A stretch of 64,000 nucleotides of DNA, from contig NZ_MDDP01000010.1 in the NCBI RefSeq assembly GCF_001999725.1, positions 496,001 through 560,000 on the forward strand. The letters are read 5' to 3'. The notes beneath the pieces were generated by a model. The model saw nothing but the letters and a program-made list of their open reading frames with translations. It made no database searches and was not told the origin of the DNA. This document shows, piece by piece, positions 1 through 64,000 of the stretch. Source of the stretch: Cellulophaga omnivescoria (lineage in GTDB: Bacteria > Bacteroidota > Bacteroidia > Flavobacteriales > Flavobacteriaceae). Both the position numbers and the translations under genes were made by a program. Within the stretch, counting starts at the first letter, position 1. Every line of letters begins with the position of its first letter.

Positions 1-619
1 AATGCGGTACTTTTTCTTTAAAATAAGCTATGTTTTCTAAACTTAAATCGTGGCCAGCATTAATTCCTAAGCCTAGTTTATGAGCTAAAATTGCAGCATC
101 TGTAAAAGGTTGTACTCCTGTTTTGTTGCCTTCTGCAAAAGCATCTGCGTAACTTTCTGTGTAAAGTTCTATGCGGTCTGTGCCAGTTTCAGCTGCTCCT
201 TCAACCATTTTTAAGTCTGCATTTACAAAAATAGATGTTCTAATATTGTTTGCTTTAAAAGTAGCAATAACATCTTTTAAAAAATCTTTGTGTTTAACAG
301 TGTCCCAACCAGCATTAGATGTAATTGCGTCTATGGCGTCTGGAACCAAAGTAACCTGTGTAGGTTGGGTTTCTAAAACTAAGTCTATAAACTTTTTAAT
401 AGGGTTACCTTCAATATTAAATTCTGTGGTAACAATATTTTTTAAATCTCGCGCATCTTGGTATCTAATGTGTCTTTCATCTGGTCTTGGATGTATAGTT
501 ATACCTTCTGCACCAAAAGCTTCTATATCTGTTGCAACTTTACATAAATTAGGAACATTGCCTCCTCTAGAGTTTCTTAAAGTGGCAATTTTATTTACGT
601 TTACGCTTAATTTTGTCAT
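1..619 (-). CDS. pdxJ: Pyridoxine 5'-phosphate synthase PdxJ (C-terminus cut by window edge)
   Basis: PdxJ condenses 1-deoxyxylulose 5-phosphate with 3-amino-1-hydroxyacetone phosphate to make pyridoxine 5'-phosphate in the cytoplasmic DXP-dependent vitamin B6 pathway. Reading the minus strand from the ATG at 619 gives about 206 codons beginning [20 protein letters not shown], with the family signatures [20 protein letters not shown] and [12 protein letters not shown]. The family is about 240 residues, so roughly the last 30 lie beyond the left edge. A consensus box TATTTTTG on the minus strand (641-648) gives the gene its own promoter, divergent from the CBS gene. PLP is the cofactor of several enzymes in this window, but no direct linkage is visible. 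Confidence 0.95.
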
Positions 620-640
620 TTTTATTTTGTTTAGCTACTG

Positions 641-648
641 CAAAAATA
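641..648 (-). promoter_or_regulatory. Bacteroidetes -7 promoter box for pdxJ
   Basis: The minus strand reads TATTTTTG, a full match to the Bacteroidetes -7 consensus TAnnTTTG, 22 bases before the pdxJ ATG. No clear -33 TTTG was found at the expected distance. Confidence 0.6.
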
Positions 649-766
649 CAAATAAGGCATAGCTTTTGTTATTACTTTGTTAAGGTTTTTTATTTTTATT
701 AAATGCCTTGTAATTTATAACCTAGGTCGAAAAAATTATTATTAATTTGCAGTAATATTTTAAGCT

Positions 767-1423
767 ATGCAGATACAGTCTAACATATTAACAACAATTC
801 CTACATTCTCTATAAACGATAGTATGGAAGGGGTAATTCGTTTTTTTAAAACAACTACTTTTTCGCACGTTGCAGTTGTAGATGATAATAGATTGATAGG
901 TATGATTGCCGAAAACGATTTTAAATCCTTTGAAAAAGGTAAAAAAATTGAAGATTATAAATATCAATTAGAGAACTTTACAGTAAATTCTGATACCTCT
1001 TGGTTAGATGTTTTAGAAGTGTTTTCTAAAAATGATGCTAACATTTTACCTGTTTTAGATAAAGATGAAGCTTTTACGGGTTATTATGACTTAACAGATA
1101 TTGTTGCTTTGTTTATTGGTACTCCTTTTTTTACCGAGCCAGGTGGAATTTTAGTGGTAGCAAAAGGTATGTCTGATTATTCTTTTAGTGAGGTTGCCCA
1201 AATAGTAGAGAGTAACAATGCAAAGTTGTATGGTGCTTTTATTACAGCAATAGAAAATGATGTTGTGCAAATTACATTAAAAGTAACCTCTGCCAATTTA
1301 AATGAAATTACACAATCTTTTAGGCGTTATAATTATAGTATTTTATTTGGTAATGATGATGATCTTTTTCTGCAAGATTTAAAAGAACGCTCTAACTATT
1401 TAGATAAATACTTAAACGTATAA
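767..1423 (+). CDS. CBS domain protein upstream of NAD kinase
   Basis: A 218-residue cytoplasmic protein. The first ~115 residues form a CBS pair (SINDSMEGVIRFFKTTTFSH, then DDNRLIGMIAENDF and a second repeat ending TGYYDLTDIVALF). CBS pairs usually bind adenine nucleotides or SAM and act as regulatory modules. The C-terminal ~90 residues look like an ACT-like ligand-binding fold, which is an inference from pattern only. The stop lies four bases before the nadK ATG, so the two are co-transcribed, and an adenylate-sensing role linked to NADP supply is plausible but unproven. There is no signal peptide. The ATG at 767 fits a near-consensus -7 box TTAATTTG at 742-749. Confidence 0.85.
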   Translation: MQIQSNILTTIPTFSINDSMEGVIRFFKTTTFSHVAVVDDNRLIGMIAENDFKSFEKGKKIEDYKYQLENFTVNSDTSWLDVLEVFSKNDANILPVLDKDEAFTGYYDLTDIVALFIGTPFFTEPGGILVVAKGMSDYSFSEVAQIVESNNAKLYGAFITAIENDVVQITLKVTSANLNEITQSFRRYNYSILFGNDDDLFLQDLKERSNYLDKYLNV

Positions 1424-1427
1424 CTGT

Positions 1428-2309
1428 ATGAAAGTTGCCATTTACGGACAAACTTATAATGATGATACTGTAGACTATGTGTTTGAGCTATTAAGTGAGT
1501 TAAAACTGCATAATGCGAGCATTAGTTTTGAAAGTGATTTTTACAAATTTATAACAGCCTCAAAAGAAATTGAAGATTTTTCAATTTTTACAGAAGATAG
1601 TGGTTTAGATGCATCTTTTGATATGTTTGTAAGTTTTGGAGGAGATGGTACAATTTTACGAGCCATTACTTTTGTTAAAGATTTAGGTATACCAATTGTT
1701 GGTGTTAATACGGGGCGTTTAGGGTTTTTGTCAACCTTTAAAAAAGAAGATGTAAAAAAAGTAGTGCAAGAGTTTGTGTCTAAGGATTATACTGTTGTAG
1801 ATAGGAGTTTAGTGGCAGTAACCTCTAACGTAAATATACCAGAGTTTAACGCTATTAATTTTGCGCTTAATGAGGTAACAGTGAGCAGAAAAGACACTAC
1901 ATCTATGATAACTGTAGAGACCTTTTTAAATAATGAGTACTTAAACTCTTACTGGGCAGATGGTTTAATAGTATCTACGCCAACAGGTTCTACAGGCTAC
2001 TCTTTAAGTTGTGGAGGTCCTGTAATTACCCCAACAGCAAAATCTTTGGTAATTACACCTATAGCACCGCATAACTTAAATGCAAGACCTTTAGTTATTT
2101 CTGATAATACTGTGGTAAAATTAAAAGTGTCTGGTAGAGAAAAAAACCATTTACTTTCTTTAGATTCTAGAATAGTTACCTTAGAAAACGGTACGGAAAT
2201 AACTGTGAAAAAAGCAGACTTTACCGTCAAGTTAATAGAGTACACATCAGAAAGCTTTTTAAAAACCCTGCGCAATAAACTTTTGTGGGGAGAAGATAAG
2301 CGTAATTAA
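1428..2309 (+). CDS. nadK: NAD kinase
   Basis: ATP-dependent NAD kinase makes NADP from NAD in the cytoplasm. The 293-residue product has the diagnostic GGDGT motif at residues 71-75, the NEVTVSR segment near 148, and the glycine-rich TPTGSTGYSLS signature near 185-195, all in the family order and at normal length. It starts four bases after the CBS gene stop and is translationally coupled to it. No sensor domain is fused; any nucleotide sensing may be supplied by the neighbouring CBS protein. A separate promoter (2402-2409) begins the next transcription unit. Confidence 0.97.
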   Translation: MKVAIYGQTYNDDTVDYVFELLSELKLHNASISFESDFYKFITASKEIEDFSIFTEDSGLDASFDMFVSFGGDGTILRAITFVKDLGIPIVGVNTGRLGFLSTFKKEDVKKVVQEFVSKDYTVVDRSLVAVTSNVNIPEFNAINFALNEVTVSRKDTTSMITVETFLNNEYLNSYWADGLIVSTPTGSTGYSLSCGGPVITPTAKSLVITPIAPHNLNARPLVISDNTVVKLKVSGREKNHLLSLDSRIVTLENGTEITVKKADFTVKLIEYTSESFLKTLRNKLLWGEDKRN

Positions 2310-2401
2310 TTGTTTGTTAAACAATAAATGTGCTATAAAACTGTTATTCAATGAAGAGAACAGAGGTGTAATAATAGGATTCTGCTAAAATCTAATATTA
2401 T

Positions 2402-2409
2402 TATATTTG
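2402..2409 (+). promoter_or_regulatory. -7 promoter box of the DUF6089-uppS-bamA-ompH operon
   Basis: TATATTTG matches TAnnTTTG exactly and lies 16 bases before the ATG at 2426. The -33 element is weak (TTCTG near 2380). Confidence 0.6.
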
Positions 2410-2425
2410 CAAACTTTTAGGATTT

Positions 2426-3121
2426 ATGAGAATATTTATTGCTATTATATTATTTTTTATTTTAGGCAATGCCAGTGCGCAAACTTATGAAGTTGGTGTG
2501 CTAACTGGTGGTTTAAATAATATTGGTGACGTTGGTAGAACCAACTATATAAGTCCAAGCGGTTTTGCTTATGGCGGTATTTTTAAATGGAATAAAAGTA
2601 AACGTTATGCTTGGCGAGCTAGTATACTTCACGGAAAGTTTGTTGCAGACGATTTAAAGTCTGGTTTGGCATACAGGCAAAAAAGGCAATTAAAAATGGA
2701 GAATACTATTACAGAATTCTCTGCAGGTTTAGAGGTTAATTTTGTAGAGTACAATTTACACAAGTTGGGTCCTGCATTTACACCTTATTTATATACAGGT
2801 GTAACTTATTTTAGGTATGATTATAATTATTTTGAAGTTGGTTTTTTGCAAGATTTAGATCAGCGTGAAGGAGATTTTGCTATTCCAATGACAGTTGGTT
2901 TAAAGTATAGATTAAATCAATTTTTTATCTTAGGCGCCGAAATAGGTGCTAGATATACGTTTACAGACAATTTAGACGCTAGTAATCCAGAAAAAGCTAA
3001 TGTTGCAACCCTTATAGATCCTAAGTTTGGAAATATTTTTAGTGATGATTGGTATGTTTTTTCAGGTTTTACGTTAACTTACACCTTTGGTAGAAAACCG
3101 TGCTCAGATTGTTTTGAGTAA
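2426..3121 (+). CDS. DUF6089 family outer membrane beta-barrel protein
   Basis: A 231-residue protein with an N-terminal signal peptide (MRIFIAIILFFILGNASA, cleavage before QTYEVG). It has alternating aromatic and glycine strands typical of a small outer-membrane beta-barrel, such as GVLTGGLNNIGD, GAEIGARYTF and SGFTLTYTFG. The C-terminus carries a CSDC pair. This protein sits between nadK and uppS-bamA in many Flavobacteriia and is called DUF6089; its function is not known. The nine-base gap to uppS places it in the envelope-assembly operon, so a structural or assembly role in the outer membrane is a reasonable guess. Confidence 0.8.
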   Translation: MRIFIAIILFFILGNASAQTYEVGVLTGGLNNIGDVGRTNYISPSGFAYGGIFKWNKSKRYAWRASILHGKFVADDLKSGLAYRQKRQLKMENTITEFSAGLEVNFVEYNLHKLGPAFTPYLYTGVTYFRYDYNYFEVGFLQDLDQREGDFAIPMTVGLKYRLNQFFILGAEIGARYTFTDNLDASNPEKANVATLIDPKFGNIFSDDWYVFSGFTLTYTFGRKPCSDCFE

Positions 3122-3130
3122 ATTATACTT

Positions 3131-3871
3131 ATGGATACTATAGAAGATTTAAATAAAGAAAATATTCCAGATCATTTAGCCATTATTATGGATGGTAATG
3201 GCAGATGGGCAAAACAAAAAGGTAAACTGCGTATTTTTGGACATGAAAATGGCGTAAAAACAGTGCGTAGAGTAGTAGAAAATTGCGCTAAGCTTGGTGT
3301 AGGTTACTTAACATTGTATACTTTTTCTACAGAAAACTGGAATAGACCTAAGTTAGAAGTAGATACGCTTATGCGTATTTTGGTGTCTTCTTTAAAGAAA
3401 GAAGTTAAAACTCTTAACAAAAACAACATAAAACTTAACGCAATAGGAAACCTAAGTTTATTACCTGCAAAAGCTGGTGAAGAACTAAAGAATGTAATGT
3501 CAAAAACCTCGGTAAATACTGGTATGACACTAACATTGGCGTTAAGCTATGGTTCTAGGGATGAGATTAGAACAGCTGTTCAGGAAATTAGTATCAAAGT
3601 TAAAAATAATATAATTTCTCCCGAAAATATTGATGAAATCATTATTAATAACCATCTTTACACGCAAAATTTACCAGACGTAGATTTACTTATAAGAACT
3701 AGCGGTGAACACCGTATAAGTAATTTTTTACTTTGGCAAATAGCGTATGCAGAACTGTACTTTACAGATGTTCTTTGGCCAGACTTTAAAGAGCATCATT
3801 TAGTAGACGCAATTAAAAATTATCAGAACAGAGAACGAAGATTTGGAAAAACTAGCGAACAACTCAACTAA
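3131..3871 (+). CDS. uppS: Isoprenyl transferase (undecaprenyl diphosphate synthase)
   Basis: A cis-prenyltransferase that extends farnesyl diphosphate with isopentenyl diphosphate to make the C55 lipid carrier for peptidoglycan and polysaccharide export. The 246-residue product has the catalytic Asp21 in IIMDGNGRWA, the GHENGVK segment, the TLYTFSTENWNRP motif and the C-terminal LLIRTSGEHRISNFLLWQ substrate-binding motif. Length is normal. It overlaps the downstream bamA start by 29 bases, so the two are translationally coupled, linking lipid-carrier synthesis to outer-membrane assembly genes. Confidence 0.96.
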   Translation: MDTIEDLNKENIPDHLAIIMDGNGRWAKQKGKLRIFGHENGVKTVRRVVENCAKLGVGYLTLYTFSTENWNRPKLEVDTLMRILVSSLKKEVKTLNKNNIKLNAIGNLSLLPAKAGEELKNVMSKTSVNTGMTLTLALSYGSRDEIRTAVQEISIKVKNNIISPENIDEIIINNHLYTQNLPDVDLLIRTSGEHRISNFLLWQIAYAELYFTDVLWPDFKEHHLVDAIKNYQNRERRFGKTSEQLN

Positions 3872-6464
3872 CACAACCAAAAGAACCATTACTTTTGGTT
3901 CTATTATTACCATCCTTTTTCTTTTTACAAACCTTATTGCTTTTGGGCAAGAGGCATCTTATGAAGATGGTAAAAAGTATATTTTAGGAGGTTTAGAAAT
4001 TACAGGGGTAAAAAGTTACAACGAGCAAACTGTAATAACATTTACCGGTCTTAGGGTTGGGCAGCCAATAACACTTCCTGGAGAAGAAATTAGTGCTGTA
4101 ATTAATAAATTATGGGCTTTAGAACTTTTTAGTGATATCAATTTTTATATTACAGATATTAAGGGAGAAGAAGTATTTTTAGAACTTAATATCGTAGAGC
4201 GCCCTACGCTTACAGATGTTACTGTATACGGAGTAAAAAAACGTAAGGTAGCAGATATAATAAATGATACAGACCTTAAAAAAGGAAAGAAAATAACACA
4301 AAGTCTTATTAATAACACAGAGAACTACTTAAAAAATAAGTACAAAAAACAAGGGTACTTAAATACTAAAGTAAACATTGCTACTGCTGTAGATACATCA
4401 GAAACCAATGCTCAAAAAATGGTTATTAATATTAAAAAAGGCGAAAAAGTAAAAATTAGTGACATTACTTTTAATGGCAATAGCCAGTTAGCTGATAAAA
4501 AATTGCGTAAGGCTCTTAAAAAAACTAAAAAGAAGAAGTTTTACCGTTTCTGGAAAAAATCTAAATATATAGAAGAAGATTATAAAAACGATTTAACTGC
4601 ATTGGTAGAGAAATATGCAGAAAACGGATTTAGAGATGCAAGAGTAATTTCTGATACTATTACTAATGTTAATGATAATAACATTAAAATTAATATTAAT
4701 GTAGAAGAGGGTAACAAGTACTACTTTGGAGATATAGATTTTGTTGGTAATACAGTTTATCCGGACGTAATTTTAAGTAGAGCCTTAGGTATCAAAAAAG
4801 GTAGTACGTATAATGGTGTATTATTAAAGAAAAGAATTTCTGATAATACGAAACCAGATCCAAACGATTTAACAAGTTTATATCAAAATAATGGATATAT
4901 GTTTTCTACAATTAACCCAGTAGAGGTTTCTGCAGAAAATGATACTATAAATTTTGAAATAAGAATTATAGAAGGTAAGGAAACCTTTTTAGACCACGTT
5001 ACTGTAACAGGAAACGACAAAACAAACGACCATGTTATATTTAGGGAGCTAAGAACTCGTCCTGGTCAAAAATATAATAAAGCAGATATTATTAGAAGTA
5101 TTAGAGAATTAGGTGCTCTTGGTTATTTTGATGCAGAAAGTATTAAACCGGATGTTCTTAACCCTAACCCAGACGCTGGTACTGTAGATATTAATTATAA
5201 TGTTTTAGAGGCTGGTTCTAGTCAAATTGAATTACAAGGTGGCTACGGTGGCGGTGGTTTTATAGGTACATTAGGACTGTCTTTTAGTAACTTTTCTTTA
5301 AAAAATATTTTTAATAAAGATGCTTATGTTCCTGTACCAATGGGAGACGGACAAACATTTTCTATTAGGTTACAAGCTAGTAGAACTTACAGAGTATATA
5401 GTTTTAACTTTTCTGAGCCTTGGCTAGGAGGTAAAAAACCTGTGCAGTTTAATATGTCTTTGTCTAGAACGCAGCAATTTGCTTATGACTATCAAGAAAG
5501 AGAAGTAGATAAAGGCAGACAGTTTTCAATATCTAGTATTTCTGTAGGTTTAGCTAAAAGGTTAAAGTGGCCAGATGACTTTTTTGTGGCCTCTCACTCT
5601 TTAGCATACCAATTATATGATTTTAAAGATTACAATATAGGTTTGTTTAATTTTGGTAATGGTTCTGCAAATTCATTTTCTTATACGTTTGGTTTGTCTA
5701 GAGAATCTTTAGCAGGTGGTAAAATATTTCCGCGTGGTGGATCTAGTTTCCAATTTAAATTTAAAGCAACACCACCTTATTCATTATTTTCAGATAAAGA
5801 TTATAAAGGGTTAAAAGAGGAAAGTGATGAGTTACAAGAAGCACGTACAACCAGAAATTTAACTGCTTATGAGCAAACTCGATTAGAGGAAATTGAGGAA
5901 GATAGATTTAAGTGGTTGGAATTTTATAAGGCTAGTTTTAAAGGAGATTGGTATACAACTTTAACAGGAGATTTAGTTTTACGTACTAATGCAGAATTTG
6001 GTTTCTTGGGTAATTATAATAATGATATAGGTAATGTTCCTTTTGAGCGTTACTTTGTTGGAGGTGATGGTTTAGGTAACTTTACTTTAGACGGAAGAGA
6101 AACAATACAATTAAGAGGATATGAGAACCAATCTTTAACACCCGTTATTGCTAGTTCTAATGAGCAAGAAGGTGGTGTGGTTTATAATAAATTCTCTATG
6201 GAACTAAGATATCCTATAACATTAAAGCCTTCTGCATCTATTTATGCACTAGGATTTTTAGAAGGAGGTAACTCTTTCAGCAATTTTACTGAATTTAATC
6301 CGTTTGAAATAAAACGATCGGCCGGAGTAGGGTTGCGCATATTTATGCCAGCTTTTGGTCTATTGGGAATTGACTTTGGTTATGGGTTTGACAAGGATAA
6401 CTTGCCAACCTCTACTGAACCAAGTGGATGGCAGACGCACTTCATCATTGGTCAGCAGTTTTAA
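3843..6464 (+). CDS. bamA: Outer membrane assembly factor BamA (Omp85)
   Basis: Central subunit of the beta-barrel assembly machinery. The 873-residue product has a signal peptide (core ITILFLFTNLIAFGQ) after a charged N-terminus, POTRA repeats over about residues 50-470 (for example ITDITFNGNSQLADKKLRKA and YFGDIDFVGNTVYPD), and a 16-strand-type Omp85 barrel over the rest, ending in Phe as expected for BAM substrates. No ATG lies in frame before the signal peptide, so the start is taken as the TTG at 3843, inside uppS. Two Skp-like chaperones follow, completing a barrel-biogenesis operon. The start codon is the least certain part. Confidence 0.93.
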   Translation: MEKLANNSTNTTKRTITFGSIITILFLFTNLIAFGQEASYEDGKKYILGGLEITGVKSYNEQTVITFTGLRVGQPITLPGEEISAVINKLWALELFSDINFYITDIKGEEVFLELNIVERPTLTDVTVYGVKKRKVADIINDTDLKKGKKITQSLINNTENYLKNKYKKQGYLNTKVNIATAVDTSETNAQKMVINIKKGEKVKISDITFNGNSQLADKKLRKALKKTKKKKFYRFWKKSKYIEEDYKNDLTALVEKYAENGFRDARVISDTITNVNDNNIKININVEEGNKYYFGDIDFVGNTVYPDVILSRALGIKKGSTYNGVLLKKRISDNTKPDPNDLTSLYQNNGYMFSTINPVEVSAENDTINFEIRIIEGKETFLDHVTVTGNDKTNDHVIFRELRTRPGQKYNKADIIRSIRELGALGYFDAESIKPDVLNPNPDAGTVDINYNVLEAGSSQIELQGGYGGGGFIGTLGLSFSNFSLKNIFNKDAYVPVPMGDGQTFSIRLQASRTYRVYSFNFSEPWLGGKKPVQFNMSLSRTQQFAYDYQEREVDKGRQFSISSISVGLAKRLKWPDDFFVASHSLAYQLYDFKDYNIGLFNFGNGSANSFSYTFGLSRESLAGGKIFPRGGSSFQFKFKATPPYSLFSDKDYKGLKEESDELQEARTTRNLTAYEQTRLEEIEEDRFKWLEFYKASFKGDWYTTLTGDLVLRTNAEFGFLGNYNNDIGNVPFERYFVGGDGLGNFTLDGRETIQLRGYENQSLTPVIASSNEQEGGVVYNKFSMELRYPITLKPSASIYALGFLEGGNSFSNFTEFNPFEIKRSAGVGLRIFMPAFGLLGIDFGYGFDKDNLPTSTEPSGWQTHFIIGQQF

Positions 6465-6565
6465 TTACAAAGAATATTTCTAATTTACCATATATTAATA
6501 AGCTTGTTTTTGGGTAATTAATATTTTTGGCACGATATTTTCTATGTATTAAAACGATAAACAAA

Positions 6566-7351
6566 ATGAAAACAAAAGTTCTTTTAATTGTAACTACGTT
6601 GCTACTGTCAACTAGTATTTTTGCTCAAAGGGGTGTTAGGATTGCCTATGTAGATATGGAATACATTTTAGAAAATGTAGAAGAGTACAGAGAGGCAACC
6701 GAACAACTAGCTAGTAAAGTAGAAAAATGGAAACTAGAAATTGAAGGTGAAAAAAAGGAAATCTTTGATATGAGGCAAACACTGCTTGCTGAAAAAGTTT
6801 TATTAACAAATGAGTTAATAGAAGAGCGAGAAGAAGAAATTGCTTTATTAGAAAAAGAAATGTTGCAATACCAGCAAGATAGATTTGGTCCACAGGGAGA
6901 CTTGGTCATGCAAAAATTAAGGTTGGTGCAGCCAATACAAGATCAGGTTTTTAGTGAAGTTCAAAAAATTGGACAAAATAAAAATTACGATTTTATTTTT
7001 GATAAATCTGCAGATGTTGTAATGTTGTATGCAGAGAAAAGAAATGACATTAGTGAGCTAGTACTTAGAGCAATTTCCAGAACCAGAAAAATTAGTGCAC
7101 CTAAAAAAAGCGCTAGAAGTAGATTTGATGATGAGGAAGAAGAAAAACCAATTACAGAAGCTTTAAGGATTAGACAAGAGCAAGCCAAAGAAGCAGATGC
7201 GGCAAGAGCTAAAAGTGCAGAAGAGAAAAGAGCAGAGCAGTTAAAATTAAGAGAGGAACGTAAAAAAGCATACGAGGCTAGAAGAAAAAAGTTATTAGAA
7301 GAAAAAGCAGCTAAACAAAAGAAAACCAAAGAAGAAAAAGACAATAATTAA
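6566..7351 (+). CDS. OmpH/Skp-family periplasmic chaperone, long form
   Basis: A 261-residue exported protein in the OmpH/Skp family, which holds unfolded outer-membrane proteins in the periplasm. The start is the ATG at 6566, because the signal peptide MKTKVLLIVTTLLLSTSIFA begins there; the in-frame TTG at 6527 would add 13 unlikely residues. Residues ~20-170 form the Skp domain with long coiled-coil helices. The last ~85 residues are a highly charged Lys/Glu/Arg/Ala segment unlike the compact Skp, possibly an extended coiled coil. It lies between bamA and a second, shorter paralogue, suggesting division of labour. Confidence 0.88.
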   Translation: MKTKVLLIVTTLLLSTSIFAQRGVRIAYVDMEYILENVEEYREATEQLASKVEKWKLEIEGEKKEIFDMRQTLLAEKVLLTNELIEEREEEIALLEKEMLQYQQDRFGPQGDLVMQKLRLVQPIQDQVFSEVQKIGQNKNYDFIFDKSADVVMLYAEKRNDISELVLRAISRTRKISAPKKSARSRFDDEEEEKPITEALRIRQEQAKEADAARAKSAEEKRAEQLKLREERKKAYEARRKKLLEEKAAKQKKTKEEKDNN

Positions 7352-7406
7352 AAAGGTCTATACACTAAAATTAACTAAATACTTAAATTAACATTCAATT
7401 ACTATT

Positions 7407-7916
7407 ATGAAACATTTAAAGAAAATAGCAGTAGCATTAGTATTATTTGTGGCTACAACGGCATTTGTAAACGCACAGTCTAAAGTTGCGCATATTAATG
7501 TACAACAGTTGTTACAAGAGATGCCTGCAATGAAGCAAGCAGATGCAGAATTAAAAAAATTAAATGAAACTCTTGGGGCAGATATCCAAGCGAGTGTTAC
7601 AGAAGCTAGAAACAAGGCTACGCAATACCAAAATGAAGCAGCTTCTAAAACAGCAGAAGAAAATGCTAAAAGAGAACAGGAAATAATGACGTATCAAAAA
7701 ACTATTCAAACTGCACAGCAAGCGGCGCAGCAAGAATTACAAAAAAAGCAACAAGAATTGTTGGCTCCAATACAAGAGTCTGCAATGAAAGCTATAGAGA
7801 AAGTAGCAGCTGCTCAAGGATATGACTACGTAATTGATGCTAGTCCAGGTGCGGGTCTACTTGTGTCTAAAGGAAAAGATCTTTTAGCAGACGTAAAAAA
7901 AGAATTAAAATTCTAA
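7407..7916 (+). CDS. OmpH/Skp-family periplasmic chaperone, short form
   Basis: A 169-residue exported OmpH/Skp protein. The signal peptide is MKHLKKIAVALVLFVATTAF followed by VNAQ, then the KVAHINVQQLLQEMP segment typical of the family, a Gln/Ala/Lys-rich coiled-coil arm over about residues 50-125, and the closing YDYVIDASPGAGLLVSKGKD strand region. Its size is that of canonical Skp. It is the last gene of the bam cluster and is followed by a strong terminator at 7939-7968. Confidence 0.92.
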   Translation: MKHLKKIAVALVLFVATTAFVNAQSKVAHINVQQLLQEMPAMKQADAELKKLNETLGADIQASVTEARNKATQYQNEAASKTAEENAKREQEIMTYQKTIQTAQQAAQQELQKKQQELLAPIQESAMKAIEKVAAAQGYDYVIDASPGAGLLVSKGKDLLADVKKELKF

Positions 7917-7938
7917 TTTACTAGACTTTATTATTACA

Positions 7939-7968
7939 AAGGCTGTGCATTTTTGCACAGCCTTTTTT
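7939..7968 (+). terminator. Intrinsic terminator after the bamA-ompH operon
   Basis: A 9-bp perfect stem, GGCTGTGCA (7941-7949) with TGCACAGCC (7954-7962), a four-base loop and a run of six T. It separates the bam operon from murI. Confidence 0.92.
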
Positions 7969-8010
7969 GTTTATTTGTGTTATATTTAAGTTTATAAATT
8001 TTATAGTTAA

Positions 8011-8802
8011 ATGCAAAGCAATCCTATTGGTGTTTTTGATTCGGGAGTTGGTGGTACGTCTATTTGGAAGGAAATTCATAAATTACTTCCGTTAGAAAAT
8101 ACGATTTACCTGGCGGATAGTGCTAATGCTCCTTATGGAGAAAAATCTACTGAGGAAATTATTCAATTAAGTGTTAAAAATACAGAGCTTCTACTAAGTT
8201 ATAACTGTAAGTTAATTGTAGTGGCTTGTAACACGGCAACTACTAATGCAATTAAGTATTTAAGGAATACGTATGCTGATGTTTCTTTTATTGGTATTGA
8301 GCCTGCAATAAAACCAGCTGTTTTACAGTCTAATTCTAAAACTGTAGGCGTATTGGCAACTAAAGGTACGTTGTCTAGTAGTTTGTTTCATAGTACCGTT
8401 AAAAGTCACGCAGAAGGCATTAAAATAATTGAAAAAGAAGGTAAGGGATTGGTTCCTTTAATAGAAGCTGGTAAGGCTTCTTCTAAGGAAACAAAAACCT
8501 TATTAAAAACTTTTTTGGCTCCAATGCTAGCGCATAATATAGATTATCTTGTTTTGGGTTGTACACATTACCCTTATTTAGTGCCTGTTTTAAAAGAGTT
8601 GCTTCCAAAGCACGTAAATATTATAGATTCTGGTGAGGCAGTGGCTAGGCAAACTAAAGCGGTTTTAACAAAGAATAGTTTGTTAAATACACTAAACAAT
8701 AAAAGCTCTCATAGGTTTTATACAAACGCAGATGTACCTATCTTAAAGTCATTTTTGACAGAAGTAAAGTCGACTATTAATGTTGTTTATTTAGACTTTT
8801 AA
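8011..8802 (+). CDS. murI: Glutamate racemase
   Basis: Converts L- to D-glutamate for peptidoglycan by a two-cysteine, cofactor-independent mechanism. The 263-residue product has IGVFDSGVGG near the N-terminus, the first catalytic Cys73 in VVACNTATTNA and the second, Cys184, in LGCTHYPYL, both at family positions. Length is normal. It stands after the bam operon terminator and converges with folA; the intergenic gap on that side is only eight bases. Confidence 0.96.
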   Translation: MQSNPIGVFDSGVGGTSIWKEIHKLLPLENTIYLADSANAPYGEKSTEEIIQLSVKNTELLLSYNCKLIVVACNTATTNAIKYLRNTYADVSFIGIEPAIKPAVLQSNSKTVGVLATKGTLSSSLFHSTVKSHAEGIKIIEKEGKGLVPLIEAGKASSKETKTLLKTFLAPMLAHNIDYLVLGCTHYPYLVPVLKELLPKHVNIIDSGEAVARQTKAVLTKNSLLNTLNNKSSHRFYTNADVPILKSFLTEVKSTINVVYLDF

Positions 8803-8810
8803 AAATCCAA

Positions 8811-9308
8811 TTAGCATTTGCGTACATATGTTAAATATGTAAAATCTAATTTGTGTTTTTCATCTTTTGGGTGGTATTCTTCAAAAACCACTTCCCAATT
8901 ATTTTTATTTAATTCAGGAAAAAATGTATCGGCATCAAACTCTGTATGTACTCTTGTAAGTTCAATTTTATGTGTGTATTCTAACGCTAATTTGTAAATT
9001 TCACCACCTCCAATTATGTAAACTAGCTCGTTATCTTTGGTAATTTTTAAAGCATCTTCTAAAGAGTGTACAACCACACAATTATTATAATTTATAGTGT
9101 AGCTTTTGTCCCTTGTAATTACAATGTGCTTTCTGTTTGGTAATGGTTTAGGAAAACTTTCAAAAGTTTTTCTCCCCATAACAATTGGGTTGCCTGTAGT
9201 AAGTTTTTTAAAGCGTTTAAAATCATCTGGCAAATGCCAAAGCAAATCATTGTCTTTTCCTAGGGCATTATTTTCTGCAGCAGCTGCAATGGCTATTATT
9301 TTTTGCAC
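8811..9308 (-). CDS. folA: Dihydrofolate reductase
   Basis: NADPH-dependent reduction of dihydrofolate to tetrahydrofolate. The 165-residue product has the N-terminal AAAENNALGKDNDLLWHLP block with the substrate-binding acidic residue in the DDFKRFK helix, GRKTFESFPKPLPNR for NADPH binding, and IIGGGEIYKLAL. No ATG is available; the start is a GTG at 9308, giving MQKIIAIAAAAENN, which matches the usual N-terminus. It lies 18 bases after thyA on the same strand, a functional pair because ThyA makes the dihydrofolate that FolA recycles. Confidence 0.95.
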   Translation of the reverse strand: MQKIIAIAAAAENNALGKDNDLLWHLPDDFKRFKKLTTGNPIVMGRKTFESFPKPLPNRKHIVITRDKSYTINYNNCVVVHSLEDALKITKDNELVYIIGGGEIYKLALEYTHKIELTRVHTEFDADTFFPELNKNNWEVVFEEYHPKDEKHKLDFTYLTYVRKC

Positions 9309-9326
9309 AACTTGTAATTTATAAAA

Positions 9327-10151
9327 TTATATAGCTACTTTTCCTTTAATGTGTGGGTGTGGGTCATAACCTTCTAATACAAAATCATCAAAAGTAAAAT
9401 CAAAAATATTTTTTACTTCTGGGTTTAATTTCATTACAGGTAATTGCCTAGGTTCTCTACTTAACTGCAATTCTACTTGATCTAAATGATTGTTGTAAAT
9501 GTGTGCATCTCCAAAAGTGTGAATAAAGTCTCCTGCTTCATAACCGCAAACTTGCGCCATCATCATAGTAAATAATGCATAAGATGCAATATTAAATGGT
9601 ACGCCTAAAAAGATATCTGCGCTTCTTTGGTACAATTGGCAAGATAATTTACCATCTGCCACATAAAACTGAAAAAATGCGTGACAAGGGGGTAATGCTG
9701 CTTTGCCATTTGCTACATTTTCAGAAAAAGAAACAGAGGTGTCTGGTAAAACACTAGGATTCCAAGCTGTAACTAGCATTCTTCTGCTGTTAGGATTGTT
9801 TTTTAGTGTTTCAATAACTTCTTTTATTTGGTCTATGTCTTCACTATTCCAATTACGCCATTGGTGCCCGTAAACAGGACCTAAATCTCCGTTTTCATCA
9901 GCCCACTCGTTCCAAATTCTTACTCCATTTTCTTGTAGGTAGGCTATATTGGTGTCTCCCTTTAAAAACCAAAGTAACTCATAAATAATAGATTTTAAAT
10001 GCAGCTTTTTTGTGGTTACCATAGGAAAACCTTTGCTAAGGTCAAAACGCATTTGGTGTCCAAAAACACTAATTGTGCCTGTTCCAGTACGGTCACTTTT
10101 TTGGTTGCCGGTCTCTAATACGTGTTTAAGTAAGTCGTGATATTGTTTCAT
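9327..10151 (-). CDS. thyA: Thymidylate synthase
   Basis: Methylates dUMP to dTMP with methylene-tetrahydrofolate. The 274-residue product has the RTGTGT phosphate-binding segment, the nucleophile Cys156 in [31 protein letters not shown] and the canonical C-terminus ending in VAI. Between the [10 protein letters not shown] block and ALPPC there is a segment of about 20 residues, longer than in the short E. coli-type enzyme by roughly a dozen residues; this seems a lineage variant and leaves the catalytic core intact. First gene of thyA-folA. Confidence 0.97.
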
Positions 10152-10320
10152 TTTAAAGCAGCATCTTTCTTCTGTTTAATGCAAACAGAAATTGTTTAGT
10201 CTTATGTAAAAATAAGTAATTAAATAATAACTAATAGTATAATAAGTTCTGAATAATGATTTAATCATATATCCAAAACTTATTAATTAACTTGTGAATT
10301 TATTGTGTTTTAGGTTGATT

Positions 10321-11811
10321 TTAACCTAATATCATACCTGCAATTGTTGCCGAAAGTAAAGAGGCTATAGAACCGCCTAAAACAGCTTTAAGTCCTAATT
10401 CTGATAATGTTTTTCTTTGTTTTGGAGCTAAAGATCCAATCCCGCCAATTTGTATGCCAATAGAAGCAAAGTTTGCAAACCCGCAAAGCATATATGTGGC
10501 CATTAAAATAGATTTATTATAGGTAAAATGTGTGTCGTTTGCGGCGTTTTTAAGAGCGGCAAGTTGTGTGTAGCCAATAAATTCGCTAGCAGCCAATTTA
10601 ACACCTAATAATTGACCCATTAGCATAATGTCTTCTTTTGCTACACCTATTAGCCACATTAATGGGGCAAAAATGTATCCTAAAATAAATTCTAATGACA
10701 GGCTGTCATATTGGTCGTGGTTGTTGTCAATTATTGTATTAAGAGATGTAAAATGCCAAGATATGTTTAAAGAGTCAATAGTAAAACCATCAAAACTTGC
10801 AGCGCCACCTAAAATACCATTAATCATTGCTATTAATGCAACAAATACTAAAAGCATTGCTCCTACATTTACAGCTAACTTTAGGCCTTCTGTTGTTCCG
10901 TTGGCAATGGCATCTAATATGTTAGCGCCTATTTTATCTTGAGAAACGTGTACGTCTGTGTCTACTACTTCTGTTTGTGGATACAATATTTTGGAAATTA
11001 CGATTGCACCAGGTGCTGCCATTACAGAGGCAGCTAGTAAGTGCTTGGCAAAAAGTAGTCTTAAAACTTCATCACTTCCGCCTAGAAAACCAATGTAAGC
11101 TGCTAAAACTGCACCAGCAACTGTAGCCATACCACCAACCATAACTAATAATATTTCAGACTTATTCATTTTTTCTAAATAAGCTTTTATTAGTAGTGGA
11201 GCTTCAGTCTGTCCTAAAAATATATTACCAGCTACAGATAAACTTTCTGCGCCAGAAATACCAAGGGTTTTGGACAGTAACCAGGCTAGCGCTTTTACTA
11301 CTTTTTGTATTATTCCTAAGTAAAACAATACAGAAGTTAGCGCAGAAAAGAATATAATAGTTGGTAAAACTTGAAAAGCAAATATGAATCCAAATTTGTC
11401 CATATCTGTGACCAATCCCTCAAATAAAAACTTACTTCCTTTGGTTGTAAATTCTAGGATGCTTACAAATACTTGGCCTATTTTGTCAAAAACCGTAGCT
11501 ATAAAATTTACTTTCAATACACCAATAGCAATTATAAGTTGTAAGCCTAAACCAATACCAACAGTCTTCCAATTAATTGCTTTACGATTAGCGCTAAACA
11601 AAAAGGCTATAAGTATTAAAACAACCATACCTAATAACCCTCTTATGAGGCTATTTAGTGTAAAACCTTCATTATCTATAATTGGGTTGGTAATATTGTT
11701 TGTTGTTGTTTCAATAGCTTGTGTAGCTACTTGAGCAGGTATTGAATCCTGAGCTATTGATGGGAGTATAGCAAAAAAAGCAATGAGGAAAATCCAGCAA
11801 CTTTTTTTCAT
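10321..11811 (-). CDS. Concentrative nucleoside transporter (CNT/NupC family)
   Basis: A 496-residue inner-membrane symporter of the CNT family, importing nucleosides with Na+ or H+. The core has the family hallmarks GQTEAPLLIKAYLEKM, MATVAGAVLAAYIGFLG and CGFANFASIGIQIGGIG. The start chosen is the ATG at 11811 (MKKSCWIFLIAFFA), since the longer frame runs into the upstream gene. Unusually for an inner-membrane carrier, it begins with a signal-peptide-like segment ending SIAQDS and about 30 polar residues before the first core helix. It lies 19 bases after the bifunctional-nuclease gene and is probably co-transcribed. Confidence 0.92.
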   Translation of the reverse strand: MKKSCWIFLIAFFAILPSIAQDSIPAQVATQAIETTTNNITNPIIDNEGFTLNSLIRGLLGMVVLILIAFLFSANRKAINWKTVGIGLGLQLIIAIGVLKVNFIATVFDKIGQVFVSILEFTTKGSKFLFEGLVTDMDKFGFIFAFQVLPTIIFFSALTSVLFYLGIIQKVVKALAWLLSKTLGISGAESLSVAGNIFLGQTEAPLLIKAYLEKMNKSEILLVMVGGMATVAGAVLAAYIGFLGGSDEVLRLLFAKHLLAASVMAAPGAIVISKILYPQTEVVDTDVHVSQDKIGANILDAIANGTTEGLKLAVNVGAMLLVFVALIAMINGILGGAASFDGFTIDSLNISWHFTSLNTIIDNNHDQYDSLSLEFILGYIFAPLMWLIGVAKEDIMLMGQLLGVKLAASEFIGYTQLAALKNAANDTHFTYNKSILMATYMLCGFANFASIGIQIGGIGSLAPKQRKTLSELGLKAVLGGSIASLLSATIAGMILG

Positions 11812-11830
11812 AATAAATTTTGTGTAAGTG

Positions 11831-12463
11831 TTATTTTCTTTTTGAGATTTCATCCCGTAGTTTGGCAGCTTTTTCATAATCTTCATTGGCAACTGCCTTG
11901 TTAAGTTCTTCGTGAAGCTCACTTAAATTTAATTCTCTGTAAGCATCAGAAGGGTTAGATTCTATTTCTACGGTTTCGCTTTCTTGTAGAATTTCATCAA
12001 CCATTATACTATCATCTTTGTCCTTGTCCTCATCTTCTTCTTTAGATGAAAATTTTAAGAAAATACCAGCTTTATCCAGAATGGTTTTGTACGTAAATAT
12101 AGGTGCGTCAAAACGGAGTGCTAATGCAATTGCATCGCTAGTTCTGGCGTCAATAATCTCCTCTACCATATCTCTTTCGCAAATAATGCTAGAGTAAAAA
12201 ACACCATCTACTAACTTGTGTATAATTACTTGTTTAATAACAATGGCAAATCTATCTGCAAAATTTTTAAAAAGATCGTGGGTTAGTGGTCTTGGTGGCT
12301 TAATTTCTTTTTCTAGTGCAATAGCAATAGATTGTGCTTCAAAAGCACCAATAACAATAGGTAGTTTTCTATCGCCCTCAACCTCATTAAGTATAAGTGC
12401 GTAGGCGCCATTTTGCGTTTGGCTATAAGAAATTCCTTTTATTTTTAATCGTACTAAACTCAT
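11831..12463 (-). CDS. Bifunctional nuclease-fold protein (DUF151) with C-terminal UVR motif
   Basis: A 210-residue cytoplasmic protein. Residues ~1-140 form the BFN/DUF151 domain (YALILNEVEGDRKLPIVIGA, then EIIDARTSDAIALALRFDAPIF). An acidic linker rich in Asp and Glu follows. The C-terminal ~35 residues are a UVR motif (LHEELNKAVANEDYEKAAKL) of the type that mediates UvrB-UvrC contact. Proteins of this layout are widespread in Bacteroidetes; DNase/RNase activity has been claimed for plant relatives, but the bacterial role is unclear. It is first in a two-gene unit with the nucleoside transporter. Confidence 0.9.
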   Translation of the reverse strand: MSLVRLKIKGISYSQTQNGAYALILNEVEGDRKLPIVIGAFEAQSIAIALEKEIKPPRPLTHDLFKNFADRFAIVIKQVIIHKLVDGVFYSSIICERDMVEEIIDARTSDAIALALRFDAPIFTYKTILDKAGIFLKFSSKEEDEDKDKDDSIMVDEILQESETVEIESNPSDAYRELNLSELHEELNKAVANEDYEKAAKLRDEISKRK

Positions 12464-12482
12464 ATAAACTTTTAAAATTACT

Positions 12483-12530
12483 AAGGGCTGTTTAAATAAA
12501 AGGGTTTTACCTTGTATTTAAACAGCCCTT
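12483..12530 (-). terminator. Long hairpin after etfA
   Basis: A perfect 15-bp inverted repeat (12483-12497 with 12516-12530, left arm AAGGGCTGTTTAAAT) with an 18-base loop. It lies between the etfA stop and the next minus-strand gene. The T-run on the minus strand is weak, so it could also be a 3'-end stabilising stem. Confidence 0.65.
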
Positions 12531-12555
12531 TAGTATGGGCACAATTTATAAAAAA

Positions 12556-13524
12556 TTAAGCGTTTTGGGCTTTAAATTCTTTTAATTTTTCAATTAAGGT
12601 AGGAACCACCTCAAAAGCGTCACCAACAATACCGTAATCTGCAGCCTTAAAGAAAGGAGCTTCTGGGTCTGTATTTATAACAACTTTTACTTTAGAGGCG
12701 CTAATACCAGCTAGGTGTTGTATAGCTCCAGAAATACCAATAGCAATGTATAAATTACTTGCTACAGGTTTACCTGTTTGTCCTACGTGCTCGCTGTGAG
12801 GTCTCCATCCTAAATCTGATACTGGTTTAGAACAAGCTGTTGCAGCACCAAGTACATCTGCTAATTCTTCTATCATTCCCCAGTTTTCTGGACCTTTTAA
12901 ACCTCTACCACCAGATACAACTACATCTGCGTCTGCAATAGTAGCTTTACCAACTACTTTGTCTATTTCTATAGATTTTGTAGAAAAGTCTGCATCAGTA
13001 ATTGCAGGAGAAAAATCTTCTACACTTGCAGAAGTCGTATTTTCTTTAGCTCCAAAAGCATTATTAGATACACCTATAACTTTAACATCTGTGTCTATAG
13101 TTGTGTGTGCAAAACCTTTGTTGCTAAATACTGTTCTTTTTACTTTTAAAGGAGAAGTACTTTCTGGTGCTTCTACCACATTTGGTGTGTAGCCAGCTTT
13201 TAATTTTGCGGCTACTATAGGAGCTAAAAATTTACTATCTGTACTAGAGCCAATAATAACAACCTTAGCTGTTTCTTTCTCTGCTGCCTCGGTTAATGCG
13301 TGTGCATACGCCTTTGCATTAAAAGTTTTTAGAGTGTCATTGCTAATATTTAACACTTTAGTAACACCGTAGTTACCTAGGCTATCATTGTTATCTGCGT
13401 TAAAAGACACAGCGGTAACAGTTGTGCCTAATTGTTGTGCTACTGCATAAGCGTAAGAAGCTACTTCAAAAGCACTCTTTTTAAATTTTCCGTTTTCTGA
13501 TTCTGTATATACTAAAACTGACAT
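12556..13524 (-). CDS. etfA: Electron transfer flavoprotein alpha subunit
   Basis: Alpha subunit of the ETF heterodimer, which carries the redox FAD and passes electrons from acyl-CoA and other dehydrogenases to the quinone pool. The 322-residue product has the FAD-binding C-terminal domain: [14 protein letters not shown], the [17 protein letters not shown] loop, [12 protein letters not shown] and [17 protein letters not shown]. Length is normal. It starts two bases after the etfB stop, so the subunits are made from one message. Confidence 0.97.
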
Positions 13525-13526
13525 AA

Positions 13527-14273
13527 TTAGATTGCTTTTGCTTCGTTATGTAATAAGTTAATTAACTCGTCTATGTTATCTGCATCAACTAGTTTAACAG
13601 CCCCTTTTGCAGCAGGTTTGTCAAAACTAACGTCATTTGTTGCGCTTTCTGCACCAGTTGGTTCTACTACAGTTAATGCTTTTTTACGAGCCATCATTAT
13701 ACCTCTCATGTTAGGTATTCTTAAATCACTTTCTTCTACTAACCCTTTTTGACCTCCAATAACTAAAGGTAATGAAGTGCTAATTTTTTCTTTACCACCA
13801 TCTATTTCTCTAGTTGCGGTAACAGTATCACCATCAATTTCTAAACCAGTACAAGTGTTTACAAAGTTCATGTCTAATAAGGTAGCAATCATACCTGGTA
13901 CCATACCACCGTTGTAGTCAATAGACTCACGACCAGCAATTACTAGGTCATAACTTCCGTTTTTAATTACTTCGGCTAATTGTTGTGCTACAAAAAAACC
14001 ATCAGTAGGTTCTGCGTTAACACGTATTGCTTCATCAGCACCAATTGCTAATGCTTTTCTTATTGTAGGTTCTGTTGTTGCGGTACCAACATTCACAACA
14101 TGTACAGTTGCTCCTTGTTTTTCTTTAAACCACATTGCTCTTGTAAGACCAAATTCATCATTTGGATTAATTACAAATTGTACACCGTTTGTATCAAACT
14201 TAGTATCTCCTTCTGTAAAGTTAATTTTAGAAGTAGTGTCTGGTACGTTACTTATGCAGACTAATATTTTCAT
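13527..14273 (-). CDS. etfB: Electron transfer flavoprotein beta subunit
   Basis: Beta subunit of ETF, which holds AMP or a second flavin and contacts partner dehydrogenases. The 248-residue product begins [19 protein letters not shown], has [12 protein letters not shown] and the signature [20 protein letters not shown], and ends with the partner-recognition region around [12 protein letters not shown]. First gene of etfBA. Confidence 0.97.
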
Positions 14274-14395
14274 CTTTTATCAATTTTATAATAACTTGGC
14301 TAAGATACCAATAAAATTTCTAATTTACTATGCATGCATAATAAATTTTATCGTTTTTTTGCCAGTATGTTAACTGTAATTGAAAGATTATTTCC

Positions 14396-14403
14396 TATTT
14401 TTG
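14396..14403 (+). promoter_or_regulatory. -7 promoter box for pdhB
   Basis: TATTTTTG, an exact TAnnTTTG match, 39 bases before the pdhB ATG and divergent from etfB. Confidence 0.55.
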
Positions 14404-14442
14404 CTAGCGTTTTTATCGATTATAATAATTTATTCCACATAA

Positions 14443-15420
14443 ATGAAAACATTACAGTTTAGAGAGGCTATTGCTGAGGCTATGTCTGAAGAGATGCGAA
14501 AAGATGAATCTATCTATTTGATGGGTGAAGAAGTAGCTGAGTATAATGGTGCTTACAAAGCATCTAAAGGTATGTTAGATGAATTTGGTGCAAAAAGAGT
14601 AATAGATACTCCAATTTCTGAATTAGGCTTTGCTGGTATTGCTATTGGTTCTGCAATGAACGGAAATAGACCTATAGTTGAGTTTATGACATTTAACTTT
14701 TCTTTAGTTGGTATAGACCAAATTATTAACAACGCGGCAAAAATTAGACAAATGTCTGGTGGGCAATTTAATTGTCCTATTGTTTTTCGTGGGCCTACTG
14801 CTTCTGCAGGTCAGTTAGCAGCTACACACTCACAAGCTTTTGAGAGCTGGTATGCAAATTGTCCTGGTTTAAAAGTTGTTGTGCCGTCTAACCCTATGGA
14901 TGCAAAAGGTTTATTAAAGGCAGCTATACAAGATGATGATCCAGTAATTTTTATGGAGTCTGAGCAAATGTATGGAGACAAAGGTGAAGTTCCAGAAGGT
15001 GAGTATACATTGCCTTTAGGTGTTGCTGATATTAAAAGAGAAGGTACAGATGTTACCATAGTTTCTTTTGGTAAAATTATAAAAGAAGCATACACTGCTG
15101 CAGATGAACTAGCTAAAGAAGGTATAAGCTGTGAAATTATAGATTTAAGAACTGTAAAACCTTTAGATTATGATACAGTTTTAAATTCTGTTAAAAAAAC
15201 AAACAGATTAGTAGTGTTAGAAGAAGCATGGCCTTTTGGTAACGTTGCTACAGAAATTACATACCATATACAGTCTAATGCATTTGATTATTTAGATGCA
15301 CCTGTAGAAAGAATTAATACAGCAGATACACCTGCTCCTTATTCGCCTGTTTTATTAGAAGAATGGTTACCTAATCATAAAGACGTTATTAAAGCGGTTA
15401 AAAAGGTTATGTATAAGTAA
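14443..15420 (+). CDS. pdhB: Pyruvate dehydrogenase E1 component, beta subunit
   Basis: Beta subunit of the thiamine-dependent alpha2-beta2 pyruvate decarboxylase of the PDH complex. The 325-residue product shows MKTLQFREAIAEAMSEEM, the MGEEVAEYNGAYKAS motif, DTPISELGFAGIAIG, and the C-terminal VLEEAWPFGNVATEI and PYSPVLLEEW blocks. The alpha subunit, E2 and E3 are not next to it, so the complex is encoded at scattered loci. A branched-chain 2-oxoacid E1 beta is the main alternative, but the MGEEVAEYNGAYK wording favours pyruvate. Own promoter and terminator. Confidence 0.93.
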   Translation: MKTLQFREAIAEAMSEEMRKDESIYLMGEEVAEYNGAYKASKGMLDEFGAKRVIDTPISELGFAGIAIGSAMNGNRPIVEFMTFNFSLVGIDQIINNAAKIRQMSGGQFNCPIVFRGPTASAGQLAATHSQAFESWYANCPGLKVVVPSNPMDAKGLLKAAIQDDDPVIFMESEQMYGDKGEVPEGEYTLPLGVADIKREGTDVTIVSFGKIIKEAYTAADELAKEGISCEIIDLRTVKPLDYDTVLNSVKKTNRLVVLEEAWPFGNVATEITYHIQSNAFDYLDAPVERINTADTPAPYSPVLLEEWLPNHKDVIKAVKKVMYK

Positions 15421-15443
15421 AATTTTAGTTTTGCTAAAGAACT

Positions 15444-15474
15444 AAAGCTTTGTCTGTTACGGCAAGGCTTTTTT
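15444..15474 (+). terminator. Intrinsic terminator after pdhB
   Basis: An 8-bp stem, GCTTTGTC (15447-15454) with GGCAAGGC (15461-15468), including G-U pairs, with a six-base loop and a T-run. Confidence 0.8.
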
Positions 15475-15519
15475 CTTTTTTTAAAGACTTTAGTGTAGGG
15501 TTGCTTTTAAGAGTTAGTT

Positions 15520-18018
15520 ATGATAAAAAAATTCTTTTTTGTTCTGTTTTGTTTTGTTTACGCTTTAAATTATGCGCAAACAAAAGTAAGTGGAGTTGTT
15601 TTAGATGAATTTGGTGAACCCGTAGCATTTGCCAATGTACTATTTAAAAATTCCACAGAAGGTACCATTACAAACGATGATGGTCGCTTTTATATGGAGT
15701 CAGACAATAACCATTCGGTTTTACAAATATCTTTTGTAGGCTATGAAACTTTAGATATACCGCTTACAGCAAAAGTTACCTATAAAATAGAAGCTGTTTT
15801 AAAAGAGTCTGGAGAACAATTAGATGAAGTAGTTATTTTTTCAGGAAAACTCTCAAAAAAAAATAACCCAGCAATAGATATTCTTAAAAAAATATGGGCA
15901 AAAAAAAGAGAAAATGGATTACGTAAGTATAAACAATACGAATATGATAAATATGAGAAAGTAGAGTTTGACCTTAATACCATAGACAGTGCTTTAATTA
16001 AGAGTAAAATGTTTAGAGGTTTAGAGTTTGTTTTTAATGATTTAGACACCTCTAGAGTAACAGGAAAAACGTACTTACCTATATTTTTAAACGAAACATT
16101 TCATAAAGTTAATGGTGATAATGTTTTAGGTGTTAAAAAAGAAAAATTACAAGGGAGTAAAAACTCGGGTTTTTCTAATAACCAAGCAATAACAGCTTTT
16201 GTAGAAGATTTGTACTCAGACTACGATATTTACAATAACTATTTAAAATTTTTTGATAAGAGTTTTACAAGTCCGCTTTCTAAAACAGGTGTAGATGTTT
16301 ACAATTATGCCTTAGCAGATAGTGCTTTTATAGATAACAAGTGGTGCTACAATATTATTTATTACCCAAGACGTAAAAATGAGCTTACTTTTAAAGGAGA
16401 TTTTTGGGTAAACGATTCTACTTATGCTATTAAAAAAATTAATCTTGAGGTTACAAAAAGTGCAAACATTAACTGGGTTAAAGAGATTTATATAGAGCAG
16501 GAGTTTGATGTAGTTAACGATTCTGTTTTTCTATTGAAAAGAGATTATATGCTAAGTGATTTTAGCCTTAACAAAAAAGAAAACTCTAAAGGTATATATG
16601 GTAAGCGTACAACTATCTACAATAATTATAAGTTTGATATTCCAAAGGATAAAAAGTTTTACAAGCAAAGTGTAGATGAGTACAGTCCGGAAGCATTTAG
16701 TAGGGATGATAATTTTTGGGCAGAAAATAGGTTGGAGCGTTTAAATAAGGACGAAAAAGGTGTATACGAACTTTTAGACACATTAAAAACCGTACCTAAG
16801 TTTAAAAGTTACTATAACATAGTAAGTATTTTGGGTTCTGGTTATGTAGAAATAGATAAGTGGAATTTGGATATTGGAGACGTTTATAGCGTTTTTGGTT
16901 ATAATGACGCAGAAGGTGTGCGTGTGCGTGCAGGGGCAAGGACTTATTTTGGGCAAAATGATCCGTGGCGTGTAGAAGGTTATTTGGCCTATGGTTTTGA
17001 TGACGATAAAGTAAAACACGGTATTTCTGCAAAATGGTTAATAGATAAAAAAAGTAGGTTAATAGTTTCTGGAGGACACAGGCAAGATATAGAACAATTA
17101 GGTTTAAGTTTAACTGCAACTAATGATGTTTTAGGCAGGAGTATTGCTTCCTCATCTGTATTTACTGTAGGTTCTAATGACAGGTTAACAAATATAGATT
17201 TGTCTGCGTTTAGTATAGAGGTAGAACCCGTTAATAATGTAAGACTACGCGTTGGTAACTCATACAGGAAATTAAGTTCTGCCTTACCAAATGCGTTTAG
17301 TTTAGATTATGTAGATGCAGAGTCTCCAACAGGGATCTCGTCACAAATTAAGCAGTTAGACTTTACCACAACCTTAATTTATACACCAGGTAAACGTACA
17401 ATTGGTTACGGCGTAGAACGTAAAAGTATAAATGACGAGTATAGTACATTACTATTTAATTATTCTAAAGGGTTTAAAGGACCTATGGAGAGTGATTTTG
17501 ATTATGATAAGATTCAGTTTTCTTACGGCCAACCTTGGCAAATTGGCGGTTTTGGCAGGTTGTATAGTACTGTAGAAATAGGTAAAACTTTTGGCGAGGT
17601 ACCTTTGGGGTTACTTAATGTAATACCGGGTAACCAAACGCTATTTTCAATATATAACACATTCCCAAATTTAGATTTTTATGAATTTGTAACAGATACA
17701 TACGCATCTGTGCATTTAGAACATAATTTTAATGGTAGGCTGTTTTCTCGTATACCGTTTATGAGAAAGCTTAATTTAAGAGAAATTGTAGGATTAAGAG
17801 GTGTTTGGGGAGAGCTTTCATCAGAAAATATTGCTTTAAATGCTCCAACTAATATTCCGTTAATGGCGCCATCTGATGAGATGTATTGGGAATATTCTTT
17901 TGGGATAGGCAATATTTTTAAAATATTACGCGTTGACTTTAATTTTAGAGGTAACTATTTTGATAACCCAAATGCACGCCCTTTTAGTGTTACAGGTTCT
18001 TTTGGATTTAATTTTTAA
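15520..18018 (+). CDS. DUF5686 family outer membrane protein with CarboxypepD-regulatory-like domain
   Basis: An 832-residue exported protein with a signal peptide (MIKKFFFVLFCFVYALNYAQ). Residues ~22-105 are a carboxypeptidase regulatory-like beta-sandwich (KVSGVVLDEFGEPVAFANV, ending in LDEVVI), as found at the head of SusC/TonB receptors. The rest is the DUF5686 region and a beta-strand-rich C-terminal part ending FNF, typical of an outer-membrane barrel. There is no plug domain like that of TonB receptors. Its function is unknown; related proteins are common in Flavobacteriia. It stands alone between pdhB and ppa. Confidence 0.85.
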   Translation: MIKKFFFVLFCFVYALNYAQTKVSGVVLDEFGEPVAFANVLFKNSTEGTITNDDGRFYMESDNNHSVLQISFVGYETLDIPLTAKVTYKIEAVLKESGEQLDEVVIFSGKLSKKNNPAIDILKKIWAKKRENGLRKYKQYEYDKYEKVEFDLNTIDSALIKSKMFRGLEFVFNDLDTSRVTGKTYLPIFLNETFHKVNGDNVLGVKKEKLQGSKNSGFSNNQAITAFVEDLYSDYDIYNNYLKFFDKSFTSPLSKTGVDVYNYALADSAFIDNKWCYNIIYYPRRKNELTFKGDFWVNDSTYAIKKINLEVTKSANINWVKEIYIEQEFDVVNDSVFLLKRDYMLSDFSLNKKENSKGIYGKRTTIYNNYKFDIPKDKKFYKQSVDEYSPEAFSRDDNFWAENRLERLNKDEKGVYELLDTLKTVPKFKSYYNIVSILGSGYVEIDKWNLDIGDVYSVFGYNDAEGVRVRAGARTYFGQNDPWRVEGYLAYGFDDDKVKHGISAKWLIDKKSRLIVSGGHRQDIEQLGLSLTATNDVLGRSIASSSVFTVGSNDRLTNIDLSAFSIEVEPVNNVRLRVGNSYRKLSSALPNAFSLDYVDAESPTGISSQIKQLDFTTTLIYTPGKRTIGYGVERKSINDEYSTLLFNYSKGFKGPMESDFDYDKIQFSYGQPWQIGGFGRLYSTVEIGKTFGEVPLGLLNVIPGNQTLFSIYNTFPNLDFYEFVTDTYASVHLEHNFNGRLFSRIPFMRKLNLREIVGLRGVWGELSSENIALNAPTNIPLMAPSDEMYWEYSFGIGNIFKILRVDFNFRGNYFDNPNARPFSVTGSFGFNF

Positions 18019-18074
18019 TATAATGCTATCAATAAATTAAACTAAAAAATACTTTTTGTTACTATAGATTACAC

Positions 18075-18082
18075 TATTTTTG
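18075..18082 (+). promoter_or_regulatory. -7 promoter box for ppa
   Basis: TATTTTTG, 20 bases before the ppa ATG. A TTTG at 18055-18058 is 16 bases upstream, slightly closer than the usual ~19. Confidence 0.55.
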
Positions 18083-18102
18083 TACAATAATTAATAATAA
18101 GA

Positions 18103-18630
18103 ATGACTAAACACGGTAAAACATCTTTTGATGTATTAATAGAGATTCCAAAAGGAAGTAGAAATAAGTACGAATACGATTTTGATTTAAAAAAGATACG
18201 TTTTGATAGAATGTTATTTTCTTCAATGATGTATCCTGCAGATTATGGTTTTATACCAGAAACTTTAGCATTAGATGGTGATCCATTAGATGTTTTAGTT
18301 TTAGGAGGTGAACCAACTTTTCCAATGTGTGTTGTAGAGGTAAAGCCAATTGGGGTTTTTCATATGGCAGACGAAAAAGGTCCAGATGAAAAAATTATCT
18401 GTGTTCCTGTATCAGATCCAATCTGGAACATATTAAACGATTTATCAGATATGAATCCTCACCAAATTAAAGAAATTGAACATTTCTTTCAGGTGTACAA
18501 AGATTTAGAAAAGAAAAAAGTAGACGTTGGTGGTTGGGGAGATGCCAAAGAAGCTTACGAAATCTTGAATAAATGTATAGAAAGATACGATGAGAGTGAA
18601 TTTAAATCTAAAAATGCTTTTAAGATTTAA
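18103..18630 (+). CDS. ppa: Soluble inorganic pyrophosphatase (family I)
   Basis: Hydrolyses pyrophosphate to phosphate in the cytoplasm, pulling biosynthetic reactions forward. The 175-residue product has RNKYEYDFDLKKIRFDR, YPADYGFIPET and the metal-binding DGDPLDVLVLGG motif. Length matches bacterial family I enzymes. It is followed by its own terminator and then by a membrane pyrophosphatase, so the cell encodes both dissipative and energy-conserving PPi hydrolysis side by side. Confidence 0.97.
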   Translation: MTKHGKTSFDVLIEIPKGSRNKYEYDFDLKKIRFDRMLFSSMMYPADYGFIPETLALDGDPLDVLVLGGEPTFPMCVVEVKPIGVFHMADEKGPDEKIICVPVSDPIWNILNDLSDMNPHQIKEIEHFFQVYKDLEKKKVDVGGWGDAKEAYEILNKCIERYDESEFKSKNAFKI

Positions 18631-18656
18631 AATAAGAAATCATCAATAAATAACCT

Positions 18657-18695
18657 AAAAACCCTCTTATATGATAAATATGAGAGGGTTTTTTT
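18657..18695 (+). terminator. Intrinsic terminator after ppa
   Basis: An inverted repeat of about 13 bp (AACCCTCTTATAT with ATATGAGAGGGTT, one G-U pair) followed by seven T. It separates ppa from hppA. Confidence 0.9.
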
Positions 18696-18749
18696 GTTAA
18701 GTTTCATTTTCTTACATTTACTAGGTTAATAATTAAACAATTATAAAAT

Positions 18750-21197
18750 ATGGAGTCAATGATTATTTATGCGCCAATTATAATGGCGGTACTAGGACTG
18801 GTTTATATGGTTATAAAACAGACTTGGGTAATGAAACAAGACGCTGGTGATGGTAAAATGAAAGAAATTTCAGATCACATTTACGAAGGAGCTTTGGCAT
18901 TTTTAAATGCAGAATATAAGCTCTTGGCAATATTTGTAGTAATTGTAAGTGTTTTACTTGCAATAGTATCTATAGTAGTGCCCACAACTCATTGGTTAAT
19001 TGTAGTTGCGTTTATTTTTGGAGCTATATTCTCTGCTTTTGCTGGTAATATAGGAATGAAAATTGCAACCAAAACAAATGTTAGAACTACCCAAGCAGCA
19101 CGTACTAGTTTGCCAAATGCTCTAAAAATATCTTTTGGCGGAGGAACTGTAATGGGGCTTGGTGTTGCAGGTTTAGCAGTATTAGGGTTAACAGCTTTTT
19201 TTATAATTTTTTACCAATACGTTTTTATGCCTAACGGATGGACAAATGTTGGTGATATGACTATAGTTTTAGAAACATTGGCGGGTTTTTCCCTAGGAGC
19301 AGAATCTATAGCTTTATTTGCTAGAGTAGGAGGAGGTATTTATACAAAGGCCGCAGATGTGGGGGCAGATTTGGTAGGTAAGGTAGAAGCTGGTATTCCT
19401 GAAGATGATCCACGTAACCCAGCAACAATTGCAGATAATGTAGGTGATAACGTTGGTGATGTTGCCGGTATGGGAGCAGATTTATTTGGTTCTTACGTTG
19501 CTACCGTTTTAGCAGCTATGGTTTTGGGTAATTATGTTATAAAAGATATGGGAGGCTCTATACAAGATGCCTTTGGTGGTATTGGCCCAATTTTATTACC
19601 AATGGCTATAGCAGGTGCAGGTATATTAATTTCTATTATTGGTACTATGCTAGTTAAGATAAAGACTAACGATGCTAAAGAAGCACAAGTAATGGGTGCA
19701 TTAAATTTAGGAAACTGGGTATCTATAGGTTTAGTGGCAGCTTCTTGTTTTGGATTGGTTACCTGGATGCTACCAGAAACAATGCAGATGGAATTTTTTG
19801 GAGAAGGTAAAATTGCTATCTCATCTATACGTGTTTTTTATGCAACTTTGGTTGGTTTGGTTGTTGGTGCTGTAATTTCGTCGGTTACCGAATATTACAC
19901 TGGTTTAGGTAAAAAGCCAATATTAAAAATTGTTCAACAATCTAGTACAGGTGCAGGTACAAATATTATTGCTGGTTTGGCAACTGGTATGATTTCTACT
20001 TTTCCTTCTGTATTGTTATTTGCAGGTGCTATTTGGGCCTCTTATGCTTTTGCTGGTTTTTATGGTGTAGCTTTAGCTGCTTCTGCTATGATGGCAACTA
20101 CGGCTATGCAATTGGCTATTGATGCATTTGGACCAATATCTGACAATGCTGGTGGTATAGCAGAAATGAGTGAACAAGAGCCAATTGTACGTGAACGTAC
20201 AGATATTTTAGACTCGGTTGGTAATACAACTGCTGCAACAGGTAAAGGTTTTGCTATTGCCTCTGCTGCATTAACATCATTAGCATTATTTGCTGCTTAC
20301 GTAACTTTTACTGGTATAGATGGAATTAATATTTTTAAAGCTCCAGTTTTAGCAATGTTATTTGTTGGTGGTATGGTGCCTGTAGTATTCTCTGCATTGG
20401 CTATGAACGCTGTAGGTAAGGCTGCAATGGAAATGGTGCAAGAGGTGCGCAGGCAGTTTAAAGATATTCCTGGTATTATGGAAGGTACAGGAAAACCAGA
20501 ATACGATAAGTGTGTTGCAATTTCTACACAAGCTTCTTTAAAAGAAATGATGTTACCTGGTTTGCTAACTATTGGTTTTCCGCTTGTTATTGCATTTGTT
20601 CCTATGCTATTTGGTATGAATAATATGGCTATTGCAGAAATGCTTGGAGGTTATATGGCAGGCGTTACAGTAAGTGGTGTGCTTTGGGCTATTTTTCAAA
20701 ATAACGCAGGTGGTGCTTGGGATAATGCTAAAAAATCTTTTGAAGCAGGAGTAGAAATTAACGGAGAAATGACATACAAGGGCTCTGATGCACATAAAGC
20801 TGCGGTTACAGGAGATACAGTTGGTGATCCTTTTAAAGATACTTCTGGCCCATCAATGAATATATTAATAAAACTAACGTGTTTAATAGGTTTGGTTATA
20901 GCTCCTATTTTAGGCGGACATATAGAGGATAGCACAGTATTTAAGGAACATCAAACTAAAAAAGAAGTAACCATAAATATTGATGCAACTAGTAATGATT
21001 TGGCTGTGGCAACTATTACAACTATAACTACAAAAGACGGAGAACTAAATAAAAATGTACAGGTTGTAAATGGTACTGTAGAAGAAATTACAAAAAAAAT
21101 AAAAGCTGCTAAAGAAAAAGAAGGTATGGAGGTTAATGTATCTAAAGACAATAACTCTAATAAAACTATTACAGTAGGGCTAGATTACAAAAACTGA
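18750..21197 (+). CDS. hppA: Membrane-bound ion-pumping pyrophosphatase, K+-dependent type
   Basis: A polytopic inner-membrane enzyme that couples PPi hydrolysis to Na+ and/or H+ export. The 815-residue product has the PPi/Mg-binding [19 protein letters not shown] segment near residues 202-220, the [20 protein letters not shown] helix, and [15 protein letters not shown]. The [10 protein letters not shown] motif near residue 495 has Ala where K+-independent enzymes have Lys, so K+ stimulation is expected. The C-terminus is extended: after the last helix about 80 polar residues ([19 protein letters not shown] onward) follow, absent from typical enzymes. Whether it pumps Na+, H+ or both cannot be read from the sequence with confidence. 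Confidence 0.95.
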
Positions 21198-21221
21198 TAT
21201 AGAATTTTATTTAATTCATAA

Positions 21222-21251
21222 AAAAAACCACACTTTTTGGTGTGGTTTTTT
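21222..21251. terminator. Bidirectional terminator between hppA and the deoxynucleoside kinase
   Basis: Stem ACCACAC (21227-21233) with GTGTGGT (21240-21246), A-run on the left and T-run on the right, between convergent genes, so it serves both strands. Confidence 0.9.
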
Positions 21252-21256
21252 AGTTT

Positions 21257-21877
21257 TTATGGTTGAAATAATCCGTTTATTTCTGCATCAATTTTATTAA
21301 TAACAAAACCTAAATCTTCAGGATTGTCAACAAAATTTAAATTATCTACATCAATAATTAATAAATTTCCTTTGTCATAACCGTGTATCCAAGCTTCATA
21401 ACGTTCATTTAATCTGCTTAAATAATCAATAGAAATAGTGTTTTCGTAATCTCTACCTCTTTTATGTATTTGGTTCACTAAATTAGGAATAGAACTCCTT
21501 AAATAAATAAGTAAATCTGGTGGTTGTACCAAGCTTTCCATTAACTCAAAAAGACTCGTGTAATTTTCAAAGTCTCTGTTCGTTAATAATCCCATTGCGT
21601 GTAAGTTAGGAGCAAAAATAAAGGCATCTTCATATATTGTTCTATCCTGTATTATGTCTTTGCCACTTTCTCTAATTTGTAAAATTTGTCTAAACCTGCT
21701 ATTTAAAAAGTATATCTGCAAATTAAAACTCCAACGTTCCATTTGGTTGTAAAAATCATCTAAGTAAGGATTGTCTACAACATCTTCAAAATTTGGTTGC
21801 CAATTAAAATGTTTGGCTAGCAATCTGGTTAAAGTTGTTTTCCCTGCACCTATGTTTCCTGCTACTGCAATATGCAT
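21257..21877 (-). CDS. Deoxynucleoside kinase
   Basis: Phosphorylates deoxynucleosides for salvage. The 206-residue cytoplasmic product has the P-loop GNIGAGKTTL at residues 7-16, the DRTIYEDAFIF segment (the DRS-type catalytic motif of the dNK/dGK family), and the lid region with RGRDYEN. Closest families are deoxyadenosine/deoxyguanosine kinases; the substrate cannot be fixed from the sequence. It converges with hppA across a shared terminator. A nucleoside transporter lies about 10 kb upstream in the same window. Confidence 0.92.
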   Translation of the reverse strand: MHIAVAGNIGAGKTTLTRLLAKHFNWQPNFEDVVDNPYLDDFYNQMERWSFNLQIYFLNSRFRQILQIRESGKDIIQDRTIYEDAFIFAPNLHAMGLLTNRDFENYTSLFELMESLVQPPDLLIYLRSSIPNLVNQIHKRGRDYENTISIDYLSRLNERYEAWIHGYDKGNLLIIDVDNLNFVDNPEDLGFVINKIDAEINGLFQP

Positions 21878-22159
21878 ATTCTGTATGTGTTTTATTTTTT
21901 ATTAGACCGATATAGGGGTCGCACAATATACAAGATAAGACTAGTATCTAAAAATGTTTGCGGCAATAAACCTAATACTTTTTAAAACCAGTAGTAAACC
22001 ATTGTATTTGTACAAAGTTACAACGATAAAATAAGTCTTGTGCGTATGTCTAAAACGATTTTTTTAAAAAAAATACAATTCGCCATTAAACTATATTAAA
22101 AGATGGTAGTCTAAGTTGTTGAAAGCTAACTATCCGACAAGGATATAAACCACATACAA

Positions 22160-22993
22160 ATGAAGAACATTTTTTTAGTTGCACTTACTTTAGTTGCTAC
22201 GGTTTTTACCGTAACGGCTCAGGATTTTCAGGGTAAGGCTATTTATGAAACAAAGCTAACTAAGGCTCCAGACTTTGGAGGTAGAGATATGCCAGAGGCT
22301 CGTAAAAAAGAGATTATGGAGCGTATGAAAAGCGCAATGGAAAAAACATACATTTTAACGTTTAACAGAACAGAGTCTTACTATGTAGAAGACGAAAAAT
22401 TAGAAGCCCCAGGTGGTGGTGGACCCGGTTGGATGCGTTTTGTTGGTGGAGGTTCTACTGGTAAATATTACAAAAATATTAAAGAGCAAAACTATACCAA
22501 CCAAGTAGAAATGTACAGCAAAAATTTTTTAATAAAAGATGAGTTAAAAAAACCTGAATGGAAAATGGGCTCGGAAACTAAAAAAATTGGTAATTATACA
22601 GTATACAAAGCAACCCTTACAACTCCTATAGATACTACCGGTATGGGAGCAATGACCAGAATGTTTAGACGCGGTAGGCAAGGAGGAGAGTCTCAGCGAA
22701 AAATACCTACAGAAAAAACAGTTGTGGCTTGGTATACATTAGATATTCCTATTAGTCAAGGTCCTGCAGAATACTGGGGTTTACCAGGTTTAATTTTAGA
22801 AATAGAGCAAGAAGGATCTACATTGGTTTGTACTAAAATTGTAATGAATGCAGATGATGTTGTAGAGGTTAAAGCTCCAACCAAAGGAAAAGACATTAAT
22901 CAACAAGATTTTGATGCTCTTATGGTAAAAAAGCGTCAGGAGATGATGCAGAATTTTCAACAGCGCAGAGGATCAGGCGGCAGAGGTCGTTAA
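22160..22993 (+). CDS. GLPGLI family protein
   Basis: A 277-residue exported protein with a signal peptide (MKNIFLVALTLVATVFTVTA). The family-defining GLPGLI motif is present in EYWGLPGLILEIEQEG near residues 195-210, with a preceding WYTLDIPISQGP segment. Basic Arg/Gly-rich C-terminus. GLPGLI proteins are Bacteroidetes-specific and of unknown function; they are often encoded next to outer-membrane receptor-like proteins, as here, where the next gene begins 28 bases later. Probably periplasmic and a partner of that protein. Confidence 0.9.
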   Translation: MKNIFLVALTLVATVFTVTAQDFQGKAIYETKLTKAPDFGGRDMPEARKKEIMERMKSAMEKTYILTFNRTESYYVEDEKLEAPGGGGPGWMRFVGGGSTGKYYKNIKEQNYTNQVEMYSKNFLIKDELKKPEWKMGSETKKIGNYTVYKATLTTPIDTTGMGAMTRMFRRGRQGGESQRKIPTEKTVVAWYTLDIPISQGPAEYWGLPGLILEIEQEGSTLVCTKIVMNADDVVEVKAPTKGKDINQQDFDALMVKKRQEMMQNFQQRRGSGGRGR

Positions 22994-23021
22994 ATTTCAT
23001 CAGTATTAATACATATTTATA

Positions 23022-25790
23022 ATGAAAAAAATCATAAAATTTTTTATGGTTATGGCTTGTATTGCCGTAACCGGAGTAGTACAGGCGCAAAAAATTACTG
23101 TTACTGGTGTTGTTAAGGATAGTCTTAATAATCCTTTAGAAATGGCTAACGTAGTAGCTATTAATGCAGAAACTAAAGCATTAGATGGTTTTGGAATTAC
23201 CAATGAAAAAGGTATTTACAAAATGAATGTCGAGGAAAATTCTAAATACAATATTAAGGTAAGTTATTTAGGTTTTAAAACAAGAGAAATTGTTTTAGAA
23301 ACTAAAGAAACAGATATAAACAGAAATTTTACTTTGTTAGATGAGGCAGAAAGTTTAGATGGTGTAGAAATTACGTATGAGATGCCTGTAAACGTTAAGG
23401 GAGATACAATTGAGTATAATGCAGATTCTTTTGCTACAGGTACAGAAAAAAAACTTGAAGATCTTTTAAAAAATTTACCAGGAGTAGAGGTTAATGACGA
23501 TGGTGAAATTGAAGTAGAAGGTCAGTCTGTTGGTAAAGTAATGGTAGAGGGTAAAGATTTTTTTGACGGCGATAGCAAATTGGCATCAAAAAATATACCT
23601 GCAAATGCTTTAGATAAAATACAGGTTTTAAAAAACTACAATGAGGTTGGACAGTTAAAAGGTGTAACAGATAATCAAGACAATTACGCAATTAACATAA
23701 AACTAAAAGAAGGTAAAAAGAATTTTTGGTTTGGAGAAATCACAGCAGGTGTAGGTAATGAAGAACGTTACATTGCGCACCCTAAATTATTTTATTACAA
23801 CCCTAATTATAGTATAAACTTAATTACAAACTTTAATAATATTGGCGAAGTACCATTTACACGTAGAGACTATTTTAGGTTTACTGGTGGTTTTGGTAAT
23901 GGAGGTAGCACAAATACAGGTACAAGTTTTAATGTAGGTTCTAGTGATATGGGCTTTTTAACACTACAAAATAATAGGGCTCAAGAAATAAGCTCTAAGT
24001 TTGGTGCTGCTAACTTTAGTTATTCTCCTAAAAAAACTTGGGATTTAAGTGGTTTTGCAATCTACTCTGGTAACGTTACAGATATGCAGCAAAATACATT
24101 TAGACAATACAAAGCTAATGCAGATGGCAGCCAACCATCTCCAGATGAATTTACAGAGAGTGTAACAAACCAAAGAAGTGATTTGGCTTTGCTAAAGTTA
24201 AGTTCTAGTTACAAACCTAATGCAGATAATCATTTTGATTATGATATTTTTGGTAGAATATCTAGCCAAAAAGAAGTGCAAGATTTGTACTCAACTTTAA
24301 CAGGTGATATAGATGAAGTTCAAAAACAGGACCCGTATAGTATAAATCAGAACGCTAATTATTACTACACTTTAAATGCAAAAAATATTTTTGCCGTAGA
24401 AGCACAATATTTATTACAACAAGAAGATCCTTTTTACAATGCAGCTTTGGCACAAAGTGATCAGTTTAGGTTAGATGAGGTTTTAGGTATGGACCAAAAC
24501 CAAGATGGTTATGATGTTGTGCAAGACAAAATGGTAAAGACCAATAAACTAGATGCAAAAATAGATTACTGGTACATTACAGGAGATAAGAGTAATTTAA
24601 AATTTACACTTGGTTCTTTATTAAGTACACAAAAGTTTAATTCAGAAATTTTTCAGATTTTAGATAACGGTAATAAATTTACGTTAGATGATGCTGTTAG
24701 CTCTGTAGAAAATGATGTTAAGTACAACTTTACAGATATTTATATGGCTTTTGAGTATAGAGTAAAAGTAGGTGCATTTACATTTACTCCCGCAGTTTCT
24801 GTACACAATTATACAACAAAAAATGAGCAATTAGGATCTACTGTTACAGATGATTTTGTTCGTTTGTTGCCAAGTTTTAACACAAGATTACAAATTAAAA
24901 AGAGCGAGGATATCAACTTTAATTACAGAATGATGACTAGTTTTTCTGATGTTAACCAGTTTGCATCTTCTTTTGTAATGAATAATTACAACTCTCTTTT
25001 TCAAGGTAACAGAGATTTAGAAAGTGCATTGTCTCATAACTTAACACTGCGTTATAACAATTTTAATATGTTTAATTTTAGCAATATTAGAGCATCATTA
25101 TCATATAACAAAAGGGTAGATCAAGTACGTAACATATCAGATTTCTTAAACTTTGCCAACCCAGATTATCCTGCAACTTCTGATGATGAGTTTATACAAA
25201 CATCTAACAGAATATCGTCTCCGTTTAACTCTAACTTTGCAGATGAAACTTTTTCTGCAAACGGATCTTTTGAGCGTACTTTTGGTAAAATAAAAGCAGG
25301 TTTAGGAGCAACTATGAACTACTCTAAGTTTAACCAAATTGTAGATAATGAGCAAGCAATTAACGAGTCTTTTACAACTACTTACAGAGGTAGTTTAGGA
25401 ACACGTTTTTTAAACGCGCCAAATATAGAGTTTGGTTATAATTTAGCCGTAAACAATTACGAGCAGCCAAATGGCTCTAGTATAAAATACTTTACACATC
25501 AGCCAACCATAAAATTAGATGCTACTTTTTTAAGAGATTTTATTTTTAATGCAGACTACTCTTATTACAACTATAAAAACGAGGTAGAAAGTTTAAATAC
25601 ATACTCTTTTATGGATGCAACATTGGGCTACCAAAAAAAGGATAGCAAATGGGAGTATATTTTAGGAGTAACAAACCTTTTTAATACAGAATCTTTAAAT
25701 CAGGATAGTGATAATACCTTGTTTGTTAGCACAAGTGAGTATTTTATACAGCCAAGATATGTAACCTTAAAAGTAAGGTACAACCTGTAA
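23022..25790 (+). CDS. TonB-dependent receptor-like outer membrane beta-barrel protein
   Basis: A 922-residue exported protein. After the signal peptide (MKKIIKFFMVMACIAVTGVV) comes a CarboxypepD-regulatory-like domain (ITVTGVVKDSLNNPLEMANV, residues ~25-110), then a plug-like region (GDTIEYNADSFATGTEKKLE, LLKNLPGVEVNDDGEIEVEG, VLKNYNEVGQLKGV), then a long barrel. This is the outer-membrane beta-barrel family that accompanies GLPGLI proteins. No lipid or sugar partner (SusD) is nearby, so the substrate is unknown. Co-transcribed with the GLPGLI gene and followed by a strong terminator. Confidence 0.88.
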   Translation: MKKIIKFFMVMACIAVTGVVQAQKITVTGVVKDSLNNPLEMANVVAINAETKALDGFGITNEKGIYKMNVEENSKYNIKVSYLGFKTREIVLETKETDINRNFTLLDEAESLDGVEITYEMPVNVKGDTIEYNADSFATGTEKKLEDLLKNLPGVEVNDDGEIEVEGQSVGKVMVEGKDFFDGDSKLASKNIPANALDKIQVLKNYNEVGQLKGVTDNQDNYAINIKLKEGKKNFWFGEITAGVGNEERYIAHPKLFYYNPNYSINLITNFNNIGEVPFTRRDYFRFTGGFGNGGSTNTGTSFNVGSSDMGFLTLQNNRAQEISSKFGAANFSYSPKKTWDLSGFAIYSGNVTDMQQNTFRQYKANADGSQPSPDEFTESVTNQRSDLALLKLSSSYKPNADNHFDYDIFGRISSQKEVQDLYSTLTGDIDEVQKQDPYSINQNANYYYTLNAKNIFAVEAQYLLQQEDPFYNAALAQSDQFRLDEVLGMDQNQDGYDVVQDKMVKTNKLDAKIDYWYITGDKSNLKFTLGSLLSTQKFNSEIFQILDNGNKFTLDDAVSSVENDVKYNFTDIYMAFEYRVKVGAFTFTPAVSVHNYTTKNEQLGSTVTDDFVRLLPSFNTRLQIKKSEDINFNYRMMTSFSDVNQFASSFVMNNYNSLFQGNRDLESALSHNLTLRYNNFNMFNFSNIRASLSYNKRVDQVRNISDFLNFANPDYPATSDDEFIQTSNRISSPFNSNFADETFSANGSFERTFGKIKAGLGATMNYSKFNQIVDNEQAINESFTTTYRGSLGTRFLNAPNIEFGYNLAVNNYEQPNGSSIKYFTHQPTIKLDATFLRDFIFNADYSYYNYKNEVESLNTYSFMDATLGYQKKDSKWEYILGVTNLFNTESLNQDSDNTLFVSTSEYFIQPRYVTLKVRYNL

Positions 25791-25812
25791 TACAGCATTG
25801 TTTGTTTATATA

Positions 25813-25860
25813 GAGGCTATGGATTGCAAATTAATTTGTAACCATAGCCTCTTATTTTTT
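25813..25860 (+). terminator. Intrinsic terminator after the GLPGLI/receptor operon
   Basis: Long stem GAGGCTATGG (25813-25822) with CCATAGCCTC (25842-25851), extended by a paired TTG/AA-rich inner helix, then a T-run to 25860. Confidence 0.92.
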
Positions 25861-25893
25861 CGTTAAAACTATTTTAGAACCAATCTAATTTTA

Positions 25894-25901
25894 TACTTTT
25901 G
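25894..25901 (+). promoter_or_regulatory. -7 promoter box of the metK leader
   Basis: TACTTTTG matches TAnnTTTG exactly and sits 13 bases before the SAM-II-like RNA, so the transcript would start just upstream of the aptamer. Confidence 0.65.
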
Positions 25902-25914
25902 CAGTCTAATTTAA

Positions 25915-25981
25915 GAGGAAGGATTTGACTGATTGCAACCTCGTATACTGTTACTCAGTACTACAAAAAATGCTAAAACAG
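25915..25981 (+). promoter_or_regulatory. SAM-II-like riboswitch upstream of metK
   Basis: A pseudoknot-type element. P1 pairs GAGG (25915-25918) with CCTC (25939-25942). The loop between reads GATTTGACTGATTGCA, which matches the SAM-II core from memory (GAUUUAACCGUAUUGCA in the metX prototype) apart from one missing U and two transitions. The 3' strand holds the conserved GCTAAAA (25972-25978). Pseudoknot pairings CTG (25929-25931) with CAG (25979-25981) and GCA (25935-25937) with TGC (25971-25973) are possible. A small extra hairpin (TACTG/CAGTA, loop TTACT) is inserted between P1 and the 3' strand. Position before a SAM synthetase supports the call; P1 is short, so a covariance-model check is needed. 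Confidence 0.72.
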
Positions 25982-26067
25982 ATTTAGTTAATTTTTTTTG
26001 ACGCCTTTTCCTGTTTTTTTTGCAATCTATCTTACCGTTTCTCTACTAACAATAGAAGTACAATATT

Positions 26068-27324
26068 ATGGCATATTTATTCACATCAGAATCTGTAAGT
26101 GAAGGACATCCAGATAAAATTGCAGATCAAATTAGTGATGCATTATTAGATAATTTTTTAGCTTTTGATCCAGAAAGTAAAGTAGCTTGTGAAACACTAG
26201 TTACAACTGGGCAAGTAGTACTTGCTGGTGAGGTAAAAAGCAATACCTATGTAGACTTGCAAAACATAGCACGTGAGGTAATTAATAACATTGGTTACAC
26301 AAAAGGAGCTTACCAATTTAGTGGAGATTCTTGTGGTGTTATCTCATTAATACATGAGCAGTCACAAGACATTAATCAAGGTGTAGACCGTGGTTCTAAA
26401 GAAGAACAAGGTGCTGGAGACCAAGGTATGATGTTTGGTTACGCAAGTAAAGAAACAGAAAACTATATGCCATTGGCATTAGATATTTCGCATAAAATAT
26501 TACAAGAGCTTGCTGCATTGCGTAGAGACGGTAAACAAATCTCTTATTTACGCCCAGATGCTAAGGCGCAAGTAACCATAGAATATTCAGATGATAACGT
26601 ACCGCAAGGTATAGATACTATTGTTGTATCTACACAGCATGACGATTTTGATGCTAATGATGAAAAAATGTTAGCGCAAATAAAATCAGATATCATTTCT
26701 ATTTTAATGCCAAAAGTAATAGCGCAATTTCCAGAGAAAGTACAAGCGTTATTTACCAACAAAATTCAGTATCACATTAACCCAACAGGTAAATTTGTAA
26801 TTGGTGGTCCGCACGGAGACACAGGTCTTACAGGCCGTAAAATTATAGTAGATACCTACGGTGGTAAAGGTGCTCACGGTGGTGGTGCATTTAGTGGTAA
26901 AGATCCAAGTAAGGTAGACCGTAGTGCAGCATATGCGGCAAGGCACGCAGCTAAAAATTTAGTAGCAGCTGGTATTGCAGACGAGATTTTGGTGCAAGTA
27001 AGTTACGCCATTGGTGTAGTAGAACCAACATCTATTTTTGTAGACACCTATGGTACAGCAAAAGTAAATTTAACAGATGGAGAAATTGCCAAAACAGTAG
27101 CACAAATTTTTGATATGCGTCCGTTTGCCATAGAAGACCGTTTAAAGCTAAGAAACCCTATTTATTTAGAGACCGCAGCTTATGGCCATATGGGTAAAGA
27201 ACCAAAAACAATCACAAAAGTTTTTGAGTCTCCATACAATGGTAAAGTAGAAAAAAAAGTAGAACTTTTTACTTGGGAAAAATTAGATATGGTAAGCGCA
27301 GTAAAAGCTGCTTTTAACCTTTAA
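26068..27324 (+). CDS. metK: S-adenosylmethionine synthetase
   Basis: Makes SAM from methionine and ATP. The 418-residue product has [19 protein letters not shown] at the N-terminus, [12 protein letters not shown] near residue 117, [12 protein letters not shown] and [19 protein letters not shown], all standard. Length is slightly above E. coli MetK. Its leader carries a SAM-II-like aptamer, so the product SAM probably limits its own synthesis. A terminator follows at 27348-27380. It heads the methionine/sulfur block of the window. Confidence 0.98.
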
Positions 27325-27347
27325 AATAAAGTTTTTAATACTATATA

Positions 27348-27380
27348 AGTGCTTTGCTGTAATGGTAAAGCACTTTTTTT
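27348..27380 (+). terminator. Intrinsic terminator after metK
   Basis: Stem AGTGCTTT (27348-27355) with AAAGCACT (27367-27374), eleven-base loop, then seven T. Confidence 0.9.
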
Positions 27381-27398
27381 GTGTTTGATGTTTTGCTA

Positions 27399-27495
27399 TT
27401 TATTTGGGTGTTACCGCAAGGGTCGGGCTTTTTGTTTCAATCTTTTTTAAGAAATATAAAAAAGGATTTTCACTGCAATCCCTAACACAAATAAA
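27399..27495 (+). repeat. Structured intergenic repeat, copy 1
   Basis: A ~97-base element that folds on itself. The closing helix is TTTATTT (27399-27405), bulged GG, GTGTTA (27408-27413) with TAACAC (27483-27488), AAATAAA (27489-27495). Inside are a CC-GCAA-GG tetraloop hairpin (27414-27421), a conserved GTCGGGCTTT, a second hairpin ATC-TTTTTT with AAAAAA-GGAT (27440-27467), and a conserved AATCCC before the closing strand. A second copy lies at 46801-46890 in the opposite orientation, with the same layout and a compensatory change in the closing helix. Could be the Rfam Flavo-1 RNA or an unnamed family. Confidence 0.72.
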
Positions 27496-27618
27496 GTTTT
27501 AATTTAAAAAATCGTTACAAAAACAAACAATTATTGTGTTTCTGTTATTTAAGCTTGTTAAAAAGGTTAAAATCAATATTTTTTCAAAAAAGATTAGGAT
27601 ATTAAATTTTTCTAAACA

Positions 27619-27626
27619 TATATTTG
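27619..27626 (+). promoter_or_regulatory. -7 promoter box of the metY SAM-I leader
   Basis: TATATTTG, an exact TAnnTTTG match, 30 bases before the SAM-I P1 helix. Confidence 0.65.
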
Positions 27627-27656
27627 TAGCTCAAAGTTCAAAACACTTATTGAATA

Positions 27657-27767
27657 GTTATCAAGAAAGGCGGAGGGATTAGACCCAATGAAGCCTTAGC
27701 AACCCTTTGTGCAATACAAAGAAGGTGCTAAATTCTACCAAGTACAGCGGTACTATAGGCAGATAAC
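27657..27767 (+). promoter_or_regulatory. SAM-I riboswitch (S-box) upstream of metY
   Basis: The P1 helix pairs GTTATC (27657-27662) with GATAAC (27762-27767). Between them is the canonical S-box core: AAGAAAGGCGGAGGGA, TTAGACCCAATGAAGCC, AGCAACC, then AAGGTGCTAAATTC and the P4 hairpin GTAC-AGCG-GTAC. SAM binding should stabilise P1 and lower expression of metY. A short reading frame across this RNA (27709-27897) is spurious. Confidence 0.95.
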
Positions 27768-27831
27768 GAAACAAGCTTTTTTATTTCAAAAAAAGCAAAT
27801 TTCCAATTTCTTTTTAACTCATTTAATTTTT

Positions 27832-27876
27832 AAACCATCTTGCAAAGTCGGCAAGACGCGGTTTTGGCTTTTTTAT
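27832..27876 (+). terminator. Terminator-type expression platform of the metY SAM-I riboswitch
   Basis: A stem of AAACC-A-TCTTGC (27832-27843) with GCAAGA-CGC-GGTTT (27851-27864), seven-base loop, followed after a few bases by a T-run (27869-27874). It lies between the aptamer and the metY ATG, as expected for transcriptional control. An alternative AU-rich hairpin precedes it (GCTTTTTT with AAAAAAGC near 27774-27796). The competing antiterminator pairing was not resolved by eye. Confidence 0.6.
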
Positions 27877-27909
27877 TTTATCAATTTTAATAATTAAAAA
27901 ATCAAAATT

Positions 27910-29199
27910 ATGAGTACTCAAAAATTAGCAACAAACGCATTACACGCAGGTCACAACCCATCAGAAACAGGAGGAACAAGAGCAGTACCTATTTACCAAA
28001 CGTCTTCATACGTTTTTAAAGACACAGACCACGCAGCAAACTTATTTTCTTTATCAGAATTAGGATTTATTTACACACGTTTAAACAATCCTACAAATCA
28101 AATATTACAAGACAGGTTAGCAGCGGCAGAAGGTGGTGTAGGAGCAGTAGTTTTTGCATCTGGCACAGCAGCAATCTCTACAGGTTTACTAACTCTTTTA
28201 CGAGCGGGAGACCACATTGTAGCATCTAGCAGTTTGTATGGTGGCACATTTAATCTGTTAAATGTAACCTTACCAAGATTAGGTATTACAACCACTTTTG
28301 TAGATGCTTCTGAACCTGAAAATTTTGGTAAAGCAGTACAAGAAAATACAAGAGCATTTTTTGTAGAGTCATTAGGAAATCCTAAGCTAGATGTTTTAGA
28401 CTTAAAAGCAATTTCTAAAGAAGCAAAAGAAGCACAAGTGCCTTTTATTGTAGACAATACAGTAGCATCACCAGCATTACTAAACCCAATTGAGCACGGT
28501 GCAAATTTAGTAATACACTCGCTAACAAAATATATAGGCGGACAAGGAACTTCTTTAGGAGGTGCAATTGTAGATGCAGGTACGTTTGACTGGACAAACG
28601 GGAAATTCCCAGAGTTTACAGAGCCATCTGCTGGGTACCACGGTTTAATATATAGTGAAGCTCTTGGTAATGCTGCATTTACATATAAATTAATTTTAGA
28701 GGGGTTAAGAGATTTTGGTGGAGCTTTAAGTCCGTTTAATGCATTCCAAATAATACAAGGTTTAGAAACTTTACCAGTGCGTATAAAACAACATAGTGCA
28801 AACGCATTAGAATTGGCTGCTTGGTTAGAGGGTAGAGATGAGGTTGCTTGGGTAAATTACCCAGGATTAGAAAGTAATAAATACTATGACCTTGCCAAAG
28901 AATATTTACCAAAAGGACAAAGTGGCTTAGTTACATTTGGTGTAAAAGGAGGTTTTGAAGCTGCTAAAAAACTAACAGATGCCACTAAAATATTCTCTCT
29001 TTTAGCAAACATAGGAGATACAAAATCTTTAATAATTCACCCAGCAAGTACAACGCATCAACAATTAACAGTAGAGCAGCAGGAGTCTGCAGGTGTTGGT
29101 CAAGATTTAATTCGTTTGTCTGTTGGTCTAGAAGATATAGAAGACTTAAAGTTAGATTTAGAAGAGGCTTTTAAGGCAGTATCTGCCGTTACGGCCTAG
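27910..29199 (+). CDS. metY: O-acetylhomoserine sulfhydrylase
   Basis: A PLP enzyme of the Cys/Met metabolism family that makes homocysteine directly from O-acetylhomoserine and sulfide. The 429-residue product starts MSTQKLATNALHAGHNPSET, has YTRLNNPTNQILQDRLAAAE, FASGTAAISTG, and the PLP lysine in SLTKYIGGQG near residue 206. The length of ~430 with the insert before NPGLES-type text is typical of MetY rather than MetB. It is under a SAM-I riboswitch and is followed by the gene that makes its acetylated substrate; the sulfide comes from the cys genes downstream. Confidence 0.95.
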   Translation: MSTQKLATNALHAGHNPSETGGTRAVPIYQTSSYVFKDTDHAANLFSLSELGFIYTRLNNPTNQILQDRLAAAEGGVGAVVFASGTAAISTGLLTLLRAGDHIVASSSLYGGTFNLLNVTLPRLGITTTFVDASEPENFGKAVQENTRAFFVESLGNPKLDVLDLKAISKEAKEAQVPFIVDNTVASPALLNPIEHGANLVIHSLTKYIGGQGTSLGGAIVDAGTFDWTNGKFPEFTEPSAGYHGLIYSEALGNAAFTYKLILEGLRDFGGALSPFNAFQIIQGLETLPVRIKQHSANALELAAWLEGRDEVAWVNYPGLESNKYYDLAKEYLPKGQSGLVTFGVKGGFEAAKKLTDATKIFSLLANIGDTKSLIIHPASTTHQQLTVEQQESAGVGQDLIRLSVGLEDIEDLKLDLEEAFKAVSAVTA

Positions 29200-29264
29200 T
29201 AATAATTAGTTCTCAAAATAAATTACAAATAATCTAATTGGTCTTTAGATTAAAACAACTTACT

Positions 29265-32200
29265 ATGTTGCATTACATAAAACTAAAAAAATATACAACG
29301 CTAAGTGGTAGCACACAAAATATAGACTTGTCATATCAGGTATTTGGAGCAGAATTGCACACCGCACCAATTGTACTTGTAAACCATGCTTTAACAGGTA
29401 ACTCTAATGTGTCTGGTGAAAATGGTTGGTGGTCTACACTAATTGGCGAGGGAAAATGTATAGATACCACAAAATATACAGTGCTATCTTTTAATATTCC
29501 TGGCAATGGTTTTGATGGTTTTGTAATAGAAAATTATAAAGATTTTGTGGCTAAAGATATAGCGCATATATTTTTATTGGGATTAAAAGAACTAAATATA
29601 AATTCGCTTTTCGCCATAATAGGAGGTTCTTTAGGCGGCGGTATTGCTTGGGAAATGGCAGCGCTAAACCCAAGGCTAACTCAACATTTAATTCCGGTTG
29701 CATCAGATTGGAAATCTACAGATTGGCTTATTGCCAATTGCCAAATTCAAGAACAGTTTTTGGTGAACTCTAAACAACCTGTACACGATGCGCGTATGCA
29801 TGCAATGTTGTGTTACCGTACACCAGAATCTTTTAAGGCTCGTTTTAATCGAAGTACAAATACAGAAGAACAGTTGTTTAATGTAGAAAGTTGGTTAACG
29901 CATCATGGTAAAAAATTACAAGAGCGTTTTCAATTATCTGCATATAAATTAATGAATCAGTTGTTAAAAACCATAGACATTACTAGAAATGGTAATGAGG
30001 CTTTTATCAACCTGCAAAATAGCAATACATCTATACATATTGTAGGTGTAGATTCTGATTTGTTTTTTACGGCAAAAGAAAATAAAGATACGTTTAAACA
30101 ATTAGCACAAGCTAATAGTAATGTTACCTATGGGGAAATACACTCGCTTCACGGTCATGATGCTTTTTTAATAGAGTTTGATCAGTTAGAGCAATTGCTA
30201 AATGGTATTTTTAGTGACCAAAAAAGTACTGAAGATTTAAAAGTAATTAAGTTTGGAGGTAAATCGCTAGCCAACGGTGAGGGTATTTCTAATGTGGTAC
30301 GCAAAATAGAATCTAAGATTAAGGCACAAGAAAATATTGCGATAGTAGTTTCTGCTCGAGGAGAATCTACAAACGTATTAGAAAAATTATTAGATTTAGC
30401 GGCAAAGGGAGAACCGTATTTAGCAGCCTTTGAAGATTTTAAAGCTTATCAGCAAAATGGGTTACAATTAGATTTTTCAACAGAATATAAAGAGATATTA
30501 CAAATTTTAGAAGGTGTTGCCTTGTTGGGTGATTATAGCCTAAAAATTAAAGATCAGGTATTAGCATACGGAGAATTGCTTTCTGCACAATATGTTGTAA
30601 AAGCACTTGCTAAAGAAGGTGTAAAAGCTGAGTTTATAGATTCTAGAAAAGTAGTGAAAACTGATGCTAATTTTGGTAATGCAAACGTGTTAGAGGAAGA
30701 ATCTAAAGCTAAAACACAAAAAATAATTTCTAGTTTAGCCAGTAATGTTGTGCCTGTTATTACAGGTTTTATTGCGTCTACAGAAGAAGGTAAAACAACA
30801 ACTTTAGGTAGAAACGGTAGTAATTATTCAGCCTCTTTATTTGCCAACTTTTTAAATGCTGTAGAGTTACAGAGTTATACACACGTAGATGGTATTTTTA
30901 CCGCTAATCCAGATTATGTTTCCGATGCAAAACGTATAGAACAATTAAGCTATTCTGAGGCTAACGAGCTTGCAAATTTTGGAGCAACTATTTTACACGC
31001 AAAAACAATTATTCCCCTATTAGAAAAGAATATTCCACTACGTATTTTAAATACTTTTAATGGTGATAATGAAGGCACATTAATTAGCGCCAAGACAACT
31101 AAGGAGGGTATAAAATCACTTTCTGTGATAGAAAATGTGGCTCTTGTAAACCTAGAAGGCCGTGGTTTGTTAGGTAAGGCTGGTATAGATGCACGTATAT
31201 TTAAATCACTTGGTGATGAAAAAATTAGTGTTAGTATTATTTCCCAAGGATCATCAGAACGCGGTATTGGCTTGGTGGTAGATGCTGTAAGTGCAGATAA
31301 GGCAAAACAGGTTTTAGAGCGCGAGTTTGCTTCAGATTTTTACTCTAAAGACATCAACCTAATAACTGTACAAAAAGATGTTTCTGTAATATCTATTGTT
31401 GGTCAGGATTTAAGTACGTTTCATAAGCCATACAATGCATTAATAAAAAACCAGATTGTGCCATTGTTGTTTAATAATACGGTGTCTGGTAAAAACGTGA
31501 GTTTAGTGGTTAAAAAAGCTAGTTTACACAAAGCTTTAAATGTAGTGCACGGACAAATATTTGGTGTTGTTAAAAAAGTAAACATAGCCATTTTTGGTCA
31601 CGGTACTGTTGGTGGTACACTTATAGAGCAATTATTAAAATCTGCTAAAGCCATAGAAGAACGTAAAGGAATTAACCTTAATGTTTTTGCAGTTGCCAAC
31701 TCTAAAAAAGTATTGCTTAGTAAAAAAGGAATTGGAGAAGATTGGCCTACTAAGTTAAATGAAAATGGAAAATCCTATGAGCTTGCAGATATTTTTGAGT
31801 ATGCAGAAAAACATCATTTAGAAAATTTAATAGCCATAGATAATACTGCAAATGAGGCTTTTGTGGCTAATTATGTTGATTTGGTAGAAAATGGATTTGA
31901 TCTTGTATCATCTAACAAAATAGCAAATACTTTAGGGTTTGATTATTACAAAAAACTTAGAGAGATATTAGCTAAAAATCAGAAACAATATTTGTATGAG
32001 ACTAATGTTGGAGCTGGCTTGCCATTGATAGATACTATTAAGTTATTGCATTTGTCTGGTGAAAATATTACCAGAATTAAAGGCGTATTCTCCGGATCCT
32101 TAAGTTATATTTTTAATACGTATTCTGAAGCAAATGTACCTTTTTCTACTATTTTAAATGAGGCAATGGAAAATGGATACACAGAGCCAGATCCGCGTGA

Positions 32201-32648
32201 AGATTTATGTGGTAATGATGTTGGTAGAAAATTATTGATTTTAGCACGTGAGTTAGAGTTAAGTAATGAATTTTCAGATATTAATATTCAAAATTTAATT
32301 CCAGAGGCATTAAGAGAAGGTAGTAAATCAGAATTTTTGAGTCAAGCTGATGCTTTAGATACTGCATTTTCTAAAATTAAAGCAGACCAAAAACCAAATC
32401 ACGTTTTACGTTATGTAGGCGATTTACACGGTAATCTTCAAGAAGAAAAAGGAATTTTAGATGTAAAATTAGTTTCTGTTCCTAAAGAAAGTGCATTAGG
32501 TCAAGTAAAGGGATCAGATTCTATTATAGAAATTTATACCGAGTCTTATGGTAAAAATCCATTAGTAATACAGGGTGCAGGAGCAGGAGCCGCCGTAACC
32601 GCAAGAGGTGTATTTGGAGATATTTTAAGAATTGCAGAAAAAGGATAG
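29265..32648 (+). CDS. Trifunctional homoserine O-acetyltransferase / aspartokinase / homoserine dehydrogenase
   Basis: One 1127-residue chain with three enzymes. Residues ~1-320 are a MetX-type alpha/beta-hydrolase acyltransferase (LVNHALTGNSNVSG, nucleophile Ser122 in GGSLGGG, terminal His in LHGHDAFL near 297). Residues ~325-765 are an aspartokinase (VIKFGGKSLANGEG, then TLGRNGSNYSA) with ACT domains (ISVSIISQGSSERG). Residues ~768-1127 are homoserine dehydrogenase (NIAIFGHGTVGGTL, FSGSLSYIFNTYSE, GYTEPDPREDLCGNDVGRK). It would take aspartate through both committed steps and acetylate the homoserine made, feeding MetY. The ATG at 29265 is chosen over a TTG at 29238. No frameshift separates the parts. 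Confidence 0.93.
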   Translation: MLHYIKLKKYTTLSGSTQNIDLSYQVFGAELHTAPIVLVNHALTGNSNVSGENGWWSTLIGEGKCIDTTKYTVLSFNIPGNGFDGFVIENYKDFVAKDIAHIFLLGLKELNINSLFAIIGGSLGGGIAWEMAALNPRLTQHLIPVASDWKSTDWLIANCQIQEQFLVNSKQPVHDARMHAMLCYRTPESFKARFNRSTNTEEQLFNVESWLTHHGKKLQERFQLSAYKLMNQLLKTIDITRNGNEAFINLQNSNTSIHIVGVDSDLFFTAKENKDTFKQLAQANSNVTYGEIHSLHGHDAFLIEFDQLEQLLNGIFSDQKSTEDLKVIKFGGKSLANGEGISNVVRKIESKIKAQENIAIVVSARGESTNVLEKLLDLAAKGEPYLAAFEDFKAYQQNGLQLDFSTEYKEILQILEGVALLGDYSLKIKDQVLAYGELLSAQYVVKALAKEGVKAEFIDSRKVVKTDANFGNANVLEEESKAKTQKIISSLASNVVPVITGFIASTEEGKTTTLGRNGSNYSASLFANFLNAVELQSYTHVDGIFTANPDYVSDAKRIEQLSYSEANELANFGATILHAKTIIPLLEKNIPLRILNTFNGDNEGTLISAKTTKEGIKSLSVIENVALVNLEGRGLLGKAGIDARIFKSLGDEKISVSIISQGSSERGIGLVVDAVSADKAKQVLEREFASDFYSKDINLITVQKDVSVISIVGQDLSTFHKPYNALIKNQIVPLLFNNTVSGKNVSLVVKKASLHKALNVVHGQIFGVVKKVNIAIFGHGTVGGTLIEQLLKSAKAIEERKGINLNVFAVANSKKVLLSKKGIGEDWPTKLNENGKSYELADIFEYAEKHHLENLIAIDNTANEAFVANYVDLVENGFDLVSSNKIANTLGFDYYKKLREILAKNQKQYLYETNVGAGLPLIDTIKLLHLSGENITRIKGVFSGSLSYIFNTYSEANVPFSTILNEAMENGYTEPDPREDLCGNDVGRKLLILARELELSNEFSDINIQNLIPEALREGSKSEFLSQADALDTAFSKIKADQKPNHVLRYVGDLHGNLQEEKGILDVKLVSVPKESALGQVKGSDSIIEIYTESYGKNPLVIQGAGAGAAVTARGVFGDILRIAEKG

Positions 32649-32744
32649 CTTTTGCTTAGAAATAAGAGACAAGAATATAGAGTAAAGAAAAAAGAATATA
32701 GCGCTAATGGCTAATAATAGATGGTCAAGAATAAAAGAAATACT

Positions 32745-33908
32745 ATGGATAATAAATTTGAAACTAACGCAATACGAACACAAATAGAACGCTCACAATT
32801 TTTAGAGCACTCTGCACCTTTATACTTAACATCTAGTTATGTTTTTGAAGATGCAGAAGATATGCGTGCGTCTTTTGCTGAGGAAAAGGATAGAAATATT
32901 TACTCTAGATATTCTAATCCTAACACGTCAGAATTTATACAAAAAATATGCAAAATGGAAGGAGCGGAGGCAGGCTTTGCTTTTGCTTCTGGTATGGCTG
33001 CTGTGTTTTCAACTTTTGCAGCTTTAGTAGAGAGCGGAGATCATATTATTTCATCTAAAAGTATATTTGGCTCTACACATAGTTTATTTGTAAACTTTTT
33101 CCCCAAATGGAATGTGACCACAAGTTATTTTGATGCTCATAATTTAGAAGGTATTGAAGCTTTAATCACTCCAAAAACTAAAATTTTATATGCCGAGTCA
33201 CCTACCAATCCTGCTGTAGATATTTTAGATTTAGAGGTGCTTGGTGCTATTGCTAAAAAACACAATCTTATTTTAATTATAGACAATTGTTTTGCATCGC
33301 CCTATTTACAACAGCCTATAAAGTTTGGAGCAGATTTGGTGATACATTCTGGTACAAAATTAATAGATGGTCAAGGTCGTGTACTAGCAGGTATAACGGT
33401 TGGTAGTGCGGATTTAATAGATAAGGTTTATCGTTTCTCTAGAATATCAGGGCCTGCATTGTCTCCTTTTAACGCGTGGGTATTGTCTAAAAGCTTAGAA
33501 ACGTTAGCAATTAGAGTAGATAGGCATTCTGAAAATGCATTGCAGTTAGCCGAGTATCTAGAAGCGCACCCAAAAGTAAACTGGGTTAAATACCCTTTTT
33601 TAAAGTCGCATCCACAATACAAAGTAGCTAAAAAACAAATGAAAGCTGGTGGTTGTATAGTTGCTTTTGAGGTAAAAGGAGGTTTGCAAGCAGGACAAGA
33701 ATTTTTTAATGCTATAAAGTTGTTATCGCTCTCTGCAAACCTAGGAGATTCTAGAAGTATTGTAACTCACCCTGCATCTACAACGCATAGTAAACTTGCA
33801 GCAGAAGATAGAGTGGCCGTGGGTATTACAGATGGTACCGTTAGGGTTTCCGTTGGTTTAGAACATATAGATGATATTATTGCAGATATAAAACAAGCGT
33901 TGGGGTAG
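32745..33908 (+). CDS. metZ: Second PLP-dependent sulfhydrylase (O-succinylhomoserine sulfhydrylase type)
   Basis: A Cys/Met-metabolism PLP enzyme of about 387 residues. It has IYSRYSNPNTSEFIQKICKM, FASGMAAVFSTFAAL, the PLP lysine in IHSGTKLIDGQGR near residue 204, and THPASTTHSKLA. The wording resembles MetZ-type sulfhydrylases, but since the acyltransferase upstream is a homoserine O-acetyltransferase the natural substrate may be O-acetylhomoserine. Two ATG codons eight codons apart are possible (32721 and 32745); the second gives the usual N-terminus. It lies 96 bases after the trifunctional gene and is probably part of that operon. Confidence 0.88.
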   Translation: MDNKFETNAIRTQIERSQFLEHSAPLYLTSSYVFEDAEDMRASFAEEKDRNIYSRYSNPNTSEFIQKICKMEGAEAGFAFASGMAAVFSTFAALVESGDHIISSKSIFGSTHSLFVNFFPKWNVTTSYFDAHNLEGIEALITPKTKILYAESPTNPAVDILDLEVLGAIAKKHNLILIIDNCFASPYLQQPIKFGADLVIHSGTKLIDGQGRVLAGITVGSADLIDKVYRFSRISGPALSPFNAWVLSKSLETLAIRVDRHSENALQLAEYLEAHPKVNWVKYPFLKSHPQYKVAKKQMKAGGCIVAFEVKGGLQAGQEFFNAIKLLSLSANLGDSRSIVTHPASTTHSKLAAEDRVAVGITDGTVRVSVGLEHIDDIIADIKQALG

Positions 33909-34006
33909 GTTGTAGTAATAAAGTATATATTTAGGCTTTTATAATAAGGGTTTAATTTAAAAATAGTTAGCTAAAAATCAGCACTTTTTTAAATCCCAAT
34001 TTTGCC

Positions 34007-34014
34007 TATCTTTG
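34007..34014 (+). promoter_or_regulatory. -7 promoter box of the Rrf2 gene, four bases from the ATG
   Basis: TATCTTTG, an exact TAnnTTTG match, ends at 34014 while the ATG begins at 34019. The expected start point is at or within a base or two of the ATG, implying a leaderless message. Confidence 0.6.
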
Positions 34015-34018
34015 TACT

Positions 34019-34426
34019 ATGCTATCCAAAAAAACCAAATACGGGCTTAAGGCCTTAACTTATTTAGCTCAAAAAGAAGATAGGAATCCGGTTCCTATTG
34101 GAGAAATTGCGCAACAAAATAACATATCTCAAAAATTTTTAGAGAGTATTTTATTAATGCTTCGTAGAACAGGAGTTTTGTCTTCTAAAAAAGGTAAAGG
34201 AGGTGGTTATTACTTAATTAAGGAGCCATCAGAAATTTTAATGACAGATGTTATTAGAGTGTTAGAAGGGCCTATTGCAATGGTACCTTGTGTTAGTTTA
34301 AATTTTTATGAAAAGTGTGATGATTGCCCAGATGAAGGTACTTGTTCTGTTCACAAACTAATGCTAAAAGTAAGAGACAGTGCTTTAGAAATATATAAAA
34401 ACACCACTCTTAGTCATCTTATCTAA
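34019..34426 (+). CDS. Rrf2 family transcriptional regulator with IscR-like cysteines
   Basis: A 135-residue DNA-binding protein. The winged helix is at residues 1-75 (MLSKKTKYGLKALTYLAQ, IGEIAQQNNISQKFLESIL, KGKGGGYYLIKEP). Four cysteines follow, Cys91, Cys100, Cys103 and Cys109, with His112, in a spacing reminiscent of the IscR/NsrR Fe-S cluster loop. It lies directly before the sulfate-assimilation genes, so control of cysteine synthesis (a CymR- or IscR-like role) is likely. A 21-bp operator candidate occurs at 34606-34626 and 37951-37971. The gene itself appears leaderless. Confidence 0.92.
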   Translation: MLSKKTKYGLKALTYLAQKEDRNPVPIGEIAQQNNISQKFLESILLMLRRTGVLSSKKGKGGGYYLIKEPSEILMTDVIRVLEGPIAMVPCVSLNFYEKCDDCPDEGTCSVHKLMLKVRDSALEIYKNTTLSHLI

Positions 34427-34509
34427 GATTAAAATATTTACCGCTATACTATTTTAGCTTTGTAAGGCTACCAATATTCTATTGTGTTCTTTTACAGATA
34501 CTTCATATT

Positions 34510-34537
34510 TATCAAAAAAACTTCTTATTTTTTGATA
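34510..34537 (+). repeat. AT-rich perfect inverted repeat downstream of the Rrf2 gene
   Basis: TATCAAAAAA (34510-34519) with TTTTTTGATA (34528-34537), 10 bp and an eight-base loop. It may end the Rrf2 transcript or a small RNA from the box TAGCTTTG at 34455-34462. The 3' T-run is inside the stem, so it would be a weak terminator. Confidence 0.45.
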
Positions 34538-34594
34538 ATCTACTAAAACCATAGGATTTATGCGTTTTTTAACAGTTACTATCGTTAAAAGTTA

Positions 34595-34602
34595 TACATT
34601 TG
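34595..34602 (+). promoter_or_regulatory. -7 promoter box of the DUF2061-cys operon
   Basis: TACATTTG, exact TAnnTTTG match, 40 bases before the DUF2061 ATG. The operator candidate at 34606-34626 begins four bases downstream and would cover the start point. Confidence 0.65.
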
Positions 34603-34605
34603 TAA

Positions 34606-34626
34606 TTCCTACTAATTAAATAGGGT
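34606..34626 (+). promoter_or_regulatory. Candidate Rrf2 operator, site A
   Basis: TTCCTAC-N7-ATAGGGT, near-palindromic, overlapping the predicted transcription start of the cys operon. It matches site B (37951-37971) in half-site sequence, spacer length and AT-rich spacer. A weaker third site (AATCTAC-N7-ATAGGAT) is at 34537-34557. Confidence 0.6.
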
Positions 34627-34642
34627 AATAAAAATTAAGTAA

Positions 34643-34906
34643 ATGATTGCTGATCAATTGATTTTAAATAAAGAAACTTCTAAAGGAAGTTACAAGTCAG
34701 ACAAACAGTCAGAGAGTCCTAAAAGGAGCATAGTCAAGTCTATTAGCTGGAGAGTAGTGGGGACAATAGACACCGTTTTAATTTCTTGGTTTGTAACCGG
34801 AACATTAAAATTAGCGTTCTCTATAGGTTTAATAGAATTAGTTACAAAAATGGTATTGTATTTTTTTCACGAGCGTGTTTGGAATTCAATTAAGTGGGGT
34901 AAATAA
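34643..34906 (+). CDS. DUF2061 small membrane protein
   Basis: An 87-residue protein. Its C-terminal ~60 residues are the DUF2061 domain: RSIVKSISWRVVGTIDTVLI, then WFVTGTLKLAFSIGLIELVT and MVLYFFHERVWNSIKWGK, with two predicted membrane helices. The first ~28 residues are polar and Lys/Ser-rich. DUF2061 proteins often sit in sulfate-assimilation clusters in Bacteroidetes and Proteobacteria, but their function is not established. It is the first gene of the cys operon, 18 bases before cysH, directly downstream of the operator candidate. Confidence 0.88.
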   Translation: MIADQLILNKETSKGSYKSDKQSESPKRSIVKSISWRVVGTIDTVLISWFVTGTLKLAFSIGLIELVTKMVLYFFHERVWNSIKWGK

Positions 34907-34924
34907 CATATAAGTATAGTAAAA

Positions 34925-35548
34925 ATGAGTTTTACAGAAGATATCATAAAAAATTTAAATGCTCAGTTTAGAGGTATTCCGCCAGAAGAAATTATTTCTT
35001 GGGCAATAGAATATGCAAAAAATGCTGTAATTACTACCAATTTTAGACCTTATGAGGTTGCTATACTAAATGCGGTAACTGCAATTAAAAAAGATATTCC
35101 TGTTGTTTGGTGTGATACAGGTTACAATACACCAAACACCTATAAACACGCAGAAGAGTTAATTTCTACACTAGATTTAAACGTAAAATTATATGTGCCT
35201 TTACAAACTAGTGCACACAGAGACGCTGTAATGGGTATACCATCTATAGACGATCCAAAACATAAAGAGTTTACAGAGCAAGTTAAGTTAGAGCCTTTTA
35301 AAAGAGCTATGGCAGAACACAAGCCAGATGTATGGTTTACTAACTTAAGAAAAGGCCAAACGGCACTTAGAGATTCACTAGGAATTTTAAGCTTAAGTAA
35401 AGACGGAATTTTAAAAGTAAGTCCGTTTTACCACTGGTCAGATGTGCAGCTAGATGCATATTTAGCAGAACGTAATTTACCCAACGAACATAAATATTTT
35501 GATCCTACTAAGGTATTAGAAAACAGAGAGTGTGGTTTACACACTTAG
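34925..35548 (+). CDS. cysH: Phosphoadenylyl/adenylyl-sulfate reductase (CysH), without Fe-S cysteines
   Basis: Reduces activated sulfate to sulfite with thioredoxin. The 207-residue product has the PAPS-reductase fold: VVWCDTGYNTPNTYKHAEEL, FTNLRKGQTALRDSLG, and the C-terminal catalytic Cys203 in ECGLHT. The only other cysteine is Cys63. The two cysteine pairs that bind [4Fe-4S] in bacterial APS reductases are missing; the first is replaced by residues around FTEQVKLEPFKRAM. By the usual rule this points to PAPS as substrate, but no APS kinase is encoded in this cluster and the CysN here has no kinase domain. Shorter than E. coli CysH (244). Confidence 0.9.
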   Translation: MSFTEDIIKNLNAQFRGIPPEEIISWAIEYAKNAVITTNFRPYEVAILNAVTAIKKDIPVVWCDTGYNTPNTYKHAEELISTLDLNVKLYVPLQTSAHRDAVMGIPSIDDPKHKEFTEQVKLEPFKRAMAEHKPDVWFTNLRKGQTALRDSLGILSLSKDGILKVSPFYHWSDVQLDAYLAERNLPNEHKYFDPTKVLENRECGLHT

Positions 35549-35592
35549 GATAAACTAGGATTTAAAAAGATATAAAATAAAACACCAATATT

Positions 35593-36540
35593 TTGGAAAC
35601 ATTGATAAAAGATACAAAATCACAAACAACAGCCAACACTTCATTACAAGGGTTGGGTAATGCTTTGGAGAACGAAGCTATTTACATTTTTAGAGAAGTA
35701 GTAGCCCAGTTTGAAAAACCTGTATTGTTGTTTTCTGGCGGAAAGGATAGTATTACTCTAGTACGCTTGGCACAAAAAGCATTTTGGCCGGCTAAAATTC
35801 CGTTCCCTTTAATGCATATAGATACAGGACATAATTTTCCTGAAACTATAGAGTTTAGAGATAAATTGGTTAAAGAATTAGGTGTAGAGCTTATTGTTAG
35901 AAATGTACAAGATTCTATAGATCAAGGAAAAGTAGTAGAAGAAACAGGTAAGTACGCAAGTAGAAATATGCTACAGACTACTACACTTTTAGATGCTATT
36001 GAAGAATTTAAATTTGATGCTTGTATTGGTGGTGCTCGTAGAGATGAAGAAAAAGCGAGAGCTAAAGAGCGTATTTTTTCTGTTCGAGATGATTTTGGAC
36101 AATGGGATGAAAAAAACCAGAGACCAGAATTGTTTGATATGTTAAATGGAACAATAGAAATAGGACAAAATGTACGTGTTTTTCCTATTAGCAACTGGAC
36201 AGAGTTAGATGTATGGAGCTATATTCAAAAAGAACAAATTGAAATTCCATCAATCTATTTTGCACATAAAAGAAACATCTTTTTAAGAGATGGCTTAATC
36301 TGGTCTGCAGAAGATGATGTTGTTTTTAGAGCAGAAGATGAGGTAGTAGAAGAACGTTGGGTGCGATTTAGAACCGTTGGTGATATGTCTTGTACGGCAG
36401 CAGTGTTATCTAAAGCAGATTCTATAGATAAAGTAGTAGCAGAAATTAGAGATTCTAAAATATCTGAACGTGGTGCACGTATAGATGACAAGCGCTCCGA
36501 GGCTGCTATGGAAAAAAGAAAACAACAAGGATACTTTTAA
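35593..36540 (+). CDS. cysD: Sulfate adenylyltransferase subunit 2
   Basis: ATP-sulfurylase small subunit, forming adenylyl sulfate with CysN. The 315-residue product has the PP-loop LLFSGGKDSITLVRLAQKAF near residues 46-65, LMHIDTGHNFPETIEFRDKL, GGARRDEEKARAKERIFS and the C-terminal RSEAAMEKRKQQGYF. No ATG precedes the conserved region in frame, so a TTG at 35593 is taken as the start, 44 bases after cysH. It is followed at 112 bases by cysN. Confidence 0.95.
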   Translation: METLIKDTKSQTTANTSLQGLGNALENEAIYIFREVVAQFEKPVLLFSGGKDSITLVRLAQKAFWPAKIPFPLMHIDTGHNFPETIEFRDKLVKELGVELIVRNVQDSIDQGKVVEETGKYASRNMLQTTTLLDAIEEFKFDACIGGARRDEEKARAKERIFSVRDDFGQWDEKNQRPELFDMLNGTIEIGQNVRVFPISNWTELDVWSYIQKEQIEIPSIYFAHKRNIFLRDGLIWSAEDDVVFRAEDEVVEERWVRFRTVGDMSCTAAVLSKADSIDKVVAEIRDSKISERGARIDDKRSEAAMEKRKQQGYF

Positions 36541-36652
36541 AAAGTACAGCGTACTTAGTCTAAAGTATATAAGTTAAAAAAGAAGTTTAAAATAAAAAAA
36601 GTAAGAGTAACAAAGTCTTTGTACTTGCTACTTTATACTTAATACACATAAA

Positions 36653-37900
36653 ATGAACGTACTAAAAATAGCAACAGCAGGTAGTGTAGATGATGGTAAA
36701 AGTACCTTAATTGGTAGGTTACTTTACGATACAAAATCACTTACCGAAGATAAACTAGAGGCCATTAAAAAAAGTAGTGAACAACGTGGGTATGATTACC
36801 TAGATTTTTCATTAGCTACAGATGGTTTAGTTGCAGAACGTGAACAAGGTATAACTATAGATGTGGCTCATATCTATTTCTCAACACCAACAAAAAGTTA
36901 CATTATAGCAGATACACCTGGTCACGTAGAGTATACCAGAAATATGGTTACAGGTGCATCAACTTCTCAGGTGGCTATTATTTTAATTGATGCTAGAAAA
37001 GGGGTTATAGAGCAAACATACCGTCATTTTTTCATCAACAATTTATTACGTGTAAAAAATGTAATAGTTGCTGTAAATAAAATGGATTTGGTAGATTATT
37101 CTGAAGAGGTTTTTAATAACATTAAAAAAGATTTTGAAGCCTTAAATGCAAAAAGTACGTACGCAGAACAAATAGTTAGTTATATTCCGGTTAGTGCCTT
37201 AAAAGGAGACAATATTGTAGACAAAACAGATGCAATGTCTTGGTACAATGGTGATACAATTTTAGGGCATTTAGAGGAATTAGAGGCGCAAGATGTTTAT
37301 GATGCAGGTAAAGTACGTTTTCCTGTGCAAACCGTAATCAGACCAAAAACAGATGAGTTTCACGATTTTAGAGGCTATGCAGGTAAAATTACAGGTGGAA
37401 GCCTAAAAGTAGGAGATGCTGTAACTGTTTTACCTTCTTTAACGCAGTCTAAAATAAAAGAGATATTCTTTTTTGATAAGACTTATAATGAGGCACCAGC
37501 AGGTAGTTCTGTAAATATTACCTTAGAAGATGATATTAACATTACTAGGGGAGATATGCTTGTTAAAACAGATGAACTTCCAAAAATTGAAAAACAAGTT
37601 ACTGCTACAGTTTGTTGGATGGATAGTAAAAACTTAGTGCCAGGAACTAAGTATATTGTACAACATAATACTAACCGTGTGTTATCTAAAATTGATAGTA
37701 TAAACAGTGTTATAGCAACAGATTATACAGGAGAACAAGAAAACAATAATAAATTATCCTTAAATGAAATAGGAGAAGTGAGTATTAAACTTAGCAAGCC
37801 TATTTATTTTGATAGTTATAACGATAATAAATCTAATGGAGCTTTTATTTTAATTGATGCGCAAACCAACACAACGGCTGGTGCAGGATTTATAAGTTAA
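36653..37900 (+). CDS. cysN: Sulfate adenylyltransferase subunit 1 (GTPase)
   Basis: GTPase subunit that drives ATP sulfurylation of sulfate. The 415-residue product has G1 GSVDDGKSTLIGRLLYDTKS, switch text DTPGHVEYTRNMVTGAST, NKMD and EF-Tu-like beta-barrel domains. It is shorter than E. coli CysN (about 475) and has no C-terminal APS kinase (CysC) domain as found in CysNC fusions. It ends the first cys transcription unit, with a terminator at 37920-37943. Confidence 0.95.
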   Translation: MNVLKIATAGSVDDGKSTLIGRLLYDTKSLTEDKLEAIKKSSEQRGYDYLDFSLATDGLVAEREQGITIDVAHIYFSTPTKSYIIADTPGHVEYTRNMVTGASTSQVAIILIDARKGVIEQTYRHFFINNLLRVKNVIVAVNKMDLVDYSEEVFNNIKKDFEALNAKSTYAEQIVSYIPVSALKGDNIVDKTDAMSWYNGDTILGHLEELEAQDVYDAGKVRFPVQTVIRPKTDEFHDFRGYAGKITGGSLKVGDAVTVLPSLTQSKIKEIFFFDKTYNEAPAGSSVNITLEDDINITRGDMLVKTDELPKIEKQVTATVCWMDSKNLVPGTKYIVQHNTNRVLSKIDSINSVIATDYTGEQENNNKLSLNEIGEVSIKLSKPIYFDSYNDNKSNGAFILIDAQTNTTAGAGFIS

Positions 37901-37919
37901 GCCAAAAGAAGTAATAAAG

Positions 37920-37943
37920 AGTGTTTATTTTAAGCACTTTTTT
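37920..37943 (+). terminator. Intrinsic terminator after cysN
   Basis: Stem AGTGTTT (37920-37926) with AAGCACT (37932-37938), one G-U pair, five-base loop, then a T-run. It separates the cysHDN unit from the sulfite reductase unit. Confidence 0.8.
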
Positions 37944-37950
37944 ATCTAAA

Positions 37951-37971
37951 ATCCTATTATATCTATAGGAT
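37951..37971 (+). promoter_or_regulatory. Candidate Rrf2 operator, site B
   Basis: A perfect palindrome ATCCTAT-N7-ATAGGAT located between the cysN terminator and the sulfite reductase ATG. It matches site A upstream of DUF2061-cysH, which makes a shared regulator likely. No clear TAnnTTTG box was found here. Confidence 0.62.
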
Positions 37972-38007
37972 AATAGTAATTATAAAAAAAGCCATAATCA
38001 CAAGCAA

Positions 38008-40098
38008 ATGCAAAGTTTTAGAACAGAAATAGAAAATCCAGTAGTAGCTAAAGATATTATAGATTTAGAAGCTAAAATAAAACAGTTTAATGACGGTAAG
38101 TTAGACGAAGAAAAGTTTAGAAGTTTGCGTTTGGCTCGTGGTATTTATGGTCAGCGTCAACCAGGCGTACAAATGATCCGTATTAAATTGCCATATGGTA
38201 AAGTAACATCTACACAGCTTAAGCGTATTTGTGATGTATCTGAAGAATATTCTACAGGACGCTTACACATTACCACGCGTCAGGATATACAAATACATTA
38301 TGTAGATATAGAGCGTACACCAGAACTTTGGGCGCAATTGGCTAAAGATGATATAACTATTAGAGAGGCTTGTGGTAATGCAGTACGTAATATAACTGCT
38401 AGTGAAACCGCTGGTATAGATGTAGATGAGCCTTTTGATGTATCTCCGTACGCACACGCAATGTTTCAATACTTTTTAAGAAATCCTATTAGTCAAGAAA
38501 TGGGAAGAAAATTTAAGGTTTCTTTTTCTTCTAGTGATACAGATACAGGACTTTCTTATATGCATGATCTTGGTTTTATAGCCAAAATACAAAACGGAGT
38601 TAGAGGATTTAAAGTGCTTTTAGCTGGTGGTTTAGGCTCGCAGCCACGCCACGCAGAAGAGTTGTATACTTTTTTGGAGGCCGATAAAATTATTCCGTTA
38701 ATGGATGGTGTTATTCGTGTTTTTGACAGGTACGGAGAACGTAAAAGTAGAGCGAAAGCCAGAATGAAATTTTTGCTAAAGGATATTGGTTTAGATGGTT
38801 TTAGAGCATTGTTAGAAGAAGAGCAAAATGCAATTCCGCAAGATTCTTTTCCTGTAGATGTAGATGCATATCCAAAGGTAAAAGTAGCAAATGCTAAAGT
38901 ACCAGAAGTAGCAATTAAAAATACAGAAGCTTTTCAGCAATGGAAAAGCACAAACCTTGTGCCTCAAAAACAACAAGGCTATGTAGCTATTGGTATAAAA
39001 GTAAAGTTAGGAGATTTTTATATTGAAGAAGCTCGTCAATTAGCAGATTTAGTAGATGCGTATGCAGCGGGAGAATTTCGTTTGTCATTGCGTCAAAACA
39101 TCCTAATACCTTATGTAAAAGAGGAGTTGGTTCCTTTCTTTTATACAGAGTTAGAAAAACTTGGTTTTGTAGAGGCTGGTTATAACAAAGCATCAGATAT
39201 AACTGCTTGTCCTGGTACAGATACGTGTAATTTAGGTATTGCAAGTAGTACTGGTATTGCAGCAGAGTTAGAAAGAGTAATTACAGCAGAATATCCACAA
39301 TACATAAACAATAAAGATGTTGTTATAAAAATTAGTGGATGTATGAATGCCTGTGGTCAACACAATATGGCAAACATTGGTTTCCAAGGGATGTCTGTAC
39401 GTACAAAAGATAAGTTGGTAGCGCCTGCTTTGCAAGTTCTATTAGGTGGTGGTAATTTAGGTGATGGTAATGGCGTTTTTGCAGATAAAGTTGTAAAAGT
39501 GCCAAGTAAAAGAGGCCCAGAAGCCTTGCGTTTAATTTTAAACGATTTTGATGCCAATGCAAACGGACAATCGTTTACAGAATATTACAAAGAAAAAGGA
39601 GAGCATTATTTTTATGATTTTCTAAAACACCTAACAGACGTAGATAATTTAACTCAGGAAGATTTTATAGACTGGGGAAATACAGAACGTTATGAAAAAG
39701 CTATTGGAGTAGGCGAGTGTGCTGGTGTTGTTATAGATTTAATTGCAACTTTATTGTTTGAGAGCGAAGAAAAAATTGAAAACGCAGCAGCAGCATTAGA
39801 AGATAAAAAATGGTCTGCTAGTATTTTTCATTCGTATTCTGCAATGGTAAACTCTGCTAAAGCATTACTTACAGCACAAAACACAAAAACAAACACGCAT
39901 ATTAGTATTATTAAAGATTTTGATACTCATTTTGTGTCAAACGGTTTAATAAAATTACAGACGTCTTTTGAGGAGTTGGCGTTGCAAATAAAAAGCAACA
40001 AACCAACGCAAGAATTTGCAGAAGCATATCTTAAAGATTCTAAAGTGTTTTTAGAGGTAGTACAAAAGTTTAGAGAAAAAGAATTAGAAGAAGCTTAA
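38008..40098 (+). CDS. Siroheme-dependent sulfite (nitrite) reductase with C-terminal helical extension
   Basis: Six-electron reduction of sulfite to sulfide. The 696-residue protein has two sulfite-reductase half-domains; the [4Fe-4S]-siroheme ligands are in ACPGTDTCN and ISGCMNACGQH (about Cys401, Cys407, Cys445, Cys449). The N-terminal half has the siroheme-binding TGRLHITTRQDIQIHY segment. Residues beyond ~530 are an added, mostly helical domain resembling HEPN, unlike the ~550-residue enzymes of other phyla. Context (cysHDN, siroheme genes, an FNR-like enzyme) favours sulfite over nitrite as substrate, with ferredoxin as likely donor. An operator candidate lies 37 bases before the ATG. 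Confidence 0.92.
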   Translation: MQSFRTEIENPVVAKDIIDLEAKIKQFNDGKLDEEKFRSLRLARGIYGQRQPGVQMIRIKLPYGKVTSTQLKRICDVSEEYSTGRLHITTRQDIQIHYVDIERTPELWAQLAKDDITIREACGNAVRNITASETAGIDVDEPFDVSPYAHAMFQYFLRNPISQEMGRKFKVSFSSSDTDTGLSYMHDLGFIAKIQNGVRGFKVLLAGGLGSQPRHAEELYTFLEADKIIPLMDGVIRVFDRYGERKSRAKARMKFLLKDIGLDGFRALLEEEQNAIPQDSFPVDVDAYPKVKVANAKVPEVAIKNTEAFQQWKSTNLVPQKQQGYVAIGIKVKLGDFYIEEARQLADLVDAYAAGEFRLSLRQNILIPYVKEELVPFFYTELEKLGFVEAGYNKASDITACPGTDTCNLGIASSTGIAAELERVITAEYPQYINNKDVVIKISGCMNACGQHNMANIGFQGMSVRTKDKLVAPALQVLLGGGNLGDGNGVFADKVVKVPSKRGPEALRLILNDFDANANGQSFTEYYKEKGEHYFYDFLKHLTDVDNLTQEDFIDWGNTERYEKAIGVGECAGVVIDLIATLLFESEEKIENAAAALEDKKWSASIFHSYSAMVNSAKALLTAQNTKTNTHISIIKDFDTHFVSNGLIKLQTSFEELALQIKSNKPTQEFAEAYLKDSKVFLEVVQKFREKELEEA

Positions 40099-40102
40099 AA
40101 TT

Positions 40103-40885
40103 ATGGCAAACAAACAAAACACAAACGGACTACTTACAGTAGTTGGTGCAGGGCCTGGAGATGCAGAACTTATTACGCTAAAAGCTATAAAAGCATTGCA
40201 AAATGCAGATGTTGTTTTGTTTGATGCTTTGGTGAATAAGGAGTTGCTAGAGTTTGCAGTAAATGCAGAGCATATTTTTGTAGGTAAAAGAAAAGGGTGT
40301 TATGCGTACCAACAAGAGCAAATTAATGAGCTTATTGTAAGCAGAGCAAAAAGTCACGGTAATGTAGTACGTTTAAAAGGTGGCGACCCATTTATTTTTG
40401 GTCGCGGATCAGAAGAAATGGAATATGCAGCTAGTCACGATGTGGCAGTAGCTATGGTTCCAGGAATATCGTCTTCAATAGCAGTACCAGCTTTTCAAAA
40501 CATACCAGTTACAAAAAGGGGAGCTTCAGAGAGTTTTTGGGTAATTACTGGTACAACCAAAAACCATAAATTATCTACAGATGTGCACTTGGCAGCAAAG
40601 TCTAGTGCAACAGTAGTAATTTTAATGGGTATGGGTAAATTATCAGAAATTGTACAGTTATTTCAGCAAGAAGACAAAGCAGAAACACCTGTGGCAATTA
40701 TTCAAAACGGAACCACCGTTAACGAAAAAGTTGGTGTTGGTACCATATCAACCATAGAAAAAGTAGTGCAAGAAAATGAGTTGTCTAATCCTGCAATTAT
40801 TGTTATTGGTGATGTTGTTAGGCATAGAGCGCAATTGCATAAGGTACAACAACAGATAAAAACAAAAGAAGTAGTAGTAAATTAA
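40103..40885 (+). CDS. cobA: Uroporphyrinogen-III C-methyltransferase
   Basis: SAM-dependent bis-methylation of uroporphyrinogen III to precorrin-2, the first step to siroheme. The 260-residue product has VVGAGPGDAELITLKAIKAL, VVRLKGGDPFIFGRGSEE and the GTTKNHKL and MGMGKL segments. It starts four bases after the sulfite reductase stop, so it is made with the enzyme that needs siroheme. It consumes SAM, tying it to the methionine cycle genes around it. Confidence 0.96.
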   Translation: MANKQNTNGLLTVVGAGPGDAELITLKAIKALQNADVVLFDALVNKELLEFAVNAEHIFVGKRKGCYAYQQEQINELIVSRAKSHGNVVRLKGGDPFIFGRGSEEMEYAASHDVAVAMVPGISSSIAVPAFQNIPVTKRGASESFWVITGTTKNHKLSTDVHLAAKSSATVVILMGMGKLSEIVQLFQQEDKAETPVAIIQNGTTVNEKVGVGTISTIEKVVQENELSNPAIIVIGDVVRHRAQLHKVQQQIKTKEVVVN

Positions 40886-40948
40886 GTGGTACAGTTATTT
40901 GGTTATTTTTGATGAGGTAAACAAAACAGTAACACCAAAAACAAAGTA

Positions 40949-41536
40949 ATGGAACGTAATAATTTATATCCAGTTTTTTTAAAAACGTCTCAACTGCACG
41001 TGCTAATAGTAGGTGGCGGTAATGTGGCAGAAGAAAAACTACGCTTTTTAACCAAATCTAGTCCAGATGCTGTAGTTACAATGGTATCTCCTTGGTATGC
41101 AGAAAAAACACTAGAATTGGCTAATAAATTTAATGTTACAACTATTACAGATGTCTATAATGTAAGCTATTTAGATGGTAAACATATGGTAGTTGCCACT
41201 ACAGATAATGTAGATGTAAACATACAAGTTTATAAAGATTGTAGAGCGCAATTTAAATTGGTAAACGTAGCAGATAATCCTCCGTATTGCGATTTTTATA
41301 TGGGCGGAATTGTAACCAAAGGCAATGTAAAAATTGGTATTTCTACCAACGGTAAGTCGCCAACAACAGCAAAACGTTTGCGTCAGTTTTTTGAAGACGT
41401 AATACCAGAAGATATTAGTAAAATGGTTCAGAATTTAAACGATTACAGGAAAACCATAAAAGGAGATTTTGAAGAAAAAGTAGATAAAATGAACCAGATT
41501 ACAAGTTCCTTAGTAGATAAAAAAGAAAATAATTAA
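40949..41536 (+). CDS. Precorrin-2 dehydrogenase / sirohydrochlorin ferrochelatase-like protein
   Basis: A 195-residue protein of the Met8/CysG-N-terminal family, which oxidises precorrin-2 with NAD and in some members inserts iron to finish siroheme. It has the Rossmann motif HVLIVGGGNVAEEKLRFLTK, VATTDN, NPPYCDFYMGGIVTKGNVKI, and IGISTNGKSPTTAKRLRQFF. No separate ferrochelatase is nearby, so it may do both steps, which is an inference. Part of the sulfite reductase operon. Confidence 0.92.
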   Translation: MERNNLYPVFLKTSQLHVLIVGGGNVAEEKLRFLTKSSPDAVVTMVSPWYAEKTLELANKFNVTTITDVYNVSYLDGKHMVVATTDNVDVNIQVYKDCRAQFKLVNVADNPPYCDFYMGGIVTKGNVKIGISTNGKSPTTAKRLRQFFEDVIPEDISKMVQNLNDYRKTIKGDFEEKVDKMNQITSSLVDKKENN

Positions 41537-41585
41537 AACATTAGAATGAGGATAAATACTCATTAGTAAGTACTAAATTAAAATT

Positions 41586-42647
41586 ATGATTAAGACAGAT
41601 ATATTAATTATTGGCGCAGGACCAACAGGATTGTTTACCGTTTTTGAGGCAGGTTTGTTAAAACTAAAATGCCATTTAATAGATGCATTGCCGCAACCAG
41701 GCGGACAGTGTGCAGAGATATATCCTAAAAAACCAATTTATGATATTCCTGCTTTTCCAGAAATTTTAGCAGGCGATTTGGTTACCAATCTAATGGAGCA
41801 AATAAAATCTTTTGAGCCTGGTTTTACATTAGCAGAAAGAGCAGATACTTTAGATAAGTTAGACGATGGTACTTTTGTGGTAACCACAAACAAAGGAACA
41901 AAGCACAATGCACCAGTTGTTGTTATTGCAGGTGGTTTAGGATCTTTTGAGCCTAGAAAACCGCAAATAGAGAACATTCTTAATTTTGAAGATAAAGGTG
42001 TTGCTTATATGATTAAAGATCCAGAAGTATACAGAGACAAAAAAGTTGTTATTGCTGGTGGTGGAGATTCTGCCTTAGACTGGGCAATTTTCTTAGCAGA
42101 CGTAGCAGCAGAAGTATCTTTAGTACACCGTAGAAATGAGTTTAGAGGCGCTTTAGATTCTGTAGAAAAAGCATCAGAACTTGCAAAAGCAGGTAAAATA
42201 AAATTATTTACAGAGGCACAAGTAACCAAGTTATACGGAGACGATCATTTAGAGGCTGTAGTTGTAAAATATAACGACGAGGAAAAAGGAGAAAGCTACG
42301 TAGAAGTAGATAATTTTATCCCTTTATTTGGACTATCACCTAAATTAGGTCCAATAGGAAATTGGGGACTAGAGATAGAGAAAAATGCCATAAAAGTAGA
42401 CAACTCTTATGACTACCAAACCAACATACCAGGTGTTTATGCAATTGGCGATGTTAACACTTACAAAGGCAAATTAAAACTAATTTTATCTGGTTTTCAT
42501 GAAGCAGCCGTAATGTGTCAAAGTGCATACCAACGTATAAACCCAGGCAAACGTTACGTAATGAAATACACAACCGTAGGTGGCGTAGAAGGTTTTGATG
42601 GTTCAAAAAAAGAAGCCAAAAAAGAAGTTGTACAAAGCATTTCGTAA
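41586..42647 (+). CDS. Ferredoxin-NADP+ reductase-like flavoprotein (thioredoxin-reductase type)
   Basis: A 353-residue FAD/NAD(P)H oxidoreductase. It has ILIIGAGPTGLFTVFEAGLL for FAD, VVIAGGGDSALDWAIFLADV for NADPH, and YAIGDVNTYKGKLKLILSGF near the C-terminus. The CxxC of thioredoxin reductases is absent, so it belongs to the TrxR-like ferredoxin-NADP+ reductases. Its place at the end of the sulfite reductase/siroheme unit suggests that it reduces ferredoxin for sulfite reduction; this is inference from context. Confidence 0.9.
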   Translation: MIKTDILIIGAGPTGLFTVFEAGLLKLKCHLIDALPQPGGQCAEIYPKKPIYDIPAFPEILAGDLVTNLMEQIKSFEPGFTLAERADTLDKLDDGTFVVTTNKGTKHNAPVVVIAGGLGSFEPRKPQIENILNFEDKGVAYMIKDPEVYRDKKVVIAGGGDSALDWAIFLADVAAEVSLVHRRNEFRGALDSVEKASELAKAGKIKLFTEAQVTKLYGDDHLEAVVVKYNDEEKGESYVEVDNFIPLFGLSPKLGPIGNWGLEIEKNAIKVDNSYDYQTNIPGVYAIGDVNTYKGKLKLILSGFHEAAVMCQSAYQRINPGKRYVMKYTTVGGVEGFDGSKKEAKKEVVQSIS

Positions 42648-42658
42648 AAATATTACAA

Positions 42659-42699
42659 TTTTAAGCCTATATGTTTAAAAAACACGTGTAGGCTTAAAA
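42659..42699. repeat. Stable inverted repeat after the reductase gene
   Basis: TTTTAAGCCTA (42659-42669) pairs with TAGGCTTAAAA (42689-42699), 11 bp. It lies just after the flavoprotein stop and is likely a 3'-end stem; no T-run follows on the plus strand. Confidence 0.55.
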
Positions 42700-42712
42700 A
42701 TTACCAGCAATA

Positions 42713-42744
42713 TTTGGTTATAAAAAAGTTGTGCTGTTACTTTG
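42713..42744 (+). promoter_or_regulatory. Promoter of the metH SAM-I leader
   Basis: A -33 TTTG (42713-42716) and a -7 TTACTTTG (42737-42744, one mismatch to TAnnTTTG) are separated by 20 bases, close to the Bacteroidetes spacing. The SAM-I helix begins 32 bases downstream. Confidence 0.65.
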
Positions 42745-42776
42745 TGGCTCAATTAGTTCATTAATAGACTGAAAAC

Positions 42777-42890
42777 GTTATCAAGAAAGGTGGAGGGATT
42801 AGACCCTATGAAACCTTAGCAACCCTTTATTCTTATTTAAAGAAGGTGCTACATTCTACTACGTTGTTACAAAACAACACGGCAGATAAC
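42777..42890 (+). promoter_or_regulatory. SAM-I riboswitch (S-box) upstream of metH
   Basis: P1 pairs GTTATC (42777-42782) with GATAAC (42885-42890). The core matches the metY copy closely: AAGAAAGGTGGAGGGA, TTAGACCCTATGAAACC, AGCAACC, AAGGTGCTACATTC, with a different P4 hairpin (GTTGTTAC-AAAA-CAAC region). SAM should switch off the split metH genes. No cobalamin riboswitch was seen, although MetH needs B12. Confidence 0.95.
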
Positions 42891-43092
42891 TCACAAATTA
42901 GTAAAGACATTCACAGTCTTATCTCATTTACCTTACTTGATATTTTATTTATAGCGTTCCATTTGTTTGCAAGCACAAATGGCCAGGCTTTCTGCTGTAT
43001 TTTTTGGTTTTAGCAAACAGGTTTTACAAACCGTTGCCACCAAAAAGATGCCGCATCAATCCTTAACGCACAACATAATATTATACGGTACA
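42891..43092 (+). promoter_or_regulatory. Expression platform between the SAM-I aptamer and metH
   Basis: About 200 bases of untranslated leader. It holds a perfect hairpin CCATTTGT-TTGCAAGC-ACAAATGG (42959-42982), and further on TTTTTGGT (near 43001) that can pair with ACCAAAAA (near 43043). No hairpin is followed directly by a T-run, so the mechanism (termination or start-site masking) cannot be assigned by eye. An open frame starting at 42967 crosses it in phase with metH but is not expected to be translated. Confidence 0.5.
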
Positions 43093-44100
43093 ATGAAAAG
43101 TATACAAGACATATTAAAAGAAAGAATTTTAGTGCTAGACGGTGCCATGGGTACAATGTTACAGCGCTACAAGTTTACCGAAGAAGACTTTAGAGGCAAA
43201 CGTTTTGCAGACTGGGAACACCCATTACAAGGCAATAACGATTTACTTTCGCTAACCCAACCAGAAGCTATAGCAGAAGTACACCGTAAATATTTTGCAG
43301 CTGGTGCAGATATTGTAGAAACCAACACCTTTTCTGGTACAACCATAGCAATGGCAGACTATTTTATGGAAGATTTAGTGTACGAACTAAATTATGAGTC
43401 GGCACGTATAGCAAAACAAGTTGCAGATGAGTTTACCGCTAAAGAACCACACAAACCAAGGTTTGTAGCAGGTAGTATTGGGCCAACCAATAAAACGGCA
43501 AGTATGTCTCCAGATGTTAACGATCCTGGTTTTAGAGGTATTACTTTTGACGAACTTAGAATAGCCTACAAACAACAAGTAGAAGCGTTGTTAGATGGTG
43601 GCTCAGATATTTTATTAGTAGAAACCATTTTTGATACCCTTAACGCAAAAGCGGCACTTTTTGCTATAGAAGAGGTAAAAGAAGAACGCAGTATAGATGT
43701 TCCTATAATGGTAAGCGGCACAATTACAGATGCCTCTGGCAGAACTTTATCTGGGCAAACAGCAGAAGCTTTTTTAATATCAATAAGTCATATTCCTATT
43801 TTAACTGTTGGTTTTAATTGTGCTTTAGGAGCAAACCAATTAGTGCCACACTTAGAGGTTTTGGCGACAAAAACAGATTTTGGAGTTTCTGCACATCCAA
43901 ATGCAGGTTTGCCAAATGCTTTTGGTGAGTATGATGAGACTGCAGAAGAAATGGCTGTACAAATAAAAGAATATTTAGATAAAAGTTTGGTAAATATTGT
44001 TGGTGGTTGCTGTGGTACAACACCAGAACATATTAGCGCAATTGCCAATTTAGCAAAAGATTACAAACCAAGAAGTATTTCTGCAGAAACGGTATCGTAA
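43093..44100 (+). CDS. metH: Methionine synthase, homocysteine-binding domain subunit
   Basis: The 335-residue first part of a two-gene B12-dependent methionine synthase. It is the homocysteine S-methyltransferase domain: [33 protein letters not shown], and the zinc-ligand cysteines in VGFNCALG (near residue 240) and [10 protein letters not shown] (near 305). The ATG at 43093 ([13 protein letters not shown]) gives the normal N-terminus. It overlaps the second metH gene by one base (TAATG), so the halves are translated together. Under SAM-I control. Confidence 0.95.
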
Positions 44101-46790
44101 TGAAAAATGAAAAACCAAAATACTTAAAACTATCCGGACTAGAGCCTTTAATTGTTACGGAAAACACCAACTTTATAAATGTTGGTGAACGTACTAATGT
44201 TGCGGGTTCTAAAAAGTTTTTAAGGTTAATAAAAGAAGAAAAGTTTGATGAGGCCCTAGATATTGCTCGCCACCAAGTAGATGGTGGTGCTCAAATTATA
44301 GATATTAATATGGATGACGGACTTATAGATGGCAAAGAAGCTATGGTTAAGTTCTTAAATCTAATTATTGCAGAGCCAGATATCTCTAGAGTCCCAATTA
44401 TGATAGACAGTTCTAAATGGGAAATTATAGAAGCTGGTTTGCAAGTGGTACAAGGCAAATGTGTGGTAAACTCTATAAGTCTTAAAGAAGGAGAAGAAGA
44501 ATTTATACACCACGCAAAGCTTATTAAACGTTATGGTGCTGCTGTAATAGTAATGGCTTTTGATGAGGTTGGACAAGCAGATAATTACGAACGTAGAATA
44601 GAAATTGCAAAACGTTCTTATGATGTTTTGGTAAACAAAGTAAAATTTGCACCAGAAGATATCATTTTTGATCTTAATATTTTTCCTGTTGCTACCGGTA
44701 TGGAGGAGCACAGACGTAATGCCATAGATTTTATTGAGGCTACTGATTGGGTAAAAGAAAACTTGCCGCATTGTAGTGTAAGTGGTGGCGTTAGTAATGT
44801 ATCGTTTTCTTTTAGAGGTAACAATCCCGTACGTGAGGCTATGCACTCGGTGTTTTTATACCACGCCATACAAGCTGGTATGAATATGGGAATTGTAAAT
44901 CCTACTATGCTAGAGGTTTATGATGATATTCCTAAAGATTTATTAGAGCGTGTAGAAGATGTAATGTTAGACCGTAGAGATGATGCTACAGAACGTTTGC
45001 TAGATTTTGCAGAAACTGTTGTAGGTAAAGCTAAAGAAAGCACGGTAGATTTATCATGGAGAGAAGAACCAATACAAAACCGTATTACTAGAGCATTGGT
45101 AAAAGGTATAGACCAATATATTGTAGAAGACGTAGAAGCAGCTAGGCAAAGTGTAGAAAAACCTATAGAGGTTATAGAAGGTCATTTAATGACAGGAATG
45201 AATGTTGTAGGGGACTTGTTTGGTAGCGGAAAAATGTTTTTACCGCAGGTTGTAAAGTCGGCACGAGTAATGAAAAAAGCGGTTGCTTATTTATTACCGT
45301 ACATAGAAGAGGAAAAACTTAAAAATCCGCAAGAGGGTGACTCAAAAAATGCGGGTAAAATTTTAATGGCTACCGTAAAAGGAGATGTACATGATATAGG
45401 TAAAAATATTGTGGGTGTGGTTTTAGCTTGCAACAATTATGAAATTGTAGACCTAGGCGTAATGGTGCCACCAGAAAAAATTATACAAGCTGCCAAAGAT
45501 GAAAAAGTAGATGTTATTGGTTTAAGCGGATTAATAACACCCTCTTTAGATGAAATGGTTTTTTTAGCTAAAGAAATGGAGCGCCAAAACTTTACTGTGC
45601 CTTTGCTTATTGGTGGCGCAACCACTAGCAAAGCACATACTGCCGTAAAAATAGATCCGCAGTATAAAAATGCTGTGGTATATGTTAATGATGCCTCTAG
45701 AGCGGTTACTGTTGTTGGAGATTTGTTGCAAAAAGAAACCAAAGACGACTTTAAAAAAACTATAAAATTAGATTATGAAGAGTTTAGAAAACAGTTTTTA
45801 AAGCGTACCAAACATAAGGAGTATTTATCTATAGCAGATGCACGTAAAAACAAGTATAAAATAGATTGGAAAACATCTGAAATTGTAAAGCCAAATACAC
45901 TTGGAATACAAGTTATAGAGGAATATGATTTAAGCAAGTTGGTAGAATTTATAGATTGGACTCCGTTTTTTAGAAGCTGGGAGCTACACGGTAAATTTCC
46001 AGATATTTTAACTGATGAAATTGTAGGTACACAGGCTACAGATTTGTTTGCAGAAGCACAACAAATGCTAACAAAGCTTATAGATGAAAAACTACTAACC
46101 GCAAAAGCAGTTTTTGGTTTGTTTAAAGCCAATACAATTAATGATGATGACATTGAGTTAGAGACTCCAAATGGGAAACACACGTTTAGAACCTTGCGTC
46201 AGCAATTAAAGAAGTATGCTGGTAAGCCAAATTTTGCTTTGTCAGATTTTATTGCGCCAAAAGAAACAGGTAAAGAAGATTATATAGGTTGTTTTTGCGT
46301 AAGCACTGGTTTTGGTGCAGAAGAAATAGCCGAAAATTACCGTAAAGATTTAGACGACTACAATTCTATTATGGTAAAAGCTTTAGCAGATAGGTTGGCA
46401 GAGGCTTTTGCTGAATGCCTGCATAAAGACATTAGAACTACTCATTGGGGATATGCAAGTAATGAAACTTTAGATAATGAAGCTTTAATTAAAGAAGAGT
46501 ACAAAGGTATTAGGCCGGCACCGGGGTACCCCGCTTGTCCAGACCACCTAGAGAAACCTACTATCTGGGACATTTTAAAAGTAAAAGAAACTATTGGTGT
46601 AGAACTTACCGATAGTTTGGCAATGTGGCCAGCAGCATCGGTTTCTGGATATTATTTTGCTAACCCAGAGGCTCGCTATTTTGGAGTTGGAAAAATAAAA
46701 GAAGACCAAGTGGAAGATTTTGCAGCTCGTAAAAATATAGAATTAGAAACCGCTTTAAAATGGCTTGCGCCAAATATAGCAGATGATTAA
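44100..46790 (+). CDS. metH: Methionine synthase, folate/B12/activation domain subunit
   Basis: The 896-residue second part of split MetH. The pterin-binding domain covers about residues 1-290 ([29 protein letters not shown]), the B12 cap and Rossmann domain about 310-550 with the cobalt-ligand motif [12 protein letters not shown] near 428-438, and the SAM-dependent reactivation domain about 570-896 ([27 protein letters not shown]). All catalytic motifs are present, so the split is functional and not decay. A structured repeat lies between it and metF. Confidence 0.96.
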
Positions 46791-46800
46791 TGTTGTGTTG

Positions 46801-46890
46801 TTGCGTTAGGGATTAAGGTATTGTTGAAGCTCTTTTATGGTTTTTATCCATAAAAAGCGACTACCGAAAGCCCGACCGTAGGAACGCCAA
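46801..46890 (-). repeat. Structured intergenic repeat, copy 2
   Basis: On the minus strand this has the same order of parts as 27399-27495: GGCGTT, a CC-TAC-GG hairpin, GGTCGGGCTTT, a hairpin GCTTTTTATGG with CCATAAAAGAGC (46829-46858), then AATCCCTAACGCAA. The closing helix pairs GCGTT with AACGC (46883-46887 with 46803-46807); copy 1 has GTGTT with AACAC, a compensatory change. The inner hairpin has unrelated sequence but the same place and size. It fills most of the metH-metF gap. Confidence 0.7.
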
Positions 46891-46902
46891 AAAAATATAA
46901 AA

Positions 46903-47856
46903 ATGAAAGTAACCGACCATATTAAAAACGCAAACGGAAAAACATTATTTTCTTTTGAAATTATACCGCCTGTAAAGGGTAGAAATATTCAGGAATTATA
47001 CGGAAATATAGATCCGTTAATGGAGTTTAAACCACCTTTTATTGATGTTACCACGTCTAGAGAAGAGTATATTTATATAGACCGTGATGGTTTGTTAGAT
47101 AAAAAACTTACGCGAATGAGACCCGGTACTGTTGGTATTTGTGCGTCTATAAAACATAAATATGATGTAGATACCGTGCCGCATGTATTGTGTGGTGGTT
47201 TTACTAAGGAAGAAACCGAATATTTGTTGGTAGATTGTCACTATTTGGGTATTGATAATGTTATGGCGTTACGCGGAGATGCTATGCGTGAACAAAAGTA
47301 TTTTGAAGCCACAAAAGGTGGACACAAATATGCAGTAAGTTTGGTAGAACAAATACAAAAGCTTAATTGCGGAACATATTTACATGAAGTTATAGAAACT
47401 GATAATTGTTCTGATTTTTGCATTGGTGTTGCAGGTTACCCAGAAAAACATATGGAAGCACCGTCTTTATTAACAGATTTAAAACGCCTAAAGCAAAAGG
47501 TAGATGCTGGTGCAGATTATGTGGTTACGCAAATGTTTTTTGATAATAACAAATATTTTGAGTTTGTAAAGGCTGCTAAAGATTTTGGAATTCATGTGCC
47601 AATTATTCCGGGAATAAAACCAATTGCTGTTAAAAAACACCTACAGTTACTACCACAAGTTTTTAAAATTGATGTACCACAAGACTTAGTAGATGCTGTT
47701 GAGGATTGTAAGGATAATAAAGCAGTGCGCCAAGTTGGGGTAGATTGGGCTATACAACAATCTAAAGAGTTAAAAGATGCGGGTGTACCTGTATTGCATT
47801 ACTACTCTATGGGTAAGTCTGACAATATTAAGGCTATAGCAAAAGAACTTTTTTAA
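46903..47856 (+). CDS. metF: Methylenetetrahydrofolate reductase
   Basis: Makes 5-methyl-tetrahydrofolate for MetH. The 317-residue FAD enzyme has FSFEIIPPVKGRNIQELYG, the DVTTSRE segment, GIDNVMALRGDA, and GADYVVTQMFFDN. Length is normal. It follows the metH pair after a 112-base gap largely taken by the structured repeat; it may be read from the metH promoter or have its own, which was not found. Confidence 0.97.
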   Translation: MKVTDHIKNANGKTLFSFEIIPPVKGRNIQELYGNIDPLMEFKPPFIDVTTSREEYIYIDRDGLLDKKLTRMRPGTVGICASIKHKYDVDTVPHVLCGGFTKEETEYLLVDCHYLGIDNVMALRGDAMREQKYFEATKGGHKYAVSLVEQIQKLNCGTYLHEVIETDNCSDFCIGVAGYPEKHMEAPSLLTDLKRLKQKVDAGADYVVTQMFFDNNKYFEFVKAAKDFGIHVPIIPGIKPIAVKKHLQLLPQVFKIDVPQDLVDAVEDCKDNKAVRQVGVDWAIQQSKELKDAGVPVLHYYSMGKSDNIKAIAKELF

Positions 47857-47904
47857 TTTTTGTAAGTATTAGCTTATAAAGATTTACTGTAGGTGTAAAA
47901 TTGC

Positions 47905-47912
47905 TATTTTTG
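47905..47912 (+). promoter_or_regulatory. -7 promoter box very close to the PagL-like gene
   Basis: TATTTTTG, exact TAnnTTTG match, ending six bases before the ATG at 47919. The transcript would have a leader of only a few bases. Confidence 0.6.
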
Positions 47913-47918
47913 CACGCA

Positions 47919-49007
47919 ATGAATATAAGAATCCTTTTTATTGCCTTGTTTTCTGTAGGCTGTTTTGCCCAGCAGAAAAGTAAAATAGTAATAGATGCAA
48001 ATCAGTTTTACGGCTCTATTGCATTACATAATAATAGTATTGCACACTTAATATCTGCCCATCCGGCTGGTTTAATTTTAAGTTACAATAAAAAAACGTT
48101 TGGTAATGAGGCTTGGGAGCAACTTTATAATTATCCAGATTTAGGGTACTCCTTTATTTACCAAGATATGAATAACAGTACGCTAGGTAAAAACTATGGT
48201 GCGTATGCGCATTATAACTTCTATTTTTTTAAAAGAAATGTACAGCTTAGAGTAGGGCAAGGTATTGCCTATACTACAAACCCTTATGATAAAGTAACCA
48301 ACTTTAGAAACAATGCCTATGGGTCTGATATTTTGAGTAGTACCTACGCAATGGTTAATTACCATAAAGAAAATATTTATAAAGGCTTGGGTTTTAAAGC
48401 CGGACTAACATTGGTGCACTATTCTAATGCAAATTTTAAAGCGCCAAATACATCTACAAACACCATTGCATTAAATGCAGGTTTAACGTACGATTTGGAT
48501 GGAGGTGAAAAATTACCATATAAGACTATTACAGATACTACAAATTACAACCAACCTATACATTTAAATGTTGCCTTTAGAGGTGGTGTTAATGAAAGTG
48601 ATGTAATTGGCTTGGGACAATCTCCTTTTTATATTTTATCGGCTTATTCAGATAAAAGAATTGGCAGAAAAAGTGGGTTTCAGTTAGGTGCAGATGTTTT
48701 CTTTTCTAAGTTTTTAAAGGAGTTAATTACATACAATTCTATTGCTTTTCCTGAGAAAAATGTAGATGCTAATGACGATTATAAACGTGTTGGTGTTTTT
48801 GTTGGTCACGAGTTGTACATAAACAAAATGTCTGTAGTAACACAACTTGGCTATTATGTATACTACCCGTTTGATTTTGAAGGAAGAATGTACAACAGAA
48901 TGGGATTGAAACGTTACTTTGGAGATAAAATGTTTGCTGCAATTACTTTAAAATCTCACGCTGCTAAAGCAGAAGCAGTAGAATTTGGAGTTGGAATCCG
49001 TTTTTAA
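47919..49007 (+). CDS. Acyloxyacyl hydrolase / lipid A 3-O-deacylase (PagL-like)
   Basis: A 362-residue exported protein with a signal peptide (MNIRILFIALFSVGCFAQ). The PagL signature is present: a catalytic His and Ser in LVHYSNANF, with a downstream acidic or Asn-rich strand, inside an outer-membrane barrel of alternating hydrophobic strands, ending IRF. PagL removes the 3-O-linked acyl chain of lipid A. It is about twice the size of Pseudomonas PagL, as usual in Bacteroidetes homologues. The ATG at 47919 is chosen because the signal peptide starts there; it is five bases from the next gene. Confidence 0.82.
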   Translation: MNIRILFIALFSVGCFAQQKSKIVIDANQFYGSIALHNNSIAHLISAHPAGLILSYNKKTFGNEAWEQLYNYPDLGYSFIYQDMNNSTLGKNYGAYAHYNFYFFKRNVQLRVGQGIAYTTNPYDKVTNFRNNAYGSDILSSTYAMVNYHKENIYKGLGFKAGLTLVHYSNANFKAPNTSTNTIALNAGLTYDLDGGEKLPYKTITDTTNYNQPIHLNVAFRGGVNESDVIGLGQSPFYILSAYSDKRIGRKSGFQLGADVFFSKFLKELITYNSIAFPEKNVDANDDYKRVGVFVGHELYINKMSVVTQLGYYVYYPFDFEGRMYNRMGLKRYFGDKMFAAITLKSHAAKAEAVEFGVGIRF

Positions 49008-49011
49008 AAAT

Positions 49012-49821
49012 ATGAAGATGATTACAAGAAAACAGATTAAAAATATAGGATTGCAAATTACAGGTAAATCAATTTTACTATACACTTTAACACTTGTTTT
49101 AGTGTGTGGTTGTAATAGTGAAAATGCATCTGATTGTTTTCAGAACGCAGGAGATACCATAAGAGAAGAAATTGTGGTAGAACCTTTTACAACTATTACT
49201 GTTTTTGAAAATTCAGCTTTAGTTATAAAGGAAGGTCCAGTACAAAAGGTTGAGGTAGAAACAGGAGAATATTTGCGTAGTGATATTGATGCTAAAGTTG
49301 TAGATGGTAGATTGATGCTTACCAATACAAACGGATGTAATTTTACTAGAGACTATGGTTTAACTACTTTTTATGTTACCGCACCAAACTTAACATCTAT
49401 ACGTAGTAGTACTGGTTTTGATATTAGTAGTGATGGTGTTTTAAGTTATCCAAGTTTAGCTCTTTTATCTGAAGATTTTGGAGACCAAGAAGCAGATTTT
49501 ACTACCGGATCTTTTACTTTAGAGTTGTTAGATACTAAAGTGTCTATAGTTTCTAACGGTGCTGCTTATTTTGATTTGAAAGGAACGGCAGAAAGTTTAA
49601 ATGTTGTTTTTGCAGCAGGGGACTCTAGGCTTAATGCAGAAAATTTAATAACTAAAAATGTAAATGTAAACCACAGAAGTTCTAATGATATATTGGTGTA
49701 TCCGCAAGAGAGTATATCTGGTACAATTAGAGGAGTTGGTGATGTTATTAGTTACAATATGCCTGCTATTGTAAATGTAGAAGAACTTTACAAAGGAAAG
49801 CTTATATTTAAGGAGTTATAA
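49012..49821 (+). CDS. Lipoprotein with head GIN (DUF2807) domain
   Basis: A protein of about 269 residues with an N-terminal hydrophobic stretch ending in a lipobox-like LVCGC, so probably a lipoprotein. The rest is a right-handed beta-solenoid of the head GIN type: ITVFENSALVIKEGP, VVDGRLMLTNTNGC, TSIRSSTGFDI and similar turns. Its function is unknown; GIN proteins are thought to be cell-surface scaffold or adhesion-like. Start ATG at 49012, five bases after the PagL-like stop; ATG 49018 is also possible. Confidence 0.8.
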   Translation: MKMITRKQIKNIGLQITGKSILLYTLTLVLVCGCNSENASDCFQNAGDTIREEIVVEPFTTITVFENSALVIKEGPVQKVEVETGEYLRSDIDAKVVDGRLMLTNTNGCNFTRDYGLTTFYVTAPNLTSIRSSTGFDISSDGVLSYPSLALLSEDFGDQEADFTTGSFTLELLDTKVSIVSNGAAYFDLKGTAESLNVVFAAGDSRLNAENLITKNVNVNHRSSNDILVYPQESISGTIRGVGDVISYNMPAIVNVEELYKGKLIFKEL

Positions 49822-49837
49822 CTAAAGTTGCTTTATA

Positions 49838-50908
49838 GTGAGTTTTAAAAGATTCTTATCTTATTTTACAAAAAGAATTAGCAGTTCTAAAGATAATTGT
49901 GTTGCTAATAATATTAATTACAGTAAGGTTGATGATTTACTGCAATCTTTAGTTTATGATGCTAAAGTGCCTGGAATTGCAATTACAGTAACACAACATA
50001 ACAAAACCATTTTTAATAAAGGATATGGTTTTTCTAATCTTGAAAAAAAAACACTTGTAAATCCAGATGAAACTGTATTTAGAATAGCAAGTGTGTCTAA
50101 ACCTATTGCAGCAACTGCTTTAGCTTTAATGGTGCAAGATGGAGTAATAGATTTGGAAGAGTCTTTTTATACTTATGTTCCTTATTATCCTAAAAAAAAG
50201 TACGACTTTACAATTAATCAATTGGCTAGTCATACTGCTGGTATACGGGGTTACAGAGGAAAAGAATATGGTTTAAATATGCCATACACTATTAAAGATA
50301 GTATTGCTATTTTTAAAGACGATGAATTACTTTTTAAACCAGGAACTGACTATTATTACAATAGTTATGATTGGGTTTTGTTGTCACTAGCAATGCAAGA
50401 GGTAAGTGGTGTACCTTTTGAAGAATATGTACAAAAAAAAGTTTTAGATCCTTTGCAAATGAAGCACACATTTGCAGATGTAAAAGGTAGCTTTATAAAA
50501 GGTATTACTCAGTTTTACTCTAAAAAAAGACTTGGCTTTAGAAAAGCTATGGAAGTTGATAATTATTACAAGCTTGCTGGTGGCGGGTTTTTATCTACTA
50601 CGGCAGATATAGTAAAGCTAGGAAACGCATATTTAAAAGGTAATTTGTTAGAACAAGCTACGCAACAACAATTTTTAACGGCTCAAGAAGTAAAAGGGGA
50701 TTCTACCTACTACGGTTTGGGTTGGCAAGTAAGTACAGATAAAAAAGGCAATGTGTACTATGGCCATATTGGTAATGGTGTAGGCGGCTACTCTAACTTT
50801 TTTGTGTACCCTACGCAAGGTTTGGTTATTACCATACTAACCAACTGTACAAATCCCAATATACAAACTGTTTTAGATGAGGTTGTATTGGAGTTTGTAG
50901 AACAATAA
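49838..50908 (+). CDS. Serine hydrolase (beta-lactamase/class C PBP fold)
   Basis: A 356-residue protein with the class C beta-lactamase-like triad of motifs: SxxK in RIASVSKPIAAT (near residue 88), YNS in DYYYNSYDWV, and HIG in YYGHIGNGVGG near the C-terminus. Substrates of this family range from peptides to esters, so the target is unknown. No signal peptide is clear. The start is a GTG at 49838, 16 bases after the GIN lipoprotein gene. A role in envelope turnover is a guess from the neighbours. Confidence 0.88.
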   Translation: MSFKRFLSYFTKRISSSKDNCVANNINYSKVDDLLQSLVYDAKVPGIAITVTQHNKTIFNKGYGFSNLEKKTLVNPDETVFRIASVSKPIAATALALMVQDGVIDLEESFYTYVPYYPKKKYDFTINQLASHTAGIRGYRGKEYGLNMPYTIKDSIAIFKDDELLFKPGTDYYYNSYDWVLLSLAMQEVSGVPFEEYVQKKVLDPLQMKHTFADVKGSFIKGITQFYSKKRLGFRKAMEVDNYYKLAGGGFLSTTADIVKLGNAYLKGNLLEQATQQQFLTAQEVKGDSTYYGLGWQVSTDKKGNVYYGHIGNGVGGYSNFFVYPTQGLVITILTNCTNPNIQTVLDEVVLEFVEQ

Positions 50909-50915
50909 AAGAATG

Positions 50916-51806
50916 TTAACCAGTAATCTCAGTAAATAAACTTTCTAAGTTTTTGTTTTTACGACTAAGTTGTAGTGTTTTTAATTGGTTATCGTGTGCA
51001 AAGTCAAACACAGCAGGGCGCATATCTACATCAGTATTAAAAGTAATTTCATATACAAAACCAGCAGTGTTGTTAACAGTAACAACGTTTGGTAATCTGT
51101 TTAGTAATTGCTCTTCAACCCTATAATCAAATTCTACTTCTATAATTTGTTCGGTAGCGTCTCTTAAGTCGGTTAACTTTTTATCTGCAACAACCAAACC
51201 TTTGTTTATAATTACTACGCGGTCACAAACAGCTTCTACCTCTTTCATAATATGTGTAGAAAGTAAAATGGTTTTTTCTTTACCGATTTCTTTAATTAGT
51301 TTACGTATTTCTAAAAGTTGGTTAGGGTCTAAGCCTGTGGTGGGTTCGTCTAATATTAGCACCTCTGGGTTGTGTAATAAAGCTGCTGCTAAACCAACAC
51401 GTTGTCTGTACCCTTTAGATAGTTGGTCTATTTTTTTATGTGCTTCTGGTGTTAAACCAGTTTGTGCTATAACTTCTTCAATTCTAGTTTTAGATACGTT
51501 GTAAACATTTGCATTAAAGTTTAAATATTCTTTTACATACATATCTAAATACAATGGGTTATGCTCTGGTAAATAACCAATACTTTTTTGTACATTAATT
51601 TTATCAGCTACGCTAAAGTCGTTTACAGCAGCATCTCCACTATCTGCTAAAATATAAGTAGTAAGTATTTTCATAAGTGTAGACTTACCAGCTCCGTTTG
51701 GACCTAAAAAGCCAACAATTTCTCCTTTATTAATAGTAAAGGAAACATTATCTAGTGCTTTTTGACTTCCAAAAGTTTTACAGATGTTTTGTACCGAAAT
51801 AGACAT
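50916..51806 (-). CDS. gldA: Gliding-motility ABC transporter ATP-binding subunit GldA
   Basis: A 296-residue ATPase with Walker A GPNGAGKSTLMKIL, signature LSKGYRQRVGLAAALL and Walker B VLILDEPTTGLDP. The sequence MSISVQNICKTFGSQKALDN and the C-terminal extension ending LESLFTEITG fit GldA, which with GldF and GldG forms an ABC complex needed for gliding in Flavobacteriia. gldF and gldG are not next to it. The ATG at 51806 is preferred over a TTG six codons upstream; a -7 box lies at 51822-51829. Confidence 0.9.
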   Translation of the reverse strand: MSISVQNICKTFGSQKALDNVSFTINKGEIVGFLGPNGAGKSTLMKILTTYILADSGDAAVNDFSVADKINVQKSIGYLPEHNPLYLDMYVKEYLNFNANVYNVSKTRIEEVIAQTGLTPEAHKKIDQLSKGYRQRVGLAAALLHNPEVLILDEPTTGLDPNQLLEIRKLIKEIGKEKTILLSTHIMKEVEAVCDRVVIINKGLVVADKKLTDLRDATEQIIEVEFDYRVEEQLLNRLPNVVTVNNTAGFVYEITFNTDVDMRPAVFDFAHDNQLKTLQLSRKNKNLESLFTEITG

Positions 51807-51821
51807 ACTTATATTTTTTAT

Positions 51822-51829
51822 CAAAAATA
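51822..51829 (-). promoter_or_regulatory. -7 promoter box for gldA
   Basis: TATTTTTG on the minus strand, exact TAnnTTTG match, 15 bases before the gldA ATG. Confidence 0.65.
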
Positions 51830-52010
51830 ACGTAAATAAGTGAATTTTGTTTTTAAATGAGATAAGAAAAAAAGACGATTTTTAACGTTTTAAGGTTCTG
51901 TCTATTAACAAAATTTTAACATTTTAAAACACCCAACTCTTAATATAATGTTAAAAAAATAACATCGGTATTAAATAATGTTAGATGAGTGAAAAAAAAT
52001 AATAATAAAA

Positions 52011-52040
52011 TTTGTTTTTTAAATTTAATAATTACCTTAG
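52011..52040 (+). promoter_or_regulatory. Promoter of the aromatic amino acid operon
   Basis: A -33 TTTG (52011-52014) and a -7 TACCTTAG (52033-52040, one mismatch to TAnnTTTG) with 18 bases between. The start point would fall near 52045, about 15 bases before the leader-peptide ATG. Confidence 0.68.
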
Positions 52041-52058
52041 CCACATATTACAAGAATA

Positions 52059-52130
52059 ATGAACACAAGATATTTCTGGAACGGTTTTTATTTTTACTTC
52101 TTTTTTAAGAGAGGTACGGGACTGTTGTAG
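52059..52130 (+). CDS. Aromatic leader peptide of the phe/tyr operon attenuator
   Basis: A 23-codon reading frame, ATG at 52059 and TAG at 52128-52130. Ten of the 23 residues are aromatic: Tyr5, Phe6, Trp7, then Phe10, Tyr11, Phe12, Tyr13, Phe14, Phe15, Phe16 (six Phe, three Tyr, one Trp). The last codons overlap ACGGGACT (52116-52123), which can pair with the 5' arm of the terminator at 52158-52165. This is the layout of ribosome-mediated attenuation: scarcity of charged Phe or Tyr tRNA stalls the ribosome and frees the antiterminator strand. Downstream genes make prephenate, Phe and Tyr, so the fit is close. Confidence 0.9.
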   Translation: MNTRYFWNGFYFYFFFKRGTGLL

Positions 52131-52165
52131 TATATTTTAACTATAGATATAAATTAAAGTCCCGT
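52116..52165 (+). promoter_or_regulatory. Antiterminator of the aromatic operon leader
   Basis: ACGGGACT at 52116-52123 is complementary to AGTCCCGT at 52158-52165, giving an 8-bp helix that excludes the terminator. The same eight bases recur at 52171-52178 as the 3' arm of the terminator. A ribosome reaching the leader stop codon would cover the first copy. Confidence 0.85.
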
Positions 52166-52184
52166 GTATAACGGGACTTTTTTT
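52157..52184 (+). terminator. Attenuator terminator of the aromatic operon
   Basis: A 9-bp GC-rich stem AAGTCCCGT (52157-52165) with ACGGGACTT (52171-52179), five-base loop, then T-run to 52184, located 35 bases before the first structural gene. Confidence 0.93.
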
Positions 52185-52219
52185 ATGCATAAAACTGAAG
52201 TTTAAGGAGATATTTAAAA

Positions 52220-53047
52220 ATGGCATTAAAAATAGCAATACAAGGTATAAAGGGCTCTAACCACCACCAAGTAGCTAATGAGTTTTTTGGTGAAGACGTA
52301 GAGTTGGTAGAGTGTCTTTCTTTTGATGAGTTAATACATCAATTAATGACGGGTTACGCAGATAAAGCTGTTATGGCTATAGAAAACTCAATTGCAGGTT
52401 CTATAATACCAAATTATGCTTTGGTTTATAATAATGATTTACATATAATTGGTGAACACTACTTAAATATTCATCATCATTTAATGGCATTAAAAGGTCA
52501 AAAAATAGAGGATATACAAGAGGTGCATTCACACCCAATGGCGTTATTGCAATGTAAAGATTTTTTAAAAGCATACTCGCATATAAAATTGGTAGAGTCT
52601 GTAGATACTGCAGAAACGGCACAACGTATAGAAAAAGATAGTCTTAAGGGTATTGCTGCAATTGCACCAAAAGTAGCATCAGAACTATACAATTTAGAAG
52701 TTTTAGCATCAGAAATACAAACCATATCTAATAATGCTACCCGTTTTATTATTCTTAAAAAAGAAAATAAAGAATTGCCAGAAGAAGAAATTAATAAAGC
52801 ATCATTACGCTTTGTATTAGACCATAAGCGAGGTAGTCTTGCAGCAGTTTTAAATGTAATGAGCGATTGTAACCTAAACTTAACAAAAATACAATCACTA
52901 CCAGTAATAGAGCAACCTTGGAAATATTCTTTCTTTGTAGATGTAACTTTTTTAAAGTATAAAGATTATAAAAAAGCAAAAGCGCTATTGCAAATTATGG
53001 CAGAAGAGTTTAAAGTTTTAGGAGAATACAAAAATGCAAGAAGATGA
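52220..53047 (+). CDS. pheA: Prephenate dehydratase with ACT domain
   Basis: Converts prephenate to phenylpyruvate for Phe synthesis. The 275-residue protein has ALKIAIQGIKGSNHH, the VMAIENSIAGSIIPNY segment, HPMALLQC and the catalytic Thr in NNATRFIIL near residue 176; the ACT domain occupies the last ~80 residues. The regulatory ACT motifs differ from the classical GALV and ESRP: here they read GSLA and QSLP, so Phe feedback may be altered. No fused chorismate mutase; that activity is on the fourth gene. First structural gene behind the attenuator; it overlaps the aminotransferase gene by four bases. Confidence 0.95.
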   Translation: MALKIAIQGIKGSNHHQVANEFFGEDVELVECLSFDELIHQLMTGYADKAVMAIENSIAGSIIPNYALVYNNDLHIIGEHYLNIHHHLMALKGQKIEDIQEVHSHPMALLQCKDFLKAYSHIKLVESVDTAETAQRIEKDSLKGIAAIAPKVASELYNLEVLASEIQTISNNATRFIILKKENKELPEEEINKASLRFVLDHKRGSLAAVLNVMSDCNLNLTKIQSLPVIEQPWKYSFFVDVTFLKYKDYKKAKALLQIMAEEFKVLGEYKNARR

Positions 53048-54186
53048 TAACTGCAGATAGATTACAACATATACAGGAATACTATTTTTCTAAAAAACTT
53101 AGAGAAGTACGTGGTTTAATGGCGGACGGTAAACCTATAATAAATATGGGAATTGGTAGTCCAGATTTGGTACCTTCTACAGTTGTAGTAGAGGCTATTA
53201 AAAATGCTGTTGAAGATGCAGGAGCGCACCAGTACCAGAGTTACCAAGGCTTACCTGAGCTAAGAGAAAGTATGGCGGCTTTTTACAGAGCTAATTTTAA
53301 TGTTCCTGCAGATCCGGCAACAGAAATATTACCGTTAATGGGTTCTAAAGAAGGTATTTTACACATAAGTATGGCCTTTTTAAACCAAGGAGATGAGGCG
53401 CTAATTCCTAATCCTGGTTACCCAACGTATACATCTGTTACAAATTTAGTAGGGGCAGAGCCTAAGTATTATAATTTGGTTGCAGAAAACAATTGGTTTC
53501 CAGATTTAGAAGCCTTAGAAAAGCAAGACTTGACTAAGGTAAAAATAATGTGGGTTTGTTACCCTCATATGCCAACAGGTGCGGTAGCAACTAAGGAGCA
53601 ATTACAAAAGTTAGTTGTATTTGCCTTAAAAAATAATATTCTATTGGTAAATGACAATCCTTATAGTTTTGTTTTAAACAATGCGCCAACAAGCATATTA
53701 AGTATAGAAAACGCTAAAGATTGTACCTTAGAGTTAAACTCGCTAAGTAAAACCTTTAATATGGCAGGCTGGCGTGTAGGTATGGTTTTAGGTAGCGCAG
53801 AACATATAAATGCAGTGTTAAAAGTAAAAAGTAATATGGACTCTGGTATGTTTTACGGCATTCAAAAAGGAGCTATAGCGGCATTAAAAAGTAGTAAAGA
53901 TTGGTTCTCAAATTTAAATAAAATATATGATACTCGTAGAGATTTAATTTTTCAGTTAGCAGACAAGTTAAATTGTACTTATGATAAAAATGCTGTAGGA
54001 ATGTTTGTATGGGCAAAGCTGCCAATAGGTAGTAGTTCATCAGAAGAATTTATAGATGAAGTATTGTACAGTAAAGATGTTTTTATAACACCAGGAACAA
54101 TTTTTGGAAGTAACGGAGAAGGTTATATACGTTTCTCATTATGTGTAACCCAAGAGAAAATTAAAGAAGCAATAAGTAGATTTTAA
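53044..54186 (+). CDS. PLP-dependent aminotransferase, probably aromatic
   Basis: A 380-residue fold-type I class I/II aminotransferase. It has INMGIGSPDLVPSTVVVEAI, the NPGYPTYTS segment, NDNPYSFVLN, the PLP lysine in LNSLSKTFNMAGWRVGM near residue 236, and a C-terminal Arg region (GYIRFSLC). Annotation tools would say aspartate or LL-diaminopimelate-type aminotransferase, but its place between prephenate dehydratase and prephenate dehydrogenase points to transamination of phenylpyruvate and hydroxyphenylpyruvate. It is coupled to pheA by an ATGA overlap. Confidence 0.9.
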   Translation: MITADRLQHIQEYYFSKKLREVRGLMADGKPIINMGIGSPDLVPSTVVVEAIKNAVEDAGAHQYQSYQGLPELRESMAAFYRANFNVPADPATEILPLMGSKEGILHISMAFLNQGDEALIPNPGYPTYTSVTNLVGAEPKYYNLVAENNWFPDLEALEKQDLTKVKIMWVCYPHMPTGAVATKEQLQKLVVFALKNNILLVNDNPYSFVLNNAPTSILSIENAKDCTLELNSLSKTFNMAGWRVGMVLGSAEHINAVLKVKSNMDSGMFYGIQKGAIAALKSSKDWFSNLNKIYDTRRDLIFQLADKLNCTYDKNAVGMFVWAKLPIGSSSSEEFIDEVLYSKDVFITPGTIFGSNGEGYIRFSLCVTQEKIKEAISRF

Positions 54187-54261
54187 AAGAAGTAGGGGTA
54201 TTAAAGTTTAGTGATAAGTAAATTTTACGACCAACATCTTTTCTATTATATAAAATAAATA

Positions 54262-55122
54262 ATGAACGTATTTGTAATTGGCATAGGATTAATAGGTGGC
54301 TCAATGGCCAAGGATATTAAAAGAATAAATGCTAGTGCTAAAATTTATGGTGTAGATATTAATGATGCACATTTAGAAGAGGCATTGTCTTTAGGCGTAA
54401 TAGACCAAAAGGCAAGTTATCATGATTTACAGTTGGCAGATGTAGTAATTGTTAGTATTCCTGTAGATGTATTGGTAGTAGAGTTGCCAAAAATATTAGA
54501 TGCTATTAATGATGATGCTATTGTTTTAGATGCTGGATCAACAAAAAGTTTAATTTGCAAGGAGGTAGAAAATCACCCAAAAAGAAGAAACTTTATAGCG
54601 TGCCACCCAATTGCAGGAACAGAATTTTCTGGACCGTCTGCAGCAATAGAAAACTTGTTTAAAGGCAAAACAAATATAATTTGTGAGGTAGAAAAAACTG
54701 CTTTTAAATTGCAAGAGAAAGCCTTAGATCTTTTTAGAGATATGGGGATGCGTATACGTTATATGAATGTAGATGCCCATGATAAACACATAGCATATGT
54801 GTCTCATTTATCTCATATTAGTTCTTTTATGTTAGGAAAGACTGTTATTGAGAAAGAAAAGAATGAACGCGATATATTTGATATGGCGGGTAGTGGGTTT
54901 GAGAGTACTGTGCGTTTAGCAAAAAGTTCGCCAGCAATGTGGACACCTATTTTTAAACAGAATAAAACAAATGTTTTAGAAACATTAGAAGAATACATTG
55001 AAAATTTAAAAGCCTTTAAAGAAATGATTGAAGAAGACAATTATACAGGCATTTTTAATGAAATGGAAAACGCGAATAAGATAAAAAAAATATTAAAAGG
55101 AATACCCCAGAATAAAAATTAA
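54262..55122 (+). CDS. tyrA: Prephenate dehydrogenase
   Basis: NAD(P)-dependent oxidative decarboxylation of prephenate to 4-hydroxyphenylpyruvate for Tyr. The 286-residue protein has the Rossmann motif VFVIGIGLIGGSMAKDI, VIVSIPVDVL, DAGSTKSLIC and the conserved CHPIAGTEFSGP and HDKHIAYVSHLSHI motifs. Third gene of the operon, six bases before the DAHP synthase gene. No ACT domain is fused, so control may come from attenuation and from the DAHP synthase. Confidence 0.96.
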   Translation: MNVFVIGIGLIGGSMAKDIKRINASAKIYGVDINDAHLEEALSLGVIDQKASYHDLQLADVVIVSIPVDVLVVELPKILDAINDDAIVLDAGSTKSLICKEVENHPKRRNFIACHPIAGTEFSGPSAAIENLFKGKTNIICEVEKTAFKLQEKALDLFRDMGMRIRYMNVDAHDKHIAYVSHLSHISSFMLGKTVIEKEKNERDIFDMAGSGFESTVRLAKSSPAMWTPIFKQNKTNVLETLEEYIENLKAFKEMIEEDNYTGIFNEMENANKIKKILKGIPQNKN

Positions 55123-55128
55123 GTAAAG

Positions 55129-56211
55129 ATGGAAAACTCAAAAGAAATGAGAACATGGTTGGATGACATGAAGCTAGATCATCCACTAGTAATAGCAGGG
55201 CCGTGTAGTGCTGAAACTGAAGAGCAAGTATTAAAAATTGCTCATCAATTAAAAGATACCGATGTTAACTATTATAGAGCAGGTATTTGGAAGCCAAGAA
55301 CCCGTCCTGGGAATTTTGAAGGCGTAGGTATTTTAGGCCTAAAGTGGCTGCAAAAGGTAAAAGCAGAAACAGGTTTAAAAACAGCTACAGAAGTTGCAAA
55401 CAGAGCACACGTAGAACTTGCATTAGAACATGATATAGATTTGTTGTGGATTGGTGCACGTACGTCTGTAAGTCCGTTTATCATGCAAGAAATTGCAGAT
55501 GCATTGGCTGGTACAGATAAAATAGTACTGGTTAAAAACCCAATTAATCCAGATTTATCATTGTGGTTAGGCGGTATAGAACGTTTGCATACAGCTGGAA
55601 TTAAAAACTTAGGAGCAATACACAGAGGTTTTTCTACTTATGAAAAAACAAAGTACAGAAATATACCAGAGTGGCAATTGGCAATTGAGTTTCAAAACAG
55701 ATTTCCAGATTTGCCTTTAATTAATGATCCGTCTCATATTACAGGAAAAAGAGATATGATTTTTGATGTATCGCAAACAGCATTAGATCTTAATTTTGAT
55801 GGTTTAATGATTGAAACTCATTTTGATCCGGATAATGCATGGAGTGATGCTGCACAACAAGTAACACCAGAAAAATTAGTGCAAATTATGCGCGATTTAA
55901 AGATTAGAAAAGAGTCTGACCCAGAAGCAGAATACAATAAAGATTTAAGTAATTTACGTGCACAAATAGATGTTATTGACGCACAGTTAATTGAAACTTT
56001 AGGAAAAAGAATGAAAATTTCTGACCAAATTGGAGCTCTAAAAAAAGAGAAAAACGTAGCCGTTTTACAATCTACAAGATGGAACGAGATTTTAGGAGCA
56101 ATGATTTTAGAAGGAGAATCTAAAGGGTTAAGTGAGGAGTTTGTTTTAAAAATGTTTAAAGCAATACACCAAGAGTCTATTAACCACCAAGAAAAAATTA
56201 TTAAAGGATAA
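55129..56211 (+). CDS. Bifunctional DAHP synthase / chorismate mutase
   Basis: A 360-residue fusion. Residues ~1-265 are a 3-deoxy-7-phosphoheptulonate synthase (LVIAGPCSAETEEQVLKIA, RAGIWKPRTRPGNFEGVG, LVKNPINPDLSLW, LPLINDPSHITG). Residues ~275-360 are an AroQ-type chorismate mutase (LRAQIDVIDAQLIETLGKRM, KISDQIGALKKEKNV). It thus holds the first step of the shikimate pathway and the branch step to prephenate, which the other three genes of the operon consume. In such fusions prephenate or chorismate often inhibits DAHP synthesis through the mutase domain. Last gene before the terminator at 56226. Confidence 0.96.
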   Translation: MENSKEMRTWLDDMKLDHPLVIAGPCSAETEEQVLKIAHQLKDTDVNYYRAGIWKPRTRPGNFEGVGILGLKWLQKVKAETGLKTATEVANRAHVELALEHDIDLLWIGARTSVSPFIMQEIADALAGTDKIVLVKNPINPDLSLWLGGIERLHTAGIKNLGAIHRGFSTYEKTKYRNIPEWQLAIEFQNRFPDLPLINDPSHITGKRDMIFDVSQTALDLNFDGLMIETHFDPDNAWSDAAQQVTPEKLVQIMRDLKIRKESDPEAEYNKDLSNLRAQIDVIDAQLIETLGKRMKISDQIGALKKEKNVAVLQSTRWNEILGAMILEGESKGLSEEFVLKMFKAIHQESINHQEKIIKG

Positions 56212-56225
56212 TTTAGAGTATAAAA

Positions 56226-56256
56226 AAATCCCGATGTAATTATGCATCGGGATTTT
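56226..56256. terminator. Bidirectional terminator after the aromatic operon
   Basis: An 11-bp perfect stem, AAATCCCGATG (56226-56236) with CATCGGGATTT (56245-56255), A-run before and T-run after, between convergent genes. Confidence 0.92.
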
Positions 56257-56274
56257 ATAAAAAGGGTTAAGAAA

Positions 56275-56718
56275 TTATTTTTTCTTAAAAATGTATCTGG
56301 TAATAAAAATACCTTTACCGTCACCTTTACCAGCTTCACTTTCTACAGCGCTAGTTACAAAGGCAAGTTCCCAGCCTTCTTTAACCATTGCATTAATTTT
56401 AGAAGTAATTATAGCATCGTTAGCTGCTATGTTCTGAAATCTAATTCCGCCAATGTTGTAAAAGTTAAGTAATTTAGTTTCATCAAAGCCTTTAACTCTA
56501 ATGTCTCCTCTTTTAGACTTATTTCTTGTGTTATCTTCTTCAGTTTGTGTAGAAGTATATTCTTTGTAATCTTTTTCTTCGTTTGCAGAAATTAATCTAG
56601 ATCTACCTAATCCGTTAGGTACAATAGATTCTACACTAGTAATAACTTTAAACTGCTGAGCGGTTAAGTCTACGGTTGTTAAGCAAAGAATAAATGCAAA
56701 AAATAATAATTTTTTCAT
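56275..56718 (-). CDS. Small secreted protein of unknown function
   Basis: A 147-residue protein with a clear signal peptide starting at the ATG 56718 (MKKLLFFAFILCLTTVDLTA, then QQFKV). The middle is charged and Ser/Thr/Arg-rich (KDYKEYTSTQTEEDN, NKSKRGDIR). The C-terminal part, around INAMVKEGWELAFVTSA, resembles the short DUF4177-type pattern with an EGWEL core, but the similarity is weak. I do not recognise the family. It converges on the aromatic operon and diverges from rsgA; nothing in the context names a role. Confidence 0.75.
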   Translation of the reverse strand: MKKLLFFAFILCLTTVDLTAQQFKVITSVESIVPNGLGRSRLISANEEKDYKEYTSTQTEEDNTRNKSKRGDIRVKGFDETKLLNFYNIGGIRFQNIAANDAIITSKINAMVKEGWELAFVTSAVESEAGKGDGKGIFITRYIFKKK

Positions 56719-56827
56719 AATTGTTAAATTGTTTGTTGTTTGTAAAATTTTTAACGACAAAAAAAATACCATATTGTTGCACTTATATTGTTTCTTTGTA
56801 AAAACAAAGTAAAATAAATAATTAATA

Positions 56828-57781
56828 ATGATAGGAACTGTCTATAAATCTACTGGAAGTTGGTATACTGTAAAAACAGATGATGGCGTATTTTACGACT
56901 GTAGAATAAAGGGTAAGTTTCGTATAAAAGGTATAAAAAGTACAAATCCTATAGCGGTAGGAGATAGGGTATCTTTTGATATTGAAAAAAGTGGAGATGA
57001 GACCAACGCTACCATTACAGAAATTAAAGACCGTAAAAATTATATTGTACGTAAATCTGTAAACTTATCTAAGCAAACACATATAATTGCAGCAAATTTA
57101 GATCAGGTTTTTTTAATGATAACGTTAAATAATCCGCAAACATTTACCAGTTTTATAGATCGCTTTTTAGTGACAGCGGAAGCCTATGGTATACCTGCCG
57201 TTTTATTATTTAATAAGGTAGATTCTTACGATGAAGACGAACTTTTAGATGTAAAATATTTAGCAGCATTGTACCGTAGTATTGGGTATACCTGTGTAGG
57301 TATATCTGCTAAAACAGGTAAAAACGTAGACAAGGTAAAAGAAATGATGACAGGGAAAATAAGTATGTTTTCTGGTCATTCTGGGGTTGGTAAATCTACT
57401 TTGGTAAACACTATAGATAAAGAGTTAAATATAAAAACCAAAGAAATATCTGAGCAGCACATGCAAGGGCAACATACTACAACTTTTGCAGAAATGTACG
57501 ATTTAGATTTTGGTGCCCAAATTATAGACACACCAGGTATACGTGGTTTTGGTATTGTAGATATGGAAAAAGAGGAAATAGGTGATTATTTTCCTGAATT
57601 TTTTGCTTTAAAAAGTGAATGTAAGTTTAATAACTGCTTACATATAGACGAACCAAAATGTGCTGTTAAAGACGCATTAGATAATGATGAAGTTGCTTGG
57701 ACCAGATACAAAAGTTATGTGCAAATGATTACGGGTGATGAGGAAAATTACAGGCAAGATATTTACGGAGATAAAAAATGA
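56828..57781 (+). CDS. rsgA: Ribosome small subunit-dependent GTPase A
   Basis: A circularly permuted GTPase that helps late 30S maturation. The 317-residue protein has an N-terminal OB fold (residues ~1-70), then G4 LLFNKVD, G5 region ISAKTGKN, G1 [12 protein letters not shown] and G3 DTPGIRGFG in permuted order, and a C-terminal zinc knuckle with Cys and His ligands ([14 protein letters not shown]). It overlaps dtd by four bases (ATGA), so both are translated together. Confidence 0.97.
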
Positions 57782-58230
57782 GAGCAGTAATACAAAGGGT
57801 AACAAAAGCCATTGTTACCGTAGACAATAAACTAATTTCTAAAATAGATGTAGGTCTTCTAATTTTACTGGGAGTAGAGGAAGAAGATACAGCAGAAGAT
57901 ATAGATTGGTTGACTCGTAAAATTGCAAACCTCAGAATTTTTAATGATGAGGACGGGGTTATGAATAATTCTCTTTTAGACAATAAAGGAAACGCAATAG
58001 TTGTTAGCCAGTTTACACTATATGCAGCTACAAAAAAAGGCAATAGACCTTCTTACATAAAAGCGGCTAAACCAGATGTAGCAATTCCGCTTTATACTAC
58101 TTTTGTTTCAAAATTAGAAACTGTATTAGGTAAGCCAGTTGGTACTGGTGTCTTTGGGGCAGATATGAAAGTAGATTTGCTTAATGATGGTCCAGTAACA
58201 ATTATTATAGACACAAAAAATAAGGAATAA
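57778..58230 (+). CDS. dtd: D-aminoacyl-tRNA deacylase
   Basis: Removes D-amino acids (and Gly mischarged on tRNA-Ala) from tRNA. The 150-residue protein has [20 protein letters not shown], the SQFTLYA active-site motif near residue 79 and the C-terminal [19 protein letters not shown] segment, the two signature loops of DTD. Coupled to rsgA; the pair is a small translation-quality unit. Full length. Confidence 0.97.
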
Positions 58231-58296
58231 TCGTATATTGTATTTTTAGGTTTTGTAAGATTTTTTCTTAATTTTATCCGCAACCAAAACCAACCT

Positions 58297-60210
58297 ATGC
58301 GCATATTTTTTAGCCTTATATTGCTTTTAGCAGTACAACTGTCTGAAGCACAAGAAACTATTCATCAATCTTTATTAATTAATTCTAATTTAACCAAAAA
58401 TGCGAATGCAGTTGTAAGGTTAGATGAAATGAACATTCATATTAGTTCTAAAACTAAAATGAATATTAAACACAAAAGAATAGTTACCGTCTTAAATAAA
58501 TACGGTAGTAATGCCACACATATTTTTAGAGGGTATGACTTGGATAGTAGGTTAATATCTATGCAAGCGCTGGTTTTTAATCAATTTGGAAAACAAATAG
58601 ACAAGTTTAAAGAAAAAGATTTTAAAGATGTTAGTGCTGTAGATGGTAGTACGTTATATTCAGATTCCAGAATTAAGTACTTAGAGTATACGCCAATTGC
58701 TTACCCTTATACTGTAGAGTTTACTTATGAATATACAACATCAAATACCGGAGAATTGTTGCCAATTTGGTATTTCTTAGATGAATTTTATTTAAGTACC
58801 GAAAAAAGTAGTATTACATTTACCTATGATGAGGAAAGTTTTAAACCAGAAGTTAGAGAGGTAAATTTAAAAGGCTTAGATGTAAAAAAAGACATTACCA
58901 AAGGAAAAATAACTTATACCGTAAAAAATATACCAGCTTTAAAAAAAGAAAGTTTAAGTCCGGCTTTTTTTAAAATTTCTCCGCAGCTACAAATAAGACC
59001 TGTAAATTTTACTTACGGAGGCTATGACGCCTCTATAAACACTTGGCAAGATCTAGGTAAATGGATGTATTCTAATTTACTTGTAGATAGAGATAAGTTG
59101 CCAGAACCTACAATAAATACAATAAAACTATTAACTAAAGAAGCTAAGTCAGATATAGAAAAAGCTAAAATAGTATATAAATATGTACAAGATAATACAA
59201 GGTATATAAGCGTACAGGTAGGTATTGGTGGTATGCAACCTATATCTGCTATAGATGTAGATAGGGTAAAGTATGGAGACTGTAAAGGATTATCTAATTA
59301 TACAATGGCTCTTTTGCAGGCCGTAGGTGTAAAAGCATATTATACACACGTAGAAGCTGGTAGTTATAAAGAAAGCTTTAAAAAGGATTTTGCATCTCTT
59401 GCAGAAGGTAACCACGTAATTTTGGCGGTAGAAAGTAACGGTAGGTATTATTGGATAGATTGTACTTCTCAAATACATCCTTTTGGTTTTTTAGGAGATT
59501 TTACAGATGGTAGAATGGTACATGTTATAAAACCAAATGGTGGAGAGTTGGTGCAAACAGATAGTTATATAAATGAAGATAATTACCAAAAAACAGAAGC
59601 TCTAATTACACTAGCTAACAATGGCGCAATAGCTGCAGATGTAATAATAACAACAAAGGGAATACAATATGATGATAGGTTTAGTATAGAAAGAAAACCC
59701 TTTGATGATATTAAAAAGCATTATAAGTCTTATTGGAGGTATATAAACAATTTAACTTTAGGGGATTATAATTTTTTAAATAATAGAGACAGTATTGTGT
59801 TTACAGAAAAAGTTAGTTTGGAGGCAGCTAATTACGCATCGGTAAGTGGTGATAGGCTATTGTTTAGAGTAAATGCGCTAAACAGAAATAATGTAGTGCC
59901 AGATAGGTATAGAAGTAGAAAGTTGCCTTTAGAAATACAAAGAGGCTATTTAGATGAAGATGAGTTTAATATTTTGTTGCCTAATAGTTTTAAAGTTGAG
60001 GCAATGCCTAATAACACTTTAATAGAAAACGAATTTGGAATGTACAGTGTATCTTATAAGTTATCAGAAGACTTAAAAAATGTAGAATACAAAAGAAAAT
60101 TACTTATTAAAGAAGGTTATTACCCTAAAGAAAAATATAAGGACTATCGAGACTTTAGAAAAAAAGTATCATTAACCGATAATGCAAAAGTTGTTTTAGT
60201 AAAAAAATAA
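58297..60210 (+). CDS. DUF3857 / transglutaminase-like protein with intact triad
   Basis: A 637-residue exported protein (signal peptide MRIFFSLILLLAVQLSEA). Residues ~50-230 are DUF3857, ~265-400 a transglutaminase-like domain. The catalytic triad is readable: Cys329 in YGDCKGLSNY, His373 in EGNHVILAV and Asp388 in YYWIDCTS. The C-terminal ~200 residues are beta-rich (DUF2569/DUF3858-like region). Such proteins are common in Bacteroidetes and likely act on peptides or proteins in the periplasm or at the surface; substrate unknown. It is followed 40 bases later by a paralogue that lacks the triad. Confidence 0.88.
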   Translation: MRIFFSLILLLAVQLSEAQETIHQSLLINSNLTKNANAVVRLDEMNIHISSKTKMNIKHKRIVTVLNKYGSNATHIFRGYDLDSRLISMQALVFNQFGKQIDKFKEKDFKDVSAVDGSTLYSDSRIKYLEYTPIAYPYTVEFTYEYTTSNTGELLPIWYFLDEFYLSTEKSSITFTYDEESFKPEVREVNLKGLDVKKDITKGKITYTVKNIPALKKESLSPAFFKISPQLQIRPVNFTYGGYDASINTWQDLGKWMYSNLLVDRDKLPEPTINTIKLLTKEAKSDIEKAKIVYKYVQDNTRYISVQVGIGGMQPISAIDVDRVKYGDCKGLSNYTMALLQAVGVKAYYTHVEAGSYKESFKKDFASLAEGNHVILAVESNGRYYWIDCTSQIHPFGFLGDFTDGRMVHVIKPNGGELVQTDSYINEDNYQKTEALITLANNGAIAADVIITTKGIQYDDRFSIERKPFDDIKKHYKSYWRYINNLTLGDYNFLNNRDSIVFTEKVSLEAANYASVSGDRLLFRVNALNRNNVVPDRYRSRKLPLEIQRGYLDEDEFNILLPNSFKVEAMPNNTLIENEFGMYSVSYKLSEDLKNVEYKRKLLIKEGYYPKEKYKDYRDFRKKVSLTDNAKVVLVKK

Positions 60211-60249
60211 CCATAAAAAACCATAACCAAACAACCCAAAGCCAAAATT

Positions 60250-62265
60250 ATGATTAAAAAATGCAATTTAATAGTGTACTTTTTTTTAGCTATTAACCTT
60301 ATTACCGCTCAAGATTTTTCTTTTGGTAAAGTTTCATTAGAGGAGTTAAAAGAAAAAAGTCACCCAATAGATTCAGCAGCAAGTGCAACATATTTATATA
60401 AAAGTAAAAAATGTTATTTTAGATATTTAGATAACAGCGGTTTTGAATTAGTAACTGAAGTTTATGAGAGAATAAAAATTTATAATAAAGAAGGGTATGA
60501 TTTTGCCACTAAAGCAATACCACTTTATAAGGCATCGCAAGGTAACAGAGAAAATATAATTGGTTTAAAGGCTGTTACTTACAATATAGTAGATGGTAAA
60601 ATTGAAGAGTCAAAACTAAAAAAAGATGGGATTTTTGAGTCTGAAGTGTCTGAATACTACGATCAAACAAAGTTTACAATGCCAAACATTAAAGATGGTA
60701 GTGTAATAGAATTTAAATACAAAATTAATTCTCCTTTTATTTTTAATGTAGATGAGTTTGTGTTTCAGCATAGTATACCGGTAAATAAATTAGAGTCTAG
60801 TTTTTCTTCTCCAGAATATTTTAATTATAAGTTAAACTCAAAAGGCTATTTGGGTATATATCCCAAAATAACTAGAGAAAACTCTAGTTTAAATATAAAA
60901 AGCAAAACTAGGTCTAGTATGTCATCAAGAGTAGTGGGTACTACTTTTAATAATGATAAAATAGATTTTTTTGAGAACAAACACGTGTATGATTTATCAA
61001 ACATTCCAGCATTAAAAGAAGAGCCTTACATTAATAATATAAATAATTATAGAGCAGCTGTAAAATATGAGCTTTCTTACGTACAATACCCAAATAGTAT
61101 ACCTAAATATTACTCCAGAACCTGGAAAGATGTAGTAAAAACAATATATACAAGTCCAAATTTTGGAGCAGAATTAAATAAAACAGGTTATTACAATCAG
61201 GACATAGACGCTTTAGTTGGCGCAGTATCAGACCCTATGCAAAAATCTGCGTTAATATATAATTTTGTAAAAAGTAAAGTAAAATGGAATGGTATATATG
61301 GTAAATATACCTATAATGGCGTGCGTAAGGCATATAAAGAAAATGTAGGTAATGTAGCAGATATTAATTTAATGCTAACCTCTATGTTAAGGTATGCTGG
61401 GGTAAATGCTAATCCCGTGTTAATAAGCACTAGAGGTAATGGTATTCCTCTTTTTCCAACAAGAGAAGGTTATAATTACGTAATATCTGCAATAGATACA
61501 GGGGAGGGTGTTGTATTATTAGATGCCACTAGTATGTATAGTATGCCAAACGTGTTGCCAACCAGAACTCTAAATTGGGAAGGTAGAATTATTAATAAGG
61601 ATGGGCAATCATCTACAATAAGTTTGTATCCTAACCAACAATCTTCTAGAACAATAATGATGACAACCAAATTAGGAGAAAATGGAGATTTATCTGGGTC
61701 ATTTAGAAGGCTAGCTAAACTGCACAATGCTAGAATATACCGCAATAATTATAATGAGTCTGATGAAGATAGCTATATAGAAAAGATAGAAAAGTCTTTA
61801 GATTTAGAAATATCTGATTTTGAAGTAAAAAATAGCTTAGATTTAGGTAAACCAATCTCTGAAAGTTATAAATTTGTAAAAGAGAGTCAGGCAGATATTA
61901 TTGGCGATAAAATTTATTTTTCACCAATGTTTTTTTATAGGTCTAAAAGTAACCCTTTTAAATTAGATAAAAGGAGCTACCCTATAGATTTTAGTTACCC
62001 ATCAGAAACCACCTATAGAATTATTATAGAGCTTCCTGAAGGGTACAAAGTAGAGACACTGCCAGAGGTTAAAAGTATTGCTCTTCCAGAGCAATTAGGA
62101 TCTTTTAGGTATAAAATTACTGAAAAAAATAATCAGATTCATTTATTAGTTATTGAGTCTATTAATAAAGCAATTATAACACCATCGTATTACGAGGCTA
62201 TTAAAAACTATTATAAAATTTTAATAGAGAAGGAGAACGAAAAGGTTGTATTAACAAAAGTATAA
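60250..62265 (+). CDS. DUF3857 / transglutaminase-like protein without catalytic Cys and His
   Basis: A 671-residue exported paralogue of the preceding protein (signal peptide MIKKCNLIVYFFLAINLITA). The DUF3857 region and the transglutaminase-like core are present, but the position of the catalytic Cys reads VGNVADINLM (Val369), and the His position reads GYNYVISAI (Tyr410); only the Asp in VLLDATS is kept. It is therefore expected not to be a transglutaminase and may be a binding or regulatory partner of its neighbour. Its stop overlaps the start of the MazG-like gene by one base. Confidence 0.87.
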   Translation: MIKKCNLIVYFFLAINLITAQDFSFGKVSLEELKEKSHPIDSAASATYLYKSKKCYFRYLDNSGFELVTEVYERIKIYNKEGYDFATKAIPLYKASQGNRENIIGLKAVTYNIVDGKIEESKLKKDGIFESEVSEYYDQTKFTMPNIKDGSVIEFKYKINSPFIFNVDEFVFQHSIPVNKLESSFSSPEYFNYKLNSKGYLGIYPKITRENSSLNIKSKTRSSMSSRVVGTTFNNDKIDFFENKHVYDLSNIPALKEEPYINNINNYRAAVKYELSYVQYPNSIPKYYSRTWKDVVKTIYTSPNFGAELNKTGYYNQDIDALVGAVSDPMQKSALIYNFVKSKVKWNGIYGKYTYNGVRKAYKENVGNVADINLMLTSMLRYAGVNANPVLISTRGNGIPLFPTREGYNYVISAIDTGEGVVLLDATSMYSMPNVLPTRTLNWEGRIINKDGQSSTISLYPNQQSSRTIMMTTKLGENGDLSGSFRRLAKLHNARIYRNNYNESDEDSYIEKIEKSLDLEISDFEVKNSLDLGKPISESYKFVKESQADIIGDKIYFSPMFFYRSKSNPFKLDKRSYPIDFSYPSETTYRIIIELPEGYKVETLPEVKSIALPEQLGSFRYKITEKNNQIHLLVIESINKAIITPSYYEAIKNYYKILIEKENEKVVLTKV

Positions 62266-62591
62266 TGAACATTCAAAACGCACAACAAGCCGTAGATAAT
62301 TGGATTAAAGAACATGGAGTACGCTATTTTAATGAGCTTACAAATATGGCACAGCTTACAGAAGAAGTAGGTGAGGTGGCACGTATTATTGCGCGTAGGT
62401 ATGGAGAACAAAGTGAAAAGGAATCTGATAAAAACAAAGATTTAGGTGAAGAACTAGCAGATGTTATGTTTGTTGTTCTGTGTCTTGCCAACCAAACAGG
62501 TATAAATTTGCAAGATGCTTTTGATAAAAAATTAGATCTTAAAACTAAAAGAGATCATGATCGTCATCACAACAATCAAAAATTAAAATAA
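62265..62591 (+). CDS. MazG-like nucleotide pyrophosphohydrolase
   Basis: A 108-residue all-alpha NTP-PPase. The metal-binding acidic motif is present: LTEEVGEVARIIARRYG (EExxE) and GEELADVMFVVLCLAN (ExxD). Such small MazG/iMazG enzymes hydrolyse noncanonical or excess (d)NTPs. One-base overlap with the preceding gene implies translational coupling, but the functional link to the DUF3857 proteins is not evident. The C-terminus is Lys/His-rich. Confidence 0.92.
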   Translation: MNIQNAQQAVDNWIKEHGVRYFNELTNMAQLTEEVGEVARIIARRYGEQSEKESDKNKDLGEELADVMFVVLCLANQTGINLQDAFDKKLDLKTKRDHDRHHNNQKLK

Positions 62592-62624
62592 TCTGGTTGT
62601 ACAAACCACTAAAATACCTTTACA

Positions 62625-63854
62625 TTGAAATTACATTTATCAGCACCAGAAAATAAAACTCTAAATTCTGCTATTAAAATAACAGGAAGCAAAAGCGAGT
62701 CTAACCGTCTATTGTTATTACAAGCATTATATCCGAATATAAAAATAGAAAACCTTTCTAATTCTGATGATGCAGTTGTTATGCAAAAAGGAATTAAGGT
62801 GTCTAAAGGAGAAGTAGATATACATCATGCTGGTACAGCAATGCGTTTTTTAACAACATATTTTTCTTGCCAAAATGGTAAAGAAGTGGTACTTACCGGG
62901 TCTAAACGTATGACCGAGAGACCTATTGGTGTTTTAGTAGATGCGCTTAAGTCTTTAGGGGCAGATATTACTTATTTAGAAAACAACGGTTATCCTCCAC
63001 TACATATAAAAGGAAAAAAAATAACGGCTAATAAAGTAAGTTTGCCAGCAAATATAAGTAGCCAGTATATTTCTTCATTATTGCTAACTGCTCCAAGTTT
63101 AGATAATGGATTAGAATTAGAGTTGGTAGGTAAAATCACTTCTGTGCCTTATATTAAAATGACCTTGGCTTTACTAACTAAAATAGGGGTAGAAAACTCT
63201 TTTGAGGGTAACATAATAAAAGTATCTCCTAAAAAAGCAGTAAATGATACAACACTGGTAGTAGAATCAGACTGGAGCTCGGCATCATATTATTACAGTA
63301 TTGTTGCTATGTCTTCTGTTGGTACAGAGATATCATTATCTGCATATAAAAAAGACAGCTTACAAGGAGATAGCGTGTTACAAGAAATTTATAAAGATTT
63401 TGGTGTAGAAACTACATTTTTAAACAATAAAGTGGTTTTAAAAAAGGTAACAGATAACCAAGAACAAAAAATTACAACAGACCTAAGTAATGCGCCAGAT
63501 ATAGCACAAACCATTGCGGTTACGGTTTTTGGTTTAGGACTAGGTTGCCATTTAACAGGTTTACACACACTTAAAATTAAAGAAACAGACAGGTTAGAGG
63601 CTTTAAAAACAGAACTGACAAAATTAGGAGCCGCAATAACAGTTACAGATAAAACACTAACCATTACACCAACAACAAAAATTAATAAAAATATTCCTAT
63701 AGATACCTATAATGATCATAGAATGGGAATGGCGTTTGCTCCATTAGCTCTAAAAACAACACTATTTATAAATGATGCTGGCGTGGTGTCTAAATCATAC
63801 CCAGATTTCTGGACAGACCTAAAACAGCTTCAATTTGGTATTAAAGAAGCTTAA
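62625..63854 (+). CDS. aroA: 3-phosphoshikimate 1-carboxyvinyltransferase (EPSP synthase)
   Basis: Sixth step of the shikimate pathway: shikimate 3-phosphate plus PEP to EPSP. The 409-residue protein has TGSKSESNRLLLLQAL for substrate binding, HAGTAMRFLTTYFS, LPANISSQYISSLL, IKETDRLEALKTEL and YNDHRMGMAFAPLAL. No ATG is available at the N-terminus; a TTG at 62625 gives MKLHLSAPENKTLNSAIK. It is some 18 residues shorter than E. coli AroA. The motif around residues 70-80 (HAGTAMRF) has Ala where many bacterial enzymes have Gly. It is about 6 kb from the aromatic operon and supplies the chorismate it uses. Confidence 0.95.
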   Translation: MKLHLSAPENKTLNSAIKITGSKSESNRLLLLQALYPNIKIENLSNSDDAVVMQKGIKVSKGEVDIHHAGTAMRFLTTYFSCQNGKEVVLTGSKRMTERPIGVLVDALKSLGADITYLENNGYPPLHIKGKKITANKVSLPANISSQYISSLLLTAPSLDNGLELELVGKITSVPYIKMTLALLTKIGVENSFEGNIIKVSPKKAVNDTTLVVESDWSSASYYYSIVAMSSVGTEISLSAYKKDSLQGDSVLQEIYKDFGVETTFLNNKVVLKKVTDNQEQKITTDLSNAPDIAQTIAVTVFGLGLGCHLTGLHTLKIKETDRLEALKTELTKLGAAITVTDKTLTITPTTKINKNIPIDTYNDHRMGMAFAPLALKTTLFINDAGVVSKSYPDFWTDLKQLQFGIKEA

Positions 63855-63912
63855 TTATAGCTAAATTGTTATTTAATTGGTGTTTTACTTGACAACGCCT
63901 ATTGTAGCGTAG

Positions 63913-63920
63913 TATATTTG
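63913..63920 (+). promoter_or_regulatory. -7 promoter box near the right edge
   Basis: TATATTTG, exact TAnnTTTG match, with TTG at 63889-63891 about 21 bases upstream. It drives whatever begins after aroA, outside the window. Confidence 0.6.
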
Positions 63921-63950
63921 CAATCGCATAAAAGGAAAATTAAAAAATAT

Positions 63951-63983
63951 GCACTAAACCGTAAAACGTTGGGTGCTTTTTTA
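63951..63983 (+). terminator. Terminator-like hairpin just after the edge promoter
   Basis: GCAC..AAC (starting about 63951) pairs with GTT..GTGC, a 7-bp stem with mismatches, then six T. It begins about 30 bases after the promoter box, so it would end a very short transcript or serve as an attenuator of the next gene. Confidence 0.45.
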
Positions 63984-64000
63984 TTAGCATAAAATAATAT

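Follow-up and report, generated by a model that had tools for sequence, protein, structure and literature searches.

A predicted leader-peptide attenuator rich in aromatic codons precedes the pheA operon across Flavobacteriaceae

Leader-peptide attenuation is a textbook mechanism in E. coli, and the enterobacterial pheA leader, pheL, comprises a short, Phe-rich frame in front of pheA with an antiterminator and a terminator. Enterobacteria also possess leaders for several amino acids at once, with Thr and Ile sensed by that of thr, and Ile, Val and Leu by that of ilvGMEDA. A survey by Lopatovskaya et al. in 2010 (Mol Biol 44:128) reportedly covers attenuation across bacteria and may include a Bacteroidota pheA case. 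By the account of Naville and Gautheret (2010, PMC2965389), Proteobacteria and Actinobacteria were the only groups in which leader-peptide systems had been demonstrated, and these authors added one in Firmicutes; the word 'Bacteroidetes' is absent from the main text of their article. Within that phylum, Rfam family RF01692, Bacteroid-trp, represents the Bacteroidete tryptophan peptide leader RNA (Weinberg et al. 2010, PMC2864571). Furthermore, 'strong clues' of leader-peptide attenuation have been reported upstream of amino-acid biosynthesis operons in Flavobacterium psychrophilum (ISME Commun 2021, PMC9723704), along with a structured pheA 5′ region that occurs in other Flavobacteriaceae genera and lacks Rfam matches. 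Among the matches listed from open-licence full texts, this was the only article directly relevant to a pheA leader in Bacteroidota.

Here we describe a leader of this kind in front of pheA in Cellulophaga omnivescoria, within a 64-kb stretch of DNA (the window). The F. psychrophilum pheA element is most likely the same element, and the existence of the attenuator had therefore already been hinted at in print; the novelty for Bacteroidetes suggested by the initial annotation is smaller than supposed. The passages of PMC9723704 consulted offer neither a peptide nor helices, codon content or a survey for the element. What we add is a definition of the parts, their breadth, a three-strand pairing test, the pan-aromatic content, and tandem units in two other families. 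A hinted 5′ element now becomes a defined, testable candidate attenuator in almost every sampled genus of Flavobacteriaceae, a very large family of environmental bacteria, and in several other families of the class.

The features of the locus are collected in Table 1. The leader frame opens with ATG at 52059 and closes with TAG at 52126-52128. Its 10 aromatic residues comprise 6 Phe, 3 Tyr and 1 Trp, with seven consecutive at residues 10-16, and its best ten-residue window contains 8. By comparison, none of the 22,783 ten-residue windows in stop-to-stop frames of at least 100 codons across the 64 kb reaches 8 or more, the maximum being 6. Downstream, AGTCCCGT lies at 52158-52165 within copy 2, and the terminator 3′ strand, copy 3, spans 52171-52179, where ACGGGACT recurs at 52171-52178 and is followed by T's to 52184. 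The aromatic frame with its run of seven and the three copies in the order ACGGGACT, AGTCCCGT, ACGGGACT with a T-run had been read in the initial annotation; all are present, and every coordinate agrees with the sequence. The gene set it had placed downstream, namely prephenate dehydratase, aminotransferase, prephenate dehydrogenase and DAHP synthase-chorismate mutase, was confirmed by Pfam.

Table 1. Features of the pheA leader and operon of C. omnivescoria (positions within the window)
Feature	Position	Strand	Basis
Promoter candidate, Bacteroidota-type: TTTG 52011-52014, 18-nt spacer, TACCTTAG 52033-52040	52011..52040	+	consensus scan
Leader peptide gene, 23 codons and TAG, MNTRYFWNGFYFYFFFKRGTGLL	52059..52128	+	read from sequence; conservation; folding
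Predicted protector hairpin (1:2), core helix 52080-52088 with 52118-52126	52067..52138	+	folds; own versus swapped pairing
Copy 1, predicted antiterminator 5′ strand GTACGGGACTG, core ACGGGACT 52116-52123, within the leader's last codons	52114..52124	+	sequence; pairing test; fold
Copy 2, shared strand AAGTCCCGT, predicted antiterminator 3′ strand and terminator 5′ strand	52157..52165	+	sequence; pairing tests; fold
Intrinsic terminator, stem 9-10 bp, loop 5 nt, T-run	52157..52184	+	sequence; family scan; fold
pheA, prephenate dehydratase with C-terminal ACT-like region	52220..53047	+	PF00800, 197 bits; PF01842, 23 bits, below cut-off 27
Class I/II aminotransferase, overlapping the pheA end	53044..54186	+	PF00155
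tyrA-type prephenate dehydrogenase	54262..55122	+	NF006307 above cut-off; PF02153; PF20463
DAHP synthase with C-terminal type II chorismate mutase	55129..56211	+	PF00793; PF01817

By folding, region 52059-52190 reached -37.9 kcal/mol (z -5.7 against shuffles). Its parts also fold stably on their own, with -17.6 kcal/mol for the antiterminator segment 52107-52169 (z -3.8), -15.1 kcal/mol for the terminator 52156-52187 (z -5.1) and -20.0 kcal/mol for the leader alone, 52046-52140 (z -3.1). In the absence of a stalled ribosome, the protector hairpin would sequester copy 1 by pairing it with the beginning of the frame. The upstream neighbour, gldA, lies divergently on the opposite strand, which rules out that terminator 52157-52184 is the end of an upstream operon.

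Within the operon, the best NCBIfam matches of the aminotransferase are LL-diaminopimelate aminotransferases, below cut-off, and its specificity is not settled. The DAHP synthase is the only one recognised in the C. omnivescoria genome by profile searches with PF00793 and PF01474: PF01474 had no match in the genome, and the sole other PF00793 match is a KDO-8-phosphate synthase, above its NCBIfam cut-off. The order of the four genes is kept in 79 of 80 loci of a sample that comprises the best 80 matches (hereafter the named sample) and therefore over-represents close relatives, among them Maribacter, Allomuricauda and Flavobacterium; the remaining locus has no DAHP synthase match.

The arrangement resembles enterobacterial pheL in that a short leader frame precedes pheA with an antiterminator and a terminator. 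Unlike pheL, the leader carries Tyr and often Trp codons besides those for Phe, and the operon includes a DAHP synthase. The pheL-type Rfam model, RF01859 Phe_leader, aligns over its full length (1-125) to 52055-52186, scoring 31.6 bits, which is under the gathering score of 55 (E 0.0011 when 281 nt were searched and 0.043 over 10.7 kb). It had no match at E up to 0.1 in the 20 upstream regions searched out of those of 130 relatives. With a sub-threshold match in the window and 20 relatives without one, we rejected membership of RF01859. RF00513 Trp_leader matches 52120-52184 at 22.4 bits (E 0.02), short of its gathering score of 41. The matches of RF01692 in the window (gathering score 49) do not include the pheA leader; Bacteroid-trp is likewise a leader-peptide attenuator from the same phylum, but is the Trp leader of a different operon. 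Based on the sequence features tested, the leader would thus belong to the general class of ribosome-mediated attenuators and, by score, to none of RF01859, RF00513 and RF01692. T-box and riboswitch families were set aside, as none occurs in the leader among Rfam matches at E up to 1. Elsewhere, the window contains two SAM riboswitches, one SAM-II riboswitch and a Flavo-1 RNA (27655-27769, 42775-42892, 25909-25986 (+) and 27417-27490 (-)).

To follow the leader through the family, 149 Flavobacteriaceae genomes, one per genus and C. omnivescoria included, were searched with the PheA protein; 130 matched, and upstream DNA was examined for all 130. A leader unit was called where an ATG-started frame had 6 or more aromatics in a stretch of ten residues and was separated from pheA by a hairpin with T-run. 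Both parts, a short translatable frame enriched in codons for the pathway's products and an intrinsic terminator between this leader and the first gene, occur within about 500 nt of pheA in 125 of the 130 genera. Two further genomes keep frame and terminator at roughly 0.65 kb (G013) and 1.0 kb (G128) upstream of pheA. In G013 the interval is occupied by repeats of 110 nt arranged in an array; in G128 it contains an open frame of 202 codons. The frame is cut by the contig end in G048, where the terminator is present. Finally, G023 has pheA and no leader unit within 2 kb upstream, and G035 has none in the 382 nt that its contig offers. In the named sample, the leader unit was found in 79 of 80 loci, the remaining one being cut at the gene. 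A terminator without an aromatic frame in relatives had been named as the pattern that would speak against attenuation; 125 of 130 genera retain both. The leader attenuator thus appears to be an almost constant fixture of Flavobacteriaceae. As a side observation, the G013 array (L299:1478-1896) consists of about four tandem 110-nt units, each with short inverted repeats, and the leader-terminator beside it is intact.

Beyond the family, a draw of 198 genomes from the phylum yielded 172 with a PheA match, of which we inspected 43 new ones, mostly the better matches. Frame and terminator were present in 36 of the 43 (12 of these 36 belonging to Flavobacteriaceae) and absent in 7. A draw of 158 genomes from the class contained 44 with PheA of this type, all of which were examined with GTG and TTG starts also allowed. 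An aromatic frame was found in 28 of the 44, with a hairpin by scan in 27 of these; in G410 the scan found no hairpin beside the frame. In the upstream DNA examined, the other 16 showed no leader unit. We did not count G465, whose candidate leader lies about 1.4 kb away and has no hairpin. Some of the genomes lack the unit because pheA sits in another gene order: in G222 and G255 it directly follows a same-strand frame, which in G222 is aroA. The unit is therefore spread over many families of the class, yet far from universal. Four genomes of the same phylum and another class (G299, G277, G212 and G162) have a PheA close to this class's type and a similar aromatic leader, which could mean that gene and attenuator were transferred together.

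Some lineages outside Flavobacteriaceae, from two families, appear to carry two units in series before pheA. In G183 the second frame has 6 aromatics in 10, and the four other sampled genomes of its family were not flagged as tandem. In another family, pheA is preceded in both sampled genomes, G309 and G218, by two frames, each reaching 8 or more aromatics in 10; the first unit of G218 has a poor hairpin by scan and a better one as judged by eye in the sequence. We did not count G007 and G155 as tandem, the second frame of each having only 5 aromatics in 10.

The family survey contributed 125 leaders and the other genomes 36, giving 161 for pairing tests, in which the stretch after the aromatic run was paired with the terminator 5′ arm of its own genome or with arms swapped between genomes. 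Mean antiterminator energy was -12.6 kcal/mol with the own arm and -8.8 kcal/mol with swapped arms (20 rounds, -9.2 to -8.4; kinship among genomes ignored), and fell to -6.2 kcal/mol when the copy-1 stretch was shuffled. With kinship again ignored, the own arm equalled or surpassed the median of the foreign arms tried (up to 60) in 156 of the 161 leaders. All 161 have at least 5 positions at which one copy-2 base pairs in both helices, and these positions are filled by all four Watson-Crick types, mostly as G-C-G, C-G-C, A-T-A and T-A-T triples. As such positions are picked by the pairing itself, the swapped control, given an equal choice, is the fair measure. The longest string shared by the copy-1 stretch and the terminator 3′ arm averaged 5.27 within genomes and 4.29 after swapping, with a maximum of 4.58 in 200 rounds. 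The three strands, copies 1, 2 and 3, thus appear to change together. For the protector hairpin, own pairing reached -8.2 kcal/mol against -6.8 when swapped (range -7.1 to -6.6), which lends the 1:2 helix modest support, weaker than that for the other helices.

We next consider where a ribosome would lie relative to these strands. Copy 1 begins a median of 11 nt (sd 3.2) after the aromatic run, whereas the distance from its end to the last base of the stop codon, a median of 7 nt, has twice the spread (sd 7.1). Assuming an E. coli-like footprint that extends from 18 nt upstream to 12 nt downstream of the first A-site base, at least 5 aromatic codons in each of the 161 leaders would leave copy 1 free under a stalled ribosome. 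For a ribosome of the same footprint halted at the stop codon, the predicted coverage of copy 1 is 80% or higher in 133 of the 161 leaders and 50% or higher in 151, with the terminator arm outside the footprint in all 161; in the C. omnivescoria leader, copy 1 would be fully covered. On this assumption, an antiterminator that excludes the terminator, with a 5′ strand free on stalling and covered at the stop, is predicted in all except the 10 leaders in which less than half of copy 1 would be covered, and for which the simplest geometry is not valid.

Taken together, these data make it very probable that the pheA-aminotransferase-tyrA-DAHP synthase/chorismate mutase operon is under ribosome-mediated transcription attenuation by its leader. 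This is the geometry put forward in the initial annotation, and it gains support from the 125 of 130 genera with both parts and from competing helices that vary jointly across relatives, own pairing surpassing swapped. In the proposed mechanism, RNA polymerase would transcribe the leader while a ribosome translates it. A shortage of charged tRNA-Phe, tRNA-Tyr or, for C. omnivescoria, tRNA-Trp would stall the ribosome in or before the aromatic run, so that copy 1 could pair with copy 2, no terminator would form and the operon would be read. When all three charged tRNAs are plentiful, the ribosome would reach the stop codon and cover copy 1, copy 2 would pair with copy 3, and transcription would end near 52184. 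With no ribosome on the leader, the 1:2 hairpin would hide copy 1, making termination the default. The parts, their conservation, the mutually exclusive and jointly changing pairing, the promoter-like and start contexts and the operon can be read from the DNA; what we infer from them is which way the operon responds, that ribosomes stall, that transcription terminates in vivo, and that each of the three amino acids may serve as a signal.

The peptides themselves bear on two other readings. Across the ten-residue windows, 1267 of 1610 residues are Phe, Tyr or Trp and 24 are Leu, Ile, Val, Met, Ala or Cys, and the 161 leaders encode 158 distinct peptides. Were the frame to encode a functional hydrophobic micropeptide, with an ordinary terminator nearby by chance, the conserved aromatic core would be accounted for, as short aromatic-rich peptides could be membrane-active. 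However, so few aliphatic residues, which a membrane peptide could accept, and almost as many distinct peptides as leaders argue against this, as does the C-terminus, which is free to vary. All three reading frames are represented at the end of copy 1 (72, 52 and 37 leaders), and in 9 of 161 the whole of copy 1 follows the last sense codon, which indicates that the RNA is conserved rather than the peptide. The frame is, moreover, coupled to a terminator with which it can pair. We consider a micropeptide very improbable.

The same variability weighs on TnaC-type nascent-peptide arrest, in which a free aromatic amino acid, rather than a lack of charged tRNA, would arrest the ribosome. Such arrest likewise requires a leader peptide and a downstream terminator decision, and the occurrence of aromatic residues in arrest peptides counts in its favour. 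Known arrest peptides, though, depend on critical residues that are fixed and close to the C-terminus, whereas here Phe and Tyr interchange, the run shifts and the C-terminus varies. An excess of the amino acid would also induce a biosynthetic operon at the time its product is abundant, and we regard this reading, too, as having very little probability.

Chance was assessed in 128 upstream regions of at least 500 nt, using the reverse strand and five rounds of dinucleotide shuffles as controls. The frame alone was called in 125 of the 128 forward, 4 reverse and 2-9 shuffled regions; with the hairpin, the counts were 125 forward, 0 reverse and 0 in each of the five shuffle rounds. Leader frame and terminator at this locus are, on this count, not due to chance. 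That control by a translation-independent device (a T-box, an aptamer riboswitch, or a protein or sRNA acting on the terminator) left the frame as a by-product of U-rich sequence is scarcely credible, for although A-T-rich DNA yields chance Phe and Tyr codons, as the few shuffled regions reaching 6 aromatics in 10 attest, neither control comes near the 125 of 128 in the real orientation.

Having set these readings aside, we return to ribosome-mediated attenuation and the signals by which the leader could be expressed. The scan for sites of the Bacteroidota -33/-7 promoter type asked for a TTG-type -33 element and, at a spacing of 17-21 nt, for TAnnTTTG matched at no fewer than 5 of 6 positions. 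Such promoter-like sites were found in front of 89 of 124 family leaders and typically end about 17 nt 5′ of the leader ATG; when the upstream DNA was shuffled, 20 rounds gave 9.25 on average and never more than 17. Adenine occupies position -3 in 78% and position -6 in 60% of the 124, a start context familiar from work on Flavobacterium. Both are signals in the sequence only for transcription and translation of the leader.

As to what is sensed, Phe and Tyr codons occur in 161 of 161 leaders, in keeping with the initial proposal that both amino acids are read by one peptide; that proposal was too narrow, however, as Trp codons are present in 99 of the 161 (85 of 125 family-survey leaders and 14 of 36 others). 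Within the named sample, 35 of 79 leaders have Trp codons, and only 5 of the 36 records titled Flavobacterium, so Trp sensing would be lineage-specific. That the sensor should include a Trp codon is understandable if the genome's sole recognised DAHP synthase, encoded in this operon, also feeds Trp synthesis, as it presumably does. Like the thr and ilvGMEDA leaders, a single leader here would sense several end products of a branched pathway, but the amino acids, all aromatic, and the pathway are different ones.

We are therefore somewhat inclined to view the element as a pan-aromatic attenuator whose Phe and Tyr codons are interchangeable and which many lineages have extended to Trp, so that a shortage of any aromatic amino acid would open the sole recognised entry enzyme of the shikimate pathway, with units in series in some outside lineages. 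Its retention would imply close coupling of RNA polymerase and the leading ribosome in these Bacteroidota. Since ribosome-mediated attenuation needs a ribosome close behind RNA polymerase, the leader could serve as a ready reporter of transcription-translation coupling in a phylum whose promoters and translation starts are both unusual; in Flavobacteriaceae, starts do not depend on Shine-Dalgarno pairing. For annotation, the element marks a gap made up of a missing RNA family and a missing small gene.

Codon choice within the leaders differs from that of the gene behind them. In the named sample (L177-L256), the Phe codon TTC has a mean fraction of 0.40 in leaders and 0.23 in the following pheA, and is higher in the leader in 62 of 79 cases (Wilcoxon p 1e-8, kinship ignored). 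It often occurs as TAC-TTC inside the aromatic run. Perhaps this preference breaks long U runs or tunes stalling.

Two other leaders were seen in the C. omnivescoria genome. Upstream of trpE (L306, G000:C49), MKITTNIWWWNNLRQTS is followed by a hairpin and T-run and scores 65.8 bits with RF01692, above the cut-off of 49, suggesting a second attenuator. Upstream of hisG (L308, G000:C34), MRNKNTHHHHFTPCYQAS is likewise followed by a hairpin and T-run; no Rfam leader family matches it at E up to 0.05, and it is likely a third attenuator. A conserved hisG 5′ element is among those listed for F. psychrophilum (PMC9723704).
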